A stretch of DNA of 64,000 nucleotides from NCBI RefSeq assembly GCF_000585375.1, contig NZ_KK073874.1:5538067-5602066 (forward strand), given 5' to 3'. This DNA is from Cryptosporangium arvum DSM 44712. GTDB lineage: Bacteria > Actinomycetota > Actinomycetes > Mycobacteriales > Cryptosporangiaceae. The first letter of the stretch is position 1. Each line of letters begins with the position of its first letter. Below, piece after piece: positions 1-64,000 of the stretch. A program made the translations under genes and the position numbers. The notes below the pieces were generated by a model, which did no database searches, had not been told where the DNA came from, and saw only the letters and a program-made list of their open reading frames with translations.

Positions 1-73
1 TCATCCCGGCGATCATCGCGACCACCATCTCGACCAGGTGCAACAACCAGTGACCCGCGCGTCGAATCGTCAT
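1..73 (-). CDS. N-terminus of a small membrane protein (cut by window edge)
   Basis: An ATG at 73 opens a minus-strand frame that stays open to base 1 (24 codons). It begins MTIRRAGHWLLHLVEMVVAM and continues into a hydrophobic stretch, so it looks like the first part of a membrane segment. It is divergent from the histidine kinase, with 73 nt between the starts. No clear Shine-Dalgarno sequence is visible. Actinobacterial genes with this kind of start are often annotated as small integral membrane proteins of unknown function. The assignment is tentative because most of the gene lies outside the window. Confidence 0.5.
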   Translation of the reverse strand, partial: MTIRRAGHWLLHLVEMVVAMIAGM

Positions 74-146
74 GACGACGAGGATGCGGCGCCGGAAGGT
101 CACTCCACCCGTGCCGAAGGTCACGGCCGGGGTCATGATGTGACGG

Positions 147-1202
147 GTGAACCGCATCCTGTGGCTGGTGACCGCCGCCGCGTACGGCGTCCTGCTGCTC
201 GGTGCCGCCGGGTGGCCGACCGCGCTGCTCGGGGCCCTGTTCGCCGTCTCGACGGTGCTCGGCACGCTGGTCCTCCCGGGCCGGTCCCTCCCCTGGCGCG
301 GCGTGTTCGTGGTGGTGCAGCTCGGGCTCGGGTACCTGGTCTTCGCATCGGCCGGCGCGTCCGCCGGGGCGACGTTGCTGCTGATCGTCCTGGTCGTGCA
401 GGCGGGGCTGCTGCTCCCGCTGGCCGGTGCGCTCGCGGTCGCGGTCGTCATCCCGTTCGCGCACCTCGGGATGGAGTGGCGCGACACGGTGCGCGAAGGG
501 CTCGGCACGCTCACCGCGACGCTGCTCGCCGTCGCCGTCACCTGGCTGCTGCGGCGGGAGCGGGAGACCCGCCGCGCGCTCGTCGCGCAGGCCGAGGAAC
601 TGGCCACCACGCAGGAGCGCAACCGAGTCGCCCGCGACATCCACGATGGACTCGGGCACTATCTGACCGTGCTCCAGATGCAGGTCCGTGCGGGCCGGGC
701 CCTGCTGCCCTCCGACGCCGCGCGCGCCGACGCCGTCCTCGGCCAGGCCGAGGAGCAGGCGCGGGAGGCGCTGGGCGAGGTACGCCGATCGGTCGCGGCG
801 CTCCGCGAACCGCGGGTCGCGCTGGCCGCGCGGCTGGAGCGGCTCGGTGCCGCGGTGGACGTGGACGGTGTCGTCCGCGCGCTGGCCCCCGACGTCGAGG
901 AGGCGTTGTTCCGCGCGGCGCAGGAGGGACTGACCAACGCACGCAAACACGCGCGGGCGACGTCGGTGTCGATCGTGCTCGCCTACACCGACGGTGAGGT
1001 GCGCCTCGCGGTCCGCGACGACGGCGTCGGCACCGCGACGCCGGTGTCCGGTGGCGTCGGCACCGCGGCCGGTGGCTCCGGCGTCGCGGGGGGTTTCGGG
1101 CTGGTCGGGGTGGGTGAGCGGATGGCCGCGCTGGGCGGGACGCTCACGCTGGAGTCCTCGCCCGGTGCGGGCACCACGCTCACCGTGAGCGCACCGGCGT
1201 GA
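147..1202 (+). CDS. NarL-type sensor histidine kinase
   Basis: Membrane sensor kinase that autophosphorylates on histidine and should pass phosphate to the response regulator encoded next. About residues 1-135 hold four to five hydrophobic segments with almost no extracytoplasmic loop, so it probably senses a membrane or intramembrane signal. The HisKA_3 dimerisation box is ERNRVARDIHDGLGH with the phospho-acceptor His near residue 166. The HATPase domain follows, with N-box EGLTNARKHA (Asn near 264), the DDGVG box near 291 and a GFGLVGVGERM lid. A Gly-rich insert (about 297-315) sits between the last two boxes. The start is GTG. The gene overlaps the regulator by 4 nt (GTGA), so the two are translationally coupled. 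The family is certain; the signal is unknown. Confidence 0.93.
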   Translation: MNRILWLVTAAAYGVLLLGAAGWPTALLGALFAVSTVLGTLVLPGRSLPWRGVFVVVQLGLGYLVFASAGASAGATLLLIVLVVQAGLLLPLAGALAVAVVIPFAHLGMEWRDTVREGLGTLTATLLAVAVTWLLRRERETRRALVAQAEELATTQERNRVARDIHDGLGHYLTVLQMQVRAGRALLPSDAARADAVLGQAEEQAREALGEVRRSVAALREPRVALAARLERLGAAVDVDGVVRALAPDVEEALFRAAQEGLTNARKHARATSVSIVLAYTDGEVRLAVRDDGVGTATPVSGGVGTAAGGSGVAGGFGLVGVGERMAALGGTLTLESSPGAGTTLTVSAPA

Positions 1203-1849
1203 TCCGCGTCCTGCTCGTCGACGACCAGCGGCTCTTCCGCGAAGCGCTGGCGATGCTCCTGTCCGTGCACGACGACATCGAGGTCGTCGGCGGGGCCGGC
1301 GACGGGGCCGAGGCCGTGGAGCTGGCCGCGCGGCTCGACCCCGACGTCGTCCTGATGGACCTGCGGATGCCGGGCACGGACGGGGTCACCGCCACCCGGC
1401 GGCTGCGCGCCGAGCGGCCGCGCACCCAGGTCATCGCGCTGACCACGTTCGACGACGACACCGACGTGTTCGCCGCGATCCGCGCCGGCGCGATCGGCTA
1501 CCTGCTCAAGGACGCGTCCTCGGAGCGGCTGGTCGAGGCGGTCCGGGCGGCCGCACGGGGCGAGTCCCCGCTGGAGCCCGCGGTGGCCGCGAAGCTCGTG
1601 GCGCGCTTCGCGCAGCTGGCCGACGAGCCCGGCCGGTCGCGTCCGCAGCCGCTGGTCACGCCGCTGACCGACCGGGAGCTCGACGTCGTCCGCCTGCTCG
1701 CCGACGGCCGGAGCAACCGCGAGATCGCCGCGGCGCTGTTCCTCGCCGAGGGCACGGTCAAGAACCACGTGACCGGCGCGCTGGCCAAACTCGGCGCCCG
1801 CGACCGGACCCAGGCGGCCCTCAAGGCACGCGACCTGGGTCTCCTCTGA
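1199..1849 (+). CDS. NarL/FixJ-family response regulator
   Basis: Two-domain DNA-binding response regulator, partner of the upstream kinase. The receiver domain (about 1-120) has the acidic pair in VLLVDDQ, the phospho-acceptor Asp54 in VLMDLRMPG, the conserved Thr in ALTTFDD and the Lys in GYLLKDAS. A LuxR-type helix-turn-helix (about 153-206) contains LTDRELDVVRLLADGRSNRE and the recognition helix EGTVKNHVTGALAKLG. The 216-aa length is typical. It starts with GTG inside the kinase stop region (GTGA overlap). Target genes are not evident. The downstream LLM gene is on the other strand beyond a terminator-like hairpin. Confidence 0.95.
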   Translation: MIRVLLVDDQRLFREALAMLLSVHDDIEVVGGAGDGAEAVELAARLDPDVVLMDLRMPGTDGVTATRRLRAERPRTQVIALTTFDDDTDVFAAIRAGAIGYLLKDASSERLVEAVRAAARGESPLEPAVAAKLVARFAQLADEPGRSRPQPLVTPLTDRELDVVRLLADGRSNREIAAALFLAEGTVKNHVTGALAKLGARDRTQAALKARDLGLL

Positions 1850-1953
1850 GCTCCCGAGGAGCCCACCGTGGGCGTAATAAGCCGGTGCGGCGCATGGTCG
1901 GTATCCCCCAGGTGTCGGTTGCGGTGACAGCACACACGTCGGCGGGCCGGGTT

Positions 1954-1971
1954 GCCCGGTCCGCACCGGGC
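1954..1971. terminator. Hairpin between convergent genes
   Basis: GCCCGGT, loop CCGC, ACCGGGC: a perfect 7-bp stem with a 4-nt loop in the 174-nt gap between the response regulator and the converging LLM gene. There is no U-run, as is usual in high-GC actinobacteria. It could act in both directions. Confidence 0.45.
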
Positions 1972-2023
1972 CGGGAGCAGCGCGGTTGCGCCGGACGGCC
2001 GCCCGGATTCCGCAACTCCGCGG

Positions 2024-2887
2024 TCACCGGGAGGCCGTCACCACGTCCAGGATCCGCGCGCGCTCGTCGGCCGCACCGAACGGCATCAGGACGACGTCGG
2101 TCGCGCCGGCGTCGCGGAACCGGTCGAGCTCGGCGGCGACGACCGACTCGTCCCCGACGATCACGGTGTCAGCGATGCCGCTGATCCCGAAGCGCCGGAG
2201 CGAGTCCCGGTAGGCCGGCAGGTCACCGGCGAAGCCGAACTCGCGGGTGATCCGCTCCCGGGCCGCGTCCGGGTCGTCGCTGAGCACGACGCCGACGCCG
2301 GCCACCACGCGCGCGCCCGGCGCCACGGCCGGAACGATCCACGAGCCCACCACCTCCGGCGTGACCCAGGTCAGCACCACCCCGTCGGCCCGCTCCCGGG
2401 CCAGCTCGAGCATCTTCGGGCCGAGCGCGGACATCAGCACCGGCGGTGCCGGCGCGGACACGGTGAGCGCGGCGTCCACCGTGTAGAACTCGCCGGTGTG
2501 CGTCACCGCCTCCCCGCGCAGCAGGGGCCGGAGCACCGACAGGTACTCCCGCGTGTGGCGCAGCGGCGAGGTGTACGGGATCCCGAGCATCCGTTCGACG
2601 AACCAGGCGTGGCTCGGCCCGATCCCCAGCGTCAGCCCGCCCTGTGCGGCCTGCAGCGTCAGCGCCTCGGAGGCGAGCGTGACCGGGTGCCGCGGGTAGG
2701 TCGCGACGATCGCGGTGCCGATCTCCGGCGGACGCTCGTCCAGCCCGGCGAGCAGCGCCAGCGGGTCCCAGCCGCCGGGCAGCTGATTGGTCCAGAAGCT
2801 GTCCAGCCCGCGCCGGGCGGCGTCGGCGGCGGCCGCGACGACGTCGGCGGGTGAGGTGGTGACGGCCAGGGCGGTTCCGATACGCAT
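2024..2887 (-). CDS. LLM-class (F420/FMN) oxidoreductase
   Basis: Luciferase-like monooxygenase-fold oxidoreductase of 287 aa that probably uses F420 or FMN. It begins MRIGTALAVTT and shows family features: the early strand and helix around LDSFWTNQLPGGWDP, the GLTLGIGPSHAWF loop and the VLMSALGPKMLELARERADG cofactor-side segment. The frame stays open far upstream, but ATG at 2887 gives the normal family N-terminus and keeps the LysR intergenic region free. It is divergently transcribed from the LysR gene, with a perfect LysR-type box between them, so LysR is its likely regulator. The substrate cannot be deduced. Confidence 0.88.
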   Translation of the reverse strand: MRIGTALAVTTSPADVVAAAADAARRGLDSFWTNQLPGGWDPLALLAGLDERPPEIGTAIVATYPRHPVTLASEALTLQAAQGGLTLGIGPSHAWFVERMLGIPYTSPLRHTREYLSVLRPLLRGEAVTHTGEFYTVDAALTVSAPAPPVLMSALGPKMLELARERADGVVLTWVTPEVVGSWIVPAVAPGARVVAGVGVVLSDDPDAARERITREFGFAGDLPAYRDSLRRFGISGIADTVIVGDESVVAAELDRFRDAGATDVVLMPFGAADERARILDVVTASR

Positions 2888-2944
2888 GCCTCCATCCCAG
2901 TCGCCGGTGAAACCGTGAACCAGACGCACTTCGCTCGGGCAGCG

Positions 2945-2959
2945 ATCACTTTTTGTGAT
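2945..2959. promoter_or_regulatory. LysR-type T-N11-A operator
   Basis: ATCAC TTTTT GTGAT is a perfect inverted repeat (5-bp arms, 5-nt centre). It contains TCAC-N5-GTGA, the classic LysR T-N11-A box (T at 2946, A at 2958). It lies between the divergent LLM and LysR genes. It overlaps a possible GTG start at 2955, which supports the LysR start at 2970. Confidence 0.75.
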
Positions 2960-2969
2960 AGAGAGAAAC

Positions 2970-3818
2970 GTGGAACTCAGGGCGCTGCGGTACTTCGTGA
3001 CGGTCGCCGAGGAGCTGCACTTCGGCCGGGCGGCCGAGCGGCTGCACATCGTCCAGCCCGCGGTGAGCCAGCAGATCAGCCGGCTCGAGCGCGAGCTCGG
3101 CGTCCGGTTGCTCGACCGCTCGTCCCGTCGGGTGCGGCTGACGCCGGCCGGTGAGCGCGTGCTCGGCGCCGCCCGCGACACCCTCGCCGCCGCGGCCCGG
3201 GTGCGCGTGGTGGCGGGCGAGGAGGCCGCCGCGCTGCGGGTCGGGGTCGCGTCGTGCGTCACCGAGCGGCTCGACCGCGCGCTCACCCGGCTGCAGGGCG
3301 GCGACCGTCCGGCCGAGCCCGTGCTCGTCGACCTGCCGGTGGCGGCGCGGCTCGACGCGGTCCGCGACGGCGAGCTCGACCTGGCCCTGGTGCGCGGCCC
3401 GGTGACCGCCCCGAACCTGACCGTGCTCCGGGCCTGGTCGGAGCCACTGCACGCGGTGGTCGCGCGGACCCATCCCGCGGCCGGGAAACCCGCGATCGGG
3501 CTCGACGACCTAGACCCGGCCGGTCTCCGGCTGCCCTCCCGCGAGACCGACCCCGGCGTGCACGACGCGATCGTCGCGGCGCTGCCCGGCGCGCCGCCCC
3601 GCCCGGCCGCCGGAAACCTGGTCAACGTGCTGTTCGAGGTGGGCAACGACCCGCGGGGCTGGAGCCTGCTGCCGGCCGAGCAGGTGGCCGGAGCCAGCGT
3701 CGACCGGCTGCGCACGATCCCGCTCGACCCACCGGTGCTCGTCGACGGCTACGTCGTGACGTCACCGGCGACCCCGTCGTCATGCGTCGAGTCGTTCGTC
3801 GCCGCGTTCGCCGACTAG
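2970..3818 (+). CDS. LysR-family transcriptional regulator
   Basis: DNA-binding activator or repressor. The N-terminal winged helix (about 1-60) is textbook LysR: VELRALRYFVTVAEELHFGR, AERLHIVQPAVSQQISRLER, LLDRSSRRVRLTPAGE. The effector-binding domain (about 90-280) is less conserved. GTG at 2970 is preferred over an in-frame GTG at 2955 for two reasons: the family normally starts MELRxLRYF, and 2955 lies inside the operator palindrome. GAGAG lies 4 nt upstream of 2970. It is divergent from the LLM oxidoreductase, the usual arrangement for autoregulation plus control of the neighbour. The effector is unknown. Confidence 0.93.
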   Translation: MELRALRYFVTVAEELHFGRAAERLHIVQPAVSQQISRLERELGVRLLDRSSRRVRLTPAGERVLGAARDTLAAAARVRVVAGEEAAALRVGVASCVTERLDRALTRLQGGDRPAEPVLVDLPVAARLDAVRDGELDLALVRGPVTAPNLTVLRAWSEPLHAVVARTHPAAGKPAIGLDDLDPAGLRLPSRETDPGVHDAIVAALPGAPPRPAAGNLVNVLFEVGNDPRGWSLLPAEQVAGASVDRLRTIPLDPPVLVDGYVVTSPATPSSCVESFVAAFAD

Positions 3819-3927
3819 CGCGTCGGCCTCCCGTATTTCAGTCCAAATCGGACCGCGTCCGAATGAAATGCGCCGAACGAGTTGGCGTGCAGAGGCCCAA
3901 CCGGTTTAGTAGTCGGCACAGTCTGGT

Positions 3928-5469
3928 GTGACTAATGAGCCACATGGTGCTCCGCGCGGTGAGGTGACCGAGAACGTGTCGACGGCACTGCCGAGTACGG
4001 CAATGGTGCGCGCTGCTCAGGACGGCGATCTCCAAGCCGTCCGGACGCTCGTCTCCGACCACCTGCCGTTGCTGTACACGCTCGTGCTCCGGGCCGCGGG
4101 CCCGTCCGTCGACGTCGACGACGTGATGGTCCGCACGGTGTCGCTCGTCGCCGCGGGCATGCCCGGCCTGGCCGAGCCGGACGCGTTCCGCCCGTGGCTG
4201 ATGGGCACCGCGCTGCGGTTCCTCTGGACGGCGGAGCAGACGGCCAACCGGGCCCGCCCGTGCGGGGCCGACTGGCCCCCGGTCGCCGCCAGCGACCCGT
4301 CCGACCAGCGCGAAGAGGCGAACAACGCGGTGCGGTGGCTCGCCCCCGACGACCGTGAACTGCTCTCGATGTGGTGGCTGGAGGCCTCCGGCGAGGTCAC
4401 CCGGGACGAGGTCGTCGCGGCCTGCGGGCTGACGCCCACGGTCGCGGAGAACCGGCTGCGCCAGATCGAGGCACGCTTCGAGGACGCCCGCACCGCGATC
4501 CGGACGCTCGGCGCGTCGCCGCCGTGCGCGCCGCTGACGAACCTGCTGCAGCACTGGGACCGCCGCCCGTCCGACCGCCAGCGCCGGCAGATCGCGCGGC
4601 ACGCCACCGACTGCCCGACCTGCTCCGGGCGGGCCGCCGACCTCATCCCGGCCGACCGGCTGCTGCGCGGAACACCGCTGATCGCGCTCCCGCACGCGCT
4701 GCGCGAGTCGTTGCTGGCCCGCTGCGAGCAGGCCCCCGACCCGGCCGACGGGTCGGGTTCGACGGCGATCGTGGAGCGTGTGCGCCGGACCGCCGCGAAC
4801 CCCTGCGTGGGGAACATGGCCCGGATCGTCGCGGTGACTATCGCGGTCGTCCTGCTGATCATCTCGCTGGCGACGTACGCCGACAGCCGGAAGTCACGGC
4901 CGGTGACGACCGGGGTGCGCAACAGCCCGTCGGCCTCCGCGGCCGCGTTACCGTCGGGCTCCGCGTCGGCCCGGCCCTCCACGATCGTCTCGTCGGCGCT
5001 CGGCACGCCCTCCCCCACCGGGGCCCGGACGGGTGAGCTGATCGGTCGCCGGGCCCTGCGGTCGGCCGCGACCCCCGACCGGTACGTCCAGGTCGTCAAC
5101 GACGTCGCGTTCGTGCTGCCGGTGACGCCGACCAGCCCGGTCGCGCTCCGCCAGAGTTCGACGTTCGAGCTGGTGACCGGCCTGGCCGACGCCGAGTGCC
5201 GGTCGTTCCGGGTGGCGTCGGGCCAGTACCTGCGTCACTTCCGCTTCCGGGTGCGGGTCGACCCGGACGACAAGTCCGCCCTGTTCCGCAAGGACACCAC
5301 GTTCTGCCCCCGCCCCGGTGCGACGCCGGGCTCGGTGTCGTTCCAGTCGATCAACTACCCCGACCAGTACCTGCACGTACGCGGGGACGAGCTGTGGATC
5401 GACAAGTCCGACGGCACCGCGGCGTTCCTGAAGACGTCGTCGTTCGACGTCGTCGGAGGCTGGGCCTAG
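3928..5469 (+). CDS. ECF-sigma-like protein fused to zinc finger, membrane helix and AbfB-like domain
   Basis: A 513-aa mosaic. Residues about 25-200 resemble ECF sigma regions 2 and 4 (AAQDGDLQAVRTLVSDHLP; a region-4-like block LAPDDRELLSMWWLEASGEV with VAENRLRQIEARFEDAR). Residues 225-232 are H-x3-C-x2-C, the anti-sigma zinc motif (HATDCPTC). Residues about 296-316 form one membrane helix (ARIVAVTIAVVLLIISLATY). A Ser/Pro/Ala linker follows. The last ~130 residues (RYVQVV, SGQYLRHFRFRVRVD, SFQSINYPDQYLHVRG, FLKTSSFDVVGG) look like an AbfB beta-trefoil carbohydrate-binding domain. A membrane-held sigma factor reading cell-wall sugar is a plausible inference. ECF groups with membrane and carbohydrate-binding extensions are known. 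Start codon is uncertain (GTG 3928; in-frame GTGs at 3964 and 3976). Confidence 0.8.
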   Translation: MTNEPHGAPRGEVTENVSTALPSTAMVRAAQDGDLQAVRTLVSDHLPLLYTLVLRAAGPSVDVDDVMVRTVSLVAAGMPGLAEPDAFRPWLMGTALRFLWTAEQTANRARPCGADWPPVAASDPSDQREEANNAVRWLAPDDRELLSMWWLEASGEVTRDEVVAACGLTPTVAENRLRQIEARFEDARTAIRTLGASPPCAPLTNLLQHWDRRPSDRQRRQIARHATDCPTCSGRAADLIPADRLLRGTPLIALPHALRESLLARCEQAPDPADGSGSTAIVERVRRTAANPCVGNMARIVAVTIAVVLLIISLATYADSRKSRPVTTGVRNSPSASAAALPSGSASARPSTIVSSALGTPSPTGARTGELIGRRALRSAATPDRYVQVVNDVAFVLPVTPTSPVALRQSSTFELVTGLADAECRSFRVASGQYLRHFRFRVRVDPDDKSALFRKDTTFCPRPGATPGSVSFQSINYPDQYLHVRGDELWIDKSDGTAAFLKTSSFDVVGGWA

Positions 5470-5951
5470 TCGTTGTCCTTGCGGGCGAGTGCGAGTTCCA
5501 GCGCGAGCACGCCGGCGAGGATCAGCAGGTCGTTCTCCCCCGCGACGATGTCGACGGCGTACGTGTCGCGGACCCGGAACCACTTCTTCGAGACCGCCGC
5601 GACGTGGCGCCCGCCCCGCTCGACGCGGAACTCGTGGTCGATCAGGTCGCCCTTCATCTCCAGGTCGTCGGGCCCGGGCACGTCGATCGTGAACTTCTCG
5701 CGGAACGGCGTGAAGAGCTTCTTCTTCACTTCCGCGGCCTTCTCCCCGCCGATGGTGATCTCGTAGGTGGGCCGCAGCGAGATCAGGTGCCGATGGACCG
5801 AGGCCAGCTCCTGGCCGTCCAGGTTCTCGATGATCAGCCGGTTGCGCAGGCTGAGCACCTTCCCGTCGACGTGCAGGAGCTTGGTGCCGTGTTCGTCGGT
5901 GATGTCGTAGTCGTCGCCGATGTCGAAGAACCGCTCCTTGATCAAGTACAT
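5466..5951 (-). CDS. LURP-one-related (Tubby C2-like) protein
   Basis: A 161-aa protein beginning MYLIKERFFDIGDDYDITDE, the standard opening of LURP-one-related/phospholipid-scramblase-like beta-barrel proteins. It continues with LHVDGKVLSLRNRLIIE, later RPTYEITIGG and FRVERGGRHVAAVSKKWFRV, and a hydrophobic C-terminal helix (LLILAGVLALELALAR). The cellular role of bacterial members is not established. ATG at 5951 is chosen over GTG at 5978 because it matches the family start and has GGGAGGGA upstream, though at a long spacing of 13 nt. Its stop overlaps the stop of the converging sigma-like gene by 4 nt. Confidence 0.82.
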   Translation of the reverse strand: MYLIKERFFDIGDDYDITDEHGTKLLHVDGKVLSLRNRLIIENLDGQELASVHRHLISLRPTYEITIGGEKAAEVKKKLFTPFREKFTIDVPGPDDLEMKGDLIDHEFRVERGGRHVAAVSKKWFRVRDTYAVDIVAGENDLLILAGVLALELALARKDND

Positions 5952-6082
5952 GGCTCGATTGTCGTCCCTCCCCGCCACCGTCAGAGTGGCGGGAAATTTT
6001 TTCCACCCAGGTGTCGTAGTGGGCCCGGCGGCTTCGTAGCCCGGATGAGAGACCGGAAACCACAGCTCATCGGAGGCTCGCC

Positions 6083-6490
6083 ATGACCACCACCGCCCTC
6101 ACCCCGGCCGGCACCTCGACCCGCGCCCTGCTCGTCGCCAGCCTCGCGGCCACCGTCGCCGCCGCCGCGGCCACCTCGGCCGTCGCGGCGGCAGGCCAGG
6201 CGGCGGGCATCAGCCTGGACGTCTCCGGCGCGCCGATCCCGGTCGGCGGCTTCGCCACCCTGACCGCGTTCTTCTCGATCGTCGGCCTGGTCCTGGCCGC
6301 GGTGATCGGGCGTTTCGCGTCGCACCCCCGCCGGGTGTTCGTGCGCACGACGGTGGCGCTGACCGTGCTGTCCCTGGTCCCCGACCTCCTGGCCGACGCG
6401 ACCACCGGCACCAAGCTCCTCCTGATGACCACCCACCTGGTCGCCGCCGCGATCGTCATCCCGGTCGTCGCGCGCCGCCTGCGCGCCTGA
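6083..6490 (+). CDS. DUF6069-like small membrane protein
   Basis: A 135-aa protein with four predicted membrane helices: ALLVASLAATVAAAAATSAV, a segment around GGFATLTAFFSIVGLVLAAV, VRTTVALTVLSLVPDLL and HLVAAAIVIPVVARRL. This length and layout match the DUF6069 family, whose function is unknown. CGGAGG lies 7 nt before the ATG, a good ribosome site. It stands alone on the plus strand upstream of the TIR gene. Confidence 0.8.
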   Translation: MTTTALTPAGTSTRALLVASLAATVAAAAATSAVAAAGQAAGISLDVSGAPIPVGGFATLTAFFSIVGLVLAAVIGRFASHPRRVFVRTTVALTVLSLVPDLLADATTGTKLLLMTTHLVAAAIVIPVVARRLRA

Positions 6491-6543
6491 ACCACCGCGC
6501 CGAATCCGCTGCGACCGGCGCCCGCGCTTGCGAGTATTCGTCG

Positions 6544-7911
6544 ATGCAGAACGGCGGCAAGCGCTGGGACGTGTTCGTCTCCTACACCCACGCGGACCGG
6601 GCCTGGGCCGAATGGGTCGCGTGGGTGCTGCAGGAGAGCGGCCGGACGGTGCTGTTCGACAAGTGGCACATCGTCCCCGGCATGCGGTGGGTCGCGCACA
6701 TGGCGGAGGGCATCCGCACCGCGGAGCGGACGGTCGCGGTGTACTCCGAGGCCTACCTGGAGTCCGAGCACGGCGCGACCGAGACCGAGGGCGCCTACCT
6801 CCGGGACGCGCGCGGGGCCGACCGCCGCCTGATCCCGGTACGCATCGAGGACTGTCCCCGGCGGGGCATCTTCGACGGCATCGTCGGGATCGACCTGTTC
6901 GACCGCGTCACCGAGGCCGATGCCCGGCGCGCTCTGCTCGACGGCGTCCGGGCGGCCGAGCAGGGCACCGCTCCGCCGCCGCGTCGGCCCGGCTGGCCCG
7001 GACGGGACGCGCCGGACGTTCGCCCGGCCTTCCCGCCGCGAGGCCCCGCCGAGCGCCTCACCGAGGCGGCGTTCCTCGATCGCGTCCGCTCCGGCGAGTA
7101 CCCGGACGGCTACGCCGACGCGCTGGGCGCACTGTTCGGGGAACTCCGGGAGCTGGGGCTGACGTTCGAGTGGGGCACGGCCGGAGCAAGCGTGCGGCTC
7201 CGGTTCGCGGGGCGCTCCCAGCCGGTCTCCGTGGGGTGGATCTTCACCCGGACGCCCGGGTGGTACGGCCTGCGTGACCTGACGCTGGGCTTCGACCCCG
7301 CGACCGCCGCCTCGTTCGCGCGGGCCCGCCCGGCGCTGGAGGCCTACCGGACGGCGGTGTCCGGGGTGGAGGGGGCCGTCCGCGTCCCGAAGCTCGAGGC
7401 GTACCGGTTCGCGCCGGCGGTCGTCGTCGCCGAGCGGAGCGCGATCGTCGGAGCCGCGCGGAGCTTGTGCGCGGCGGTGGGCACGCGCGGCCCGGCGACT
7501 CCGGTGAGCCCGGCGGGCCCGGTGAGCGGCAGCGCCGTCTTCGAGGACGCGATCGGGTCGGCGCCGGTCGATCGGCAGCAGGAGCTCCACCGGCTGCTCG
7601 CGTGGGCCCGGGATCTGGAGCGCGAAGGGCTGGCCGAGCTGTCGACCTCCACCGGCCGCGATCGCTGGGTGCTGCGGATCCACGTCCCGGGCCGGGGACG
7701 CGGCCTGGTGGTGCTGTGGAACGAACGGGGGCCCTCGCTCTCGCCGTACCGATCGGTGTTCGCGGACCTGGCCCCGGGCGCGCTCGCGCGACTCGACGAG
7801 CGCCGGCCGGGCGAGGTCCGCCAGGGCTCCCCGCTCACCAACCCCGTCGACGACGGCACCCTCGACCTGCTCCGCACCGCCTACCGCGAGGCGAGCGGCT
7901 CCTCCGCCTAG
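6544..7911 (+). CDS. TIR-domain protein with unrecognised C-terminal half
   Basis: Residues about 6-150 form a bacterial TIR domain: WDVFVSYTHADRAWAEWVAW, LFDKWHIVPGMRW, TVAVYSEAYLESEHGATETE and the strand RRLIPVRIEDCPRRGIFDGI. Many TIR domains are NAD+ hydrolases. Aligned to the family motif S-E-W-C-x-x-E, the catalytic Glu corresponds to Glu80 (with Glu82 close by), while the Trp and Cys are replaced by His76 and Gly77. The VRIEDCPR region is like TIR proteins of actinobacterial multi-domain defence or signalling genes. Residues about 190-455 contain two mixed alpha/beta blocks that I do not recognise (FEWGTAGASVRLRFAGR; ELHRLLAWARDLEREGLAEL). No obvious partner gene is adjacent. Function is inferred only at the level of NAD or scaffold signalling. 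Confidence 0.85.
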   Translation: MQNGGKRWDVFVSYTHADRAWAEWVAWVLQESGRTVLFDKWHIVPGMRWVAHMAEGIRTAERTVAVYSEAYLESEHGATETEGAYLRDARGADRRLIPVRIEDCPRRGIFDGIVGIDLFDRVTEADARRALLDGVRAAEQGTAPPPRRPGWPGRDAPDVRPAFPPRGPAERLTEAAFLDRVRSGEYPDGYADALGALFGELRELGLTFEWGTAGASVRLRFAGRSQPVSVGWIFTRTPGWYGLRDLTLGFDPATAASFARARPALEAYRTAVSGVEGAVRVPKLEAYRFAPAVVVAERSAIVGAARSLCAAVGTRGPATPVSPAGPVSGSAVFEDAIGSAPVDRQQELHRLLAWARDLEREGLAELSTSTGRDRWVLRIHVPGRGRGLVVLWNERGPSLSPYRSVFADLAPGALARLDERRPGEVRQGSPLTNPVDDGTLDLLRTAYREASGSSA

Positions 7912-7999
7912 AGAAGGCCGAGCGACACCGCCGGCCCGGAGCGCAGCACACGCCCCGGGCCGTGCCCTGTCAGGGACCGTCGGGGCCCTGTCGCCACCC

Positions 8000-8034
8000 G
8001 GGAAGGCCTCCGCAAGGGTGTCGGAGGCCTTCCC
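8000..8034. terminator. Bidirectional terminator between TIR and P450 genes
   Basis: GGGAAGGCCTCCG, 9-nt loop, CGGAGGCCTTCCC: a perfect 13-bp stem, just before the end of the converging P450 gene (stop at 8046). It is one of the strongest hairpins in the window. Confidence 0.8.
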
Positions 8035-8045
8035 CGGACGGTCTC

Positions 8046-9272
8046 CTACCAGGTCGCTTCGAGTACCAGCGGCCCGCGCACGTTCAACGACCTGCGCACG
8101 TCGACGTGCTGGTCCTCCACCAGGCGCAGACCGGGCAGCCGCTCGACCAGGGTCTGGAGCGCGACCCTCATCTGCAGCCGGGCCGACGCCGCGCCCACGC
8201 ACGTGTGGACGCCCGCTCCGAACGCGAAGTGGCGGCTCGGCTTGCGGGTCACGTCGAAGCGCTCAGGATCCGGGTAGCGCTCCTCGTCGCGGTTGGCCGA
8301 CGCGAAGAGCAGCATCACGTCCGCGCCGTCGGGGAGGTCGACGCCGCCGACCGTGGCCGGGCGGGTGGTGAGGCGGAACTGCGCCGGGATCGGAGGTTCG
8401 AAGCGCAGCGCCTCCTCCACCGCGTACGGCACCAGGTCGGGCTGCCGCTGCAACAACTCCCACTGGTCGGGGTGCGCGAGCAGCAGCGCGAGGGCGCTGC
8501 CGATGCCGTCGGCGGTGGTGATGTGCGCGGCCCCGAACGTGCTGGCGAACGTCGCCACCAGCTGGGCCTCGTCCTCGAACGACAGCGGCCCGTCCCCGGG
8601 GTAGAGCGCGGCGGCGACGTCGCTGATCAGGTCACCGGTCGGCTCGGCGTGCCGGGAGCGGGCGTACTCGGCCAGCCGGTGCTGGAACGCGACGACGTGG
8701 CGCGCGACCTCGACCTCCTCCGCTTCGGTCTGGTCGGGCGTCGCCAGCGCGAACAGCGACCGGCTGCCGACGTCGGCCAGGGCGACGTCGTCCGGCGCGA
8801 AGCCGAACAGGTCACCCGCGGTCTCGAGCGGCAGTGGAGCCGCGTAGCTCGAGATCAGGTCGACGGTGGAGCCGAACGAGTCGATGTGGGCCTCGGCGCG
8901 TTTGCGGATCGCGGGTTCGCTGCCCTTCACGCGGCCGGGGGTCGTCATGTGCTTGCTGTAGGGCACGCGCAGACGGCGGTGGGCCTCGCCGTCGGACGTG
9001 ACGTGGTCGGGGCGCTGCGGGTAACCGGTCATCAGGACCTCGATCGAGGCCGGATACGGCGACCGCAGCGGCCGCAGGCTGTTGACCGAGGAGAACCCCT
9101 CCGGGTCTTTGATGATCGCGTCGACGTCGGCGAACCGCGTGACGACCCAGGCGTCGAGGCGCGGGGCGAAGAAGATCGGCTCTTCGCGTCGCGCCCGGGC
9201 GTAGCTGGGATAGGGATCTGCGTAATCCGCCCCTAACGGATCGAAGCTCTCGGCGAGCTCGCTGACGGTCAA
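8046..9272 (-). CDS. Cytochrome P450
   Basis: Soluble bacterial P450 of 408 aa. The heme-ligand loop is FAFGAGVHTCVG with Cys358. The ExxR pair is Glu287/Arg290 in VEEALR, and PERF lies near 337. The I-helix reads TFGAAHITTAD, where most P450s have AGHETT: the acid of the acid-alcohol pair is Ile251 here, while both threonines remain. The start is taken as TTG at 9272, which has AGAGGAG 5 nt upstream and gives a normal P450 N-terminus (MTVSELAESFDPLGADYADP). In-frame codons further upstream add a Tyr/His-rich stretch unlike the family. The redox partner is not encoded nearby and the substrate is unknown. Confidence 0.92.
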   Translation of the reverse strand: MTVSELAESFDPLGADYADPYPSYARARREEPIFFAPRLDAWVVTRFADVDAIIKDPEGFSSVNSLRPLRSPYPASIEVLMTGYPQRPDHVTSDGEAHRRLRVPYSKHMTTPGRVKGSEPAIRKRAEAHIDSFGSTVDLISSYAAPLPLETAGDLFGFAPDDVALADVGSRSLFALATPDQTEAEEVEVARHVVAFQHRLAEYARSRHAEPTGDLISDVAAALYPGDGPLSFEDEAQLVATFASTFGAAHITTADGIGSALALLLAHPDQWELLQRQPDLVPYAVEEALRFEPPIPAQFRLTTRPATVGGVDLPDGADVMLLFASANRDEERYPDPERFDVTRKPSRHFAFGAGVHTCVGAASARLQMRVALQTLVERLPGLRLVEDQHVDVRRSLNVRGPLVLEATW

Positions 9273-9415
9273 CTCTGCTCCTCTGACGGTGTATCTGTAA
9301 TGACGCGCGTCGTACCTCATGAGCATGGCCCGACCCCTCCACAATGGGCAAACGCGCCGGGATCAGCTGTCTCCTCTCGCCACCGACGCCCCCTCCGACA
9401 CGGCGCGGACCCCAC

Positions 9416-9455
9416 GAACGTTCACCGGGAACCGTTCGGCCCTTGCCCCGGGCAA
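9416..9455 (+). promoter_or_regulatory. Cluster of dyads upstream of permease operon
   Basis: The 250-nt gap (9273-9522) between the divergent P450 and permease genes holds GAACGTTC (9416-9423), a similar GAACCGTTC a few bases on, and TTGCCC-C-GGGCAA (9443-9455). A weak promoter TTGCCC-N18-TATTCC could start in the last dyad, which would make it an operator. A separate 10-bp palindrome GACGCGCGTC sits at 9302-9311 near the P450 start. All are candidates only. Confidence 0.35.
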
Positions 9456-9522
9456 CCAGGGAGGGATATTCCTGCGGGAGCCTCGCGTGCGACGCGGGCA
9501 CCGGGTGGACGGAGTGTGCACC

Positions 9523-10950
9523 GTGGCGGGTCAAGGGCCGCGGCTCGGCCGCGAACTGAGCATCTGGGAGGCCGTCGGGATCTCCGTCGCCCTCATGGCG
9601 CCGTCGATGGCGGCGAACATCAATCCGCAGGGCATGGTCGGCAGCGTGGGGCGCGCGGTACCGCTCACGTTCGCGCTGGCCACCGCGGGAGTCCTGTTGG
9701 TCGCGTACACCTTCGTGCGCCTGACGCAGAAGTTCCACCACTCCGGGTCGGTCTACGGCTTCGTGGGCGCGACGCTCGGCCCGCGCCCCGGCGTCGTCGC
9801 CGGCTGGGGTCTGCTCGGCACGTACCTCTTCTACGCGGTGGTGACGTCCACCGCGTCGGCCCGGTTCCTGGTCGCGTTCCTCGACGGCACCGGCCTCTGG
9901 GACGCCCCGCCGGACTGGATCGTGCTGCCGATCGTCGCCGTCGTCCTGCTCGGTGTGCTCGCGCTGACGATCTCGCCGATCCGGCTCGGCACCCGCGTGC
10001 TGCTGATCGTCGAGGCCGCCACGGTCGCGCTGATCCTCGTCGTCGCGGTCGTGGTGCTGGCCCAGGTCGGCGCGGACGGCGACATCACGGTGAGCCCGTT
10101 CACGGTGCCGGCGGGCACCGACACGAGCGCGCTGTTCCTCGGCGTCGTCTTCGGCTTCCTGTCGTTCGCCGGGTTCGAAGCCGCGGCGACGCTCGGCGAG
10201 GAGACCCGGCGGCCCCGCCGCGACATTCCCCGCGCGATCCTCGGCACCGCGATCTTCGGCGGCGTCTACTTCGTCTTCGTGACCTGGGTGGAGGTGCAGG
10301 GCTTCGGCACCGACCAGGAGGGCCTCGACGCGTTCGCGAGCTCCGGGTCGCTCTTCGGGGACCTCGGCACCCGGTACGTGGGCGCCTGGCTCGGTGACCT
10401 GATCAGCCTCGGTGCCGCGATCAGCGCGTTCGGGTGCGCGCTGGCGTGCGCGGTCGGCGCGTCCCGGCTGCTCTACGCGATGGCCCGCGACGGGCTCGCC
10501 CCGGCGGCGCTGGCCCGGGTCGATCCGACCCGGCGCACCCCGGCCGGGGCCGCGCTCGGCGTCGTGGCCGCGGCCGCGGTGATCGAGGTGCTGCTCTGGT
10601 TGATCTACGACACGTCACTCGATGTGTTCGTCGCGGCCGGTGTGATCGGTACGTTGGTGCTGCTGGTGGTCTATGTCCTGGCTTCGGTCGGCGTCATCCG
10701 GCTGTTGTTCGTGAACCGAGACCCCACTGTCCGCACCTGGGAAGTGATCGTTCCGGTCGGGGGGCTGATCGTGCTGGGCTACACGCTCTACCGCAACGTC
10801 GTGCCGCTGCCGGAGGGTCGCAGCCTGGTCGCGCCGCTGGTGGCGGCGGTGTGGCTGCTCGTCGGGGTGGTCGTGGTGCTCGCCGCCCCGCAGCTGGCCC
10901 GGCGGGCCGGAACCGCGCTCACCGCCGACGAAGGGCTCACGAAGGTATGA
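9523..10950 (+). CDS. APC-superfamily amino acid/amine permease
   Basis: A 475-aa polytopic transporter with about 12 membrane helices. The first-helix motif is WEAVGISVALMAPSMAANIN, the central GVVFGFLSFAGFEAAATLGE is the APC helix-6 region, and EETRRPRRDIPRAILG is the conserved loop after it. GTG at 9523 is preferred because GGAG lies 8 nt upstream. The frame is open to 9319, but the extra 68 residues are Arg/Pro/Gly-rich and not transporter-like. It is the first gene of a plus-strand operon and overlaps the glutamine-synthetase-like gene by 4 nt (ATGA). It probably imports the amine or amino acid that the ligase glutamylates (inference). Confidence 0.9.
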   Translation: MAGQGPRLGRELSIWEAVGISVALMAPSMAANINPQGMVGSVGRAVPLTFALATAGVLLVAYTFVRLTQKFHHSGSVYGFVGATLGPRPGVVAGWGLLGTYLFYAVVTSTASARFLVAFLDGTGLWDAPPDWIVLPIVAVVLLGVLALTISPIRLGTRVLLIVEAATVALILVVAVVVLAQVGADGDITVSPFTVPAGTDTSALFLGVVFGFLSFAGFEAAATLGEETRRPRRDIPRAILGTAIFGGVYFVFVTWVEVQGFGTDQEGLDAFASSGSLFGDLGTRYVGAWLGDLISLGAAISAFGCALACAVGASRLLYAMARDGLAPAALARVDPTRRTPAGAALGVVAAAAVIEVLLWLIYDTSLDVFVAAGVIGTLVLLVVYVLASVGVIRLLFVNRDPTVRTWEVIVPVGGLIVLGYTLYRNVVPLPEGRSLVAPLVAAVWLLVGVVVVLAAPQLARRAGTALTADEGLTKV

Positions 10951-12302
10951 CCGATCCGACCCGTGCCCAGCAGATCGCCCACGAGCTCGCCGGACTCGGC
11001 GTGCACGGCGTCGCGCTCTCCTACGTGGACACCGCGGGCATCTCGCGCGTCAAGGCCGTGCCGACCAAGGCGCTCGCGAGCGCGGTACAGCGGGGCGTCG
11101 GCATGTCACCGGTCTTCGACCTGTTCCTGGCCGACGACTCGATCGTCGCCAGCGACCGGCAGGGCGGCCCCGACGGCGACCTGCGCCTCTACCCCGACCT
11201 CGACCGGCTGGTGGTGCTGGCCGCCGAGCCCGGCTGGGCCCTGGTGCCGGCCGACCGGCTCACCCAGGACGGCGTCGCGCACGTCAACTGCTCGCGGTCG
11301 CTGCTGCGCCGTACGGTGGCCGACGCCGCCGGCCGGGGTCTCACGTTCCGGACGGCGGTCGAGATCGAGTTCGTCCTCGGCCGGGGCGACGGGCCGGATT
11401 TTGTGCCGGCGTGCCAGGGCCCGGCCTACGGGCTCACCCGGCTGACCGAGCTGAGCGCCTACTGCGACGACGTCCTGACCGCGCTCGACGCGCAGGGCGT
11501 CCCGGTCGATCAGATCCACCCGGAGTACGCGCCCGGCCAGTACGAGGTCTCGGTCGGTGCGACCGACCCGGTCGCGGCGGCCGACCGGTCGGTCCTGGTC
11601 CGCTCGACGCTGCGCGCGCTCGCCCAGAAGCACGGGCTGCGGATCTCGTTCTCCCCGTCGGTGCTGGCCGGAGGAGTCGGGAACGGCGGGCACGTGCACC
11701 TCTCCACGTGGCGCGACGACCGGAACCTCCACGGGGGCGGCACCGGGCGCTACGGCCTCACCGGGGAGGCCGAGGCGTTCGCGGCCGGCGTCCTCGACGC
11801 GCTTCCGGCGCTGGCCGCGGTCACCACCCCCAGCCCGGCGAGCTTCCTGCGCCTGCAGCCGAGCCACTGGGCCGGCGTCTACACCTGCTGGGGTCACGAG
11901 ACCCGGGAGGCCGCGCTGCGGATCGTCACCGGGGCCACCGACGTCCGCGACACCGCGGCCAACCTGGAGGTGAAGGCCGTCGACCTGGCCGCGAACCCGT
12001 ACCTGGTGTTCGCCGCCCTGGTCACGGCCGGGCTCGACGGCGTCGACCGGCAGCTCACGCTGCCGGAGGAGATCACCGGCGACCCGTCGCGGTTCTCCGC
12101 GGCCGAGCTGGCCGCGCGCGGCATCCAGAAACTACCGACCACGATGGACGACGCCGTACGCGCGTTCAGCGGCGGCGTACTGGCCGCGGCCTGGGACGAG
12201 TTGCTCGTCGACGCGATCGTCACGGTCCGGCGCGGAGAGGCGGCGCGGATGGACGGACGGACGCCGGCCGCGATCGCGGAGGCGTACCGGTGGGTCTACT
12301 GA
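10947..12302 (+). CDS. Glutamine-synthetase-like gamma-glutamyl-amine ligase
   Basis: A 451-aa glutamine synthetase fold protein. Metal and ATP motifs are visible: EIEFVLG, IHPEYAPGQYEVS, GVGNGGHVHLS (the NGSGMHxH equivalent) and NLEVKAVDLAANPYL (usual RLEVRLPDxxxNPYL; Arg to Lys here). The N-terminal domain is short, as in GlnA-like gamma-glutamylpolyamine or ethanolamine ligases rather than true nitrogen-assimilating GS. The neighbours are a permease in front and an amidohydrolase behind, so an ATP-dependent gamma-glutamylation of an imported amine is likely. GS plus amidohydrolase adjacency mirrors the fused eukaryotic FluG/NodGS proteins. The start ATG overlaps the permease stop. Confidence 0.9.
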   Translation: MTDPTRAQQIAHELAGLGVHGVALSYVDTAGISRVKAVPTKALASAVQRGVGMSPVFDLFLADDSIVASDRQGGPDGDLRLYPDLDRLVVLAAEPGWALVPADRLTQDGVAHVNCSRSLLRRTVADAAGRGLTFRTAVEIEFVLGRGDGPDFVPACQGPAYGLTRLTELSAYCDDVLTALDAQGVPVDQIHPEYAPGQYEVSVGATDPVAAADRSVLVRSTLRALAQKHGLRISFSPSVLAGGVGNGGHVHLSTWRDDRNLHGGGTGRYGLTGEAEAFAAGVLDALPALAAVTTPSPASFLRLQPSHWAGVYTCWGHETREAALRIVTGATDVRDTAANLEVKAVDLAANPYLVFAALVTAGLDGVDRQLTLPEEITGDPSRFSAAELAARGIQKLPTTMDDAVRAFSGGVLAAAWDELLVDAIVTVRRGEAARMDGRTPAAIAEAYRWVY

Positions 12303-13370
12303 TCGATCATCACTGTCACGGCGTCGTCACCCGCGAGCTCGACCGCGCGGGATTCGAGGCCCTGATCAGCGAGGGCGGCGCCCCACCGCCCGGCGACACG
12401 AACTTCGACACGCCGGTCGGCCTGGCGATCCGGCGGCACTGCGCCCCCCGGCTCGACCTGCCGGAACACGCGTCGCCGGAGGACTACCTGGCGCGCCGCG
12501 CGGAGCTGGGCACCGAGGAGGTGACCCGCCGCCTGCTCGCGACGACCGGCACCGCGCGCTACCTGGTCGACACCGGGTTCAACGCCGAGGGCCTGACGAC
12601 GCCGGAGCAGCTCGCCGGGATCACCGGCGCCCGCGCCCACCACGTCGTGCGGCTGGAGAAGGTCGCCGAGGACCTGGCGTCCGACGGTGTGGACCCCGCG
12701 GAGTTCGCCGGCGCGTTCCGTGACCGCCTGCACCGGGCCGTGGCCGACGTCGGCGCGGTCGGCGTGAAGTCGGTGGCCGCCTACCGCACCGGCTTCCGCC
12801 TCGACCCCGCGCCGCCCGGCGCCGCGGAGGTGACCGCGGCCGTCGCCCGGTGGGGCGGCACCACGCGTCTGGCCGACCCGGTGCTCCAGCGCTTCACGCT
12901 GGAGGCCGCCGTGGAGCTCGGCCTTCCCATCCAGTTCCACGTCGGTTTCGGCGACCGCGACATCCGGATGACCGACGTCGACCCCACCCTGCTCAGCGAC
13001 TGGATCGGCCGCCACCGCGTCCCGGTGATGCTGCTGCACTGCTGGCCGTACCAGCGGCAGGCCTCGTTCCTCGCCGCGGTGTTCCCGAACGTCCACGTCG
13101 ACGTCGGGCTGGCGCTGCACTACGTGGGGCCGCGCCGCGGCGTGGCGGTGCTCGCGGAGCTCGCCGAGGTCGCCCCGTTCACGCGGGCTGTACTCCTCGG
13201 ACGCGTACGGCGTTCCGGAGCTGTACCAGCTGGGAGCGCACGGCTTCGCCACGGCACTGACCGCGCTGCTGGAGGACCGGGTCGGCAGCGGCGAATGGGC
13301 CCGGGCCGACGCCGAGCGCATCGCCGCCCTGATCGGGCACGGCAACGCCGAACGCGTCTACCGGCTATAA
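12290..13370 (+). pseudogene. Amidohydrolase_2 (FluG N-domain-like), frameshifted
   Basis: GTG at 12290 opens an amidohydrolase overlapping the GS-like gene by 13 nt. It has the metal motif IDHHCHGVV at the start, a long helical region, IQFHVGFGDRDIRM and VMLLHCWPYQRQ. The frame breaks near 13183-13190. The first frame turns into a non-homologous Arg-rich tail (TRAVLLGRVRRSG). The expected continuation LYSSDAYGVPELYQLGAHG, ending NAERVYRL at 13370, is in another frame. A gain of one G, or loss of two bases, in ACGCGGGCTG would explain it. The lost part contains the last metal-binding Asp (SSDAYG), so the product as read would be inactive. It may be a real mutation or a sequencing error; the rest of the gene is intact. 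Confidence 0.8.
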
Positions 13371-13379
13371 ACCGCGCCG

Positions 13380-14573
13380 ATGGCAGGCATCAGAAGATCG
13401 CTGTTCCGCATGGCTGCCCGATCGGTGATAGTCATCAGCGTGTTCGAATACTTTCCCGGCAATTACGTCTGGAACCTGGGCGTCGTCGCGGCCCTCAACT
13501 CCGGCGGGCTGATCGACGAGGTCGATCGGGCCTGCCGCCCGATCCGTGAGGCCGCCGCGCAGGGCGAGGACGCCGGTACCCCGGACTTCCTGCGCGCGTG
13601 GACGGCGCTCACCGATCAGCTCGTCGGCCAGGCCGAGGACGCCGGGAAGGCCGGTCACGCGCGTACCGCGACGCAGCTCTACCGACGCGCGACGAACTAC
13701 CTGTGCCAGGCCGAGCGGATGCTGTCGAACGCCGACCCGAACCGCATCCCCACCTACCGCCGGGTCCTGGAGCTGCAGGAGAAGGCGTTCCCGGAGAGCG
13801 TGCGCCGGGTCGCGGTGCCGTACCGGGGCACGACGCTCCCGGCGTACTTCAGCGCCGCTCCCGGCGACGGTCCGAGGCCGGTCGTCGTGCTGGTCAACGG
13901 GCTGGACTCCACGAAGGAGCACCAGTTCTCCTCCGGCCACTGGGAGGAGCTCGCCGCGCGCGGCGTCTCCTGCCTGATGCTCGACCAGCCCGGCAGCGGT
14001 GAGGCGTTGCGCCTGCAGGGCCTGACCGCACGCATCGACGCCGAAGCCTGGGGCGCGGCGGCGGTGGACTACCTGCTCACCCGCGACGACGTCGACGGCA
14101 GCCGCCTGGGCATCGTCGGCTGGTCGCTGGGCGGCTACTACGCGCCCCGCGTCGCCGCGTTCGAGAAGCGGTTCGCGCTCTGCGTGGCCTGGGGAGCGAA
14201 CCACAACTGGAGCGCGGTGCAGCGCCGCCGGCTCGAGCGCGAGGGCGAGCGCCCGGTGCCGCACTACTGGGAGCACGTGCTCTGGGTGTGGGGCCACACC
14301 GACCTCGACGAGTTCATCGCGTTCGCCGACGACGTGCACCTGGACGGCGTGGTCGAGAAGATCACGGTGCCGTTCCTGATCGCGCACGGCGCGAACGACC
14401 GGCAGATCCCGCTCGAGTACGCGCACCGCTCCTACGACCAGGCCGTGAACGCACCGCGGCGCGACCTGCGCGTCTTCACGCCCGAGGAGGGCGCGACCGA
14501 GCACATCGGGCTCGACCACCTGCCCTACGTCAGCACGTACATCGCGGATTGGGTGGCGGATACGTTCGCCTAG
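13380..14573 (+). CDS. Alpha/beta hydrolase (FrsA/DUF1100-like)
   Basis: A 397-aa hydrolase. The nucleophile elbow is GIVGWSLGGYYAPR (Ser in GWSLGG), the oxyanion side is VVLVNGLDSTKEH, a late acidic segment is LIAHGANDRQIPL, and the catalytic His is probably in EHIGLDHL. The ~130-residue helical N-terminal cap (LYRRATNYLCQAERML) is as in FrsA or 2,6-dihydropseudooxynicotine hydrolase-type enzymes, which cleave C-C or ester/amide bonds. It stands 9 nt after the frameshifted amidohydrolase and overlaps the next gene by 1 nt. No clear ribosome site precedes ATG 13380; ATG 13410 is an alternative start. Confidence 0.88.
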   Translation: MAGIRRSLFRMAARSVIVISVFEYFPGNYVWNLGVVAALNSGGLIDEVDRACRPIREAAAQGEDAGTPDFLRAWTALTDQLVGQAEDAGKAGHARTATQLYRRATNYLCQAERMLSNADPNRIPTYRRVLELQEKAFPESVRRVAVPYRGTTLPAYFSAAPGDGPRPVVVLVNGLDSTKEHQFSSGHWEELAARGVSCLMLDQPGSGEALRLQGLTARIDAEAWGAAAVDYLLTRDDVDGSRLGIVGWSLGGYYAPRVAAFEKRFALCVAWGANHNWSAVQRRRLEREGERPVPHYWEHVLWVWGHTDLDEFIAFADDVHLDGVVEKITVPFLIAHGANDRQIPLEYAHRSYDQAVNAPRRDLRVFTPEEGATEHIGLDHLPYVSTYIADWVADTFA

Positions 14574-15730
14574 TGGACGAACTCGCAGACGCCTGGCGCG
14601 CGGCGCTGGCCGATGAATTACCGGGCGCGGTCGCGCTCCGGCACGAACTGCACGCCAACCCGGACGTCTCCGGCGCGGAGGATCCGACCGCGGACCGCGT
14701 CGTGGCGGCGCTCGGCCTCCCGGCCGAACGGATCGCCGGAACCGGCCGGCTGCTGCGGATCGGCCCGGACGGCCCGTCGATCGGGCTCCGCGCCGAGATG
14801 GACGCGCTGCCGGTGACCGAGGCGACCGGCGCTCCGTTCGCGGCGGGGAACGGCGCCATGCACGCGTGCGGGCACGACGTGCACCTCGCCGCGCTGGTGG
14901 CGGTGGTGCGGGCCGCGCGGCGGCTGGAGCTGCCGCGGGGCCTGGTCGTGGTGCTCCAGCCGCGCGAGGAGGTGGGGCCGACCGGGGCGATCGACGTCGT
15001 CACCTCCGGGCGGCTGCTCGATCACCAGGTGCGCGCGTTGATCGCCGCGCACGTGCAACCCCTGGTCGCGGCGGGCCGGGTCACCAGCGACCCCGGGCCG
15101 GTGAACGCGTCGGTCGACGAGGTGGACATCGTGATCACCGGGCGGGGCGGGCACGGGGCGTACCCGCACCTGGCGGCCGACCCGGTGCCGGTGCTCTGCC
15201 GGGCGGTGCTCGCGCTGGGCGACGCCGCCCGCGCCGCGGTGGACCCGCTGCACCCGGTCGTGGTGACCTTCCCGCAGATCGAAGGTTCCGGGGCGCCCAA
15301 CGTCATCCCCGGCACCGCACGGGCGTCGGGCACCGTGCGGGCGATGCGCGAGGAGGACCGCACGCTGCTGCACGAACGCCTGGCCCGCACCGTCGACGGG
15401 ATCGCCGCGGCCGGCGGCTGCGTCGGCGAGTACCGGGTGCGCCGGGGCGAGCCGGCGCTGGTGAACGACCCGGCGCTGGCCGCGTCGGCCGGCCGATGGC
15501 TGCGCGCGTTCGGGGTGCCGGGCGCGAGCTTCGCGTCCTGCGGCTCCGACGACTTCGCCACCTACGGCCCGCAGGTGCCGATCCTCATGCACTTCGTCGG
15601 CACCGGGGAGGGGCCCGCGGGTCCGATGCTGCACGACGCGCGTTACCTTCCCGACGACCAGGTCATCAGCACCGTGGCCACCGCACTGCTCGGCGGGTGG
15701 CTCGGCGCGGCCACCGCGGAGGGGACGTAA
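14573..15730 (+). CDS. M20-family amidohydrolase/peptidase
   Basis: A 385-aa zinc hydrolase of the M20D (hippurate/IAA-amino-acid hydrolase) type. Visible motifs are LRHELHANPDVSG near the start, LRAEMDALPV, the metal motif MHACGHDVHLAAL, LQPREEVGPTGA (base Glu), the dimerisation-domain GRGGHGAYPHLAADP and a C-terminal GSDDFATYG. Such enzymes remove an acyl or aminoacyl group from an amide. In this operon it could reverse or process the gamma-glutamyl amide made by the GS-like ligase (inference). It starts GTG, overlapping the previous stop by 1 nt, and its stop overlaps the next ATG by 1 nt. Confidence 0.92.
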   Translation: MDELADAWRAALADELPGAVALRHELHANPDVSGAEDPTADRVVAALGLPAERIAGTGRLLRIGPDGPSIGLRAEMDALPVTEATGAPFAAGNGAMHACGHDVHLAALVAVVRAARRLELPRGLVVVLQPREEVGPTGAIDVVTSGRLLDHQVRALIAAHVQPLVAAGRVTSDPGPVNASVDEVDIVITGRGGHGAYPHLAADPVPVLCRAVLALGDAARAAVDPLHPVVVTFPQIEGSGAPNVIPGTARASGTVRAMREEDRTLLHERLARTVDGIAAAGGCVGEYRVRRGEPALVNDPALAASAGRWLRAFGVPGASFASCGSDDFATYGPQVPILMHFVGTGEGPAGPMLHDARYLPDDQVISTVATALLGGWLGAATAEGT

Positions 15731-16587
15731 TGCAGCTCGACGCCGTCATGTGGCCGGACGCGGCCTGGCCGGTCGTGCGGGAGGAGTGGCGGCACGCCGA
15801 ACGCCTCGGGATCCACCGCGGCTGGTTCTACGACCACCTGAACCTCCACGGCCCGGCGCCGTGGCACGAGGCCTGGACCGCGCTGGCGGCCGTCGCGGCG
15901 GCCACCTCGCGGATCGGCGTCGGCACCCAGGTGACCTCGCCGAACTTCCGGCATCCGGTCACCACGGCCAAGGCCGCGCTGAGCCTCGACGCGCTGTCCG
16001 AGGGGCGGTTCGTGCTGGGCATCGGCGCGGGCGGACCGGGGCGCGACTCGGACGCGTTCGGGGGCGTGCCGCTCTCCCGGGCCGAGCGCACCGCCCGCTT
16101 CCGCGAGTACGTCGACCTGACCGACCGGCTGTTGCGCCGCGAGCACACCGACGTCACCGGCACGTTCTTCAGCGCGCACGACGTCGCGCTCGGGGGTGGG
16201 GAGCCACGCCGGCCGCCGATCGCGATCGCCGCCACCGGGCGGCGGGGTATGGCGCTGGCGGCCGCGTTCGGCGACCTGTGGATCACCCAGGACGTCGCGA
16301 AGGACCCCGCGGTCTCCGGCCACGCCGAGATCGGCCGGCAGCTCGCGGAGCTGGCCGAGGTCTGCGCCGAGCACGGCCGCGACCCGGCGACGCTGCCGTC
16401 GCTGGCCGTGCTCGGGTACGGCGACGAGCGGCCGCTGGACTCGATCGAGTCGTTCCGCGACTGCGTGGGCCGCTACGGCGAACTCGGGGTCACGACGCTG
16501 GCCGTGCTCTGGCCCCGCGAGCACGGCCGGCTGTCGGTCCTGGAGGAGGCCGCCGCGCTACTTCCAGGGCCGGGCCCGGACGCATGA
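15730..16587 (+). CDS. LLM-class flavin-dependent oxidoreductase
   Basis: A 285-aa luciferase-like enzyme: MQLDAVMWPDAAW, IGVGTQVTSPNFRHPVTTAK, SLDALSEGRFVLGIGAGG, and PPIAIAATGRRGMALAAAFG for the phosphate side of FMN or F420. A strong ribosome site GGAGGGG lies just upstream of ATG 15730. It is the last gene of the 9.5-16.6 kb operon. Its 3' end overlaps the tail of a converging gene fragment by 30 nt. The electron acceptor and substrate are not evident. Confidence 0.9.
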   Translation: MQLDAVMWPDAAWPVVREEWRHAERLGIHRGWFYDHLNLHGPAPWHEAWTALAAVAAATSRIGVGTQVTSPNFRHPVTTAKAALSLDALSEGRFVLGIGAGGPGRDSDAFGGVPLSRAERTARFREYVDLTDRLLRREHTDVTGTFFSAHDVALGGGEPRRPPIAIAATGRRGMALAAAFGDLWITQDVAKDPAVSGHAEIGRQLAELAEVCAEHGRDPATLPSLAVLGYGDERPLDSIESFRDCVGRYGELGVTTLAVLWPREHGRLSVLEEAAALLPGPGPDA

Positions 16588-16990
16588 GGCCGGGTCCTCG
16601 TTCCCCCGGCCCACGACGACCGTCCCGGCGGGGTCGACCGCGCAGCGCCGGGGAGGGCCGTCCCACTCGCTGATCGTCTCCCCGGTGCGGCTGATCGCCC
16701 GCACGAGGAGGACCGAGACCACGTTGGTGCCGGTCAGCGCGAGTCCGGCCGCGAACGTCCCGTTGATCACCGGCACGGTCCGGGTGTTCCCGTCGACCGT
16801 CACCCGGACGGTGTCCACCTCCGCCGTCGCACGACCGAGGACCTGCGCGTACCGTCCCGCGCTCGGGTACGCATCCGGGTACGCGGCGCTGGGGAGCCAC
16901 CCGGGGTTCGGCAGAGCGCGGGGCCGCACGATCGTGGCCTCGGGCGGCAGCGAGCCGCCGCCGCGGCTCGCGCGCCACAGGCCCGGAAGT
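16558..16990 (-). pseudogene. C-terminal remnant of a hypothetical gene
   Basis: The last ~130 codons read like a genuine secreted or structural protein end (RPRALPNPGWLPSAAYPDAY, VRVTVDGNTRTVPVINGTF, ISEWDGPPRRCAVDPAGTVV). Upstream of about 16990 the frame becomes the antisense of a ROK-kinase remnant. No proper start or ribosome site is present, so this is a 5'-truncated gene. The family is not recognised. The break at about 16990 marks a recombination or deletion junction. Confidence 0.5.
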
Positions 16991-17010
16991 GGTGCTGGGC
17001 GCGCGGAGCG

Positions 17011-17744
17011 GTGGTCGACGGGAGCCTCGCCGAGCACGCACCGGGCCGAGCCGTCTGGGGTACCGGCGTCGGCGTTCCCGGCCCGGTCGAGTTCGACACC
17101 GGTCTGCCGGTCGCCCCGCCGATCATGCCGGGCTGGGACGGGTACCCGATCCGCGACCGGCTCTCGCGCCGCTGCGCCGCAGCGACCTGGATCGACAACG
17201 ACGTGAACCTCCTCGCGCTGGGCGAGGTGCGCACCAACCCCGCGGCCGCGGCCGACATGCTGTTCGTAAGATCGGCACCGGCATCGGCGCCGGTCTGATC
17301 TCCGGCGGACGGCTGCACCGCGGCCGGAACGGCTGCGCGGCGACATCGGGCACGTGGTCGCGGCCGAGACCGAGGGCGTGATCTGCCGCTGCGGCGACGC
17401 CGGGTGCCTGGAGGTCGTCGCCGGGGGCGCCGCGCTGGCCCGGGAGGGGGCGCTGGCTGGCCGAGACCGGCGGCCGCCCGCTGATGGCCGAGACGCTCGC
17501 GACCACCGGGGCGCTGCGGGCCTCGGACGTCACGACCGCCGCGCATCGCGGCGACCCCGGGGCGCGGGCGTTGCCGGCCCGGGCCGGGCGGCTGGTGGGC
17601 GCGACGCTGGCGACGCTCGTCAGCTTCTACGACCCCGGGCTGGTGGTGGTCGGTGGGGCCGTGGCGCACGCGGGCGACTACGTGCCGGCCGCGATCCGCG
17701 AGTCGGTGTGCCGGCGGTCGCCAGCGGCCGACCCCGCCGCCTGA
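17011..17744 (+). pseudogene. ROK-family kinase/repressor remnant with three frameshifts
   Basis: Pieces of one ROK protein lie in successive frames. GVGVPGPVEFDTGLPVAPPI through TWIDNDVNLLALGEVR is followed by a shift near 17266 (FVKIGTGIGAGLISGGRLH), another near 17338 (VVAAETEGVICRCGDAGCLE, the CxCGxxGCxE zinc signature) and a third near 17455 (MAETLATTGALRASDVTTAA to the stop). The N-terminal DNA-binding and ATP-loop parts are missing. Three single-base shifts within 200 nt plus truncation argue for true decay rather than sequencing error. Confidence 0.75.
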
Positions 17745-17769
17745 GCGGCGGCCCTGCCTCCGCGGCCGG

Positions 17770-18330
17770 TTACTCGCGGACCCAGGGGCTGACCGCGACC
17801 GCACCGGTGTTGCCGGCGTCCACCGTCAGCGCGAGGAGCTGCGGTGTCCGGCCGGGCCCGGTGGCGACCCGCAGGTACTCGCCGTGCACCGCGGTCTCGG
17901 CGACCGTGGTGACGTTGCGCCAGAGCAGCACCGCTCCGGCCTCCTCGCCCCGGGCGAGCGTGATGCTCGCGGGTGGACCGTCGTAGCGCTCGATCCGATG
18001 CACGTGCTCGGTGCCGTGCCGCACCTCGACGTCCACCCGGCGTCCACCGGCGTCGAGCACCTCGAGCGCGGGATACCCGTGGAGGGTGTACGCGTCGCGT
18101 CCACAGTTACGCACCGTGATCCCCACGGCTCGCAGCCCCATCGCGCCGTCAACCTCACCGACGGTGATCAGGACACCTTTCACGCACGGCGCCTGCCCGG
18201 ACGGGGTGGCGCTCACGGCCACGCTCGGCGGCGCGACCACCGCGGGCCGGAGCACGTCCGTGCCCGCACCGCACCCGGCCAGCGTCATCACCACGAACGC
18301 ACCCGCCAGAGCTTTCCGCACCGGCCCCAT
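17770..18330 (-). CDS. DUF4232-like lipoprotein
   Basis: A 186-aa exported protein. MGPVRKALAGAFVVMTLAGC is a lipoprotein signal with lipobox LAGC (Cys20). The mature part is a beta-sandwich-like domain with a Cys in CVKGVLITVGEVDGAMGLRA and one in ITVRNCGRDAYTLHGYPALE, the DUF4232 pattern. Function is unknown; members are common secreted actinobacterial lipoproteins. ATG at 18330 is chosen because it gives the signal peptide. It is divergent from the methyltransferase gene, with a 49-nt gap. Confidence 0.82.
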   Translation of the reverse strand: MGPVRKALAGAFVVMTLAGCGAGTDVLRPAVVAPPSVAVSATPSGQAPCVKGVLITVGEVDGAMGLRAVGITVRNCGRDAYTLHGYPALEVLDAGGRRVDVEVRHGTEHVHRIERYDGPPASITLARGEEAGAVLLWRNVTTVAETAVHGEYLRVATGPGRTPQLLALTVDAGNTGAVAVSPWVRE

Positions 18331-18379
18331 GATGCCCGAGCATGGTGCGACCGGGACCTCATCGATCCACAATGGTCGT

Positions 18380-19150
18380 ATGAGCGACGCCGTCGAGCTG
18401 CGCACCGAACGCCCCCACCCGGCCCGGATCTACAACTATCTGCTCGGCGGCGACGACAATTATCCCGCCGACCGCGCCGCCGCCGAGGCCGGCCTGGCGG
18501 TGAACCCCGGCGCGCGGGTCGCCGCCCGGTCGAACCGCGAGTTCCTGCGGCGGGTGGTGACCTTCCTGGCCGGCGCGGGCGTCGATCAGTTCCTCGACGT
18601 CGGCAGCGGGATCCCGGCCGCCGACAGCACGCACCTGGTCGCCCCGGACGCCACGGTCGTCTACCTCGACTACGACCCGCTCGTCGTGGCCCGCGGCCGG
18701 GACGAACCGGGACGCGTCCGGTACGCCCACGCCGACCTGCGCGAACCCGACCGGGTGCTGGCCCGGGCGGCCGAGACGCTCGACCTGTCCCGCCCCGTGG
18801 GCCTCCTGCTCGTGGCCGTGACCCACCACCTGCTCGACGCCGAGGACCCGCACGCGCGCGTCGCCCGGCTGGTGCACGCGCTGGCCCCCGGGTCGTATCT
18901 GGCGCTCTCCCAGCTCACCTCCGACCTGGCCCCGGACGGGTGGAGCGCCCTGGAACAGGACTTCACGAAACGCGGCGTGGTGTTACGTCCGCGGCCGGCC
19001 CGGGAGATCGCCCGCTTCTTCGACGGCCTCGAGCCGGTCGAGCCGGGCCTCACCCTGGTCCACCGCTGGCGCCCCGACGCCCACGACCTCCAGTCCGACC
19101 AGCCGGACGACCTGGTCTCCGTCATGGGCGCCGTCGCCCGCAAGCCCTAG
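18380..19150 (+). CDS. DUF574 (Methyltransf_19) SAM-dependent methyltransferase
   Basis: A 256-aa protein of the actinobacterium-specific family. The signature opening is PHPARIYNYLLGGDDNYPAD, followed by RSNREFLRRVVTFLAGAGVD, the SAM motif QFLDVGSGIPA and VVYLDYDPLVVARG. The substrate of this family is not established; genomes carry many copies, often near regulators. It is complete, with ATG at 18380 and no strong ribosome site. It converges with the permease gene downstream. Confidence 0.93.
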   Translation: MSDAVELRTERPHPARIYNYLLGGDDNYPADRAAAEAGLAVNPGARVAARSNREFLRRVVTFLAGAGVDQFLDVGSGIPAADSTHLVAPDATVVYLDYDPLVVARGRDEPGRVRYAHADLREPDRVLARAAETLDLSRPVGLLLVAVTHHLLDAEDPHARVARLVHALAPGSYLALSQLTSDLAPDGWSALEQDFTKRGVVLRPRPAREIARFFDGLEPVEPGLTLVHRWRPDAHDLQSDQPDDLVSVMGAVARKP

Positions 19151-19184
19151 CGCCTGCGCGCGGCCGTCCTGCTCGATGCACACC

Positions 19185-20570
19185 TCATTCGGGGGCCGCC
19201 GGGGTCGGGTCGGTGGCCCGGTGGCGGCGGGCCACCAGCGCGTGCGCGGCTACGACGAACGCCAGCGAACCCAGGCTCAGCAGCAGCTGCGAGCGCGTGT
19301 CCGACCTCACCCCCATCGACACCAGCACGACGAGGATCGCGAGGACGACGAGGCCGGTCAGGACCGGGTAGCCCCACATCTTCACCGGGAGTTCGTCGTC
19401 CGGGGTGCGGCGGCGCAGGATCAGCTGCGAGAGGCAGATGAACAGGTAGACGAAGAGGATCACCGCGCCGGAGGAGTTCAGCAGGAAGAGGAACACGGTG
19501 TCGGGTGAGATGAAGGCCGCGATCACGCACAGGAAGCCGATGACCGTCGACACGAGGATCGCCGCGACCGGGACGCCGCGGCCGGAGAGGCGGGTCAGGC
19601 GCTGCGGGGCCTCGTGGCGCGCGGCCAGCACGAACACCATCCGGGAGGCGGTGTAGAGACCGGAGTTCAGGCACGAGAGCACCGCGGTGAGCACGACCGC
19701 GTTCATCAGGTCGGCCGCGCCCGGGATGCCCATCACGTCGAACGCGCTCACGTAGGGCGACTCGCCCAGGCGGGTCGAGTTCCAGGGCAGGATCGCCGCG
19801 AGCAGGAACACCGAGCCGACGTAGAAGATCGAGATCCGCACGACGACCGAGTTCGTCGCCTTGGAGATCGCCCGGGCCGGGTCGTCGGACTCGGCGGCGG
19901 CCACGGTCGCGATCTCGGCGCCCACCATCGAGAAGATGACGACGACGATCGACGAGAAGATCACGCCGGTACCGTTCGGCAGGAACCCGCCGTGCTCGGT
20001 CAGGTTCGAGAAGTCCAGGTCGCGCCCCGGCCAGAGGCCCAGGACGAAACACGCGCCCAGCGCGAGCATCGCGCAGATCGCGAACACCTTGATCCCGGCG
20101 AACCAGTACTCGAACTCGCCATAGGAGCGCACCGAGAACAGGTTCGTCACGGTCATCAGCACCATCAACGCGAGCGCGAGCGTCCAGAGCGGAGCGTCGA
20201 TCCAGCGCCGCAGGATCTCGGCGCCGGCGACGGCCTCGAAGCCGACGACGATCACCCAGAAATACCAGTACAGCCAGCCGACGGAGAAGCCCGCCCAGTT
20301 GCCGAGCGCGGTCCGGGCGTAGTCGGCGAACGAGCCGGTGGACGGGTGCGCGACCGCCATCTCGCCGAGCATCCGCATGACCAGCACGATGAGCACACCG
20401 GTGACGGCGTAGGTGAGGAACGCGGCCGGACCGACGTCGTTGATCACCGCGCCGGAGCCGACGAACAGCCCCGCGCCGATGACGCCGCCGATCGCGATCA
20501 TCCGGAGATGGCGCGGCCTCAGTCCTTTGTGTAGTTCGGGCGCTGACGGTGCTTCGCTGACCTGGGCCAT
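19185..20570 (-). CDS. GABA/aromatic-type APC amino acid permease
   Basis: A 461-aa, 12-helix transporter of the AAT branch. It has LHKGLRPRHLRMIAIGGVIG and GAGLFVGSGAVI (first helix), the amphipathic loop GSFADYARTALGNWAGFSVG and EFEYWFAGIKVFAICAMLAL, all typical of GabP/AnsP/PheP-like permeases. ATG 20570 has GGGAGGAG 7 nt upstream. A proton-coupled amino acid uptake role is known for the family; the substrate is undecided. It stands alone, upstream of the AraC gene on the same strand. Confidence 0.93.
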   Translation of the reverse strand: MAQVSEAPSAPELHKGLRPRHLRMIAIGGVIGAGLFVGSGAVINDVGPAAFLTYAVTGVLIVLVMRMLGEMAVAHPSTGSFADYARTALGNWAGFSVGWLYWYFWVIVVGFEAVAGAEILRRWIDAPLWTLALALMVLMTVTNLFSVRSYGEFEYWFAGIKVFAICAMLALGACFVLGLWPGRDLDFSNLTEHGGFLPNGTGVIFSSIVVVIFSMVGAEIATVAAAESDDPARAISKATNSVVVRISIFYVGSVFLLAAILPWNSTRLGESPYVSAFDVMGIPGAADLMNAVVLTAVLSCLNSGLYTASRMVFVLAARHEAPQRLTRLSGRGVPVAAILVSTVIGFLCVIAAFISPDTVFLFLLNSSGAVILFVYLFICLSQLILRRRTPDDELPVKMWGYPVLTGLVVLAILVVLVSMGVRSDTRSQLLLSLGSLAFVVAAHALVARRHRATDPTPAAPE

Positions 20571-20632
20571 GGCACGCTCCTCCCGGACGGATACGGTGTG
20601 CGTACCAACCACTGCGCTCGGTGAAACCCCGC

Positions 20633-21586
20633 TCACACCGCGGCGCGGAACTCCGCCGGGCTCACGCCCCGGACCCGCTTGAACGCCGAGCTGAGCGCGA
20701 ACGGGCTCGAGTACCCGACCTTGCGGGCGACCGCGCCCAGGGTGGCGTCCGGCTCACGCAGGAGATCCGCGGCCAGCGCCAGACGCCAGCCGGTCAGGAA
20801 CGCCATCGGCGGTTCGCCGACGAGATCGGTGAACCGGCGCGCGAGCGCAGCCCGCGAGACGCCGGTCTCGCGGGCCAGCAGCGCGACCGTCCACGCCCGG
20901 GCCGGGTCCGTCTGGAGCATCCGGATCGCCGGGCCCACCACCGGGTCGCCGTGCGCGCGGTACCAGCCGGGCGCGGCCGCGTCCTGGCGCGCGAACCACC
21001 AGCGCAGCGCCCCGATCAGCAGCAGGTCCAGCAGCCGGTCGAGCACCGCGGCCTGGCCCGGGGCATCACGCACGACCTCCTCGGCCAGGAACCCGATCAG
21101 GGGGTTCTCCCAGGACGAGCCCCGGATCACCAGCACCGGCGGCAGCGTGGCCAGCAGGCGGGAACTCACCTCGCTGTGCACCTCGTAGGTGCCGGTCAGC
21201 AGTTCGGTGCCACCGATCGCGTCGTTGCCCCAGGTGCGGACGCCGAGCGCGCCGGGCGGCGACATCAGGTCGGTCATCAGGCCGAGCGGGGCACCGGCCG
21301 GGGTCTGGCACACCTGCCCGGGCAGGATGTGCACCTGCGGCGCGGTGCCCGGGTCGTCGGCGACGGTGTACGGATCCGGGCCGCGGAAGATCGCCAGGTC
21401 GCCGGCGGCGAGCCGGGTCACCCCACCGGCGTCCGGCAGCACGCACAGGGTTCCCTGCACGACCGCGCAGAGCGTCAGCGGTGACTCGTCGCGGATCCGG
21501 ATCGACCAGGGTGGAGTCAGCAGCGAACGGACCAGGAACGCGCCCCGGGCGCGGGGTCCGTCGAGGAGGCCGGCGAGAGTGTCCAC
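20633..21586 (-). CDS. AraC-family regulator with cupin_6 domain
   Basis: A 317-aa protein. The N-terminal cupin (about 1-175) begins LAGLLDGPRARGAFLVRSLL and includes the conserved TPPWSIRI. The C-terminal double helix-turn-helix (about 215-317) has WTVALLARETGVSRAALARR and GYSSPFALSSAFKRVRGVSP. It starts GTG at 21586. It is divergent from the NmrA-type oxidoreductase 80 nt away, a very common pairing in which the AraC protein controls the neighbour. The ligand is unknown. Confidence 0.93.
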   Translation of the reverse strand: MDTLAGLLDGPRARGAFLVRSLLTPPWSIRIRDESPLTLCAVVQGTLCVLPDAGGVTRLAAGDLAIFRGPDPYTVADDPGTAPQVHILPGQVCQTPAGAPLGLMTDLMSPPGALGVRTWGNDAIGGTELLTGTYEVHSEVSSRLLATLPPVLVIRGSSWENPLIGFLAEEVVRDAPGQAAVLDRLLDLLLIGALRWWFARQDAAAPGWYRAHGDPVVGPAIRMLQTDPARAWTVALLARETGVSRAALARRFTDLVGEPPMAFLTGWRLALAADLLREPDATLGAVARKVGYSSPFALSSAFKRVRGVSPAEFRAAV

Positions 21587-21666
21587 GCGCTCACGGTAGA
21601 CGATCGCGTATGCGGCTGCGGCTCGCGGCGATGGAACCGTCTCGCCGAAACCGGTCTCCTGGAGAC

Positions 21667-22479
21667 ATGACGATCCTCATCACCGCAGGACACGGAAAGA
21701 CCGGCCGGCGCGTCGCCGCGCGCCTCGACGCGCTCGGCATCCCCACCCGGGTGGGCTCACGCACCGGCACCCCGCCCTTCGACTGGTACGCGCCGGAGAC
21801 CTGGCCGGCCGCGCTCGCCGGGGTGGACGCCGCCTACCTCGCGTTCGTCCCCGACCTCGCGGTGCCGGACGCCCCGAAGACGATCGAGGCGTTCACCGCG
21901 GAGGCCGCGCGGCAGGGCGTCCGCCGCCTGGTGTTGCTCTCCGGACGCGGCGAGGCCGAGGCCGAGCGGTGCGAGCACCTCGTGCGTGCCGCCACCCCGG
22001 AGTCGACGGTCGTGCGCTGCAGCTGGTTCGCGCAGAACTTCAGCGAGGACTACCTGGTCCCGCCGGAGGACGGGGTTCTCCGGCTGCCGGTCGGGGACGT
22101 GCGCGAGCCGTTCGTCGACGCCGACGACATCGCCGACGTCGCGGTCGCCGCGCTCACCGACGGACGGCACGCCGGTCAGGTCTACGAGCTCACCGGTCCG
22201 CGTGCGCTGACGTTCGCCGAGGCCGCGGCGGAGATCGGCCGGGCGTCCGGGCGGGACGTCCGGTTCGAGCCGGTGCCGCTGGACGCCTATACCGGTGCGC
22301 TCCGCGACGCGCAGACGCCGGAGGAGGTGATCGCGCTGGTCTCCTACCTGTTCACCGAGGTGCTCGACGGACGCAACGAGGGCGTCCGCGACGGTGTGCG
22401 CCGCGCGCTGGGCCGCGAGCCGCGGGACTTCGCCGACTACGCGCGCGACGCCGCGCGCACCGGCGTCTGGGCCGGCTAG
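21667..22479 (+). CDS. NmrA-type NAD(P)-binding oxidoreductase
   Basis: A 270-aa atypical SDR. The dinucleotide loop is ILITAGHGKTGRRVAARLDA, followed by VDAAYLAFVPD, RRLVLLSGRGEAEAE and CSWFAQNFSEDYL. The catalytic YxxxK of classical SDRs is absent, as in NmrA/quinone-reductase-like members. It is divergent from the AraC regulator, its probable controller. It ends before a strong terminator hairpin. The substrate is unknown. Confidence 0.9.
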   Translation: MTILITAGHGKTGRRVAARLDALGIPTRVGSRTGTPPFDWYAPETWPAALAGVDAAYLAFVPDLAVPDAPKTIEAFTAEAARQGVRRLVLLSGRGEAEAERCEHLVRAATPESTVVRCSWFAQNFSEDYLVPPEDGVLRLPVGDVREPFVDADDIADVAVAALTDGRHAGQVYELTGPRALTFAEAAAEIGRASGRDVRFEPVPLDAYTGALRDAQTPEEVIALVSYLFTEVLDGRNEGVRDGVRRALGREPRDFADYARDAARTGVWAG

Positions 22480-22493
22480 CCGGGTCGTCGAAC

Positions 22494-22526
22494 GCGGTGA
22501 TCCGGGCGGGTCGCCCGGATCACCGC
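22494..22526. terminator. Strong bidirectional terminator
   Basis: GCGGTGATCCGGGC, 5-nt loop GGGTC, GCCCGGATCACCGC: a perfect 14-bp stem between the converging NmrA and GMC genes. Confidence 0.85.
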
Positions 22527-22533
22527 GCACCGG

Positions 22534-24138
22534 TCAGAAGAACGTCGACGCCCGTTCGGCGAGCATGACCGCGGTGGCGTTCGTGCCGCGGCGGGGCACC
22601 GCGGGCAGCACCGACGTGTCGACGACACGCAGGCCCTGGACGCCCCGGACGGCCAGCGAACCGTCGACGACCGCGCCGGGATCGGAGTCCGGGCCCATCC
22701 GCGCGCTCCCGGACAGGTGGAAGTTCGAGTTCAGGTGCGCGCGCAGCCACCGGTCGAGCGCACCGTCGTCGGTGAGCGTCGCGGCGTCGGGCCCGGTGAT
22801 CGACGCGACGTGCGCGGCGAGCGGCCCGCTGCGCAGCAGCTCGACGGCGGTGCGGACCCCGGTGCGCAGCCGCGCCCGGTCGCCCGCCGACCGCAGGTAG
22901 TCGAAGTGCAGTACCGGCTCCCCCGCGACCAGCTCGAGGTGGCCCCGCGACTCCGGACGCTGCAGCGCGACCATCAGGTTGAGGTCGCCCTGCCGGATCA
23001 CCTGCGTCGCCAGGCGCCGCAACGACACCCCGCGCAGCGCCGCGAGGGTCCGCCGCGGCCGGCGCAGCACGTCCGACGCGCCCCGCACCAGCGACGTCCG
23101 GCCGCTGCCGGTGTCGGTCATCATCGCGCCGAGCGGGATCGCGAACAGCAGCAGTTCCAGGTCACCCGCCGGGTCGGCGCCCGAATCGAGGTTCAGGCCG
23201 ACCTGCGCGGTCAGCGTCGACGGGTCGAACGGCAGGTCACCCCGCGCGTTGAAGCCCACGTACACGTCGGGGTGGTCGGAGAAGTCGTGGCCGACACCCG
23301 GCGCGTCGACGACGACGTCGATGCCCGCCGCACGTAACCGGTCCGCCGCCCCGATCCCGGACGTCATCAGCAGGTGCGGCGACTTCACCGACCCCGCCGA
23401 CAGCACGACGTCGCCGGCGCGGAGCAGTTCGCCGCCGACGTGCACGCCGACCGCGCGGCCGCCGTCGATCGCCACCCGGGTCACGTCCGCGTTCCCCCGC
23501 ACGGTCAGGTTCGGCCGGTCGAGGTGCGGGAGCAGGTGTGAGATCGCGGTGTTCACCCGCACCCCGTCGACGAAGTTGCCCGGCACCAGGCCGACGCCGG
23601 GCGTCTCGTCGCCGTTCTTGTTCTTCTCCTCGGGGAAGCCGGCCGCCAGGCAGGCGTCGAGGAACGCGGCGGAGAGCGGGCTGAGCGCCTCGCCCCTGAC
23701 CCGCTGCACCGGCAGCGGACCGCGGGTGTCGCCGGGGTAGTCGAGGTCGTCCTCGGCGCGGCGGTAGAACGGCAGGCACGCCTCGTACGACCAGTCGGGG
23801 TTGCCGAGCGCGACCCAGTCGTTGAAGTCGGCCCGGGTCGCCCGGACGTAGTTCGCGCCGTTCAGAGCCCCCGAACCGCCGAGCACGCGGCCGCGCGGGA
23901 TCGTCCACGGCAGGTCCGGGGTGAGGAACGCGGGCCAGGACGAATTGTACGGATTGCCGGGGAGGACGGCCGAGAGCGACGAGACGCGGAGGAGCTCGTC
24001 GGGGAACTCACCGGGCGTGGCGAAGACCGGACCGGCCTCGAGCAGCAGCACGCGGCGGTCCGGGTTCTCCGACAGACGTCCCGCGAGCACGCACCCGGCG
24101 GTGCCGGCGCCCACGACGATGACGTCGTACTCCCTCAC
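22534..24138 (-). CDS. GMC-family FAD oxidoreductase
   Basis: A 534-aa flavoprotein. The N-terminal FAD motif is DVIVVGAGTAGCVLAGRLSE, with the Glu in VLLLEAG. The GMC signatures are RGRVLGGSGALNGANYVRAT and SAGSVKSPHLLMTSGIGAAD. The C-terminal active-site block LNSNFHLSGSARMGPDS has the catalytic His, and PAVPRRGTNATAVMLAERAS closes the FAD domain. It oxidises alcohols of unknown identity. Mycofactocin-linked relatives exist, but no mycofactocin genes are here. GTG 24138 follows GGCGGG. It is 18 nt downstream of the small acidic gene, so may belong to the amidohydrolase operon. Confidence 0.93.
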   Translation of the reverse strand: MREYDVIVVGAGTAGCVLAGRLSENPDRRVLLLEAGPVFATPGEFPDELLRVSSLSAVLPGNPYNSSWPAFLTPDLPWTIPRGRVLGGSGALNGANYVRATRADFNDWVALGNPDWSYEACLPFYRRAEDDLDYPGDTRGPLPVQRVRGEALSPLSAAFLDACLAAGFPEEKNKNGDETPGVGLVPGNFVDGVRVNTAISHLLPHLDRPNLTVRGNADVTRVAIDGGRAVGVHVGGELLRAGDVVLSAGSVKSPHLLMTSGIGAADRLRAAGIDVVVDAPGVGHDFSDHPDVYVGFNARGDLPFDPSTLTAQVGLNLDSGADPAGDLELLLFAIPLGAMMTDTGSGRTSLVRGASDVLRRPRRTLAALRGVSLRRLATQVIRQGDLNLMVALQRPESRGHLELVAGEPVLHFDYLRSAGDRARLRTGVRTAVELLRSGPLAAHVASITGPDAATLTDDGALDRWLRAHLNSNFHLSGSARMGPDSDPGAVVDGSLAVRGVQGLRVVDTSVLPAVPRRGTNATAVMLAERASTFF

Positions 24139-24156
24139 CCCGCCATTGTTGCTCGC

Positions 24157-24444
24157 TCAGGAACGGGCCGTGCCCGTCCAGTCGTCGACCAGGTAGGCCC
24201 AGCGGTCGGAGATCGCCTGTTCGAGGTCGGACATGTCGGTCATCGAGGCGTGGGCGGCGGCTCCGGTGATCGTCGGCAGCAGCGCGTGCAGTTCGTCGCC
24301 GCTCAGGCCGATCGCGCGGAGCGTCGGCGCGTCCCGCTCGACGTCGATCTCGTCGGGCAGGTCGGAGCGGGCGAGGAGCACCGCCAGGTCCTCCTCGCCC
24401 TCCTCCAGCAGCAGGCCGGCCAGGCTGGCCTTCGAGACACGCAT
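24157..24444 (-). CDS. Small acidic protein of unknown function
   Basis: A 95-aa protein starting MRVSKASLAGLLLEEGEEDL, Leu/Asp/Glu-rich and probably all-helical, with no membrane segment and no cysteine. No family is recognised. Its ATG lies 2 nt after the amidohydrolase stop, so it is very likely co-translated with the amidohydrolase and may be an accessory subunit or stabiliser of it. The GMC oxidoreductase follows 18 nt later. Confidence 0.75.
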   Translation of the reverse strand: MRVSKASLAGLLLEEGEEDLAVLLARSDLPDEIDVERDAPTLRAIGLSGDELHALLPTITGAAAHASMTDMSDLEQAISDRWAYLVDDWTGTARS

Positions 24445-24446
24445 CG

Positions 24447-25634
24447 TCAGACCGGCCGGCGCGTGGCCAGGAAACGCCCGTTGTCGCGCATCACAGCCTG
24501 GCACGCCTCGTCGCTGTAGTCGTAGTTCTTCAGGTCCTTGAGGTAGGAAGCCGGCTCGGCGAGCCCCTCGACGTGCGGGTAGTCCGAGCCCATCAGGATG
24601 TGCTCGGCGCCGATCAGGCGCAGCAGGCTGGCCAGCTCGTCCTCGTAGAACGGCGAGACCCACACGTGCCGCTTCAGCGTCTCGCGCGGGTCCTCCGGGT
24701 AGAGGTGCGGTACCTGCCCGTAGGACTTCGTGAGCTTCTCGAACAGGTGGAACACCCAGTCCGAACCGACCTCGATCGACGCCACGCGCAGGTTCGGGAA
24801 GCGGGCGAACAGGCCGAGCGCCAGGTGCGAGGCGATCGTGTCCTGGAGCGGGTTGGCGCTCACCAGACCGCGGAACGCATTGGCCCGGAACGCCTCGGTG
24901 AAGTCGTTCTCGCCCCAGTCCTTGAGGTACCTCGTGTACGGCGACTCGCCGCCGTGGTAGAGCACGGTGATACCGGAGTCGTTCGCGAGCTGCCAGAACC
25001 CGTCGAACATCGGGTCGCCGGGAGCGCGTGACCCGAGCGCGGTCGTCACCGGCCCACCGACCATGACGACGAACCGCGCGTCGCGCTCGAGCGCCCACTG
25101 CAGCTCGGCCACGGCGTTCGCCGGGTCGGAGAGCGTGATGTACGGGGCGGCGAAGATCCGGCCCTGGTAGGCGAAGCCCCAGTCCTCGTCGAGCCAGCGG
25201 TTGAAAGCCCGGAACGCCGCGGTCATCGCCGGGAGGTCGTGGATCAACGCCTGCTCCATGCCGACGCCGAGCGTCGGCAGCATGATGCAGGCCTCCATGC
25301 CCTGGCGGTCCATGCACGCGAGGCGGGCGTCCCGGTCGCGGTACTCGGCGCGGATCGGCTCCAGCTCGCCGAACAGCTGCTTCGGGTCGGCGCTCTTCGG
25401 GTTGCGACCGCGGAAGTACTCGTCCATGACGCCGGGCGCGGCGACCGGGTCGAAGGTCGGGTTCGGGATGAACTTGTTGACCTTGCCGCCGACGAGCAAC
25501 CGCTGCCTGCCGTTGATCGTCGCCCACTGCATCGTGCGCTTCTTGTACTCGGGCTCGAGATGGCGCGTGAACGCGTCGAGCGCCTCGTAGTAGTGGTTGT
25601 CGCAGTCGAAGAACGTCCACGGGAGCTCGGTCAT
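24447..25634 (-). CDS. Amidohydrolase_2 family metal-dependent hydrolase
   Basis: A 395-aa TIM-barrel protein of the ACMSD/decarboxylase-like group. It opens TFFDCDNHYYEALDAFTRHL (metal-binding start), has ITVLYHGGESPY in the barrel and ends with ILMGSDYPHVEGLAEP (last metal Asp). Members decarboxylate or hydrate aromatic acids, or act in steroid and terpenoid catabolic gene sets. ATG 25634 is chosen (GAGAGG 8 nt upstream) over GTG 25643. It is 13 nt after a second amidohydrolase and directly before the small acidic gene. Confidence 0.88.
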   Translation of the reverse strand: MTELPWTFFDCDNHYYEALDAFTRHLEPEYKKRTMQWATINGRQRLLVGGKVNKFIPNPTFDPVAAPGVMDEYFRGRNPKSADPKQLFGELEPIRAEYRDRDARLACMDRQGMEACIMLPTLGVGMEQALIHDLPAMTAAFRAFNRWLDEDWGFAYQGRIFAAPYITLSDPANAVAELQWALERDARFVVMVGGPVTTALGSRAPGDPMFDGFWQLANDSGITVLYHGGESPYTRYLKDWGENDFTEAFRANAFRGLVSANPLQDTIASHLALGLFARFPNLRVASIEVGSDWVFHLFEKLTKSYGQVPHLYPEDPRETLKRHVWVSPFYEDELASLLRLIGAEHILMGSDYPHVEGLAEPASYLKDLKNYDYSDEACQAVMRDNGRFLATRRPV

Positions 25635-25647
25635 CGTCGTCACCTCT

Positions 25648-26505
25648 CTACAGGCCCAGCAGGCGGGCCGCGTTGCCGTACAGGAACTTGGGCCAGACCT
25701 CGTCTTTGAACGGCACGTCCGGCATGTCCCGGAAGATGCGTTCGAGCGACAGCCCCATCGGGAAGTAGCCGGCGTAGAGCACCTTGTCGGCGCCGCGGGT
25801 GTTCGCGAAGTCGACGACGGCCTTGGGGTAGTACTTCGGGGCGAACGCCGACGTCGAGTAGTACAGGTTCGGCCACTTGAGCATCAGCTTCACCGCGAGC
25901 TGCTCCCACGGCTCGCAGCCGTGCCGGGTGACGAACACCAGGTCGGGGAAGTCGAACATCACCGTGTCGATGCGGCTGACCTCCTGCGGCGCGAACTTCA
26001 GCCGAGGGCCGGGCACGCCGGCGCAGACGAAGATCGGGATGCCAAGCTCCACGCAGGTGGCGTAGATCGGGTACATCTTCGGGTCGTCGATCGGCACCTG
26101 GGGGAACGTGCCGCTCGGGAACGCCGACGTGGCCCGGATGCCGAACTCCTCGTACTCCCGCTTGATCGCGCGGACGCTGCCGACGACGTCGTTCGGGTCG
26201 TTGATGCTCCCGGACGGGATGAAACGGTCCGGGTGCTTCTTCAGCGCGAGCTGCGACGTTTCGTCGGAGACCCCGACCATGCCCTTCTCGACGCCGAACC
26301 GGTCCATCTCGTGGAGCGTGACCGCGATCGGGTCGGAGGTCGGCAGGTCCTTCGGCACGTTCTTGAACATGTACTCGGCCGGGAACTCCGAGTCCTTCGA
26401 CGCCTGGTCCTTCGTCTGCTTGCGGATGAAGTCGTAGACGGCGAACCCCTCATGGGGGAACCCGATCATCGTGTCGATCACGGGCAGCCCGGCCGGAAGC
26501 GTCAT
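25648..26505 (-). CDS. Amidohydrolase_2 paralogue lacking usual metal ligands
   Basis: A 285-aa amidohydrolase-fold protein starting MTLPAGLPVIDTMIGFPHEG. The usual HxH/DxDxH start is replaced by DTMIGFPH, and the closing SDxPH is replaced by VLYAGYFPMGLS, so it probably lacks a normal metal site. A His remains in VTRHGCEPWEQ. It could be a non-catalytic partner of the downstream amidohydrolase (24447-25634), 13 nt away. Paired amidohydrolases occur in actinobacterial catabolic clusters. It is divergent from the LLM gene, sharing an AT-rich promoter region. Confidence 0.82.
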   Translation of the reverse strand: MTLPAGLPVIDTMIGFPHEGFAVYDFIRKQTKDQASKDSEFPAEYMFKNVPKDLPTSDPIAVTLHEMDRFGVEKGMVGVSDETSQLALKKHPDRFIPSGSINDPNDVVGSVRAIKREYEEFGIRATSAFPSGTFPQVPIDDPKMYPIYATCVELGIPIFVCAGVPGPRLKFAPQEVSRIDTVMFDFPDLVFVTRHGCEPWEQLAVKLMLKWPNLYYSTSAFAPKYYPKAVVDFANTRGADKVLYAGYFPMGLSLERIFRDMPDVPFKDEVWPKFLYGNAARLLGL

Positions 26506-26590
26506 GGCGACACTCTGAAACGAAATTCTAGTTCTGTCAAGCCGTGCTAGCGTGCCCTTTGTATATTTCATATTGTCTGGGGGCTCATCG
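26506..26590. promoter_or_regulatory. Divergent AT-rich promoter with TGTATA element
   Basis: Between the amidohydrolase and the LLM gene. TGTATA at 26560-26565 with TATATT (26562-26567) fits a plus-strand -10 box. An imperfect KstR-like dyad TGAAAC-N3-ATTCTA lies at 26516-26530. The AT content is far above the surroundings. The same TGTATA element recurs at six other promoters in the window. Confidence 0.5.
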
Positions 26591-27667
26591 ATGAGTAACC
26601 TGACCGAGCTCGGCTTCTACACGCTCGCCGGTCACACCCGCAGCCCGCGCGACGTGGTGCACGAGGTACCCGCGGCGGAGGCCCTCGGCCTCGGTGCCGG
26701 CTTCCTCTCCGAACGCTTCAACTTCAAGGAGGCGGGCACGATCGCCGGCGCGATGGGCGCGGTCTCGTCGACGCTCGGGCTCGCCACCGCGGCCACGAAC
26801 CACAACACGCGCCATCCCCTGCTGACGGCGTCCCTGGCGACGTCGATGCACACGCTGACCGGCGGCCGGTTCGCGCTCGGGCTGGGCCGCGGCATCGAGC
26901 TGCGCAGCCGGGCCATCGGGCTGTCCCCGGTGACCTCGGTGCAGCTCGAGGACTTCGCCGGCCTGATGCGCCGGCTGTGGAAGGGCGAGGCGATCTTCGG
27001 CCACGACGGCCCGGCCGGCTCCTACCCCTATCTGCACCAGGAGTCGTACTTCGACTTCGACATCCCGATCGTCCTGGTCGCGATCGGACCGCGGACGCTG
27101 GAGCTCGCGGGCCGCATCGCGGACGGCGTCGTGCTGCACACCTACTTCTCCGACCACGCGCTCTCGACGGCGCTCGACGCGATCGCCCGGGGCGCGAAGT
27201 CGGTGGGGCGCGACCCGGCGTCGATCCGGGTCTGGTCGGTGCTCGCGACGATCGGCGACCACCTCCCGGCCGACGCGCGTCTGAAGAAGACCGTCGGGCG
27301 GCTCGCCTCGTACCTGCAGGGATACGGCGACGTGCTGGTCGCGATCAACGACTGGGATCCCGCGGTGCTGACCCGGTTCCGGGCCGACCCGGTCGTCGGA
27401 AGCTTCCTCGGCGCGATCGACGACCGCGCGAGCACCGACCAGCTCGAACACATCGCGACGCTGCTCCCGTCCGAATGGCTGTCGGCGGCGGCGACCGGGT
27501 CGCCGGCCGAGTGCGCCGCCGAGGTCGCCCGCCAGTTCGGCCTCGGCGTGTCCGGGGTGATCCTGCACGGCGCGACGCCGGACGAGCTCGCGCCGGTGGT
27601 CTCGGCGTACCGGGCGGTCCGGCCGGCGTTACCGGAGTACCCGGCGAACCCGGGGTGGGTGGCGTGA
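26591..27667 (+). CDS. LLM-class F420-dependent oxidoreductase (TIGR03857-like)
   Basis: A 358-aa luciferase-fold enzyme. Visible: TELGFYTLAGHTRSPRDVVH, ATAATNHNTRHPLLTASLA, LTGGRFALGLGRGIELRSRA and FDIPIVLVAIGPRTLELAGR. This set (an opening with GHTxSPRDL) is typical of an actinobacterial LLM subfamily found in steroid and lipid catabolic regions. Its stop overlaps the phosphotransferase start by 4 nt (GTGA). The promoter carries the shared TGTATA element. Confidence 0.9.
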   Translation: MSNLTELGFYTLAGHTRSPRDVVHEVPAAEALGLGAGFLSERFNFKEAGTIAGAMGAVSSTLGLATAATNHNTRHPLLTASLATSMHTLTGGRFALGLGRGIELRSRAIGLSPVTSVQLEDFAGLMRRLWKGEAIFGHDGPAGSYPYLHQESYFDFDIPIVLVAIGPRTLELAGRIADGVVLHTYFSDHALSTALDAIARGAKSVGRDPASIRVWSVLATIGDHLPADARLKKTVGRLASYLQGYGDVLVAINDWDPAVLTRFRADPVVGSFLGAIDDRASTDQLEHIATLLPSEWLSAAATGSPAECAAEVARQFGLGVSGVILHGATPDELAPVVSAYRAVRPALPEYPANPGWVA

Positions 27668-28722
27668 CGCTCTCGTTGCCGGTCGAGCCGGATCCGTCGC
27701 TGATCGCCGACAGCGCGGACGCGTTGACCGCGTCCTGGCTGGGGCGCGTGCTGGACGTCCCCGTGAGCGCGGTGCGCGTGCAGCGGATCGGGACCGGGCA
27801 GATCGGGGCGAGCTACCGGGTGTGGCTCACCTCCTCCGGCGCACCGGCCTCGGTCGTGGTGAAGATGGGCACCGGCGCCGACCGGAGCATGACCAGCCAG
27901 GGCTACGCCTGGGAGGTCGGCTTCTACCTGCACCTGGCCGCCCGGGTGAACGCCCGGCTCCCCCGCTGCTGGTACGCCGCGATCAGCCCCGACCACACCC
28001 GGTTCACGCTGGTGCTGGAGGACTTGGCGCCGAGCACCCCGGGCGCCCAGGCCGACGGCTGCACGGCGGATCGGGCGCGCGACGCGGTCGTCAACCTGGC
28101 CGGCCTGCACGGCCCGTTCTGGAACAGCCCGCTGCTGGCCTCGGGCCTGGACTGGCTCGCCCCCGCCGACGCCGAAGGAGCAGCGTTCCTGGGCGCGCTG
28201 CACCGCGACGCGACCGAGGTGTTCGTGCACCGCTTCGGCGCCGAGCTCGCGTCGGACGACGCGTCGACGCTACGCGCGGCCGCCGCCCTCACCGAACGTT
28301 GGTTGCGCGACCACCAGACCCCGTTCTCGCTGGTGCACGGGGACTACCGACTCGACAACCTGATGTTCCACCCGACGTCGCCCGAGGTGGCGGCGCTCGA
28401 CTGGCAGACGGTGTCGGTGGGGCACCCGGGCCGGGACCTGGCGTACTTCGTGGCCCTGTCCCTCCCGGTCGAGGACCGCCGGGCCGCCGAGGACTCGCTG
28501 GTGGAGGCGTATCACACGGCGCTGGGCGTACCGGGGTATTCACTCGCGGACTGCCGGGAGGGATACCGGTCGGGCATGCTGCACGCGCCGGTGATCACGG
28601 TGCTGGGGTGCGTGTACGCGGCAGTGGAGCGGACGGCGGCGGCGGACGCGATGTTCTTGTCGATGACGGTTCGAGCGTGCCAGGCGATCCGTGACCACGG
28701 CACGTTGGAGTGTGTCTCGTGA
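27664..28722 (+). CDS. Aminoglycoside-phosphotransferase-fold kinase
   Basis: A 352-aa APH/choline-kinase fold protein. VVVKMGTG is the ATP-side Lys strand, LVHGDYRLDNLMFHP the catalytic loop (Asp in HGDYRLDN) and VAALDWQTVSVG the metal Asp. It is not necessarily an antibiotic-resistance gene: relatives in acyl-CoA catabolic clusters are thought to phosphorylate small metabolites. It is coupled to the LLM gene by GTGA overlap. The coding region stops directly before the repeat field. Confidence 0.88.
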   Translation: MTLSLPVEPDPSLIADSADALTASWLGRVLDVPVSAVRVQRIGTGQIGASYRVWLTSSGAPASVVVKMGTGADRSMTSQGYAWEVGFYLHLAARVNARLPRCWYAAISPDHTRFTLVLEDLAPSTPGAQADGCTADRARDAVVNLAGLHGPFWNSPLLASGLDWLAPADAEGAAFLGALHRDATEVFVHRFGAELASDDASTLRAAAALTERWLRDHQTPFSLVHGDYRLDNLMFHPTSPEVAALDWQTVSVGHPGRDLAYFVALSLPVEDRRAAEDSLVEAYHTALGVPGYSLADCREGYRSGMLHAPVITVLGCVYAAVERTAAADAMFLSMTVRACQAIRDHGTLECVS

Positions 28723-29175
28723 GCAGGCGCCGCGGTGGCGGGTGACCTGAGCGGGTGGGGTGGCCCGGTGGTCTTGTCGAGGCGTCTCCGAGCGGAGGTG
28801 GTGGCCGGGTCGGCCGGTTCCCTGCGCCGCAGCCCTAACCGGCCGGTGGTGTCCGGGTTCGTTCCTGTGGAGTTCCTGCCTGCTGGATCTGTTCGTGCCG
28901 CCCGCATCGCTGCCGGGCTGGTAGTGGCGGTGCCGTAGTTGCTGTGCGCGCGTCGGGCTCATTCGCGGAGGGGGCGGGGTGTGGCCGGGCTCGTTCCGGC
29001 TGCGCTGGAAGCGGCCTGCACCCGGTGATGGCGGACGCGGCCGGGGTTACCAGCGCCGGGCTACCGCAGCCGGTTTCCCGAGACGGCTCGGTGCGACCAC
29101 GGGACGCGACTCGACCCGGCGCGGCTCAGCCCCGCGGTTCCGGTTGGGCTTGGCGTGCGGCTGGGTACGGCGCAG

Positions 29176-29550
29176 CGCCGTTCGGCGCGGGGCAGCGCGG
29201 CGCCGTTCGGCGCGGGGCAGCGCGGCGCCGTTCGGCGCGGGGCAGCGCGGCGCCGTTCGGCGCGGGGCAGCGCGGCGCCGTTCGGCGCGGGGCAGCGCGG
29301 CGCCGTTCGGCGCGGGGCAGCGCGGCGCCGTTCGGCGCGGGGCAGCGCAGCGCCGTTCAGCGCGGGGCAGCGCAGCGCCGTTCAGCGCGGGGCAGCGCAG
29401 CGCCGTTCAGCGCGGGGCAGCACAGCGCCGTTCAGCGCGGGGCAGCACAGCGCCGTTCAGCGCGGGGCAGCACAGCGCCGTTCAGCGCGGGGCAGCACAG
29501 CGCCGTTCAGCGCGGGGCAGCGCAGCGCCGCTCGGCGCGGGGCGGGACCG
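29176..29550. repeat. 25-bp tandem repeat, 15 copies
   Basis: Fifteen head-to-tail units start at 29176 and every 25 bp after it. Each is five pentamers: CGCCG, TTCGG, CGCGG, GGCAG, CGCGG. Variants are grouped in blocks. Units 1-6 are identical and unit 7 ends CGCAG. Units 8-9 have TTCAG and CGCAG, 10-13 have CACAG in the last pentamer, 14 returns to CGCAG and 15 is degenerate (CGCCGCTCGG). There are no unique spacers, so it is not CRISPR. Confidence 0.95.
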
Positions 29551-30257
29551 TTCGGCGCGGCGCGGGGCGGGGCCGTTCGGCGCGGGGCGGGGCGGGGCAG
29601 CTAGGCGCGGGGCGGCGCAGCTCGGAACGGCCTAGGTCTTGGCCTTGCTCGGCTTGGCGCGAGGCCCGGAGCGGCGCGCCCCAGCTCCACCGGACCGGTA
29701 TGGTCGGGACATCGGTGCGGCAGGGCTCGATGCGGCACGACACGGCTCAACGCGGCCGGGCTCGGTATGACACGGCCCAGGTCGACCCGGCACGGTTCGT
29801 CGCCGCTCGGTCCGGTTCGGCGCGCTTGGCCCCGCGCGGTGCGGCACGGGCCGGGCTGGCCCGCCGCGGTACGGCGCGGCCTCGCCCGCCGCGGTACGGG
29901 GCGGCGCGGCGCGGCGCGGGCAATTTTCGGCCCACCCAGCCCGACTGTGACCAGCCCTGCTCGGTGCGGCCAGCACAGTGCGGGTGGACTCGGTGCGCGT
30001 GGCCGGCTTCTGGCCGAGTTCTATGCGGCGCGACCTGGCGCGACGCAGCTCAGCCGGGCTCGGCTCGGTGCAGTGCGCGCAGTTCGATACGACCACGGCG
30101 CGACACGGCACACCCGACTCGGCTCGGTTGACGCCGAGTTCGGCGCAGCCCGGCGCAGCCCGGCGCGGCACGTTCAGCGCGGTGCGGCACGGCGCGGCCC
30201 GGGGACAGCCCGGCACGGCCTGGCCTGGCACGGGCGCGGCGCGGCGCGGCGCGGCGC

Positions 30258-30346
30258 GCATAGCACCGCGCGCCTAACTCGGCGCGGCATGGCGCGGCAC
30301 GGCACGGCGCGGCATGCATGGCACCGCGCGCCTAACTCGGCGCGGC
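30258..30346. repeat. Two ~31-bp direct repeats 58 bp apart
   Basis: Copies at 30258-30288 and 30316-30346 share the core CCGCGCGCCTAACTCGG and differ by a single A/G near the start. The interval is GC-rich pentamer sequence. This is a recent local duplication. Confidence 0.85.
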
Positions 30347-30371
30347 TCAGTGCGGTCGGCCCGGCTCGGCC

Positions 30372-30431
30372 CGGTGCGAGGGAGCACGGTGCGAGGGAGC
30401 ACGGTGCGAGGGAGCACGGTGCGAGGGAGCC
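30372..30431. repeat. 15-bp tandem repeat, four copies
   Basis: CGGTGCGAGGGAGCA repeats at 30372, 30387 and 30402; a fourth copy at 30417 differs only in its last base. It closes the repeat field. The unit is three pentamers long. Confidence 0.92.
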
Positions 30432-30517
30432 GACTCTCGCCGGCTCATGGGATGGGGAGTGGTGCCGGGTTCGGCGTCGGGGACGTTCGGGGCGGTGTCG
30501 CCTGGGCCTTGGGCCCG

Positions 30518-31387
30518 TCAGGCCGGGGGTGGGAGGGGCTCGGTGGGGGTGGTCAGGCGCTCGCTGACGGCGATCAGGTCGGGGTAGCGGCGGGTTCGGG
30601 CGCCGCCGTCGATGCTGTGGACGCTGCCGGTGATGAAGCCGGCTTCGTCGGAGGCCAGGAACAGGATCAGCGCGGCGATCTCCTCCGGGGCGGCGAAGCG
30701 GCCGAGGGGCGTGTTCTCGACGTACTCTTCGACCGCGCCCGGTAGGGCCCAGAGCGGTTCGGTGGCCGGGGTGCGGACGAGGCCGGGGGCGACCGCGTTG
30801 ACCCGGATGCCGGCCGGGCCGAGTTCGAGCGCGGCGACCTCGGTCAGCGCGACCACCCCGGCCTTCGCCGCGCAGTAGGCCGCCATCCCGCGGCCGGGCT
30901 GGATCGCATTCAAGCTCGCCAACGCCACGATGGCCCCACCCGCTCGGAGCACGCGCCCCGCGTGCTTCACGGTGTGGAAAACCCCGTGCAAGGACAGGTC
31001 GACGACGCGGCGCCACTCGGTGGCGTCCAGTTCGGTGATCTCGCCGATCGTGGCGCCGCCGGCGTTCGCGACCGCGATGTCGAGCCCGCCGAAGTGCTCG
31101 GTCGCGGACGACACCAGCGCGTGGACGTCGTCCTCGACGGTGACGTCGGTGTGCCGGGCGGCGAAGCTCTCGCCGAGTTCGGCGCTCAGCGCGGCGAGGC
31201 CGGCGTCGTCGATGTCACCGCCCACCACGTGCGCGCCCTCGGCGACGAAGCGACGGGCCACGGCGGCACCGATGCCGTTCGCGGCGCCGGTGACCACTGC
31301 TGTCTTCCCGGTCAGCCGGGCGTTCGAGTCCACCATGGAGGCAGGGTGGCAGGGCGGACGCGCCGAATCAACGGAATCGTCGCTCAT
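30518..31387 (-). CDS. Short-chain dehydrogenase/reductase
   Basis: A classical SDR with cofactor motif KTAVVTGAANGIGAAVARRF, the acidic DID after the second strand (NAD preference), NAG in IAVANAGG, the catalytic Ser in ASLNAIQPG and YCAAK (YxxxK). The C-terminus has FLASDEAGFITGSVHSIDGG, typical of 3-oxoacyl or hydroxysteroid dehydrogenase-like members. ATG 31387 overlaps the permease stop as ATGA, indicating coupling, and gives 289 aa. ATG 31336 would give the usual short N-terminus (272 aa) but lacks a ribosome site. The substrate is unknown. Confidence 0.9.
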   Translation of the reverse strand: MSDDSVDSARPPCHPASMVDSNARLTGKTAVVTGAANGIGAAVARRFVAEGAHVVGGDIDDAGLAALSAELGESFAARHTDVTVEDDVHALVSSATEHFGGLDIAVANAGGATIGEITELDATEWRRVVDLSLHGVFHTVKHAGRVLRAGGAIVALASLNAIQPGRGMAAYCAAKAGVVALTEVAALELGPAGIRVNAVAPGLVRTPATEPLWALPGAVEEYVENTPLGRFAAPEEIAALILFLASDEAGFITGSVHSIDGGARTRRYPDLIAVSERLTTPTEPLPPPA

Positions 31388-33675
31388 GGTGCGGGCGGTT
31401 GGTGCTGCGAGGTCCACCAGTCGTACTCGGGTGCGGGTCGCTGGGCCGGGATGTCCGGTCGCTGCGCTCGGGTCGCCGGATGCTGCTGGGGCGCGTCTTC
31501 CGGAACGATCTCCGGCTGCCCCGGCCACGGATGGTTCCCGCCGTCGGCACGCACCGGCCCCGCCAACCGCCGCGCCCCGGAACCAACCGCCCCGCCGCGC
31601 GCCCCGGAACCAACCGTCCCTGCCCCCGGTCCAGGCCCCCCGACCCACGGCCCGGAATCGGGCCCCCCGACCCAAGGTCCGGGCCCGACCACCCCGGCCG
31701 CCCCAGCGGCCCCAGCGGCCCCAGCGGCCCCAGCGGCCCCAGCCGCACCGGTCTCCCCGACCGCCCCGACCGCCCCGACCCAAGGCTCCACGACGGGCGC
31801 CCTGTCCGGCCGATGCCACACCCCAGGCACCACCTCACCCGGCGGCACCGCGTACGGCGAACCCCCCGGCGTCTCGAAGCCCTCAAACCCCCCGGAACGA
31901 ACCCCCGGCGGCGGCGCGGACGGCGAGCCCACCCGCCCTCCAACAACCGCATCCCCCGCCATCAAAGGCCCACCCACCGCCTGCGCATACCCAGGAGCAA
32001 CCCGCGCCCGCTCGTCCTCCCCCAACTGCCCCAAATCCCCCACCCGAGAATCACCCGGAACGAACCCCGCCGAAGCCGGATGCGTCGCCCGGTCCCGGTC
32101 CGAAACCCCGCCCCGATCCGAAACCCCGCCCGACACCGACACCCCGCCCGGCACCGGAACCCCCTCCGACACCGGAACCCCGCCCGACACCGGGACCGCG
32201 ATCGTCGGCGGCGCCGTCGGAGCCGCCATCGGCCTCACGACCGGAGCGTCCATCCCCGAGCGTCCGATCATCGCGTACACCGACGGCCGCGTCTCACGCA
32301 GCACCAGCGCCCCGATCACCCCGAACCCGAACGGCACGAACACCAGCGCGGCCACCGGCCACGTCCCGCCGGACCCCTCCGGGTTCAGCGCGGGCACGTG
32401 GGTGAGCCCGTACGCCACGATCAAACCCAGCGTCAGCGCGGAGAACGCGGCCGCGACGACCTGCCCCTCCCAGCCGAAGAACCCCGTCTCGTCGGCCTCG
32501 CCGCGCAGGAACCACACCGTGGCCGACAGCGACGCGAGCCCCAGCATCCCGATCACCCCGAGCGTGGACCCGATCAGCACCCAGGGCTCGAGCGCGCCGG
32601 TCGTGCGGTCGCCGAGGAACAGCGCCACGCAGCCGCCGACGGCCGGGTGCGCGAAGTGGAGCAGCAGCGGGCGCCTGCCCTTGACGTCGGGTTCGATCAG
32701 GGCCGGCGGCAGCACCCCGTCGCGCGCCAGCCCGGCCAGCTGACGCACGAGCGCGCCCTGGAGCGCGGCCGTCGCGCCGAACACCCCGGTCAGCAGCACG
32801 GCCATCAGGACGTTGGTCACCAGCACCGCGTCCTGCGGCCCGACGACCTGCGCCACCAGCAGCGGGAACAGCGCCGGGCCGGCCTGCTGGGCCGTCGCGG
32901 CCGCGTTGACCGGCCCGACGAGCACGCTGATCGCCACCGCACCGGCGACGGTGACCGCGGACGTGATCGCGTACGACAGGTACGTGGCCCGCGGCAACGA
33001 CCGGCCCGGGTCCTTCAGCTCCGCGGTGTAGTTGGCCGCCGTCTCGGTCCCGGTCGACGCCATCAGCGCGAACACCACCGCCACGCCGAACGTGCCGGTG
33101 AGCAGGCCGCCGGGTTCCAGGCTCTGGTACGACGCCATCCCACCGGCGGGCGAGCGGAACGCCGCGACGAGCGTCACGACGACGGTCACCAGCTGCAGCA
33201 CCAGGATCACCGCGAAGATCGGCAGGACCTGACGGGCCCGGAACCGGCTCAGGACCGCCCCCGCGGTCACGCACAGCACGATCCCCACCCAGAGCGGCAC
33301 GCCGTACCCGAAGACGCTCTGCGTCAACGCTTTGAGGACGCCGGCGAAGAAGCCGTACATCCCGGCGACCATGCCGATGTAGACGACGAGCAGCGCGGCC
33401 GCCGCGCCCACGCCGACCGGCCGGCCGAGGCCGTGCGCCACCTGGACGTACAGGCCGCCCGGATGGCGCAGCCGCTTGGCCAGACCGCTGTAACCGAAGA
33501 CGAACCCCAGCAGGACGACGCCGGAGAACGCGAAGACCAGCGGCGTCGCCTCGACCTGCCCGACGCGGTAGGTCTCCGGCACCGCGCCCCACAGCAGGGT
33601 CAGCGGCGTGTGGGTGACGAGCAGGAAGATCAGCAGATGACCGGTGCGCAGACGTCTGGAGTCGGTCGAGCCCAT
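31384..33675 (-). CDS. APC-type permease with ~285-residue low-complexity tail
   Basis: A 763-aa protein. Residues about 10-470 form a 12-helix amino acid permease (LLIFLLVTHTPLTLLWGAVP, VFALMASTGTETAANYTAEL, ELKDPGRSLPRATYLSYAIT) of the glutamate/GABA-antiporter-like group. From about residue 478 it changes to a disordered Pro/Gly/Val/Ala tail. The tail has VPVSGG-like hexapeptides, a GAAGAAGAAG collagen-like run, PGPWVGGPDSGPWVGGPGPG and a Gln/Pro-rich end. ATG 33675 has GGAAGG 6 nt upstream; GTG 33699 is less likely. The tail is probably cytoplasmic and of unknown role. The stop overlaps the SDR start. Confidence 0.88.
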   Translation of the reverse strand: MGSTDSRRLRTGHLLIFLLVTHTPLTLLWGAVPETYRVGQVEATPLVFAFSGVVLLGFVFGYSGLAKRLRHPGGLYVQVAHGLGRPVGVGAAAALLVVYIGMVAGMYGFFAGVLKALTQSVFGYGVPLWVGIVLCVTAGAVLSRFRARQVLPIFAVILVLQLVTVVVTLVAAFRSPAGGMASYQSLEPGGLLTGTFGVAVVFALMASTGTETAANYTAELKDPGRSLPRATYLSYAITSAVTVAGAVAISVLVGPVNAAATAQQAGPALFPLLVAQVVGPQDAVLVTNVLMAVLLTGVFGATAALQGALVRQLAGLARDGVLPPALIEPDVKGRRPLLLHFAHPAVGGCVALFLGDRTTGALEPWVLIGSTLGVIGMLGLASLSATVWFLRGEADETGFFGWEGQVVAAAFSALTLGLIVAYGLTHVPALNPEGSGGTWPVAALVFVPFGFGVIGALVLRETRPSVYAMIGRSGMDAPVVRPMAAPTAPPTIAVPVSGGVPVSEGVPVPGGVSVSGGVSDRGGVSDRDRATHPASAGFVPGDSRVGDLGQLGEDERARVAPGYAQAVGGPLMAGDAVVGGRVGSPSAPPPGVRSGGFEGFETPGGSPYAVPPGEVVPGVWHRPDRAPVVEPWVGAVGAVGETGAAGAAGAAGAAGAAGAAGVVGPGPWVGGPDSGPWVGGPGPGAGTVGSGARGGAVGSGARRLAGPVRADGGNHPWPGQPEIVPEDAPQQHPATRAQRPDIPAQRPAPEYDWWTSQHQPPAP
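31701..31740. repeat. 9-bp in-frame repeat in permease tail
   Basis: CCCCAGCGG repeats four times plus a partial copy, coding Gly-Ala-Ala on the minus strand. A related 9-bp run (CCCCGACCG, three copies, the last imperfect) lies at about 31754-31785. Confidence 0.85.
32100..32205. repeat. 18-bp degenerate repeats in permease tail
   Basis: About five degenerate units built from ACACC and CCCGCCCG words encode the hexapeptides VPVSGG, VPVSEG, VPVPGG, VSVSGG and VSDRGG. The 18-nt period keeps the reading frame. Confidence 0.75.
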
Positions 33676-33860
33676 GGGGAGCCTTCCGTAGGTCGACACG
33701 ACCGTGGGGTCCCGGCAGGTACTCGCCCGAAGCGGTGAGCCCCCGCGCCGGAAGGTGACGGCGGGCGCGGGGTGGAACGGAGACGCGGCGACACGACGGG
33801 GCGACCGAGAGCCCGGACACGTGTCGATCGGGTGACGGGTGTATCCGGAACTGGGACCGG

Positions 33861-33889
33861 ACTCTAGTTATAGATTTTTACACGGTCAA
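33861..33889 (-). promoter_or_regulatory. Sigma-70-type promoter of permease-SDR operon
   Basis: On the minus strand, TTGACC (33889-33884), a 17-nt spacer, then TAGAGT (33866-33861). This matches the actinobacterial TTGAC/TAnnnT consensus and lies in an AT-rich island. It implies transcription from about 33854 and a leader of ~180 nt before the permease ATG. Confidence 0.65.
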
Positions 33890-33914
33890 CAGCCTGGAAG
33901 GGACTGCCGACGGG

Positions 33915-35589
<1,675 letters not shown>

Positions 35590-35593
<4 letters not shown>

Positions 35594-36309
35594 GCCGAGA
35601 CCGGCTTCTGGAAGTACAGCGCGACGCTCTTGCCGATCAGCGGGTTGAGCACCTGCTCGGCGACCTGCGTCACGGCCGGTTTGCTCATCAGGTCCCAGAC
35701 CAGCAGCTTGTGGTAGGCCTGCACCGCCGGGTGGTCGTCCTTCGACGAGCCGACCGCGCACTTGAGCCACCAGTACGGCGAGTGCAGCGCGTGCGCGTGG
35801 TGCCGGTGGGTCGCGACCAGCCCGGCGTCGACGAGCTTGCGCTCCAGCGAGTCGGCCCGGTAGATCCGGATGTGACCGCCCTCGTTCGCGTGGTACTCGT
35901 CGGACAGCGCCCAGCAGATCCGCTCCGGCAGCCAGCGCGGCACGGTCACCGCGAGCGTTCCGCCCGGGGCGAGGATGCGCACCAGCTCGGCGATCGCGGC
36001 GTCGTCCTCAGGTACGTGCTCGAGGATCTCGGAGGCCAGGACGACGTCGAAGTGACCGTCCTCGTACGGCATCTCCAGGACGTTTCCGGGCTGCACCGCA
36101 CCGGAACCGCCCGGCGGCACCTCGCCGGCCTCCTCCATCGCCGCGAACATGTCCGCGACGCTCTTGAGCTCGATCTCGTCCAGATCGAACGCGATCACCT
36201 CGGCCCCGCGGCGCAGCGCCTCGTACGAGTGCCGCCCGCCGCCGGCGCCGACATCGATGAAACGGGTGCGCCGGCCGACCCGCAGCCGGTCGAAATCCAC
36301 CGTCAGCAC
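35590..36309 (-). CDS. Class I SAM-dependent methyltransferase (Methyltransf_11)
   Basis: A 239-aa methyltransferase. Motif I is RFIDVGAGGGRHSYEALRRG, the acidic residue is in VIAFDLDEIEL, then FDVVLASEILEHVPEDDAAI and LAPGGTLAVTVPRWLPERIC. The C-terminal half (YHANEGGHIRIYRADSLERK) is as in glycan/lipid methyltransferases that act after a glycosyltransferase. GTG 36309 has GGGAGA 6 nt upstream and overlaps the GT4 end by 7 nt; GTG 36300 is an alternative. It is co-transcribed with its neighbours. Confidence 0.9.
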
Positions 36310-37526
36310 TTCGCGTCTCCCCTGGCGTCCTCGTAGGCCCGGACCGTGGCCCGTGCCACCGAGATCCAGCTGAACCGTTCCTCCGCGCGGGCGCGGCCGG
36401 CGGCGCTGAGCCGCTCGCGTTCCTCCGGCGAGGCCAGGAGACCGTCGATCGCGGTCACCAGCGCGCCCGCGTCCCCCGGCGGCACCAGCACCCCGGCGTC
36501 CCCGACGACCTCGGGCAGCGCGCCCGCCCGGCTGGCCACGACCGGGGTGCCGCAGGAGAGCGCCTCGACGGTCGGCAGCGAGAAACCCTCGTAGAGCGAC
36601 GGCACGCACATGACCTCGGCGCTGGCCAGCAGCGCCGCCAGGTCGGCGTCGGAGAGGCCGGTGCGGACCGTGACGCAGTCGGTGAGCCCGAGCTCGGCGA
36701 TCCGCTGCTCGGTGGCGCCGCCGGGCTCCAGCGCCGAGACCAGCTGCAGCTCGACCGCGTGGTCGACGCGCAGCTTGGCGACCGCGTCGAGCAGGTGGGC
36801 GACGCCCTTGAGCGGCCGGTCGGCGCTGGCGATCGCGACGATGCGGCCGGGGACGCGCGGCCCGGCGGGGCGGAAGACGTCGGTGTCGACGCCGAGCGGC
36901 ACGACCCGGAAGCGCGCCGGGTCGATGCGGAAGTCGGTGATCGTGTCGGCGGTGGCGACGTCGGACACGCCGACCAGCACCGGGAGCCGCCGGGCGACCC
37001 GGGCCTGCATCTTCACGAACCCGTACCAGCGCAGGATCCCGTACTTCTTGCGTAACCGGGCGGCGTCCAGCTCGACCCGCCGGTCCCGGCTGATCGGGTG
37101 GTGGATCGTCGCGACCAGCGGCACCCCGCGGCGCGCGAGCGTCAGCAGCCCGTAGCCGAGCGACTGGTTGTCGTGGACGACGTCGAAGTCGGCGGCCCGC
37201 GTCTTCATCAGATGCGCGATTCGCGCCCCGAACGCGAGCGGTTCGGCGAATGTCCCGGTTTTGGTAGTTACGAATTCCAGAACGTCGTACCGATCACGGA
37301 AGTCCCGGAACCGCACTTTGCGCGGGAAGTCGGGTCCGCCGAACATGTCCAGGCTGGGCACCGCGGTGAGCTTCACCCGCGGGTCGAGGTCCTCCGGATA
37401 GGGTTGGCCGGAGAAGACCTCCACCTCGTGGCCCAGCTCCACCAGTCCACGACTCAGATACCGGACGTACACTCCCTGGCCGCCGCAGTGCGCTTTACTA
37501 CGGTACGAGAGCAAGGCGATTCGCAC
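36303..37526 (-). CDS. GT4-family glycosyltransferase
   Basis: A 407-aa GT-B retaining glycosyltransferase. The N-terminal acceptor domain has RIALLSYRSKAHCGGQGVYV (the glycine loop), and the C-terminal donor domain has PLGVDTDVFRP, IASADRPLKGVAHLLDAV and the E-x7-E signature in YEGFSLPTVEALSCGTPVVA. It transfers a sugar from a nucleotide donor to an unknown acceptor at the inner membrane face. GTG 37526 has GGAGG 5 nt upstream; GTG 37532 is less likely. It is the first gene of the four-gene cluster. Confidence 0.93.
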   Translation of the reverse strand: MRIALLSYRSKAHCGGQGVYVRYLSRGLVELGHEVEVFSGQPYPEDLDPRVKLTAVPSLDMFGGPDFPRKVRFRDFRDRYDVLEFVTTKTGTFAEPLAFGARIAHLMKTRAADFDVVHDNQSLGYGLLTLARRGVPLVATIHHPISRDRRVELDAARLRKKYGILRWYGFVKMQARVARRLPVLVGVSDVATADTITDFRIDPARFRVVPLGVDTDVFRPAGPRVPGRIVAIASADRPLKGVAHLLDAVAKLRVDHAVELQLVSALEPGGATEQRIAELGLTDCVTVRTGLSDADLAALLASAEVMCVPSLYEGFSLPTVEALSCGTPVVASRAGALPEVVGDAGVLVPPGDAGALVTAIDGLLASPEERERLSAAGRARAEERFSWISVARATVRAYEDARGDAKC

Positions 37527-37566
37527 ATCCACCTCCTCTCACTACTGTCCCAGTAACTTACTCGTC

Positions 37567-37572
37567 AGTATA
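37567..37572 (-). promoter_or_regulatory. Candidate -10 box of GT4 operon
   Basis: TATACT on the minus strand in the AT-rich 109-nt gap between the GT4 start and the converging-side thiolase end. It would give a ~35-nt leader. No good -35 is visible. ACTTA...TAAGT arms flank it. Confidence 0.35.
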
Positions 37573-37635
37573 AGTAGAATCCTGTTTCTTAGGGCAGATT
37601 CACCGAACTAGGGTCCCGTTCGGACACTCGGTGAG

Positions 37636-38844
37636 CTACGTCACACGCTCGAACAGAGCCGCCAGCCCCTGGCCCCCGCCGATGCACATCGTCTCCAGGC
37701 CGTAACGCGCGTCGCGGCGGTCGAGTTCGTGCAGCATCGTGGCCAGGATGCGTCCGCCGGTCGCGCCGACCGGGTGGCCCAGCGAGATCCCCGACCCGTT
37801 GACGTTGAAGCGCTCGAAGTCGGCGTCGCCGAACCCCCAGGCCCTGGTGCAGGCCAGCACCTGGCTCGCGAACGCCTCGTTCAGCTCGATCAGGTCGACG
37901 TCGCGGAGCGCCACGTCCGCGCGGCCGAGCGTCTTCGCGACGGCCGGCACCGGCCCGATGCCCATCGTCTTCGGCGGCACCCCGGCGACGGCCCAGGAGA
38001 CCAGCCGCGCCAGCGGGCGCAGCCCATACTCGTCGGCCTTCTCCCGGGTGAGCACCACGCACAGGGCCGCGCCGTCGTTCTGCCCGCTGGCGTTGCCCGC
38101 GGTGACGGTCGCGCCGGGATCGGTGCGGCCGAGCACCGGGCGCAGCTTCCCCAGCTTCTCCAGCGACGAGTCGGCACGCGGGTGTTCGTCGGTGTCGACG
38201 ACCGCGCCGCCGGGGAGCGTGACCGGCACGATCTCGGCCGCGAAGCGCCCGTCCCGCTGGGCCGCCACCGCCCGCTCGTGCGAGCGCAGCGCGTACTCGT
38301 CCTGCTCACGGCGGGAGATGTCGTACTCGCGGCGCAGGTTCTCGGCGGTCTCCAGCATCCCGCCCGGCACCGGGTAGAGCTCGCCGCCGGCGGTGACCCG
38401 GGCCCGGGCCAGCCGGTCGGAGAACACCAACTGGTCGCCGGCGGCGCCCCAGCGGGCGGCCGTCGAGTAGAACTCCACCTGGCTCATGCTCTCGGCACCG
38501 CCGGCCAGCACGACGTCCGCGGCACCGGTCTGCACCTGCATCGCGGCCCAGAGCACGGCCTGCAGGCCCGAGCCGCAGCGCCGGTCGACCTGGGCCCCGC
38601 CGACCTCGACCGGCAGCCCGGCGTCGAGCGCGGCGACGCGGCCGATCGCCGGCGCCTCCCCGTTGGGGTAGCACTGGCCGAGGACGACGTCGTCCACCGA
38701 CCCGGCGGGCAGCCCGGTGCGTGTGAGCAGGGCGCGGATCACGGTCGCACCGAGCGTCGCGGCCGGCACGTCCTTCAGCACGCCGCCGTAGCGCCCGACC
38801 GGGGTACGCAGCGGCGCGCAGATCACTGCCTCACGGGGGTTCAC
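37636..38844 (-). CDS. Thiolase (acetyl-CoA C-acyltransferase)
   Basis: A 402-aa thiolase with nucleophile Cys90 in QVDRRCGSGLQAVLWAAMQV, NEAFASQVLACTRAWG, the catalytic His in SLGHPVGATGGRI and the second Cys in METMCIGGGQG-like LETMCIGGGQGLAALFERV. It performs thiolytic cleavage of a 3-oxoacyl-CoA in beta-oxidation. The opening REAVICAPLRTPVGRYGGVL is FadA5/FadA6-like. GTG 38844 overlaps the MaoC stop (GTGA), so the two are one operon. Confidence 0.95.
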   Translation of the reverse strand: MNPREAVICAPLRTPVGRYGGVLKDVPAATLGATVIRALLTRTGLPAGSVDDVVLGQCYPNGEAPAIGRVAALDAGLPVEVGGAQVDRRCGSGLQAVLWAAMQVQTGAADVVLAGGAESMSQVEFYSTAARWGAAGDQLVFSDRLARARVTAGGELYPVPGGMLETAENLRREYDISRREQDEYALRSHERAVAAQRDGRFAAEIVPVTLPGGAVVDTDEHPRADSSLEKLGKLRPVLGRTDPGATVTAGNASGQNDGAALCVVLTREKADEYGLRPLARLVSWAVAGVPPKTMGIGPVPAVAKTLGRADVALRDVDLIELNEAFASQVLACTRAWGFGDADFERFNVNGSGISLGHPVGATGGRILATMLHELDRRDARYGLETMCIGGGQGLAALFERVT

Positions 38845-39290
38845 AGGTAGAACCGTCCCACGGTCTCGGCGACCACCGCGGGTTTCGGCTCGCCTTTGAG
38901 CTCGACGGTGACCGACGACACGACCTGGAGAGCGTCGCCGACCTTCGTGACCTCGATCAGGCGCACGACCGCGCGGATCGACGCACCGACCCGCACCGGC
39001 GCCGGGAAGCGCAGTCTGTTGAGGCCGTAGTTGACGGCCATCCGCGCCTCGACCCGGTAGATCCCGCGCATCATCGCGGGCAGCAGCGCGGCCGTCAGGT
39101 AACCGTGGGCGATCGGCGCGCCGAACGGGCCGGCCTTCGCCCGTTCGGGGTCCACGTGGATCCACTGGTGGTCGTCGGTCGCGTCGGCGAACCGATCGAC
39201 GCGTTCCTGCGTGATCTCCCACCAGTCGCCGGTACCGAGTTCGGTGCCGACGGCCCGCTCGAGTTCGTCCGGAGTAGTGAAGACACGCAT
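38841..39290 (-). CDS. MaoC-family enoyl-CoA hydratase
   Basis: A 149-aa single hot-dog domain. The hydratase-2 motif is DRFADATDDHQWIHVDPERA (Asp/His pair), then FGAPIAHGYLTAALLPAMM and INxG-like AVNYGLNRLRFPAPVRVGAS. It hydrates trans-2-enoyl-CoA. AGGAG lies 6 nt before ATG 39290. It is co-transcribed with the thiolase and divergent from the KstR-like TetR gene. Confidence 0.92.
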   Translation of the reverse strand: MRVFTTPDELERAVGTELGTGDWWEITQERVDRFADATDDHQWIHVDPERAKAGPFGAPIAHGYLTAALLPAMMRGIYRVEARMAVNYGLNRLRFPAPVRVGASIRAVVRLIEVTKVGDALQVVSSVTVELKGEPKPAVVAETVGRFYL

Positions 39291-39313
39291 CGGCGGCTCC
39301 TAGGTGCGCTGAG

Positions 39314-39323
39314 ATTATATACA
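39314..39323 (-). promoter_or_regulatory. MaoC promoter with TGTATA/TATAAT element
   Basis: Minus-strand TGTATATAAT: the TATAAT (39319-39314) is a -10 box for MaoC-thiolase. The surrounding TGTATATAATCTCAGCG is almost identical to the element before the CaiB gene at 41206-41222. It lies in the MaoC/TetR divergent gap, so TetR may bind it. Confidence 0.65.
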
Positions 39324-39352
39324 ATACGCAGCCCCGCCTTGGAGGTGCGCGC

Positions 39353-39928
39353 GTGACGACGTCGTCGTGGCAGGTCGAGCGCCGGGACCGGATCCTGCGC
39401 GCGGCCCGGGAGTCCCTGGAGGAGCAGGAGTACGAGGCCATCCAGATGCGCGACGTCGCCCAGCGCGCCGGGGTCGCCCTCGGCACGCTGTACCGCTGCT
39501 TCTCGTCGAAAGAGCACCTGTACGCGGCGGTGGTGACCGATTGGGGCAGCCGGTCGGCGTTCGCGGCCTCCGGCGCGTCGCCGGAGACGCGCGTGCGCGC
39601 CCGGGTGCACGGCGTGATCACCGCCTACGAGCGGCAGCCGCAGTTCTACCGGGCCCACGTCACGCTGCAGAGCAGCGCCGACCCCAACGCGCGGGAGCTG
39701 CTCACCGAGTTCGCCCGCGACGCCCGGGACGCGCTCGCCGCGGAGGTCGCGGTGCTGGGCCGGGCCCCCGCCGACGACGCCGCGACGATGCTGTGGGCGC
39801 TCATCACGTCGCGGCTGACCCACGCGATCTATCGCGGCGGCGACGTCGGCGAGATCCACCGCATCGCCGACAAGTTCGTCGACCTGCTCGTCCCGCGCTT
39901 GCGGGACGAGCAGGCCGGGAAGAGCTAG
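39353..39928 (+). CDS. TetR-family regulator, KstR-like
   Basis: A 191-aa repressor. The helix-turn-helix (about 10-60) reads RRDRILRAARESLEEQEYEA, IQMRDVAQRAGVALGTLYRC and FSSKEHLY, close to what I remember of KstR (YEAVQMR, VAVGTLYRYFPSK). The rest is a helical ligand domain, probably binding an acyl-CoA or steroid-CoA. GGAGG precedes GTG 39353. It is divergent from MaoC-thiolase and near a perfect KstR-type palindrome at 41143. It is the best candidate for controlling this catabolic island. Confidence 0.9.
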   Translation: MTTSSWQVERRDRILRAARESLEEQEYEAIQMRDVAQRAGVALGTLYRCFSSKEHLYAAVVTDWGSRSAFAASGASPETRVRARVHGVITAYERQPQFYRAHVTLQSSADPNARELLTEFARDARDALAAEVAVLGRAPADDAATMLWALITSRLTHAIYRGGDVGEIHRIADKFVDLLVPRLRDEQAGKS

Positions 39929-39933
39929 CGGCC

Positions 39934-41013
39934 TCAGTGCGCCGACGTCCGGCGGCGCGGCCGGACCGGGCGCCCGACCAGCACCGCGGCGACGAAGAGG
40001 ATCAGCCCGAGCACCACCAGCACGATCGAGGCCCGGCCGCGCAGCCACGGCAGCAGACTCTGCGCCTGCTCGGCCCGCTCGAGCCGGTCGTCGGCGTTGC
40101 GGACGCTGTCCATCTTCGCCTCGAACGCGGTCACGGTCTTGCCGTTCGCGGTGTACTGCTGTGTGATCTCCTCGCGGATGCCGATCACGTCACCGGAGTT
40201 CGGCTCGATCCAGTACGTCCGGGTGCTGGCGTACCAGGATTCGGCGTCGAGGCCCGGTGCACTGGAGTCGAACAGCGCGCCCGGCAGTTCCCTCGACCCG
40301 ATCCTCTGCAGCGGGACGGCCTTGCGGAACACGTAGACGTCCAGGCCGTCCTTCGTCGACTCGCCGACGTACTCGGCCGTCGTCGCGCGCTCGAGGTTGA
40401 CGTCCCAGATCTGGTACGACTTCTTCTGGGTGTCGAGCGGGAACGTGTAGTAGCCCTCGTGGCGGAGTTCCTTGCCGTCGGGCTCCGCCTCGTCGGTGAC
40501 GACGCGGTCGCCGCAGCAGTTCGTGGACTCGCCGGTACGGGGGTCGATCGAGAGCCGCTCGACCCGGGCCTGCAGCAGCCCGCGCCCGTCGACCTCGATC
40601 CGGGTCGCGATGTCCCAGACGTTGTCGTCGCCGTCGTTGTCGACACCGGTCGCCCGGGAGACGAAGTTCCGCGCGGTCACGTCGACGCCGGTGAGCACCG
40701 TCGCTCCGGCCGGCGCGTCCATGTCGGGCATCAGCACGGTGGCGTCGCCGCCCTTGAGGATCTGCTCGGTCTGGGGATCGGCCGGGAGGACGGCGACCCG
40801 GGGATAGACGTAGAGCGGCAGCAGGATGCCGACCACGAGAAGGAAGATCCCGGCACCGATCAGCGCGAGCCGGAGCAGGCGACGGGAGCGTGGCGGCTCC
40901 CCCTGCGCACGCTCGGGAGCGTGGTCCGGGAGGACCGGCGGCGCCACCGGCGCGGTAGGCGCGTCCGAGGGCGCTTGGCGCTCGGACGTCACCGGGTCGG
41001 GTGCAGCGGTCAT
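39934..41013 (-). CDS. DUF3068 (PorA-family) membrane protein
   Basis: A 359-aa protein with a Pro/Ala-rich cytoplasmic N-tail, a first membrane helix (LALIGAGIFLLVVGILLPLY), a large exported domain (~70-320) with CC in TGESTNCCGDRVV, and a second helix near the end (ASIVLVVLGLILFVAAVLVG). The domain contains QIWDVNLERATTAEY and RTYWIEPNSGDVIGIREEIT. DUF3068 proteins are typical of actinobacteria; some are annotated porin PorA-like. Function is not known. It converges with TetR (5-nt gap), and its upstream region is shared with the CaiB gene. Confidence 0.88.
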   Translation of the reverse strand: MTAAPDPVTSERQAPSDAPTAPVAPPVLPDHAPERAQGEPPRSRRLLRLALIGAGIFLLVVGILLPLYVYPRVAVLPADPQTEQILKGGDATVLMPDMDAPAGATVLTGVDVTARNFVSRATGVDNDGDDNVWDIATRIEVDGRGLLQARVERLSIDPRTGESTNCCGDRVVTDEAEPDGKELRHEGYYTFPLDTQKKSYQIWDVNLERATTAEYVGESTKDGLDVYVFRKAVPLQRIGSRELPGALFDSSAPGLDAESWYASTRTYWIEPNSGDVIGIREEITQQYTANGKTVTAFEAKMDSVRNADDRLERAEQAQSLLPWLRGRASIVLVVLGLILFVAAVLVGRPVRPRRRTSAH

Positions 41014-41142
41014 GGGGACACCATCCGATCGCCGTTGATCCAGATACGTAGCTGGCGGGAGGAGCGTCGTGCTGGAGCCGGGCGCTTCGGGCCCACAGTT
41101 CGATGTCCGGACGGAGTACACAGGACAACGTGGCGGAAATAC

Positions 41143-41156
41143 TAGAACCGGTTCTA
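41143..41156. promoter_or_regulatory. KstR-type operator palindrome
   Basis: TAGAACCGGTTCTA, a perfect 14-bp palindrome and an exact match to TnnAACnnGTTnnA, the consensus of the steroid-catabolism repressor KstR. It sits 66 nt upstream of the CaiB start and between it and the DUF3068 gene. Confidence 0.7.
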
Positions 41157-41205
41157 CCCACGGTCAACTGGTCCGACGTCTTGATTCGGTTCAGATCTTT
41201 AATAC

Positions 41206-41221
41206 TGTATATAATCTGAGC
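41206..41221 (+). promoter_or_regulatory. Leaderless promoter of CaiB gene
   Basis: TGTATATAAT with -10 TATAAT at 41210-41215, followed by just 6 nt (CTGAGC) before GTG 41222. Transcription would begin at or within a base or two of the start codon, giving a leaderless mRNA. Confidence 0.65.
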
Positions 41222-42436
41222 GTGCCTGATGCTCCCCTGCACGGCCTGCGGATCCTCGAGTGCTCGATCCTCGGTCCGGCCGCGGTCACCACCCACCTCG
41301 CCGACCTGGGGGCCGAGGTGATCAAGGTCGAGCCACCGGGCGGTGACTACGTGCGCGGCATGGCGTGGCCGATCGTCGACGGGGTCTCGCTGATGCACCT
41401 CCACCTCAACCGGGGCAAGCGCAGCGTCGTCCTGGACCTGCGCGAACCGTCCGGGGTGGCCGCGTTCACCGCGCTCGCGGCCCGCTCCGACGTCGTCGTG
41501 GAGGCGATGCGGCCCGGCGGCCTCGCGCGGCGCGGGCTCGGGTTCGACGCCCTGCGCGCGGTGAACCCCGCGCTGGTGTTCGCGACCGTGAGCGGGTTCG
41601 GCACCACCGGGCCGCTGGCCGGCCTGGCCAGCCACGGGATCGCGTTCGACACCTGGGCCGGCGTGGTCGCGCCGGAGACCGACGCCGACGGGTTCCCCAC
41701 GATTCCCGACCACGTGTCGATCGGCATCACGGCCGGGCCGCTGTTCGGGGCGCTGGGGATCCTCGCCGCGGTGCTGCGGGCCCGCGCGACCGGCGTCGGG
41801 GCCCGGGTGGAGGTCGCGCAGTCGGACGCGGCCGCCGCGTTCGACTGGCTCCGGATCGAGGGGTGGCGCGCGTACCGGCGCCCCGCGGACGAGGTCACCG
41901 GCAACCCCGCCGACGGGCTCCGGCGGCGCGCTCCGGGCACCGGCGGCATGCGGGAGAGCGTCCGCTACCAGCTGTACGCGACCGCCGACGGACACGTGCT
42001 GCTGATGGCGTCCGAGAACAGGTTCTGGCGCAACTTCTGCCACGCGGCCGGGTGCCCGGAGCTGATCGACGAGACCGACACGCGGGAGATCGCGAACCAC
42101 GCGGCGGGCGACGTGGCGCTGCGGCGCACGCTGACCGCGCTGTTCGCCCGGCGTACCACGTGGGAGTGGGTGGAGCTGGGGGTCACCGCGGACGTGCCGC
42201 TGGCCCCGGTGAACACGCCCCGGACGGTCGGCGACGACCCGCAGTTCGTCGAACGGATGCCCTGGACGGACGCGGCGGCCACCGGCACCGAGATGATGCC
42301 GAGCCCGATCCGCTTCCCCGATCTGGACCTACCCGGCCCCACGACCGCCCCGGCACTGGGCGCCGACACCGAGACCGTCCTCCGCGACGTCGCCGGCTAC
42401 TCCGACGCACAGGTCGCGGCGCTGCTAGGACAGTAG
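41222..42436 (+). CDS. CaiB/BaiF-family CoA-transferase
   Basis: A 404-aa class III CoA-transferase. It begins DAPLHGLRILECSILGPAAV, with LADLGAEVIKVEPPGGDYVR, LNRGKRSVVLDL and VVVEAMRPGGLARRGLGFDA. It moves CoA between acyl groups through an aspartyl-CoA intermediate; the candidate Asp in other members precedes a WxAxD-like region around GIAFDTWAGVV. GTG at 41222 gives the family start and follows the -10 box directly. Its end overlaps the converging GntR gene by 12 nt. Confidence 0.93.
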   Translation: MPDAPLHGLRILECSILGPAAVTTHLADLGAEVIKVEPPGGDYVRGMAWPIVDGVSLMHLHLNRGKRSVVLDLREPSGVAAFTALAARSDVVVEAMRPGGLARRGLGFDALRAVNPALVFATVSGFGTTGPLAGLASHGIAFDTWAGVVAPETDADGFPTIPDHVSIGITAGPLFGALGILAAVLRARATGVGARVEVAQSDAAAAFDWLRIEGWRAYRRPADEVTGNPADGLRRRAPGTGGMRESVRYQLYATADGHVLLMASENRFWRNFCHAAGCPELIDETDTREIANHAAGDVALRRTLTALFARRTTWEWVELGVTADVPLAPVNTPRTVGDDPQFVERMPWTDAAATGTEMMPSPIRFPDLDLPGPTTAPALGADTETVLRDVAGYSDAQVAALLGQ

Positions 42437-43135
42437 GCCGCGCTGTTCCAGGAGAGAAACGACGCTGTCGGTCTCGGCCCGGAGCAGGTCGACGAAGGCC
42501 GCCTCGGCGCCGGTGCCGTCGCCGGCCTTGAGCGCCTTCACGATCGCGCGCATGCCCCGCTTGTGGATACGGATCACGCCCGGCACCTGGGCGAAGAAGT
42601 TCCCGGGCACGATGTTCGTGGTGATCACGCGCGCGACCGCGCTGATCCGCCGCGAGGAGGCCAGCACCAGCACCTGGCGCAGGAACGTGGTGTTCAGCGC
42701 GGCGAACGCGTCCGCGTCGTTCGTGGCCTGCAGTTCCTTGGCGGTCTCGGCGAGCGCGGCGATGCCCTCCTCGGTGCCGCGCTCCACCGCGCGCCGCGCG
42801 GCCAGCCCGTACATCAGCCCGAGCAGCTCGTAGTGGTCGCGGACCGAGTTCTCGTCCAGCCCGTTGACGAACGCCCCGAGGTGCGGGCGGGACGTGACCC
42901 ACCCCTCCCGGTCCAGCGCGATGACCGCCTCGCGCACCGGGACCCGGCTGACCCGCAGCTCGGCGGCGATCTCGTCCTGCGGGACCCGCTCGCCGGCCCG
43001 GAGCCGCTGATCGAAGATCATCCGCCGGATGTGGGCGGCCACCTGCTGCGCACTGGTGGGGCGGGAGAGACCACCGGCCTCGTCGGCGACGAACTCCACG
43101 CCGGATGCTCCCACCTCTGCTCGCGTGACGATCAC
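42425..43135 (-). CDS. GntR-family (FadR/FCD) regulator
   Basis: A ~236-aa protein. The winged helix (about 20-85) has TSAQQVAAHIRRMIFDQRLR, ERVPQDEIAAELRVSRVPVR and EAVIALDREGWV. An FCD-type helical ligand domain follows (RDHYELLGLMYGLAARRAVE). It is probably an acyl-CoA- or organic-acid-responsive repressor of the divergent ECH gene. The start is uncertain: GTG 43135 is chosen; TTG 43153 is also open but lies nearly on the promoter. Confidence 0.9.
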   Translation of the reverse strand: MIVTRAEVGASGVEFVADEAGGLSRPTSAQQVAAHIRRMIFDQRLRAGERVPQDEIAAELRVSRVPVREAVIALDREGWVTSRPHLGAFVNGLDENSVRDHYELLGLMYGLAARRAVERGTEEGIAALAETAKELQATNDADAFAALNTTFLRQVLVLASSRRISAVARVITTNIVPGNFFAQVPGVIRIHKRGMRAIVKALKAGDGTGAEAAFVDLLRAETDSVVSLLEQRGLLS

Positions 43136-43159
43136 GACCTCCTCGTGCCCCAACTCCGA

Positions 43160-43165
43160 TATACA
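43160..43165 (-). promoter_or_regulatory. TGTATA element in GntR/ECH divergent promoter
   Basis: Minus-strand TGTATATC, with AT-rich flanks and ATACGTAT (43173-43180) beside it. It fits a -10 for GntR and lies between GntR and the enoyl-CoA hydratase gene. Confidence 0.5.
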
Positions 43166-43202
43166 TTATTCCATACGTATTGAGCAGGCTGGAGGCGCGC
43201 CC

Positions 43203-43952
43203 GTGCCCACCGTTCGGACGTCACTGATCCGCGGCGTCGGCCGCCTCACGCTCGCCGATCCCGCCCACCGCAACGCGCTCAGCCGCCGGCTCAGCGACGA
43301 ACTGGCCGCCGGGGTGCGCGCACTGCTGGCCGAGGGCGCCCGTGTGCTCGTGCTGGACGCCGAACCGCCGGTGTTCTGCGCGGGCGGGTCGCTGGACGGG
43401 CTGGCCGACCGCACGTCCCCGCTGGCGGCGTCGTACGCCGGGTTCACCGCGCTCGCGGACGCTCCGGTGCCGACGATCGCCGCGGTCGAGGGCCCGGCCA
43501 TCGGCGCCGGCGTCAACCTACCGCTGGCCTGCGACGTCGTCCTCGCCGGGGAGAGCGCCCGGTTCGATCCGCGGTTCCTCGACGTGGGCATCCACCCGGG
43601 CGGAGGGCACCTGTGGCGGCTGTCGCGGCGGATCGGCGAGCAGGGCGCGGCGGCGCTGGTGCTCTGCGGTGACGTGCTCACCGGCCCCGAGGCCGTGGCC
43701 CACGGCCTGGCCTGGCGCTGCGTCCCGGACGCCGCCCTGCCGACGCTCGCCGACACGTTCGCCGAACGGGTGGCCGGCCGCTCCCCCGAGCTGGTCCGCC
43801 TGACCAAGGCCACGTTGCGGGCCTCCCGCGGCCTGCGCGACCCGGCCGACGCCGCCGCGGTCGAGCTCGCCGCCCAGGAGTGGTCGGTGGCCCAGCCGCA
43901 CTTCCGCGAGACCGTCGCGCGTCTGCGCGAACACGTCCGCTCCCGGCCCTGA
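43203..43952 (+). CDS. Enoyl-CoA hydratase/isomerase
   Basis: A 249-aa crotonase. Oxyanion-hole segments are PPVFCAGGSLDGLADR and AVEGPAIGAGVNLPLACDVV; the active-site loop is FLDVGIHPGGGHLWRLSRRI. Hydration or isomerisation of an enoyl-CoA is expected. GTG 43203 has GGAGG 8 nt upstream, deciding the start; the frame is open further up but overlaps the regulator. The next CaiB gene follows after an 18-nt gap holding its own promoter. Confidence 0.92.
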   Translation: MPTVRTSLIRGVGRLTLADPAHRNALSRRLSDELAAGVRALLAEGARVLVLDAEPPVFCAGGSLDGLADRTSPLAASYAGFTALADAPVPTIAAVEGPAIGAGVNLPLACDVVLAGESARFDPRFLDVGIHPGGGHLWRLSRRIGEQGAAALVLCGDVLTGPEAVAHGLAWRCVPDAALPTLADTFAERVAGRSPELVRLTKATLRASRGLRDPADAAAVELAAQEWSVAQPHFRETVARLREHVRSRP

Positions 43953-43956
43953 GTTC

Positions 43957-43970
43957 TGTATATTTTATTT
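43957..43970 (+). promoter_or_regulatory. Leaderless promoter of second CaiB gene
   Basis: TGTATATT with -10 TATATT at 43959-43964, then 6 nt TTATTT and ATG 43971. It is AT-only in a GC-rich context. No Shine-Dalgarno is present. Confidence 0.65.
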
Positions 43971-45158
43971 ATGATGCCGCTCTCGGGTATCCGCGTCCTG
44001 GCCCTGGAACAGATGCAGGCGGTGCCGTTCGCCACCCAGCTGCTGGCCCGCCTCGGCGCCGACGTCGTGAAGGTCGAACCGCTCACCGGCGAGTCCGGCC
44101 GCGCGGCCCAGCCCGCGATGGTCGACGGCTCCGGCCGCCGCGCCGGCGCCACGTTCCTGCGTTACGGCAGCGGCAAGCGCAGCCTCGCGGTCGACCTGAA
44201 GGACCCGCGCGGGCGCGACCTCGTGCGCGGGCTGGCCGGGAGCTTCGACGTGGTGGCCGAGAACCTCGGCCCGGGCCGCGCCGACCGCCTCGGGCTGGGG
44301 TACGACGCCGTCCGCCACCCGAGGCTCATCTATCTGAGCGTCACCGGGTTCGGGAAGGACTCGCCGTACGAGCGGTGGCCGGCCTACGCGAGCGTCGCCG
44401 AGGCGATGTGCGGCGCCTACGAGTACGCGCGCCGGCCGAACCAGCCGCCGGTGCTCAACCCGATGGGTGGCCTCGGCGACACCGGCGCCGGGCTGTTCGG
44501 CGTCATCGGGGTGCTCGCCGCGCTCCGCCACCGGGAGCTGACCGGCCGGGGTCAGCTCGTCGACGTCGCCATGCTCGACGCGATGCTCTCGATCTCCGAC
44601 ATCGTGACGAACTTCTGGTCGATGGGGCTGCGCCGCGAGCCCGACGTCGAGACGCGGGTGCCGTACCTGCTCACGTCGTTCCACTGCCACGACGGGTGGT
44701 GCGTGCTGCAGGTCAGCCGCCCGCACCAGTTCGAGCGGCTGGCACGGCTGCTGGGGCGGCCGGAGTGGATCGGCGACGAGCGGTTCGCCGACGGGTGGGG
44801 CTGGCACGACCGCTGGGCCGACACGATCCGGCCGGCCGTGGAGGACTGGGCGGCCCCGTACGGCATGCGCGACGCCGCCGAGCGCCTCGCCGGGGCCGGG
44901 CTGGTCGCCGCCCCGTGCTACCGCCCCGGGGACGTGGTCACCGATCCCCACGTCCGGGCCCGGAACATGCTCGTGGAGATCGCCCGTCCCGACGGCGTCG
45001 ACCAACCCGTGCTGGTCGCCGGTAACCCGATCAGGATGTCGGGCGTCCAGGCCCCCGAGGAGGCCCGCCCGCCCTACCTGGGCGAGCACACCTCGGAGGT
45101 CCTGGGCCTGGACGCCGCGACCCTCGCGTCGCTGCGGGCCGACGGCGTCATCGCCTAG
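43971..45158 (+). CDS. CaiB/BaiF-family CoA-transferase
   Basis: A 395-aa class III CoA-transferase: LSGIRVLALEQMQAVPFATQ, LLARLGADVVKVEPLTGESG, YGSGKRSLAVDLKDPRGRDL, FDVVAENLGPGRADRLGLGY and RGQLVDVAMLDAMLS. It would activate or exchange CoA on a catabolic acid. ATG 43971 is leaderless, as the -10 box lies 6 nt before it. Its end overlaps the converging amidohydrolase by 4 nt. It shares a subfamily-level pattern with the CaiB genes at 41222 and 55990, but sequences differ clearly. Confidence 0.93.
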   Translation: MMPLSGIRVLALEQMQAVPFATQLLARLGADVVKVEPLTGESGRAAQPAMVDGSGRRAGATFLRYGSGKRSLAVDLKDPRGRDLVRGLAGSFDVVAENLGPGRADRLGLGYDAVRHPRLIYLSVTGFGKDSPYERWPAYASVAEAMCGAYEYARRPNQPPVLNPMGGLGDTGAGLFGVIGVLAALRHRELTGRGQLVDVAMLDAMLSISDIVTNFWSMGLRREPDVETRVPYLLTSFHCHDGWCVLQVSRPHQFERLARLLGRPEWIGDERFADGWGWHDRWADTIRPAVEDWAAPYGMRDAAERLAGAGLVAAPCYRPGDVVTDPHVRARNMLVEIARPDGVDQPVLVAGNPIRMSGVQAPEEARPPYLGEHTSEVLGLDAATLASLRADGVIA

Positions 45159-46369
45159 GGCTCCAGCGGGAGCTCGAACAGGCGGATCGCGTTGCCCCGT
45201 GCGATCTTGCGGATCTGCTCCGGCGGCAGGTGCCCGAACTGCTCCTCGGCCGCGGTGATCGACGCCGGCCAGGTCCCGTCCTGGTGCGGGTAGTCGGTCT
45301 CGAACAGGATGTTGTCGACCCCCACCCGCTCGATCAGGTCGATCCCGACCCGGTCCTTGAAGAAACACGCCGAGACCTGCCGGAAGTAGTACGAGGACGG
45401 CAGCTCCGGGCAGTTGAGCTGCGAGTTGCTCCAGCCCTTGTGCGTCTCCCAGACGTCGTCCACCCGCTCGAGCAGGTACGGGACCCAGCCGATCTGGCAC
45501 TCCGCGTACATCAGGCGCAAGGTGGGGAACCGGTGCAGCACGCCGGAGAACAGGAAGTCGGTGAGGCTCGCGACCGAGTTGCCGAAGATGATCGTCGACG
45601 CCACCGCGTCCGGGGCGTCCTTCGACGTGTTCGGCGTCTTCGTGCCCGAACCGATGTGCATGCACACGACCGTCCCGGTCTCGGCGCACGCGGTGAAGAA
45701 CGGATCCCAGTACCCGCTGTGGATGCTCGGTAGCCCCAGGTAGGCCGGGATCTCGCTGAACGCCACCGCTTTCACCCCGCGGGCCGCGTTGCGCCGCACC
45801 TCCTCGGCCGCCAGCTCGGCGTCCCACAGCGGGACCAGGCAGAGTGGGACGAGACGCCCGGCCGACCCGCCGCACCACTCCTCGACCATCCAGTCGTTGT
45901 AGGCCCGCACGCACAGCAGCGACAGATCCTTGTCCGCGCCCCGCAGGAAGATCTGCCCCGCGAACCGCGGGTAGTTCGGGAAGCACATCTGCGCCTCGAC
46001 GCCGTTGGCCGCGTTGTCGGCGATCCGCGCGGCCGGATCCCAGCAGCCGCGACGCATCTGCTCGTACGTGACGCCGTCCATCGTGATCTCGTCGGCCGGG
46101 AACCCGGCCGCGGCGATCAGGCGCTTGATCGAGTACTTGTGGTCCTCGTAGAACCACCAGGCCACGTCGGGCCCCTCGGTGCCGGGCTCCTCGACGTACA
46201 TCCCGCCGTCGAGCTTCGGCTTCCCGCCGGGGAGGTAGACGATGTGCGGCCCCACGTCGCGATACTTCGCCGGCAGGCGCGACGTCCAGAGGTCCGCGGG
46301 CTCCACCACGTGGGCGTCGACGTCGACGATGCCCGGGATGGCCGACCCACCGGTTTCGACAACAGTCAT
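45155..46369 (-). CDS. Amidohydrolase_2 family hydrolase
   Basis: A 404-aa TIM-barrel hydrolase with a metal start PGIVDVDAHVVEPADLWTSR, the barrel His in TVVCMHIGSGTKTPN, LMYAECQIGWVPYLLERVDD and the closing ILFETDYPHQDGTWP. It is close in style to the amidohydrolase at 24447. Such proteins occur with acyl-CoA ligases and CaiB proteins in actinobacterial catabolic loci; the reaction is not fixed. AAGGAG lies 5 nt before ATG 46369, which overlaps the preceding stop (ATGA). Confidence 0.9.
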   Translation of the reverse strand: MTVVETGGSAIPGIVDVDAHVVEPADLWTSRLPAKYRDVGPHIVYLPGGKPKLDGGMYVEEPGTEGPDVAWWFYEDHKYSIKRLIAAAGFPADEITMDGVTYEQMRRGCWDPAARIADNAANGVEAQMCFPNYPRFAGQIFLRGADKDLSLLCVRAYNDWMVEEWCGGSAGRLVPLCLVPLWDAELAAEEVRRNAARGVKAVAFSEIPAYLGLPSIHSGYWDPFFTACAETGTVVCMHIGSGTKTPNTSKDAPDAVASTIIFGNSVASLTDFLFSGVLHRFPTLRLMYAECQIGWVPYLLERVDDVWETHKGWSNSQLNCPELPSSYYFRQVSACFFKDRVGIDLIERVGVDNILFETDYPHQDGTWPASITAAEEQFGHLPPEQIRKIARGNAIRLFELPLEP

Positions 46370-47106
46370 GACGACTCCTTCCACTCGCTGCGGCGGTCAG
46401 CGCGGGTCGGCTGCCGCCCGGTCCGGAACGGACTCAGCTCGGCGTCGACCAGCAGGAACCGGTGCGCCGATGTCGTGCGCGGGTAGAACGCGCGCCGCCA
46501 GCGCCCCAGCGCCGAGTCGGCCCGCTCGGCCTGCTCGGCGGCGGCCCACTGCTCCCAGGTCGGGATGGCCCAGAGCAGGAAGATCTCCGACCCGCCGGTC
46601 ATCGCGGTCTCCCACGCCCCGGCGAGCACCCAGCCGAACTCCTCCAGCAGGGACGACGACGCCGCCGCGCGCTCCAGCAGCGCCGGCGCACCCCCCGGCG
46701 CGCACGTGAACTGCTCGTGCGCGTACGTCTCGCCCCGTACGCCGTCGGCGCACAGTTCGGTGATCGTGCGTGTCCACGGGGCCGGCACCAGCAGCCGGTC
46801 GGTGCCGTGCGACCGGAACTTCGCCGCCTCGGCCCACCAGTGCGCCAGTTGCGGATCCTGGAGACCCCCGCCCCGCAACTCGTGCCGGAACGACGAGGCC
46901 ATCCCGTCGAAGCCGTCCTCCTCCCACAGGTTGAGCACCGACGGCCAGTCCCGGGTCGTCCCGACGATCCCCCAGACGCCGTAACAGAGCTGGTCGCGCT
47001 CCTCCTGGGCGATCGGGCTCCAGTTCGCGGTCATGTGGTGCAGGTAGTCCGCGCGGTGGTGGCCGATGATGTCGACGAACTCGTGGATGTAGACCTTCTC
47101 ATTCAC
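46366..47106 (-). CDS. Dimeric alpha/beta-barrel (NIPSNAP/EthD-like) protein
   Basis: A ~246-aa, Trp-rich protein. YIHEFVDIIGHHRADYLHHM, YGVWGIVGTTRDWPSVLNLW and LWAIPTWEQWAAAEQAERAD look like two ferredoxin-like barrel repeats of the NIPSNAP/EthD kind (inference from pattern). No catalytic motif is seen; related proteins bind hydrophobic ligands or act in isomerisations. GTG 47106 overlaps the ligase end by 8 nt, and its stop overlaps the amidohydrolase ATG, so it is a coupled middle gene. Confidence 0.7.
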   Translation of the reverse strand: MNEKVYIHEFVDIIGHHRADYLHHMTANWSPIAQEERDQLCYGVWGIVGTTRDWPSVLNLWEEDGFDGMASSFRHELRGGGLQDPQLAHWWAEAAKFRSHGTDRLLVPAPWTRTITELCADGVRGETYAHEQFTCAPGGAPALLERAAASSSLLEEFGWVLAGAWETAMTGGSEIFLLWAIPTWEQWAAAEQAERADSALGRWRRAFYPRTTSAHRFLLVDAELSPFRTGRQPTRADRRSEWKESS

Positions 47107-48616
47107 CACGGGCGCGCCTCCGCAGCTCGATCTTCTCGACCTTGCCCATCCGGTTGAGCGGCAGCGCGTCCACGATCCGCAGGTAGCGCGGCACCTTGTA
47201 GTTGGCCATCCGGCCCCGGCACCACCCGAGCACGTCGCCGGGGTCGGCCCCCGCGCGCGGCACCACGAACGCGTACCCCACCTCGCCGAGCCGCTCGTCG
47301 GGCGTGCCCACGACCGCCGCGGCCGCGATGCCGGGGTGCTCGAGCAGCACGTTCTCGATCTCGGCCGGGTAGGCGTTGAACCCCCCGACGATGAACATGT
47401 CCTTGATCCGGTCGGTGATCCGCAGGTTCCCGGCCGCGTCCAGCACCCCGATGTCGCCGGTGCGCAGCCAGCCGTCGGCGTCGATCGCCGCGCTGGTGGC
47501 GTCGGCATCGCCGTAGTAGCCGCGCATGACCGCGAAGCCGCGGGCGAGCACCTCCCCCGGTGCCCCCACCGGCACCGGCGCGCCCGCGGTGTCGACGATC
47601 CGCACCTCCATGCCCGGGATCGGCCGGCCGCTGGTGTGGGCGACGACCTCGATCGGGTCGTCGTGCCGGCACGCCGTGACCGTGCCGGTGGTCTCGGTCA
47701 GCCCGTACGCGGTCACGACCGACGCGAACCCGAGCTCGTCGCGCATCCGGCGCACCAGCTCCACCGGCACGGCGGCCGCCCCCGTCACCGCCAGCCGCAG
47801 CGACGAGCGGTCGTAGCCGGACAGGTCCGCGGCGAGCAGCGACTGGTAGAGCGACGGCGGCCCCGGCAGCATCGTGATCCGCTCGTCACGCACCAGGCGC
47901 ATCACGGTGTCGACGGCGAAGACCGGGCACGGCACGATCGTCGCGCCCCGCAGCACGCACGCGAGCACCGCCGATTTGAGGCCGGCGCAGTGGAAGAACG
48001 GATAGACGACCAGGTACCGGTCCCCGTGGCGCAGCCCGACCGCGTCCGACCAGGCCTCGTACGTACGGGTGCTCGACCCGTGGGTCAGCAGCGCGCCCTT
48101 CGGGCGCCCGGTGGTCCCCGACGTGAAGATCACGTCGGAGGGGTCGTCCGCGGTCAGGGCCGCTTCGGCCGGAGTGTGGTCGACGCCCGCTCCGCGGCCG
48201 AGGAACTGCTCCAACCGCGTGATGACGACGACGTCCAGTGAACCGAGAAGTTCCGGGTCGACCTCCAGCGCCCGGGAATAGTCGGCTCCGAGGAAATCAT
48301 CGACGGTGAACAGGAACCGGGCTCCGGCGGTCCGTAACACCCGGGCGGCCTCCGCCCCGGTGAAACGGGTGTTGACCGGGGCGAGGATCGCGCCGGCCGC
48401 GTAGACGCCCATCGAGATCGCGATCCAGTCGGCCGAGTTCGGGGCCCAGAGCCCGACCCGGTCGCCGGGGCGCACGCCGCTGCCGATCAGCGCGCGGGCG
48501 ATCGCGGTGGCGCGGTCTCCGAGCTCGGACCAGGTGGTGTGCGCTCCGTTCTCGACGATCGCGGTCTCGCCGGGCCACCGCTCGGCTGCTCGCCGTAACG
48601 CGGCCGGGATCGTCAT
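47099..48616 (-). CDS. Acyl-CoA synthetase (AMP-forming ligase, FadD-like)
   Basis: A 505-aa ANL-family ligase. The P-loop is VIFTSGTTGRPKGALLTHGS, A5 is TAYGLTETTGT, the hinge is GWLRTGDIGVLDAAGNLRIT and DRIKDMFIVGGFNAYPAEIE, and the C-terminal Lys is in LPLNRMGKVEKIELRRR. It makes an acyl-AMP and then an acyl-CoA from a carboxylic acid. ATG 48616 follows a -10 box by 6 nt, so it starts leaderless from a promoter inside the end of the upstream hydratase gene. Confidence 0.95.
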   Translation of the reverse strand: MTIPAALRRAAERWPGETAIVENGAHTTWSELGDRATAIARALIGSGVRPGDRVGLWAPNSADWIAISMGVYAAGAILAPVNTRFTGAEAARVLRTAGARFLFTVDDFLGADYSRALEVDPELLGSLDVVVITRLEQFLGRGAGVDHTPAEAALTADDPSDVIFTSGTTGRPKGALLTHGSSTRTYEAWSDAVGLRHGDRYLVVYPFFHCAGLKSAVLACVLRGATIVPCPVFAVDTVMRLVRDERITMLPGPPSLYQSLLAADLSGYDRSSLRLAVTGAAAVPVELVRRMRDELGFASVVTAYGLTETTGTVTACRHDDPIEVVAHTSGRPIPGMEVRIVDTAGAPVPVGAPGEVLARGFAVMRGYYGDADATSAAIDADGWLRTGDIGVLDAAGNLRITDRIKDMFIVGGFNAYPAEIENVLLEHPGIAAAAVVGTPDERLGEVGYAFVVPRAGADPGDVLGWCRGRMANYKVPRYLRIVDALPLNRMGKVEKIELRRRARGE

Positions 48617-48630
48617 TGATACTTTATACA
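48617..48630 (-). promoter_or_regulatory. Leaderless promoter of acyl-CoA ligase
   Basis: Minus-strand TGTATAAA with -10 TATAAA (48628-48623), then 6 nt GTATCA and ATG 48616. The TATAAA overlaps the TAA stop of the double hydratase gene, so an internal promoter is embedded in a coding end. Confidence 0.65.
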
Positions 48631-50174
48631 TTATTGTTCACCGCCGGTGGGGCCCAGCGGGCTTCGCGTTTCTCGGCCCACGCGGCCGGCCCCTCGGTCT
48701 GGTCGGGGTGACCCCACACGCTCACCAGGTCCTTCGCCCCGCGTCGGCACGCTTCGGTGAGGCCGGTCTCCAGCGCACCCCAGAGCGCCCGCTTGGTGGC
48801 GGCCATCGCGACCGGCGAGTTCCGCGCGATCAGCTCGCCGAGCGCCTGCGCCTCGGCCCGGAGCCGGTCCGGTTCGACCAGCTGGCTCACCATGCCCAGC
48901 TGGTAGGCCCGCTCGGCCGACATCCGCTCGTGCCGGCCGGTGAGCGCCATCCGCATCACCGGTTCGAACGGCATCTTGCGCAGCAGGCCGATGGCCTCGA
49001 TCGCCACCACCTGACCGATCGAGACGTGCGGATCGGTGAACTGGGCGTCGGTCGCGGCGATAACCACGTCGGCGTCGGCGAGGAAGTGGAACCCTCCCCC
49101 GGCGCAGATGCCGTTGATCGCCGCGATCACCGGCTTCGCGACCCGCTGGTGCCAGGCCGTGAAATGCACGTCGAAGTTCTCCATCGAGGCGCGGTAACGC
49201 TCCATGCCGACGCCGTCGGAGGCGATCTCGGCGACGTCGACGCCGGTCTGGAACGCGCGCCCCTCGCCGGTGTTGACGATCACCCGCACCGCGGGGTCCC
49301 GGTCGAGCTCGAGCCAGGCCGTCGCGAGCTCGTCACGCATCTGGTTGGTCATCGCGTTCAGCTGGTCCGGCCGGTTGAACAGCAGCCACCCCACCGGTCC
49401 CCGCCGCTCGATCCGCAGCGTCGCGAACTCGGTGTAGGTGAACGTCTCCGCGTGCGCGGTCATGGGTCCCTCTCCGTCCTCGGTCGGCCCGCCCCGGCTC
49501 GCGGTGCGGCTGACGTCCAGTGCCGACCACAGCGCGCGCTTGGTGGCGCGCAGGGTTTCGGCCGGGTGGGTGGCGACGAGCTCGGCCAGCGACTGGGCGG
49601 CGTCGGCCAGTTCGGCGGCGGGGACGACCTGGCTGACGATGCCCAGCGTGTAGGCGCGGGCGGCGTCGAGGCGTTCGTGGCGGCCGGTCAGCCCGAGGCG
49701 CGCGACCGGCTCGACCGCGCCCCGGTGGGCGAGCCCGATCAGCTCGTAGACGCTCGCCTGCCCCACCGAGACGTGCGGGTCGAGGAACTGGGCGTCCCCG
49801 GCCGCGAGCACGACGTCCGCGTCGGCGACGAAGTGCAGACCGCCCCCGGCGCACAGCCCGTTGACCGCGGCGACGACCGGCTTCGACACCCCGTTGTGCC
49901 CGGCCGTGAGCCGCAGCTCGGCCCGCTTCGTCCGGCGCGACTGCTCCCGCAACGCGGCCGGGTCGCGGGCGAGCTGACGCACGTCGAGCCCGGTCTGGAA
50001 CGCCGGCCCGGCGCCGGTGTTGACGATCACCCGGACGTCCGGATCCGCGTCGAGCTCCCGCCACGCCAGCGGCAGGTCCGCGAGCATCGCGGCGTCCATC
50101 GCGTTGCCGACCGACGGCCGGTCGAAGATCAGCCACCCGACCGGTCCGCGCCGCTCGATCCGCAGGCCCCTCAT
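48624..50174 (-). CDS. Tandem enoyl-CoA hydratase fusion (two crotonase domains)
   Basis: One uninterrupted 516-aa frame with two paralogous crotonase domains. Domain 1 (1-237) opens LRIERRGPVGWLIFDRPS and has FQTGLDVRQLA and NGLCAGGGLHFVADADVVLA. Domain 2 (238-516) starts MTAHAETFTYTEFATLRIER, then GWLLFNRPDQLNAM, FQTGVDVAEIA and NGICAGGGFHFLADADVV. ATG 49463 at the joint has a good ribosome site, so the second domain may also be made alone. There is no stop between them. ATG 50174 overlaps the upstream ECH stop (ATGA). Domain similarity points to tandem duplication. Confidence 0.85.
   Translation of the reverse strand: MRGLRIERRGPVGWLIFDRPSVGNAMDAAMLADLPLAWRELDADPDVRVIVNTGAGPAFQTGLDVRQLARDPAALREQSRRTKRAELRLTAGHNGVSKPVVAAVNGLCAGGGLHFVADADVVLAAGDAQFLDPHVSVGQASVYELIGLAHRGAVEPVARLGLTGRHERLDAARAYTLGIVSQVVPAAELADAAQSLAELVATHPAETLRATKRALWSALDVSRTASRGGPTEDGEGPMTAHAETFTYTEFATLRIERRGPVGWLLFNRPDQLNAMTNQMRDELATAWLELDRDPAVRVIVNTGEGRAFQTGVDVAEIASDGVGMERYRASMENFDVHFTAWHQRVAKPVIAAINGICAGGGFHFLADADVVIAATDAQFTDPHVSIGQVVAIEAIGLLRKMPFEPVMRMALTGRHERMSAERAYQLGMVSQLVEPDRLRAEAQALGELIARNSPVAMAATKRALWGALETGLTEACRRGAKDLVSVWGHPDQTEGPAAWAEKREARWAPPAVNNNV
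49468..49475 (-). promoter_or_regulatory. Internal ribosome site at hydratase domain junction
   Basis: Minus-strand GGAGAGGG lies 4 nt before the in-frame ATG at 49463, the normal start of a stand-alone hydratase. It suggests that the second domain was, or still is, translated separately. Confidence 0.55.
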
Positions 50175-50965
50175 CGGCCGCTGAACTTCGGCGACCGCTT
50201 CTCCCGGAACGCACTCAACCCCTCGCGGAAGTCCTCGCTGCGTGACGAGAGCTCCAGCGCGAACGCCTCGTCGCGGAGCTGCGCGTCCAGCCCCGACCCC
50301 CTCCCGGTGTGCAGCAACGACTTCGTGAGCCCGAGCGCGACCGTCGGCCCCGCGGCGAGCGCGGCCGCCACCTCCGCGGCCTCGGCGTCGACCCGCGCGG
50401 CCGGGACGGCCCGGTCGACGAGGCCCCAGCCGGCCGCGGTCACCCCGTCGATCCGCTCCCCCAGCAGCACCATCCGCCGCGCACGCACCTCGCCGATCCG
50501 GCGCGGGAGCAGCCACGTGACGCCACCGTCGGGCGTGAACCCCCGGGCCGCGTACGGGGCCCAGAAGCGGGCGTCCTCGGCCACCACCGCGACGTCGGCG
50601 GCGAGCGTGAGAGCCAGCCCGATCCCCGCGGCCCAGCCCCGCACCGCGCCGACGATCGGCGTCTGCGTCTCCAGCAGCACCGGGATCAGCCGGTGCGCCT
50701 GGTCCGGCAGACGCCGCTGGATGCTGCCGACGCGCGGCCGGGTGTCCCCGCCGGTGTTGCGCGCGACGATGTCCGCGCCGGAGCAGAAGTGCTCGCCCGC
50801 CCCGGTCAGCAGGATCGCGCGCACCGACTCGTCCCGCCCGGCCGCGGCCACCAGCGCGATCAGCCCGGCGACCATGGTGTCGTCGAGCGCGTTCCGCTTC
50901 TCCGGCCGGTCCAGCGTGATCCGCAGGACCGCGTCCTCGTGCGCGACCGCGAGCCCCGCGGTCAT
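50171..50965 (-). CDS. Enoyl-CoA hydratase/isomerase
   Basis: A 264-aa crotonase. LRITLDRPEKRNALDDTM, GEHFCSGADIVARN, VRGWAAGIGLALTLAADVAV and GFTPDGGVTWLLPRRIGEVR are the substrate and oxyanion segments; the C-terminal helix is FREGLSAFREKRSPKFSGR. The EKR motif is typical of hydratases. ATG 50965 overlaps the MaoC stop (ATGA). It is distinct in sequence from the two fused domains downstream. Confidence 0.93.
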   Translation of the reverse strand: MTAGLAVAHEDAVLRITLDRPEKRNALDDTMVAGLIALVAAAGRDESVRAILLTGAGEHFCSGADIVARNTGGDTRPRVGSIQRRLPDQAHRLIPVLLETQTPIVGAVRGWAAGIGLALTLAADVAVVAEDARFWAPYAARGFTPDGGVTWLLPRRIGEVRARRMVLLGERIDGVTAAGWGLVDRAVPAARVDAEAAEVAAALAAGPTVALGLTKSLLHTGRGSGLDAQLRDEAFALELSSRSEDFREGLSAFREKRSPKFSGR

Positions 50966-52203
50966 CGGGCGAACCGGTCGACGATCGCCGCCATCGCGCC
51001 CGGCAGGTCCGCACCCGGCGGGTCGGGCAGGACGACCGGGCCGTGTTCGCGGCTGGGCAGCAGGATCGTGGCCGTACCGGCCGTCGTCGCGACGCCGCGC
51101 TGGTTCACCGTGCGCAGCGCCACGTCGACGGCCGGGCGGCCGTCGGCCCGGTGGTGCCCGGTCACCTCGCCGCGCACCCACTGGGTGTCCCCGACGTAGT
51201 TGAACGCCTCGAACCGGCAGTCGAGCTTCCACAGCCACGCGTCGTCGCCCATCCAGTTCGTGCACGCGTGGATCAGCCAGGTCTCGCGCATCCGCCCGTA
51301 GTCGAACGTGGTCGGGTTGCCGGACCGCCGGGCGAACTCCGGGTCCCAGTGCACGCGCTGCATGACGTCGGGCACGTTCAGCTCGTCGCGGTGGTAGAAC
51401 CGCGGGATCCGGCGCCGGTTGGCCACAGCGAGCTCCAACGGCCGGATGTCGTAGAGCCCCATGCCCATGCCGACGTGCCAGCAGACCAGGTCGGTGACCG
51501 TCAGCGGTCCCTTCACCAGCGGGTCGATCGGATCCCCGACGGCCACGTCCTCCCAGTAGCGCGGGGTCGCCCCGCGCCGCCGCGAGGCCAGCACCTGCGC
51601 TTCGATGTCGTCGATCTCGGCGTCGGTGTAGACGTACGGTTCGATCGCGGCGTACTTCCGGCGTTCGCGCGCCTTCGCCCGCTCGGTGCGGATCATGAGC
51701 TTGTACTGGGCCGAGAGCAGGCGGCCCGCCCGGGTGCCGAAGACCTGGCCGGTCCACTCGTGCACGGCCCGGCCCGCGAACTCGCTCGTCTTGTCGTGGA
51801 CGCCGACGAGCGCGTCGCGGCGGTACACGTGCGCATACGGCTCGAGCGGTGCCCACCACTCGCGGGCGCTGCTGGCGTAGAACGCGTGGACGCCACGCAG
51901 GGGGTCGCCCTTCATCAGCGTGCGGTGTTCGAACGGGACCTCGGTGACCGAGTTCTCGCCGATCAGCGTGTCGCCGCCGACGAGCGGAGGGGGTGCGATC
52001 GGGCCGCCCCAGCGCGAGGGGTGCTCGCGGTCGCTCCAGAGCGGGTTGTCGTCGCCGTAGGCCTGAGCCACGGTGCGGAACGCGTCGACGCCCGGCTCGC
52101 GGTAGTGCGGGGGCGCCGGGTTGGGCACCGGGACGCCGATCCGGCGGCGCAGGCGCGCGACCGCCTCGTCGGTGATGCGGGGTTCGGTGCGGGTGTCGGT
52201 CAC
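50962..52203 (-). CDS. MaoC/FAS1-like two-domain dehydratase
   Basis: A 413-aa protein with two hot-dog halves. The N-half (PVPNPAPPHYREPGVDAFRT, AYGDDNPLWSDREHPSRWGG) resembles MaoC_dehydrat_N (FAS1-like). The C-half contains YWEDVAVGDPIDPLVKGPLT, NPTTFDYGRMRETWLIHACT and NYVGDTQWVRGEVTGHHRAD. The Asp/His hydratase pair is less obvious than in MaoC at 38841. Likely an enoyl-CoA hydratase for a bulky substrate. GTG 52203 overlaps the TPP-like gene (GTGA). Confidence 0.85.
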   Translation of the reverse strand: MTDTRTEPRITDEAVARLRRRIGVPVPNPAPPHYREPGVDAFRTVAQAYGDDNPLWSDREHPSRWGGPIAPPPLVGGDTLIGENSVTEVPFEHRTLMKGDPLRGVHAFYASSAREWWAPLEPYAHVYRRDALVGVHDKTSEFAGRAVHEWTGQVFGTRAGRLLSAQYKLMIRTERAKARERRKYAAIEPYVYTDAEIDDIEAQVLASRRRGATPRYWEDVAVGDPIDPLVKGPLTVTDLVCWHVGMGMGLYDIRPLELAVANRRRIPRFYHRDELNVPDVMQRVHWDPEFARRSGNPTTFDYGRMRETWLIHACTNWMGDDAWLWKLDCRFEAFNYVGDTQWVRGEVTGHHRADGRPAVDVALRTVNQRGVATTAGTATILLPSREHGPVVLPDPPGADLPGAMAAIVDRFAR

Positions 52204-53648
52204 GGCTGCGTGCTCCTGTCGTTCCGGCCCTGCGGCCAGGCGATCACCGGCCCGGCGACGTCGGTCATCCGCGCCAGCCAGCGGTCGTCGGTGCGGAGCG
52301 GCAGACCGGCGCCCGACTCGCCGTGGACCGCATGACGCAGCCGCCGCGCGTGCCCGTCGGCGTCCGGCGCGGGCCCGTCCGGCGTCCAGACCTCCACCGG
52401 CACCGGAACCCCGAGCGAACCGGCCAGCTCGGTGAGCGCCGCCACCTGGCTCCCCGCGTCGCCCCGGCCGTCGCCCACCCCGGGCGGCGCGTCGAGGACG
52501 GCCAGGACGGGGCGTGCGGGACTCGCCAGGCGGGCGACCAGCGCGGCGGCGATCGCGAAGCCGGGGGCGACGCGGGTGGCGGGCACGACGACGCTGTCGA
52601 GCACGGTGGTGCCCACGGTCCGGGCGACCCAGTACCCGGCCGTGCCCGGGTCGGCGGCGACCAGCCCTCCGCGCGCCGCGATCTCGCCGTAGTTCCTGGT
52701 CACGCGCGAGGGCGGCAGCGGCGCGGTGTCGAGGGCCCAGCCCCGTTGCGTCGCCTCGGCGAGCCGGTGACGCAGCGGTGGCATCGGCGCCATCCCGGCC
52801 GGGCGACGCCAGCGCTCGGCGAGCGCACCGAGCGTGCCGGGCGCCACCACGACGTGCGGCGCGAGTTGCCAGCGCGCGGCCGCGGCCTCGTCCCGATCGA
52901 CGCCGACCGCGACGATCAGGTCCGCGTCGGCCAGCCCGGCCAGGCGGAAATCGTCGCGCTGCAGGCCGATCGTCGCCCAGTGGTGTGCGCTCGACCAGCC
53001 GAAGATGCCCTTCGCGCCCCACGTGTTGAGCACCCCGACCTGCCCGGCGGTCGCGAACGCGTGCAGGCCGGCCACGGCTCCGGCGGTGACGACCCCGGGC
53101 CCGGCGAGCACGACCGGCCGCTCGGCGGCTTCCAGCCGGGCGAGCACCCCGTCCGACCCGTCCGGCGCCACCGCGGCCTCCGCCGGGTCGGGCATGCTCG
53201 CCGCCCCGACCGGTCGGCCCAGGTCCAGTTCGACGCGGAGCGCCAGCCCCCTGCCCGCGGCCGCCGCCTCGGCCGCGATCCCCACCAGCTCCGCGACCCG
53301 CTCGGCCTCGTCGAGCAGTACGAGCCACCCCGCCGCGGGATCGCCGTCCGTGGGGACACGCGCTCCCGGGGCCGCGGGGGGCCGGCCGCCGGCCCGCCCC
53401 GGGGCGGGCGTTCCGATCGTGAGGACTCCGTCCACCCAGGACGCGGCCCGCTCGCGGTGCACCCGCTCGTGCGCGGCGACCAGCGTCGGGGCCAGCCCGG
53501 CCGGTGCCCGCGCGGTGACCGGCAGCCCGCGCCCCGCGTCGCCGTAGATCGCCCGGACCCCGGACCGGCGGAGCGCGCGCCACAACCGCTGCGCCACGGT
53601 CTCGCGCGGCGTGGTCCCGCGGGCCGCCCGCAGCGCGGGCTCACCCAC
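52200..53648 (-). CDS. Divergent thiamine-diphosphate-enzyme-like protein
   Basis: A 482-aa protein with an acetolactate-synthase-like plan: RLWRALRRSGVRAIYGDAGR at the N-domain, a central Rossmann-like domain (VLAGPGVVTAGAVAGLHAFA, FGWSSAHHWATIGLQRDDFR, ADLIVAVGVDRDEAAA) and a C-domain with few TPP features. The catalytic Glu of the PYR domain is not visible (AHERVHRERAA may occupy the region) and the GDG-N25-N TPP motif is not evident. It may be a degenerate or structural relative, or use another cofactor. GTG 53648 overlaps the acyl-CoA dehydrogenase end by 8 nt. Confidence 0.65.
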   Translation of the reverse strand: MGEPALRAARGTTPRETVAQRLWRALRRSGVRAIYGDAGRGLPVTARAPAGLAPTLVAAHERVHRERAASWVDGVLTIGTPAPGRAGGRPPAAPGARVPTDGDPAAGWLVLLDEAERVAELVGIAAEAAAAGRGLALRVELDLGRPVGAASMPDPAEAAVAPDGSDGVLARLEAAERPVVLAGPGVVTAGAVAGLHAFATAGQVGVLNTWGAKGIFGWSSAHHWATIGLQRDDFRLAGLADADLIVAVGVDRDEAAAARWQLAPHVVVAPGTLGALAERWRRPAGMAPMPPLRHRLAEATQRGWALDTAPLPPSRVTRNYGEIAARGGLVAADPGTAGYWVARTVGTTVLDSVVVPATRVAPGFAIAAALVARLASPARPVLAVLDAPPGVGDGRGDAGSQVAALTELAGSLGVPVPVEVWTPDGPAPDADGHARRLRHAVHGESGAGLPLRTDDRWLARMTDVAGPVIAWPQGRNDRSTQP

Positions 53649-54909
53649 GGGGCACCTCCCGCCAGGGCCGGCCCTCCCAGGGATCGGGTTCCCGGGGTAG
53701 CCCGAGCACGCGCTCGGCGATGATGTTCTTGTTCACCTCGCTGGTGCCGCCCTCGATCGTGTTCGCGCGGCTGCGTAACGCGCCGCGCACCTCCGCCGGC
53801 ATGCCGACGTGGTAGGCGTCCGCGTCCCACTCCGCGACCGGCCAGGTCGTCCGCCCCGGCCCCAGCAGCGACGCCGCCCGCGCCTGGATCCGCTGGTTGA
53901 GCTCGGAGCCGTGCACCTTGCCGATCGAGCTCTCCGGCCCCGGCGGCCGCCCGGCCTTCAGCGTGGCCCGCACCCGCGCGTTGGTCCACGCACGGAGCTG
54001 CTCCTCGGCCCAGAGCCGGGTGACGTCGGCGCGCACGAGCGGGTCGGCCCAGCCCCCGCGCTCCTTCGCGATCCGCACCAACCGGCTCGCCCCGGCGCCG
54101 CCGACGCGGTCCACCCCGCCGGACCCCGACCCGGACACCATCTGCCGCTCGCCCGACAACGTCGCCCGCGCGACGGCCCAGCCGTCGTCCACCGCGCCGA
54201 CGCGCTGGTCGTCCGGCACCCACGCCCCGGTGAGGAACACCTCGTTGAAGTCGACCTCGCCGCCGAGGTGACGCAACGGCCGGATCTCGACGCCGGGCTG
54301 GTGCAGCTCGATCAGGAAGTAGGTCAGCCCGGCGCGTTTGGGCACACCGGGGTCGGTGCGGGCGAGCAGCACGGCGTAGTCGGCGAGGTGCGCCCAGGTC
54401 GTCCACACCTTCTGCCCGCTGATGCGCCAGCCGTCGCCGTCGCGGTCCGCGCGGGTCGCGAGCGAGGCCAGGTCGCTACCGGCGCCCGGTTCGCTGAAGA
54501 GCTGGCACCAGACCTCCTCGTTGCGCACGATCGGCGGGAGGAAACGCCGCCGCTGGTCCTCGGTGCCGGAGGCGAACAGCGCGGGCGCGGCGAGGTTCAG
54601 GCCGAGCGGGTTGAGGCGGGGCAAGTGGTACGGGCGCAGCGCGCGGTCGGCCGCGGCCGCGAGCTCCGGAGCCCAGTCGAGGCCGCCGTACGCGACCGGC
54701 CACGCCGGCACCGCCAGCCCGGATCGGGCGAACGTGGGATACCAGTCGCGGTACTCCGCGGCGGTGCGGACTCCGCGGACCGCGGCCGCGCCACCCTCGT
54801 CGGCCGCGCGCACCCAGGCCGGCGGCACGTGCTTCCGGACCCAGGCCAGCGCGGCACCGGCGGCCGCGTCCGGAGTGGTGGCAGCCACGAGTCCCGGCGG
54901 CGGAGTCAT
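53641..54909 (-). CDS. Acyl-CoA dehydrogenase
   Basis: A 422-aa FAD enzyme: WPVAYGGLDWAPELAAAADR, WCQLFSEPGAGSDLASLATR, ISGQKVWTTWAHLADYAVLL, GGEVDFNEVFLTGAWVP and RSRANTIEGGTSEVNKNIIA, where the Glu of EGGTSEV lies in the usual catalytic loop. This type is frequent in steroid-ring and side-chain clusters. It is the first gene of a long minus-strand operon (54909 to 48624) and is divergent from a second acyl-CoA dehydrogenase, with which it may form a heterotetramer. Confidence 0.95.
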   Translation of the reverse strand: MTPPPGLVAATTPDAAAGAALAWVRKHVPPAWVRAADEGGAAAVRGVRTAAEYRDWYPTFARSGLAVPAWPVAYGGLDWAPELAAAADRALRPYHLPRLNPLGLNLAAPALFASGTEDQRRRFLPPIVRNEEVWCQLFSEPGAGSDLASLATRADRDGDGWRISGQKVWTTWAHLADYAVLLARTDPGVPKRAGLTYFLIELHQPGVEIRPLRHLGGEVDFNEVFLTGAWVPDDQRVGAVDDGWAVARATLSGERQMVSGSGSGGVDRVGGAGASRLVRIAKERGGWADPLVRADVTRLWAEEQLRAWTNARVRATLKAGRPPGPESSIGKVHGSELNQRIQARAASLLGPGRTTWPVAEWDADAYHVGMPAEVRGALRSRANTIEGGTSEVNKNIIAERVLGLPREPDPWEGRPWREVPRG

Positions 54910-54937
54910 GGGAGGAGGGTAGTCGGATCGCAGATTT

Positions 54938-54968
54938 TATACAAAGTACTTGATGTAACTTGGACGTC
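54938..54968. promoter_or_regulatory. Divergent acyl-CoA dehydrogenase promoter with TGTATA element
   Basis: Minus-strand TGTATAAAATCTGCG (TGTATA at 54943-54938) resembles the elements at 39314 and 41206 and supplies a -10 TATAAA for the 54909 gene. On the plus strand, TAACTT at 54956-54961 lies 7 nt before ATG 54969, a possible near-leaderless start. Confidence 0.55.
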
Positions 54969-56000
54969 ATGGACTCCGACGTCGGTGCGCTCGCGGCGCG
55001 GCTGTTCGCCGACTCCTGCCCGCCGGAGCGGGTACGGGAGCTGATGGCGACCCCGGCCGGGTACGACCGGGACGCGTGGCGACGCTGGGCCCGCGACACC
55101 GGGCTCGCGGGACTCGGCGTCCCGGCTCGCTACGGCGGGCTCGGATCGCCGCTGCCGGACCTGGCCGAGGTGTTCGAGGCGGCCGGGCGGACGCTCGTGT
55201 GCGCGCCGCTGCTCTCGACCGTCGGGCTTGCGGTCCCGCTGCTGCTGGCCGCCGACGACCAGGGCGCGGCCGAACGCTGGCTCCCGGGCCTGGCCGCCGG
55301 CACGACGACCGCGACGGCTGCGATCCCGGCACCGGCCGAGCCCCCCGTGACGGTGCGCGGCGGCCGGCTGTCCGGACGGGTCGAGCGCGTGATCGACGGC
55401 GCGACGGCCGACCTCGTCCTGGTCGTCGCCGGAGCCGAGGGGTTGTTCGCCGTGGACACCACCGGCCTGACCCGCCGGCCGCTGATGAGCCTCGACCTCA
55501 CCCGGCGCCAGGCCTCGATCGAGTTCGACGGCACACCGGCCACCCGGATCGGCACCGCGGGCGCCCGGATCGAGCAGGCTCTCGACGTCACCCGCGTCCT
55601 GCTCGCGGCCGAGCTCGTCGGCGTCGCCCAGCAGTGTCTGGACAGCACGGTCGCGTACGCGAAGCAGCGGGTCCAGTTCGGCCGCCCGATCGGCTCGTTC
55701 CAGGCGGTCAAGCAGCGCGCCGCCGACATGCTCGTCCGGGTCGAGCTCGCCCGCTCCGCCGCGCACCACGCGGCCGCGCACCCCGGCGAGCCCCCGGTCG
55801 CCGCGCTGGCCAAGGCCTACTGCGCCGAGGCCGCCACGTCGGTCGCCGCCGACACGATCCAGCTCCACGGGGGCATCGGCTTCACCTGGGAGCACCCGGC
55901 GCATCTCTACTACAAACGCGCCCTCACCGACGACGAGATTCTCGGCGCGGCGGCCACGCAGTGGGCCCGGGTGAGCGACCATCTCGATCGTGTCCTCTGA
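54969..56000 (+). CDS. Acyl-CoA dehydrogenase (short, beta-type)
   Basis: A 343-aa acyl-CoA dehydrogenase. GLAGLGVPARYGGLGSPLPD, GRVERVIDGATADLVLVVAG, VAYAKQRVQFGRPIGSFQAV and IQLHGGIGFTWEHPAHLYYK are FadE features. The final part (ALTDDEILGAAATQWARV) has no Tyr-Glu-Gly-Thr catalytic loop, so it may be the non-basic subunit of a heteromer, as in steroid-type FadE pairs. ATG 54969 is chosen; TTG 54960 is open. Its 3' end overlaps the CaiB gene by 11 nt. Confidence 0.92.
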   Translation: MDSDVGALAARLFADSCPPERVRELMATPAGYDRDAWRRWARDTGLAGLGVPARYGGLGSPLPDLAEVFEAAGRTLVCAPLLSTVGLAVPLLLAADDQGAAERWLPGLAAGTTTATAAIPAPAEPPVTVRGGRLSGRVERVIDGATADLVLVVAGAEGLFAVDTTGLTRRPLMSLDLTRRQASIEFDGTPATRIGTAGARIEQALDVTRVLLAAELVGVAQQCLDSTVAYAKQRVQFGRPIGSFQAVKQRAADMLVRVELARSAAHHAAAHPGEPPVAALAKAYCAEAATSVAADTIQLHGGIGFTWEHPAHLYYKRALTDDEILGAAATQWARVSDHLDRVL

Positions 56001-57186
56001 ACGCGGCCCCCTCGCGGGCGTCACCGTCGTCGCACTGGAGCAGGCCGTGGCCGCTCCGATGGCCACCCGCACCCTCGGCGACCTCGGCGCCCGCGTCGTG
56101 AAGATCGAGAACCCGCGCGGTGGCGACTTCACCCGCACCTACGACCAGGTCGTGAACGGGCAGGCCGCGCACTTCGTCTGGCTCAACCGGGGCAAGGAGT
56201 CGGTGGCGCTGAACGTCCGGCACCCGGACGGCCGCGCGGTGCTCGACCGGCTGCTCGCCCGCGCCGACGTGCTGGTCTCCAACCTCGCTCCCGGCGCGAC
56301 GGCCCGCCTCGGTCTCGCGCCCGACGAGCTCGAACGCGACCATCCGCACCTGACCAGCGTCGAGATGAGCGGGTACGGAACCGGTGGGCCGCTCTCCGGG
56401 AAGCGGGCCTACGACCTGCTGGTGCAGGCGGAGACCGGGGTCTGCTCGCTGACCGGGACGCCGGACGCGCCGGCGAAGCCGGGGCCTCCGTTCGCCGACG
56501 GCATCACCGGGCTGTACGCCGCGATCTCGGTGCTGGGCGCGCTGGCCGAACGCCGGGTCACCGGGCGCGGGGCCCGCATCGCGGTGAGCATGTTCGACGC
56601 GATGGCCGAGTTCATGGGCTACCCGCTGACCTGGACCGCGGCGACCGGCGTCGAGCAGGAGCCGGTCGGGATGGGCTCCCCCGCGGTCGCGCCGTACGGG
56701 GCGTTCCCGACCGCGGACGGCCGGACGGTCGTGCTCGGCACCACGAACGACGCCGAGTGGACGCGCCTGGCGGCCCTGCTCGGTGAGCCCGGGCTGGCCG
56801 AGCGGTACCCCGACAACCCGTCCCGGGTGGCGCACCGCGCCGACCTCGACGCGATCGTCGGAGCCTGGTGCGCGGCCCGTCCGCTGGCCGAGATCCAGGC
56901 GGCGGCCGACGCGGCCGGCATCGGCAACGCGGTGTACCGGACGACGAGCGAGGTGCTCGCCCATCCGCAGCTGGCGTCGCGTGACCGCTGGCGCGCGGTC
57001 GACACCCCGGGCGGGCCGGTCGACGCGCTGCTGCCGCCGCCGATCGTCGCGGGGCGCACCGCGCCGATGGGACCGGTGCCCGCTCTCGGCGAACATACCG
57101 ATGCGGTTCTCGCCGAACTCGGATACACCTCGGAGGACGTCGCCGAGCTGCGCGCCGCGCAGGTGCTGGGACCACTGGAGGACTGA
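55990..57186 (+). CDS. CaiB/BaiF-family CoA-transferase
   Basis: A 398-aa class III CoA-transferase: LAGVTVVALEQAVAAPMATR, LGDLGARVVKIENPRGGDFT, LNRGKESVALNVRHPDGRAV, LAPGATARLGLAPDELERDH and RGARIAVSMFDAMAEFMGYP. This is the third CaiB gene of the island, implying CoA exchange at several steps or on isomeric acids. It overlaps the acyl-CoA dehydrogenases on both sides (11 nt, then 1 nt) in a three-gene plus-strand operon. Confidence 0.94.
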   Translation: MSSERGPLAGVTVVALEQAVAAPMATRTLGDLGARVVKIENPRGGDFTRTYDQVVNGQAAHFVWLNRGKESVALNVRHPDGRAVLDRLLARADVLVSNLAPGATARLGLAPDELERDHPHLTSVEMSGYGTGGPLSGKRAYDLLVQAETGVCSLTGTPDAPAKPGPPFADGITGLYAAISVLGALAERRVTGRGARIAVSMFDAMAEFMGYPLTWTAATGVEQEPVGMGSPAVAPYGAFPTADGRTVVLGTTNDAEWTRLAALLGEPGLAERYPDNPSRVAHRADLDAIVGAWCAARPLAEIQAAADAAGIGNAVYRTTSEVLAHPQLASRDRWRAVDTPGGPVDALLPPPIVAGRTAPMGPVPALGEHTDAVLAELGYTSEDVAELRAAQVLGPLED

Positions 57187-58343
57187 TGGACAACGCTGAC
57201 CTGGCCGAGATCGTCGCCGCGGTGCGGACGTTCGTGCACAACGAGGTGGTTCCGCGCGAGGAGGAGATCGACGCCACGGACGCGGTGCCCGAGTCGCTCG
57301 TCGCCGCGTGCAAGGACATGGGGTTGTACGGCTTCACGATCCCCGCGCAGTACGGAGGGCTCGGCCTGACCGTGACCCAGGAGATCGAGCTGGTCTTCGA
57401 GCTGGGCTGGACGACGCCGGCGCTGCGCTCGCTGTTCGGGACGAACAACGGCATCGCGGGGCACGTGCTGCTCGAGGGCGCCACCGACGAGCAGAAGAAG
57501 GAGTGGCTGCCGCGGCTGGCGTCCGGTGAGGTGACCGCGTCGTTCGCGCTGACCGAGGCCGACGCGGGGTCCGACCCGTCGTCGCTGACGACGAGCGCGC
57601 GCCGGGACGGCAACCGGTGGGTGCTGAACGGAGCCAAGCGTTACATCACGAACGCGCCGGTGGCCGACGTCTTCATGGTGTTCGCGCGGACCGACCCGGA
57701 CGCGCCGGGCAACCGGGGCATCACCGCGTTCCTGGTGCCGTCGGACACGCCCGGGGTGAGCGTGGCGCCGGCCGACCGCAAGATGGGCCAGTTCGGCGCC
57801 CACACCGCCGACGTCCACTTCGACGACGTCGTGCTCCCGCGGGACGCCGTGGTGGGCGGCGAGGAGGGCGTCAACGTCGGCTTCCGGACCGCGGCCCAGT
57901 GCCTGGCGCACGGGCGCGTCCAGATCGCGGCGCTGTGCGTGGGGATGGCGGGCCGCCTGGTGGCCGAGTCGGTGGAGTTCGCCCGGTCCCGCCGCTCCGG
58001 TGGCGCGCCGATCGCACGCTTCCAGCTCGTCCAGGGCCTGGTGGCCGACTCCGTGACCGACCACTACGCGGGCCGCGCGCTGGTGCGCGAGGTCGCGGCC
58101 GCGTACGACGCAGGCACCGACAAGATCACCGGCCCGTCGGCGGCCAAGTACTTCTGCTCCGAGATGGTGAACCGGGTGGCCGACCGGGCGGTCCAGATCC
58201 ACGGCGGAGCGGGTTACATGCGGGGGGTGGCGGTCGAACGGTTCTACCGGGACGCCCGGCTGTTCCGGATCTACGAGGGCACGAGCCAGATCCAGCAGGT
58301 GATCATCGCCCGCCAGACCCTGGGCCCCGCCGCCCGCGGCTGA
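57186..58343 (+). CDS. Acyl-CoA dehydrogenase
   Basis: A 385-aa canonical acyl-CoA dehydrogenase. SFALTEADAGSDPSSLTTSA, WVLNGAKRYITNAPVADVFM, KMGQFGAHTADVHFDDVVLP, VQIHGGAGYMRGVAVERFYR and the catalytic loop FRIYEGTSQIQQVIIARQTL (Glu in YEGT) are complete. It oxidises acyl-CoA to enoyl-CoA, passing electrons to ETF. GGAGG lies 5 nt before ATG, which overlaps the CaiB stop by 1 nt. Last gene of its operon. Confidence 0.96.
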   Translation: MDNADLAEIVAAVRTFVHNEVVPREEEIDATDAVPESLVAACKDMGLYGFTIPAQYGGLGLTVTQEIELVFELGWTTPALRSLFGTNNGIAGHVLLEGATDEQKKEWLPRLASGEVTASFALTEADAGSDPSSLTTSARRDGNRWVLNGAKRYITNAPVADVFMVFARTDPDAPGNRGITAFLVPSDTPGVSVAPADRKMGQFGAHTADVHFDDVVLPRDAVVGGEEGVNVGFRTAAQCLAHGRVQIAALCVGMAGRLVAESVEFARSRRSGGAPIARFQLVQGLVADSVTDHYAGRALVREVAAAYDAGTDKITGPSAAKYFCSEMVNRVADRAVQIHGGAGYMRGVAVERFYRDARLFRIYEGTSQIQQVIIARQTLGPAARG

Positions 58344-58389
58344 CCGGGCGAGACCGCCGCCCTCGACCGCGCCGTTCGGTGGCGAACAC

Positions 58390-58404
58390 CCGGGCTCAGC
58401 CCGG
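58390..58404. terminator. Short hairpin at convergent gene ends
   Basis: CCGGGC, loop TCA, GCCCGG: a 6-bp stem whose loop is the ligase stop codon. It lies between the converging acyl-CoA dehydrogenase and ligase genes and is a weak terminator at best. Confidence 0.35.
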
Positions 58405-59772
58405 CGTCGTGCGTGCCCGGAGCGTCAACTCGGCGCGGCGGAGTTTGCCGACCTCGGTGCGCGGCAGGGCGTCGACCCGATGGAAGGCGACCGGCACCTT
58501 GTAGGCGACCAGGTGCTCGCGGCACCAGGCGACCAGGGCCTCGTCGGCGACCTCGTCGCCGACCACGAACGCCACCGGCACCTCGCCGAGGCGCGGGTCC
58601 GGAGCACCGACCACGGCGGCGTCGGTCACCGCCGGGTGGAGCCGGAGCACCTCCTCGACCTGCTCCGGGAACACCTTGTGGCCGCCCCGGTTGATCAGGT
58701 CACCGGCGCGGCCGGAGATCCAGACGAAGCCCTCGGGGTCGAGAACCGCCAGGTCTCCGGTGTCGACGTACCCGTCGGCGTCGACGCGGTCGTCGAGACG
58801 TTCGCCGGTCGCGTACCCCGACGCCCGGCGCGGCGGCTTCACCCAGAGCCGCCCCGCGGGGTCGAGACGCACGGACACGCCCGGCAGCGGACGGCCGGCC
58901 GCGCCGACCTTCTCCGGGTGCTCCCGGGCGTCGGCGGCCGTCCAGCCGATCACCTCACCGAGTTCGGCCTGCCCGTAGCTGTTGAGCACGAACGCCCCGA
59001 ACCGTTCGGTGAAGCGCCGGGCGTGCAGCGGGGAGAGCGGCGCGGTGATGCTGCGGACGTACTTCAGCGGGGACAGGGCCGGGACCTCGGACTCGGTGAG
59101 CATCGCGATCGCGGCCGGTGGGAGAACCGTGGACCGGATCCGGAACCGGGCCACCAGCGCCGCGAACTCCGCCGGCCGGAAGCGATCCATGATCACCAGC
59201 GCGGCGCCGGCCCGGAGCCCGAACAGTGCGTTGTAGATGCCGCTGTTGAGCGCGAGCGACACCGGGATCAGGTTCGGCGAAGGCGGCCGGCCCGGCGAAC
59301 CCGGCCCGCGCAGCGGACCCAGCACCCGGTCGAGCAACTCCAGGTAGCCCTCGTGCGTGTGCAGGATCGCCTTCGGGGTGCCGGTGGTGCCCGAGGTCCA
59401 GGTCACGAACGCCGTCCCGTCGTCGTAGCGACGTCCGCCGCCGAGCCGGGTGATCCCGGACGCCTCGACCAGGACCTCGGGTCGCGCCGCGGCCAGCGCG
59501 TGCTCGACCTCCGCGGCCGGAGCGGCCGCGTTCACCGGTACGAACACCGCGCCCGCCGTCCAGATCGCGGTCATCGCCACCACGGACTCCGGGCTGTTCG
59601 GTACGCGGACCGCCACCGCCGTGCCCGGCCGTACGCCCTCCGCACGCAGCCGGTCCGCGAGCTCATGCGCCGCCGTGCGGGCCGCGCCCGCGGTCATCGT
59701 GCGGTCCGCGGTGTGCAGCAACGCCTCGTCGTCGGCGAACGGATGCCGGAGCAGCAGGTCGGCGAGCGTCAT
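58396..59772 (-). CDS. AMP-forming acyl-CoA ligase
   Basis: A 458-aa ANL ligase, shorter than FadD. P-loop TWTSGTTGTPKAILHTHEGY, A5 NSYGQAELGEVIGW, hinge GYVDTGDLAVLDPEGFVWIS and GRAGDLINRGGHKVFPEQVE, and C-terminal Lys in LPRTEVGKLRRAEL. It should activate an acid (maybe an aryl or cyclic acid) to its CoA ester. ATG 59772 overlaps the dioxygenase stop by 1 nt. It is the last gene of the minus-strand operon that enters from the window edge. Confidence 0.93.
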   Translation of the reverse strand: MTLADLLLRHPFADDEALLHTADRTMTAGAARTAAHELADRLRAEGVRPGTAVAVRVPNSPESVVAMTAIWTAGAVFVPVNAAAPAAEVEHALAAARPEVLVEASGITRLGGGRRYDDGTAFVTWTSGTTGTPKAILHTHEGYLELLDRVLGPLRGPGSPGRPPSPNLIPVSLALNSGIYNALFGLRAGAALVIMDRFRPAEFAALVARFRIRSTVLPPAAIAMLTESEVPALSPLKYVRSITAPLSPLHARRFTERFGAFVLNSYGQAELGEVIGWTAADAREHPEKVGAAGRPLPGVSVRLDPAGRLWVKPPRRASGYATGERLDDRVDADGYVDTGDLAVLDPEGFVWISGRAGDLINRGGHKVFPEQVEEVLRLHPAVTDAAVVGAPDPRLGEVPVAFVVGDEVADEALVAWCREHLVAYKVPVAFHRVDALPRTEVGKLRRAELTLRARTTPG

Positions 59773-60554
59773 CACACCGGTCGGTCGCCGAACAGCGTGA
59801 CCCGGTGCAGCACGCGCTCGGCGCCCCCGGTGTCGCCGACGACCGCGTGCTGCGTGCACCGGTTGTCCCAGATCACCAGGTCACCGACCTGCCACTTGTG
59901 CCGGTAGACGTACTCGGCCCGGCCGACCCGCGCGTACAGGTATTCCAGCAGCGGCGCGCTCTCCTCCGGCGACCAGCCGTCGATGTGCGAGGTGTAGTCA
60001 CCGTTGACGAACAGCGCCTTCCGGCCGGTCACCGGGTGGGTGCGCACCACCGGGTGGGTCTGGGTGACCGCGCGGCGGTCCAGCCCGGCCGACTGCGCGA
60101 GCGTCGTGCCCTGGTGGACGGCGCGCAGTGTGCCGAGCGTCGCCCGCAGCCCCGGCGACAGATCGTCGTACGCCTGGGCGGCGTTCGACCACATCGTGTC
60201 GCCGCCGACCTCGGGGATCACCCGCGCGAGCAGCATGCTCAACGCCGGGGGCTGCTCGGCGTGGGTGGTGTCGGCGTGCCAGCGCTGGGTCAGCGGCGTC
60301 GGCTCGTGGATCTTCATCACGCCGGGGTGGCCCTCGATGCTGGGCACGTACGGGTGCACCGAGACCTCGCCCCAGCGGGCGGCGAACGCCAGCTGGTCGT
60401 CGGGCGTCATCGCCTGCTGACCACGGATGCAGATGACCTGATAGGTCAGGAACGCGTCCTGGATCGCGTCGAACGTCTCGTCGTCGACGCCGGCGGCCAG
60501 GTCGACGCCGGTGAGGATCGCGCCGAGCGCCGCGGAACACCTGTCGATCCTCAT
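59772..60554 (-). CDS. TauD/TfdA-family 2-oxoglutarate dioxygenase
   Basis: A 260-aa non-heme iron enzyme with the 2-His-1-Asp triad: His93 and Asp95 in QRWHADTTH, His236 in WDNRCTQHAV, and Arg251 in LHRVTLFGDRP for 2-oxoglutarate. It hydroxylates an unactivated C-H bond, often to cleave a C-O, C-N or C-S bond. In an acyl-CoA operon it probably opens or removes a group from the substrate before thiolysis (inference). ATG 60554 overlaps the thiolase stop (ATGA). Confidence 0.93.
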   Translation of the reverse strand: MRIDRCSAALGAILTGVDLAAGVDDETFDAIQDAFLTYQVICIRGQQAMTPDDQLAFAARWGEVSVHPYVPSIEGHPGVMKIHEPTPLTQRWHADTTHAEQPPALSMLLARVIPEVGGDTMWSNAAQAYDDLSPGLRATLGTLRAVHQGTTLAQSAGLDRRAVTQTHPVVRTHPVTGRKALFVNGDYTSHIDGWSPEESAPLLEYLYARVGRAEYVYRHKWQVGDLVIWDNRCTQHAVVGDTGGAERVLHRVTLFGDRPV

Positions 60555-61753
60555 GCCGCCGCCCGCTCGAGAATGTGGACGCCGCACGCGGACCCGAGAC
60601 CGATCACGTGGGCCAGCCCCACGCGCGCGCCCTCGATCTGCCGCGGGCCGGCCTCGCCACGCAGGTGCGTCGCGACCTCCCAGACGTTCGCGATCCCGGT
60701 CGCGGCGATCGGGTGCCCCTTCGACTGCAGGCCGCCGGACACGTTCACCGGCGTCGCCCCGTCACGCCACGGAGCGCCGGAGCGGAAGAAGTCGACCGCG
60801 CCGCCTTCCGCGCAGAGCATCAGGTTGTCGTAGTGCACGAGCTCGGCCGTCGCGAAGCAGTCGTGCAGCTCGACCAGGTCCAGATCCTCCGGGCCGACAC
60901 CGGCCGCCTCGTACGCCTGGCGGGCCGCGGCCCGGGTCAGCGTGTTCACGTCCGGGAGGACCTGGCAGGACTCCTGCCACGGGTCGCTGGTGAGCACCGA
61001 CGCGCCGATCTTCACCGCGCGGCGCCGCTGCTCCAGCGACAGCGTCTTGAGCTTCGCGCCGCTGACCACGACCGCCGCCGCGGCCCCGTCGGTGTTGGCC
61101 GAGCACATCGGGCGCGTGTTGGGGTACGCGATCATGACGTCGTTCATGATCTGCTCGAGGCTCATCTTCTTCTGGTAGGCCGCCAGCGGGTTGAGCGTCG
61201 AGTGCGCGTGGTTCTTCTCGCTGATCCGCGCGAACAGCTCGAAGTCGGCGCCGCCGTACTTGTGGCCGTACTCCATGCCGACCTGCGCGAACACCCCCGC
61301 CATCGTCTCGGTGCCGATCCGGCCGTCGACCGTCCCGACCGCGCCGAACCGGCCGGTGCGCTCCCACGTGCCGGTGGTCTCCGTCCGCGGGCGTGCGCCC
61401 AGCAGCCCGGCGCCGGACAGTTTCTCGACGCCGACCGCGAGCCCGTAGTCGGCCTCGCCGGCCTTGATCGCCATGCACACCGTGCGCAGCGCGGTCGCCC
61501 CGGTCGCGCACGCGTTCTGCACGTTGTAGACCGGGATGCCGGTCTGCCCGATCTGTTTCTGCAGCAGCTGGCCGATGCCGCCCACCCCGCCGAGCAGGTT
61601 GCCGGCCGCGAGCACCCCGACGTCCGTCATCGTCACCCCGCCGTCGGCGAGCGCACCCAGCGCCGCCTCCGACGCGAGGTCGACGAGGTCCTCGTCGGGG
61701 TGCTTGCCGAACTTCGTCATGTGGATCCCGAGGATCCAGAGGTCGTCGGTCAC
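60551..61753 (-). CDS. SCP-x/Ltp-type thiolase or aldolase
   Basis: A 400-aa thiolase-fold protein of the lipid-transfer (Ltp/SCP-x) branch: WILGIHMTKFGKHPDEDLVD, nucleophile Cys82 in VQNACATGATALR, LVELHDCFATAELVHYD and the late His in GGLQSKGHPIAATGIANVWE. With the DUF35 gene next to it, it resembles Ltp2-ChsH-type retro-aldolase pairs of cholesterol side-chain degradation, which remove a C3 unit or shorten the chain. GTG 61753 overlaps the OB-fold gene (GTGA). The reaction (thiolysis or aldol cleavage) is not settled by sequence. Confidence 0.92.
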   Translation of the reverse strand: MTDDLWILGIHMTKFGKHPDEDLVDLASEAALGALADGGVTMTDVGVLAAGNLLGGVGGIGQLLQKQIGQTGIPVYNVQNACATGATALRTVCMAIKAGEADYGLAVGVEKLSGAGLLGARPRTETTGTWERTGRFGAVGTVDGRIGTETMAGVFAQVGMEYGHKYGGADFELFARISEKNHAHSTLNPLAAYQKKMSLEQIMNDVMIAYPNTRPMCSANTDGAAAAVVVSGAKLKTLSLEQRRRAVKIGASVLTSDPWQESCQVLPDVNTLTRAAARQAYEAAGVGPEDLDLVELHDCFATAELVHYDNLMLCAEGGAVDFFRSGAPWRDGATPVNVSGGLQSKGHPIAATGIANVWEVATHLRGEAGPRQIEGARVGLAHVIGLGSACGVHILERAAA

Positions 61754-62160
61754 TGCTCGGCCCTCCCGAGAGGCGTGAACGCGTAGTTGACCGCCTCGAC
61801 GCCCTCGGCGTCGGTGCCGGCCACGTAGGTGGTGAGCGCCACCTTCATTCCCAGGTGGACGGCGTCCGGTGAGGCGTCGACGCCGACCAGGTTGGTGCGG
61901 ACGCTGGTGCCCTCGCAGTCGACGACCGCGGCCACGAACGGCACCGGCACGCCCGGCGCGGCGAACGTCACGATCGTGAACGAGCGGACCTCGCCGGTCG
62001 TCGCGACCGGAGCCGGGTGGAAGTCCCGGCCGCCGCAGTTCGCGCAGGCGTTGCGGCGGTCGAAGTACCGGGCCGCGCAGGACGTGCACTCGGACGCGAC
62101 GAGGCGCGGTGGCGGGCCGAGTTCCAGGTAGTCCACGAACGGGATCTGTCGGGTCGTCAT
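61750..62160 (-). CDS. DUF35 Zn-ribbon/OB-fold acyl-CoA-associated protein
   Basis: A 136-aa partner protein. The rubredoxin-like zinc ribbon uses Cys25, Cys28, Cys39 and Cys42 (ECTSC...ACANCGG). The OB-fold follows (GEVRSFTIVTFAAPGVPVPF, AAVVDCEGTSVRTNLVG, LGMKVALTTYV). Such proteins bind the thiolase/aldolase and its CoA substrate. ATG 62160 overlaps the upstream stop (ATGA), and its own stop overlaps the Ltp-like start, so subunit stoichiometry is probably coupled. Confidence 0.93.
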   Translation of the reverse strand: MTTRQIPFVDYLELGPPPRLVASECTSCAARYFDRRNACANCGGRDFHPAPVATTGEVRSFTIVTFAAPGVPVPFVAAVVDCEGTSVRTNLVGVDASPDAVHLGMKVALTTYVAGTDAEGVEAVNYAFTPLGRAEQ

Positions 62161-63140
62161 CCGGATCCTTCCGGTCGGGGGTCGAGGAGCGCGGCCGCGA
62201 TCGCCGCGCGGTGGGAGCGGGGGGCGCCGAGGACCGGCTCGGCGGCCTTGACCCGGCGGTACCAGAGGTGCAGCGGCTGGTCGGCGTGGATTCCCTCGCC
62301 GCCGCCGAGCTGATGGGCCGACGCGGTGACGCGACGGCACCGCTCGGACGCGACGGCCTTGGCCACCGCGGCCGCGCGCCGGATCTCGCCGTCCGGAGCG
62401 CCGTCGTCGACCAGCCGGACCGCCCGCTCGACGACGCCGGCGGTCAGCGTGGTGTCGAGCAGCATGTCGGCGCAGCGGTGTCGGACGGCCTGGCGCCGGG
62501 CGAGCGGCGGGCGCGCGGTCACCCTCTCGACCGCGTGACGCAACGCCGCCTCGGCCGCCCCCAGCGCATCGGCCGCGAGCGCGATCACCCCACGCGCGAG
62601 CGCGGTCTCGAGCGGAGCCGTCCCGAGCGACGTCGCCGGTGCTCCGTCGAGGTGGACCGCGCACGAACGGTCGAGCCCGATCGTGGGGATCGGCTCGAGG
62701 CGCACCCCCGGCGCGGCCCGTTCGACCGCGAAGACGCCGGTGCGGGCGACCACCAGCAGGACGTCGGCGCTCGCGGCGTAGGGGACGAAGCACTTCGTGC
62801 CGTACAGCCGCCCGCCCTCGGCCCGGGTGGACACGTCGTCGGTGCCGTCGGGCCCGGTGCGGGCGAACGCGTACCGGCGCGCACCGGAGCGCAGCGCGGC
62901 CACCTCCTCGTGGGCCCCGAGGGCGGCCAGCACCGCACCGCTCTGCACGAACCCGTTGTGCACCGGTGACGGCACCGCGGCCCCGGCCAACCGGCGGACC
63001 GCGTCCACGGTGGCGCCGAACGACCCGGCGAACAGCCCGCCGCGCACCGCGCCCCGCCACCAGCCGGCGTCGTACCCGGGCTCGTCGGCGGCCAGCGCGA
63101 GCACCGCCGCCGGATCGAGCGCCGGGATGCCCGGCGTCAT
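62157..63140 (-). CDS. Acyl-CoA dehydrogenase-like subunit (divergent)
   Basis: A 327-aa, poorly conserved acyl-CoA dehydrogenase fold: WWRGAVRGGLFAGSFGATVD, YGTKCFVPYAASADVLLVVA, VRHRCADMLLDTTLTAGVVE and ASAHQLGGGEGIHADQPLHL. The Tyr-Glu-Gly-Thr catalytic loop is absent. It overlaps the neighbouring dehydrogenase gene by 4 nt (ATGA), so the two probably form an alpha2-beta2 complex, as in steroid side-chain dehydrogenases (ChsE1-ChsE2 type). Known of the family; inferred here. Confidence 0.85.
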   Translation of the reverse strand: MTPGIPALDPAAVLALAADEPGYDAGWWRGAVRGGLFAGSFGATVDAVRRLAGAAVPSPVHNGFVQSGAVLAALGAHEEVAALRSGARRYAFARTGPDGTDDVSTRAEGGRLYGTKCFVPYAASADVLLVVARTGVFAVERAAPGVRLEPIPTIGLDRSCAVHLDGAPATSLGTAPLETALARGVIALAADALGAAEAALRHAVERVTARPPLARRQAVRHRCADMLLDTTLTAGVVERAVRLVDDGAPDGEIRRAAAVAKAVASERCRRVTASAHQLGGGEGIHADQPLHLWYRRVKAAEPVLGAPRSHRAAIAAALLDPRPEGSG

Positions 63141-64000
63141 CGGGGCAGCCCCAGCGCGGTCCCGGCGATCAAGTCACGCAGCACCTCGTTGGCGCCGGCG
63201 CCGATCGTGCCGTGGACGCGTTCGAGGTACTCCCACGCGAACCGGCCGCCCGCGGCCGCGTACGGCGGGGCGGGCGCGTACGGCGGAGCCCAGACCGTGC
63301 CGGCGTGACCGGTGATCTCGGTCGCCGCCTGCGCGAGGCGCTGCAGCAGCTCGGTGCCGGCGATCTTGGCCAGCGGCCCCAGCCCGGGCTCGGCCACCGC
63401 CCGGGCCGCCAGCACGGTCGCGGCCTCGACCTCGATCTCCAGCCCACCGATCGCGTCACGCACGAGCGCGTCGCCGGTGAGCCCGGGCGTCGCGCGGACG
63501 TGCGCCACCAGCAGATCGAGCACGTGCCGGGCGAACCCCAGGTAGAACAGGCCCGACCGCTCGGCCCGCACCGACGCCACGAGCTGCCGCCACGCCCCGC
63601 CCGGCGCGCCGAGGACCGCGGACGCCTCCAACCGGACCCGGTCGAACTCCACCTCGTCGAGCGTCCACCCGTTCATCGTCGGACGCCGCCGCACCCGCAC
63701 CCCCGGCGTTCCCATCTCGACCAGGAACATCGTCATCGTGGTCTCGCCGGTGCGCGCGATCGTCACGCACCAGTCGGCCTTGTGCGCGCCGGTGACGAGC
63801 GTCTTCGTGCCGGTGAGCCGGTAGCCGCCGCCGTCGGGCACCGCGGTCGTCGTGATCGCGCGCAGGTCCGTGCCCGCGCCGGCCTCGGTGTAGGCGACGC
63901 ACATCAGCAGCTCGCCGCTCAGCATCCGGGGCAGGAGCAGGGCCAGCTGGGCCGGGCTGCCGTACTGCAGCACGGGATGGCCCGCGAGGGTCAGCGCGGT
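63137..64000 (-). CDS. Acyl-CoA dehydrogenase (N-terminus beyond window)
   Basis: Open to the window edge; 287 visible codons. VAYTEAGAGTDLRAITTTAV (flavin loop), YRLTGTKTLVTGAHKADWCV, RTGETTMTMFLVEMG and WEYLERVHGTIGAGANEVLR are FadE features. The final loop has TIGAGANEV instead of a YEGT. It is the partner of the 62157 subunit, overlapping it by 4 nt. The operon extends beyond the window. Confidence 0.92.
   Translation of the reverse strand, partial: TALTLAGHPVLQYGSPAQLALLLPRMLSGELLMCVAYTEAGAGTDLRAITTTAVPDGGGYRLTGTKTLVTGAHKADWCVTIARTGETTMTMFLVEMGTPGVRVRRRPTMNGWTLDEVEFDRVRLEASAVLGAPGGAWRQLVASVRAERSGLFYLGFARHVLDLLVAHVRATPGLTGDALVRDAIGGLEIEVEAATVLAARAVAEPGLGPLAKIAGTELLQRLAQAATEITGHAGTVWAPPYAPAPPYAAAGGRFAWEYLERVHGTIGAGANEVLRDLIAGTALGLPR

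Follow-up and report, generated by a model that had tools for sequence, protein, structure and literature searches.

Why should a gap between two genes carry DNA with a 5-bp rhythm over more than a kilobase, and is that rhythm a mark of function or of repeat growth? We met this question in a window of 64,000 nucleotides (the whole stretch analyzed, whose numbering is used below) from Cryptosporangium arvum DSM 44712, here genome G000. The rhythmic DNA lies in a convergent intergenic gap of 1,795 bp (28723..30517), delimited by gene calls, codon scores, and Pfam matches on its flanks. To the left is a gene for an APH-type phosphotransferase (27655..28722, + strand; PF01636, 62.3 bits; codon score +0.32 per codon), and to the right is one for a short-chain dehydrogenase/reductase (SDR; 30518..31336, - strand; PF13561, 227.7 bits; codon score +0.39 per codon). 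Within the gap, a crude gene caller called no genes. A scan of contigs from sequenced genomes returned 11 relatives of the phosphotransferase, the best being from Trujillonella endophytica (55%), and a comparison with plasmids gave no match. Further to the right, 9/18/27-bp repeats (31684-31777) and 18-bp repeats (32100-32192) lie in the tail of an amino-acid permease ORF (31384-33675, - strand).

Was the rhythm real? Over 29085-30370, the interval assigned to it by the first-pass annotation, autocorrelation gave identities of 0.543, 0.533, 0.510, and 0.559 at lags 5, 10, 15, and 25. Lags not divisible by 5, followed up to 60, stayed at 0.25 to 0.35 (lag 4, 0.257; lag 6, 0.249); the lag-5 identity of the 64-kb window overall was 0.299. 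Fourier power at period 5 over the same interval was 3.09, a value reached by none of 500 first-order Markov shuffles (mean, 0.57; maximum, 2.42). Power was 17.75 at 29170-29621 and 2.96 at 29622-30370 (0 of 500 shuffles as high in each case), and 30141-30370 taken alone gave 2.45 (1 of 500 as high). The stretch 29085-29169 was not periodic by itself (power 0.45; 318 of 500 shuffles as high). The pentamer region was the only part of the window to pass the autocorrelation thresholds used, and the gap's period-5 score of 0.175 exceeded those of all 63 gaps longer than 300 bp in 800 kb sampled at even spacing from the same genome (mean, 0.004; standard deviation, 0.018; maximum, 0.070). We conclude that the 5-bp period at 29.15 to 30.43 kb is real and strong, as had been proposed. 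The proposed edges fared less well: the period becomes coherent near 29150 rather than at 29085, and a 15-bp array carries it on to 30430 rather than 30370.

The repeated word also needed revision. It had been read as NNCGG, with TGCGG, CAGGG, CTCGA, TGCGG, CACGA, and CACGG, which we placed at 29716-29745, as examples. Its CGG core held, but the consensus is NCGGC with N nearly free. The whole region comprises some 250 five-letter words, and exact NCGGC accounts for 68 of 253. In the degenerate part, a phase model (132 words) gave consensus shares of 0.30 (G) at N and 0.78, 0.73, 0.81, and 0.72 at the C, G, G, and C that follow; a de novo fit with no preset motif gave CGGC plus one mixed base.

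Power, the phase model, and TRF divided the region, read on the + strand, into successive parts. A weak left edge (29085..29169) has a few NCGGC-like words but no single-phase periodicity by power and phase model. It is followed by a 25-bp (5 x 5) tandem array (29170..29621) of 18.3 copies with the consensus GCGCAGCGCCGTTCGGCGCGGGGCA (TRF; 93% matches). The degenerate NCGGC pentamer satellite (29622..30371), defined by power and phase model, then runs for about 130 words with phase breaks throughout, and inside it lies a 58-bp tandem duplication (30233..30346) of 2 copies at 91% (TRF), with a 26-bp exact repeat at lag 58. Last comes a 15-bp (3 x 5) array of CGGTGCGAGGGAGCA (30372..30430; TRF, 3.9 copies, 100% matches). 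The 25- and 15-bp arrays had been said to keep the same phase. They do not: the CGG phase (mod 5) is 2 throughout the 25-bp array, which forms a single phase segment, and 1 in the 15-bp array, with many segments between them. The 751 bp from 29622 to 30372 fell into 23 such segments (18 to 27 depending on the switch penalty), that is, a break every 28 to 42 bp on average. Copies 1 to 7 of the 25-bp unit (29170-29344) carry the inverted repeat GCGCC-GTTC-GGCGC, which is broken in copies 8 to 14.

Could copying and drift have produced this pattern? We cut the 25-bp array every 25 bp and compared the first 15 copies, leaving out the last 3.3. Five columns varied, all by transitions, and shared variants sorted the copies into blocks: copy 1; copies 2 to 7, which are identical; copies 8 to 10; copies 11 to 14; and copy 15. 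Among 129 words outside the arrays we counted 127 departures from CGGC, of which 82 were transitions, under a model whose starting table favored transitions. Repeated 15-mers formed 39 pairs at 29622-30372 and 909 pairs at 29085-30440, against maxima of 2 and 11 in nulls with permuted pentamer order. Among the longest exact repeats listed, lags were multiples of 5 in five of seven for the degenerate part and in seven of eight for L190, a congener locus, but in none of eight for L090, a second locus of the same genome. In-register copying is therefore not general.

Nested copies, block variants, and repeated k-mers are traces left by local duplication on more than one scale and by later drift. 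The duplication history shows in the 25-bp array (copies 1 to 15) as variant blocks and in the degenerate part as repeated k-mers, not as likeness of neighboring words there. As in a satellite, the copies stand head to tail above chance and lie outside coding sequence. We consider it probable, and the best reading of the region, that this is a function-free satellite of a known kind, grown by local duplication and then drifted. Two observations set out below also speak for it: regions of like kind occur at other loci, and none lies next to the phosphotransferase orthologues of two congeners.

Such a satellite would have started from a short GC-rich NCGGC-like seed. Rounds of local duplication, most of them here by a multiple of 5 bp, would have lengthened it within the intergenic gap, unopposed by selection. 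Transitions and small indels would then have blurred it, so that the degenerate part would be older and the 25-, 58-, and 15-bp arrays would be the latest rounds of copying. The copying step itself may have been polymerase slippage or unequal exchange, perhaps eased because MutS was not found and NucS, if present, would be blind to indels. No function need be assumed for it. In profile searches MutS_V had no match in G000 and matched in 11 of 14 control genomes, and NucS-based repair is reported to be unable to correct indels (PMC8228993). We do not claim that hairpins of the NCGGC strand drove slippage, because the whole region, as DNA, folds no better than 20 shuffles. An 800-kb sample held multiple-of-5 tandem repeats as 13 of 47 repeats outside genes and 30 of 89 inside; outside genes, then, such periods are not generally enriched.

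What kind of seed would suffice? We simulated growth from a single-word seed and from one mixed at N, with 45 runs of each. The single-word seed left an entropy of at most 1.6 bits at N, whereas the observed value is 1.98, with positions 1 to 4 staying at 73 to 83%; the mixed seed gave 1.10 to 1.99 bits. A single-word seed makes N as conserved as the other positions, and therefore either the seed was mixed at N or CGGC has been kept. At the two higher mutation rates, the mixed seed yielded medians of 77 and 50 repeated 15-mer pairs (39 observed). Its runs had 4.5 to 8.6 phase segments against the 23 observed, at a simulated indel rate that was guessed. Words next to each other in the region are scarcely more alike than expected (mean lag z, 0.13), a value at the lower extreme of the mixed-seed runs. 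Hence, the mixed seed accounts for N and, approximately, for the count of repeated 15-mers, with more serial memory on average and fewer breaks than observed. We do not ascribe the freedom of N to CpG decay, because positions 1 to 4 drift alike. The same data fit either a mixed seed or weak selection and cannot separate the two. The free N and the recurring word are not fully explained by an ordinary repeat, and the recurrence of the word and the predominance of period 5, which neutral slippage alone does not predict, count against the satellite. So do the 12- and 15-mers that several pairs of loci have in common beyond what permuted word order yields.

Related DNA has been described. Many prokaryotic satellites have been described as akin to microsatellites altered by local mutation (Subirana and Messeguer 2019, PMC6749651). 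They resemble the window region in being short-unit tandem DNA that is partly intergenic; some of the abundant bacterial families named in that paper derive from hexamers or heptamers, and those of Burkholderia derive from CG-rich units of 6 to 8 nt. The window region differs from these satellites in its 5-bp unit with one almost free position, its blurring over more than 1 kb, and its repeated phase breaks. According to a second source, tandem units of 4 to 11 bp are normally or weakly over-represented in prokaryotes, and units of at least 4 bp are generally not suppressed; among the explanations it puts forward is that larger loops are poorly repaired (PMC4060949). MutS is undetected in G000, so loop size need not matter there in the way proposed for the repeats of that source. 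Among the literature matches listed, none described arrays of this kind in its title or at the start of its abstract.

Was this region alone of its kind? The first-pass annotation had suggested looking for the pentamers elsewhere in the genome and in relatives, and they turned up in both: at four more loci of G000, in a congener, and in two other families. The G000 loci come from pattern matches plus a sample, which cover the genome in part. The additional non-coding pentamer regions lie near 4.461 Mb (L090), 6.822 Mb (L093), and 9.020 Mb (L203), all found by pattern search or sampling, and near 4.945 Mb (L168), which came from the 800-kb sample and has a 21-bp unit. That sample held eight period-5 patches, five in called genes and three outside; of the latter, L158 and L182 read as 15-bp repeats of coding sequence or missed genes, and L168 is truly non-coding. 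Of 19 stretches around further pattern matches, five had a patch (L203, L204, L212, L202, and L220). We set aside L204, whose patch is in a called gene, and L212, which on reading is probably coding; L202 and L220 were left outside the set of non-coding regions counted. All five G000 regions run mainly as CGGC/CGGG on the + strand and lie at or beyond 4.46 Mb of the 9.2-Mb record, which may be chance.

In the congener G001, non-coding pentamer regions occur at L187, L190, L191, and L225, and other families of the order have pentamer regions in G017 and G055 (L223 and L226). Thirteen of 15 stretches from relatives had a period-5 patch, some of them in called genes. We fitted 11 hand-picked loci de novo (the window, L090, L093, L168, L203, L187, L190, L191, L223, L225, and L226). 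The consensus was NCGGC with mixed N in four (the window, L090, L187, and L223); L203 and L191 came close to it, and the remaining fitted loci differ, L190 being YCGSG. Aligned as DNA, the window region had matches at an E value of 0.001 or less in 43 of 61 genomes, its own included. The best were in G030 (E = 1.8e-27) and G017 (E = 9.8e-25), above L090 of its own genome (E = 1e-15, 65%). Better alignment across families than within the genome is expected of low-complexity likeness, which is how we read these sequences, rather than of descent. Seven-unit CGG patterns with periods of 5, 7, and 4 occurred at 2170, 1330, and 668 places in the 61 genomes and at 140, 9, and 12 places in G000, counts in which places overlap and coding repeats are included. 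By genome, period 5 led period 7 in 35, trailed it in 17, and tied with it in 9. Runs of five CGGCN units with no more than one mismatch were present in 24 of 119 genomes drawn from across the phylum, G000 among them. The congener G003 carries a perfect 14-bp tandem array of CGGATGACGGTCCG spanning at least 440 bp (G003:C17:570052-570495).

Perhaps, then, the array is selected? With CGGC recurring at 5-bp intervals and the fifth base free, the region would make a dense candidate site for a DNA- or RNA-binding protein, and its role might be in the nucleoid, in insulating the converging genes, or in serving a TRAP-like RNA-binding ring that reads 5-nt units. The RNA targets of TRAP are NAG repeats about every 5 nt, with about 11 units. 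Their three-base core and 5-nt spacing suggest a parallel with the window region, although the latter has about 250 units with phase breaks and no protein known. We hold this reading to be unlikely. It agrees with the near freedom of N beside four positions conserved at 72 to 81%, with the near absence of serial memory between words, and with the de novo return of NCGGC in three genomes and two families. Four of the five G000 regions, moreover, are in convergent gaps; we do not claim a preference from this, since 6 of 14 sampled gaps of at least 1 kb are convergent, which leaves 4 of 5 short of significance (binomial, about 0.11). Against selection stand the breaks of phase outside the 25-bp array and the other words at other loci, as in L190.

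The exact spacing argues the same way. The first-pass annotation had suggested that a half-helical-turn spacing could array a DNA-binding protein or act as a barrier to transcription or replication, a functional reading that found no support. The spectral peak fell at 5.00 (power 4.47), with 0.88 at 5.25 and 0.34 at 10.5. With a period of 5.00 and about 10.5 bp per turn, sites therefore drift round the helix. Given this peak and the 18 to 27 phase segments in 751 bp, we rejected a helically phased protein array as unlikely.

Nor is the pattern conserved next to orthologues of the genes on either side. Congeners were represented by one genome per species, and those searched lack the locus. The phosphotransferase orthologues of G003 (75%) and G002 (73%) have the next gene starting at or within 4 bp of the gene end (L131 and L132); the gap itself is therefore missing there, and no period-5 patch lies beside either orthologue. 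G001 had weak phosphotransferase matches (best E = 5.9e-6), and near the best SDR match of G003 (69%) there was no patch within stretch L135. The contig of G002 that bears its best SDR match (53%) also has a phosphotransferase paralogue; the two face each other with three called genes between them, and the sole patch of L134 (about 8151-8400, G002:C7) is an in-gene 15-bp repeat between the paralogue's two matched halves. We think it unlikely that this actinobacterial order has a recurrent selected non-coding element, with CGGC every 5 bp at unrelated intergenic sites and a putative phase-tolerant reader of a 4-bp core. If it did, one would recognize it by a near-random N, the lack of word memory, and the return of one word in G000, G001, and G017.

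We find it improbable to a similar degree that the region serves as a structured RNA or as a stop for transcription arriving from both converging genes. The convergent position of the gap would suit it, as would the folding of the 25-bp array: as RNA compared with 100 shuffles, the array has a strong folding advantage on the + strand (z = -6.24) and a modest one on the - strand (z = -2.63), and its first seven copies hold the inverted repeat described above. A G-to-A change, however, breaks that stem in 7 of the 15 copies compared, and the non-array part, folded as DNA, does no better than 20 shuffles (z = +0.58 and +1.86). Terminator-like sites, defined as a GC-rich stem followed by a T run, numbered zero in the region (shuffle mean, 0.8), and all four Rfam matches were below gathering scores. 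There were no promoter matches in the region, and canonical G-quadruplexes (four runs of at least three G, loops of 1 to 7) were absent from both strands (+ strand shuffle mean, 3.1).

Much less credible is a family of mobile or transposed repeats that spread from locus to locus. Several similar regions do occur in one genome, L090 and the window region align at 65% (E = 1e-15), and some pairs of loci share 12- or 15-mers above a null of permuted word order (L090 and L203 share 28 words at k = 12, against at most 12). At k = 18, however, any two loci share only zero to three words, and the window region finds better alignments in G030, G017, and G047 (E down to 1.8e-27), all of other families, than in the remaining regions of its own genome. 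The higher-order units differ as well: 25/58/15 bp in the window, lags of 79/29/58 in L090, 14/15 in L203, and 21 bp in L168.

Weakest of all, and close to dismissed, is an Ala/Arg/Gly-rich protein repeat read in a 15-bp, five-codon period, for which one can cite long open frames on both strands and two overlapping ORFs that match the HC2 histone-like family below its cut-off of 40 bits (30.4 and 31.5), against codon usage unlike that of genes, open length as in shuffles, weak period-3 power (0.58 over the pentamer region, 0.03 in the 25-bp array), and phase breaks that shift the reading frame. Codon scores were negative in all six ORF stretches tested within the gap (-0.15 to -0.35 per codon) and positive in the flanking genes, which, with the gene calls, bears out the earlier view that the region is non-coding. 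The arguments given for that view were less sound. That both strands stay open for long is uninformative: the longest stop-free run in the region is 430 codons, the shuffle average is 376, and 27% of shuffles match it (P = 0.27). Nor does a period of 5 preclude protein because 5 is not a multiple of 3, since a 15-bp repeat of five codons allows it. In G000, L091 (about 4960-5080) and L092 (about 4840-4950) are in-gene 15-bp repeats that mimic a 5-bp period; such repeats in called genes trip the period-5 detector, and a 5-bp period is therefore compatible with coding.

Should selection prove to lie behind the free N and the word's recurrence, the region would represent a type of dense binding array for which our searches turned up no description. 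Read as a satellite grown by duplication and blurred by drift, it shows how far a simple satellite can probably grow and blur in a GC-rich genome where MutS was not found. It is also a warning that, in such DNA, long open frames on two strands together with a strong non-triplet period are no sign of function.
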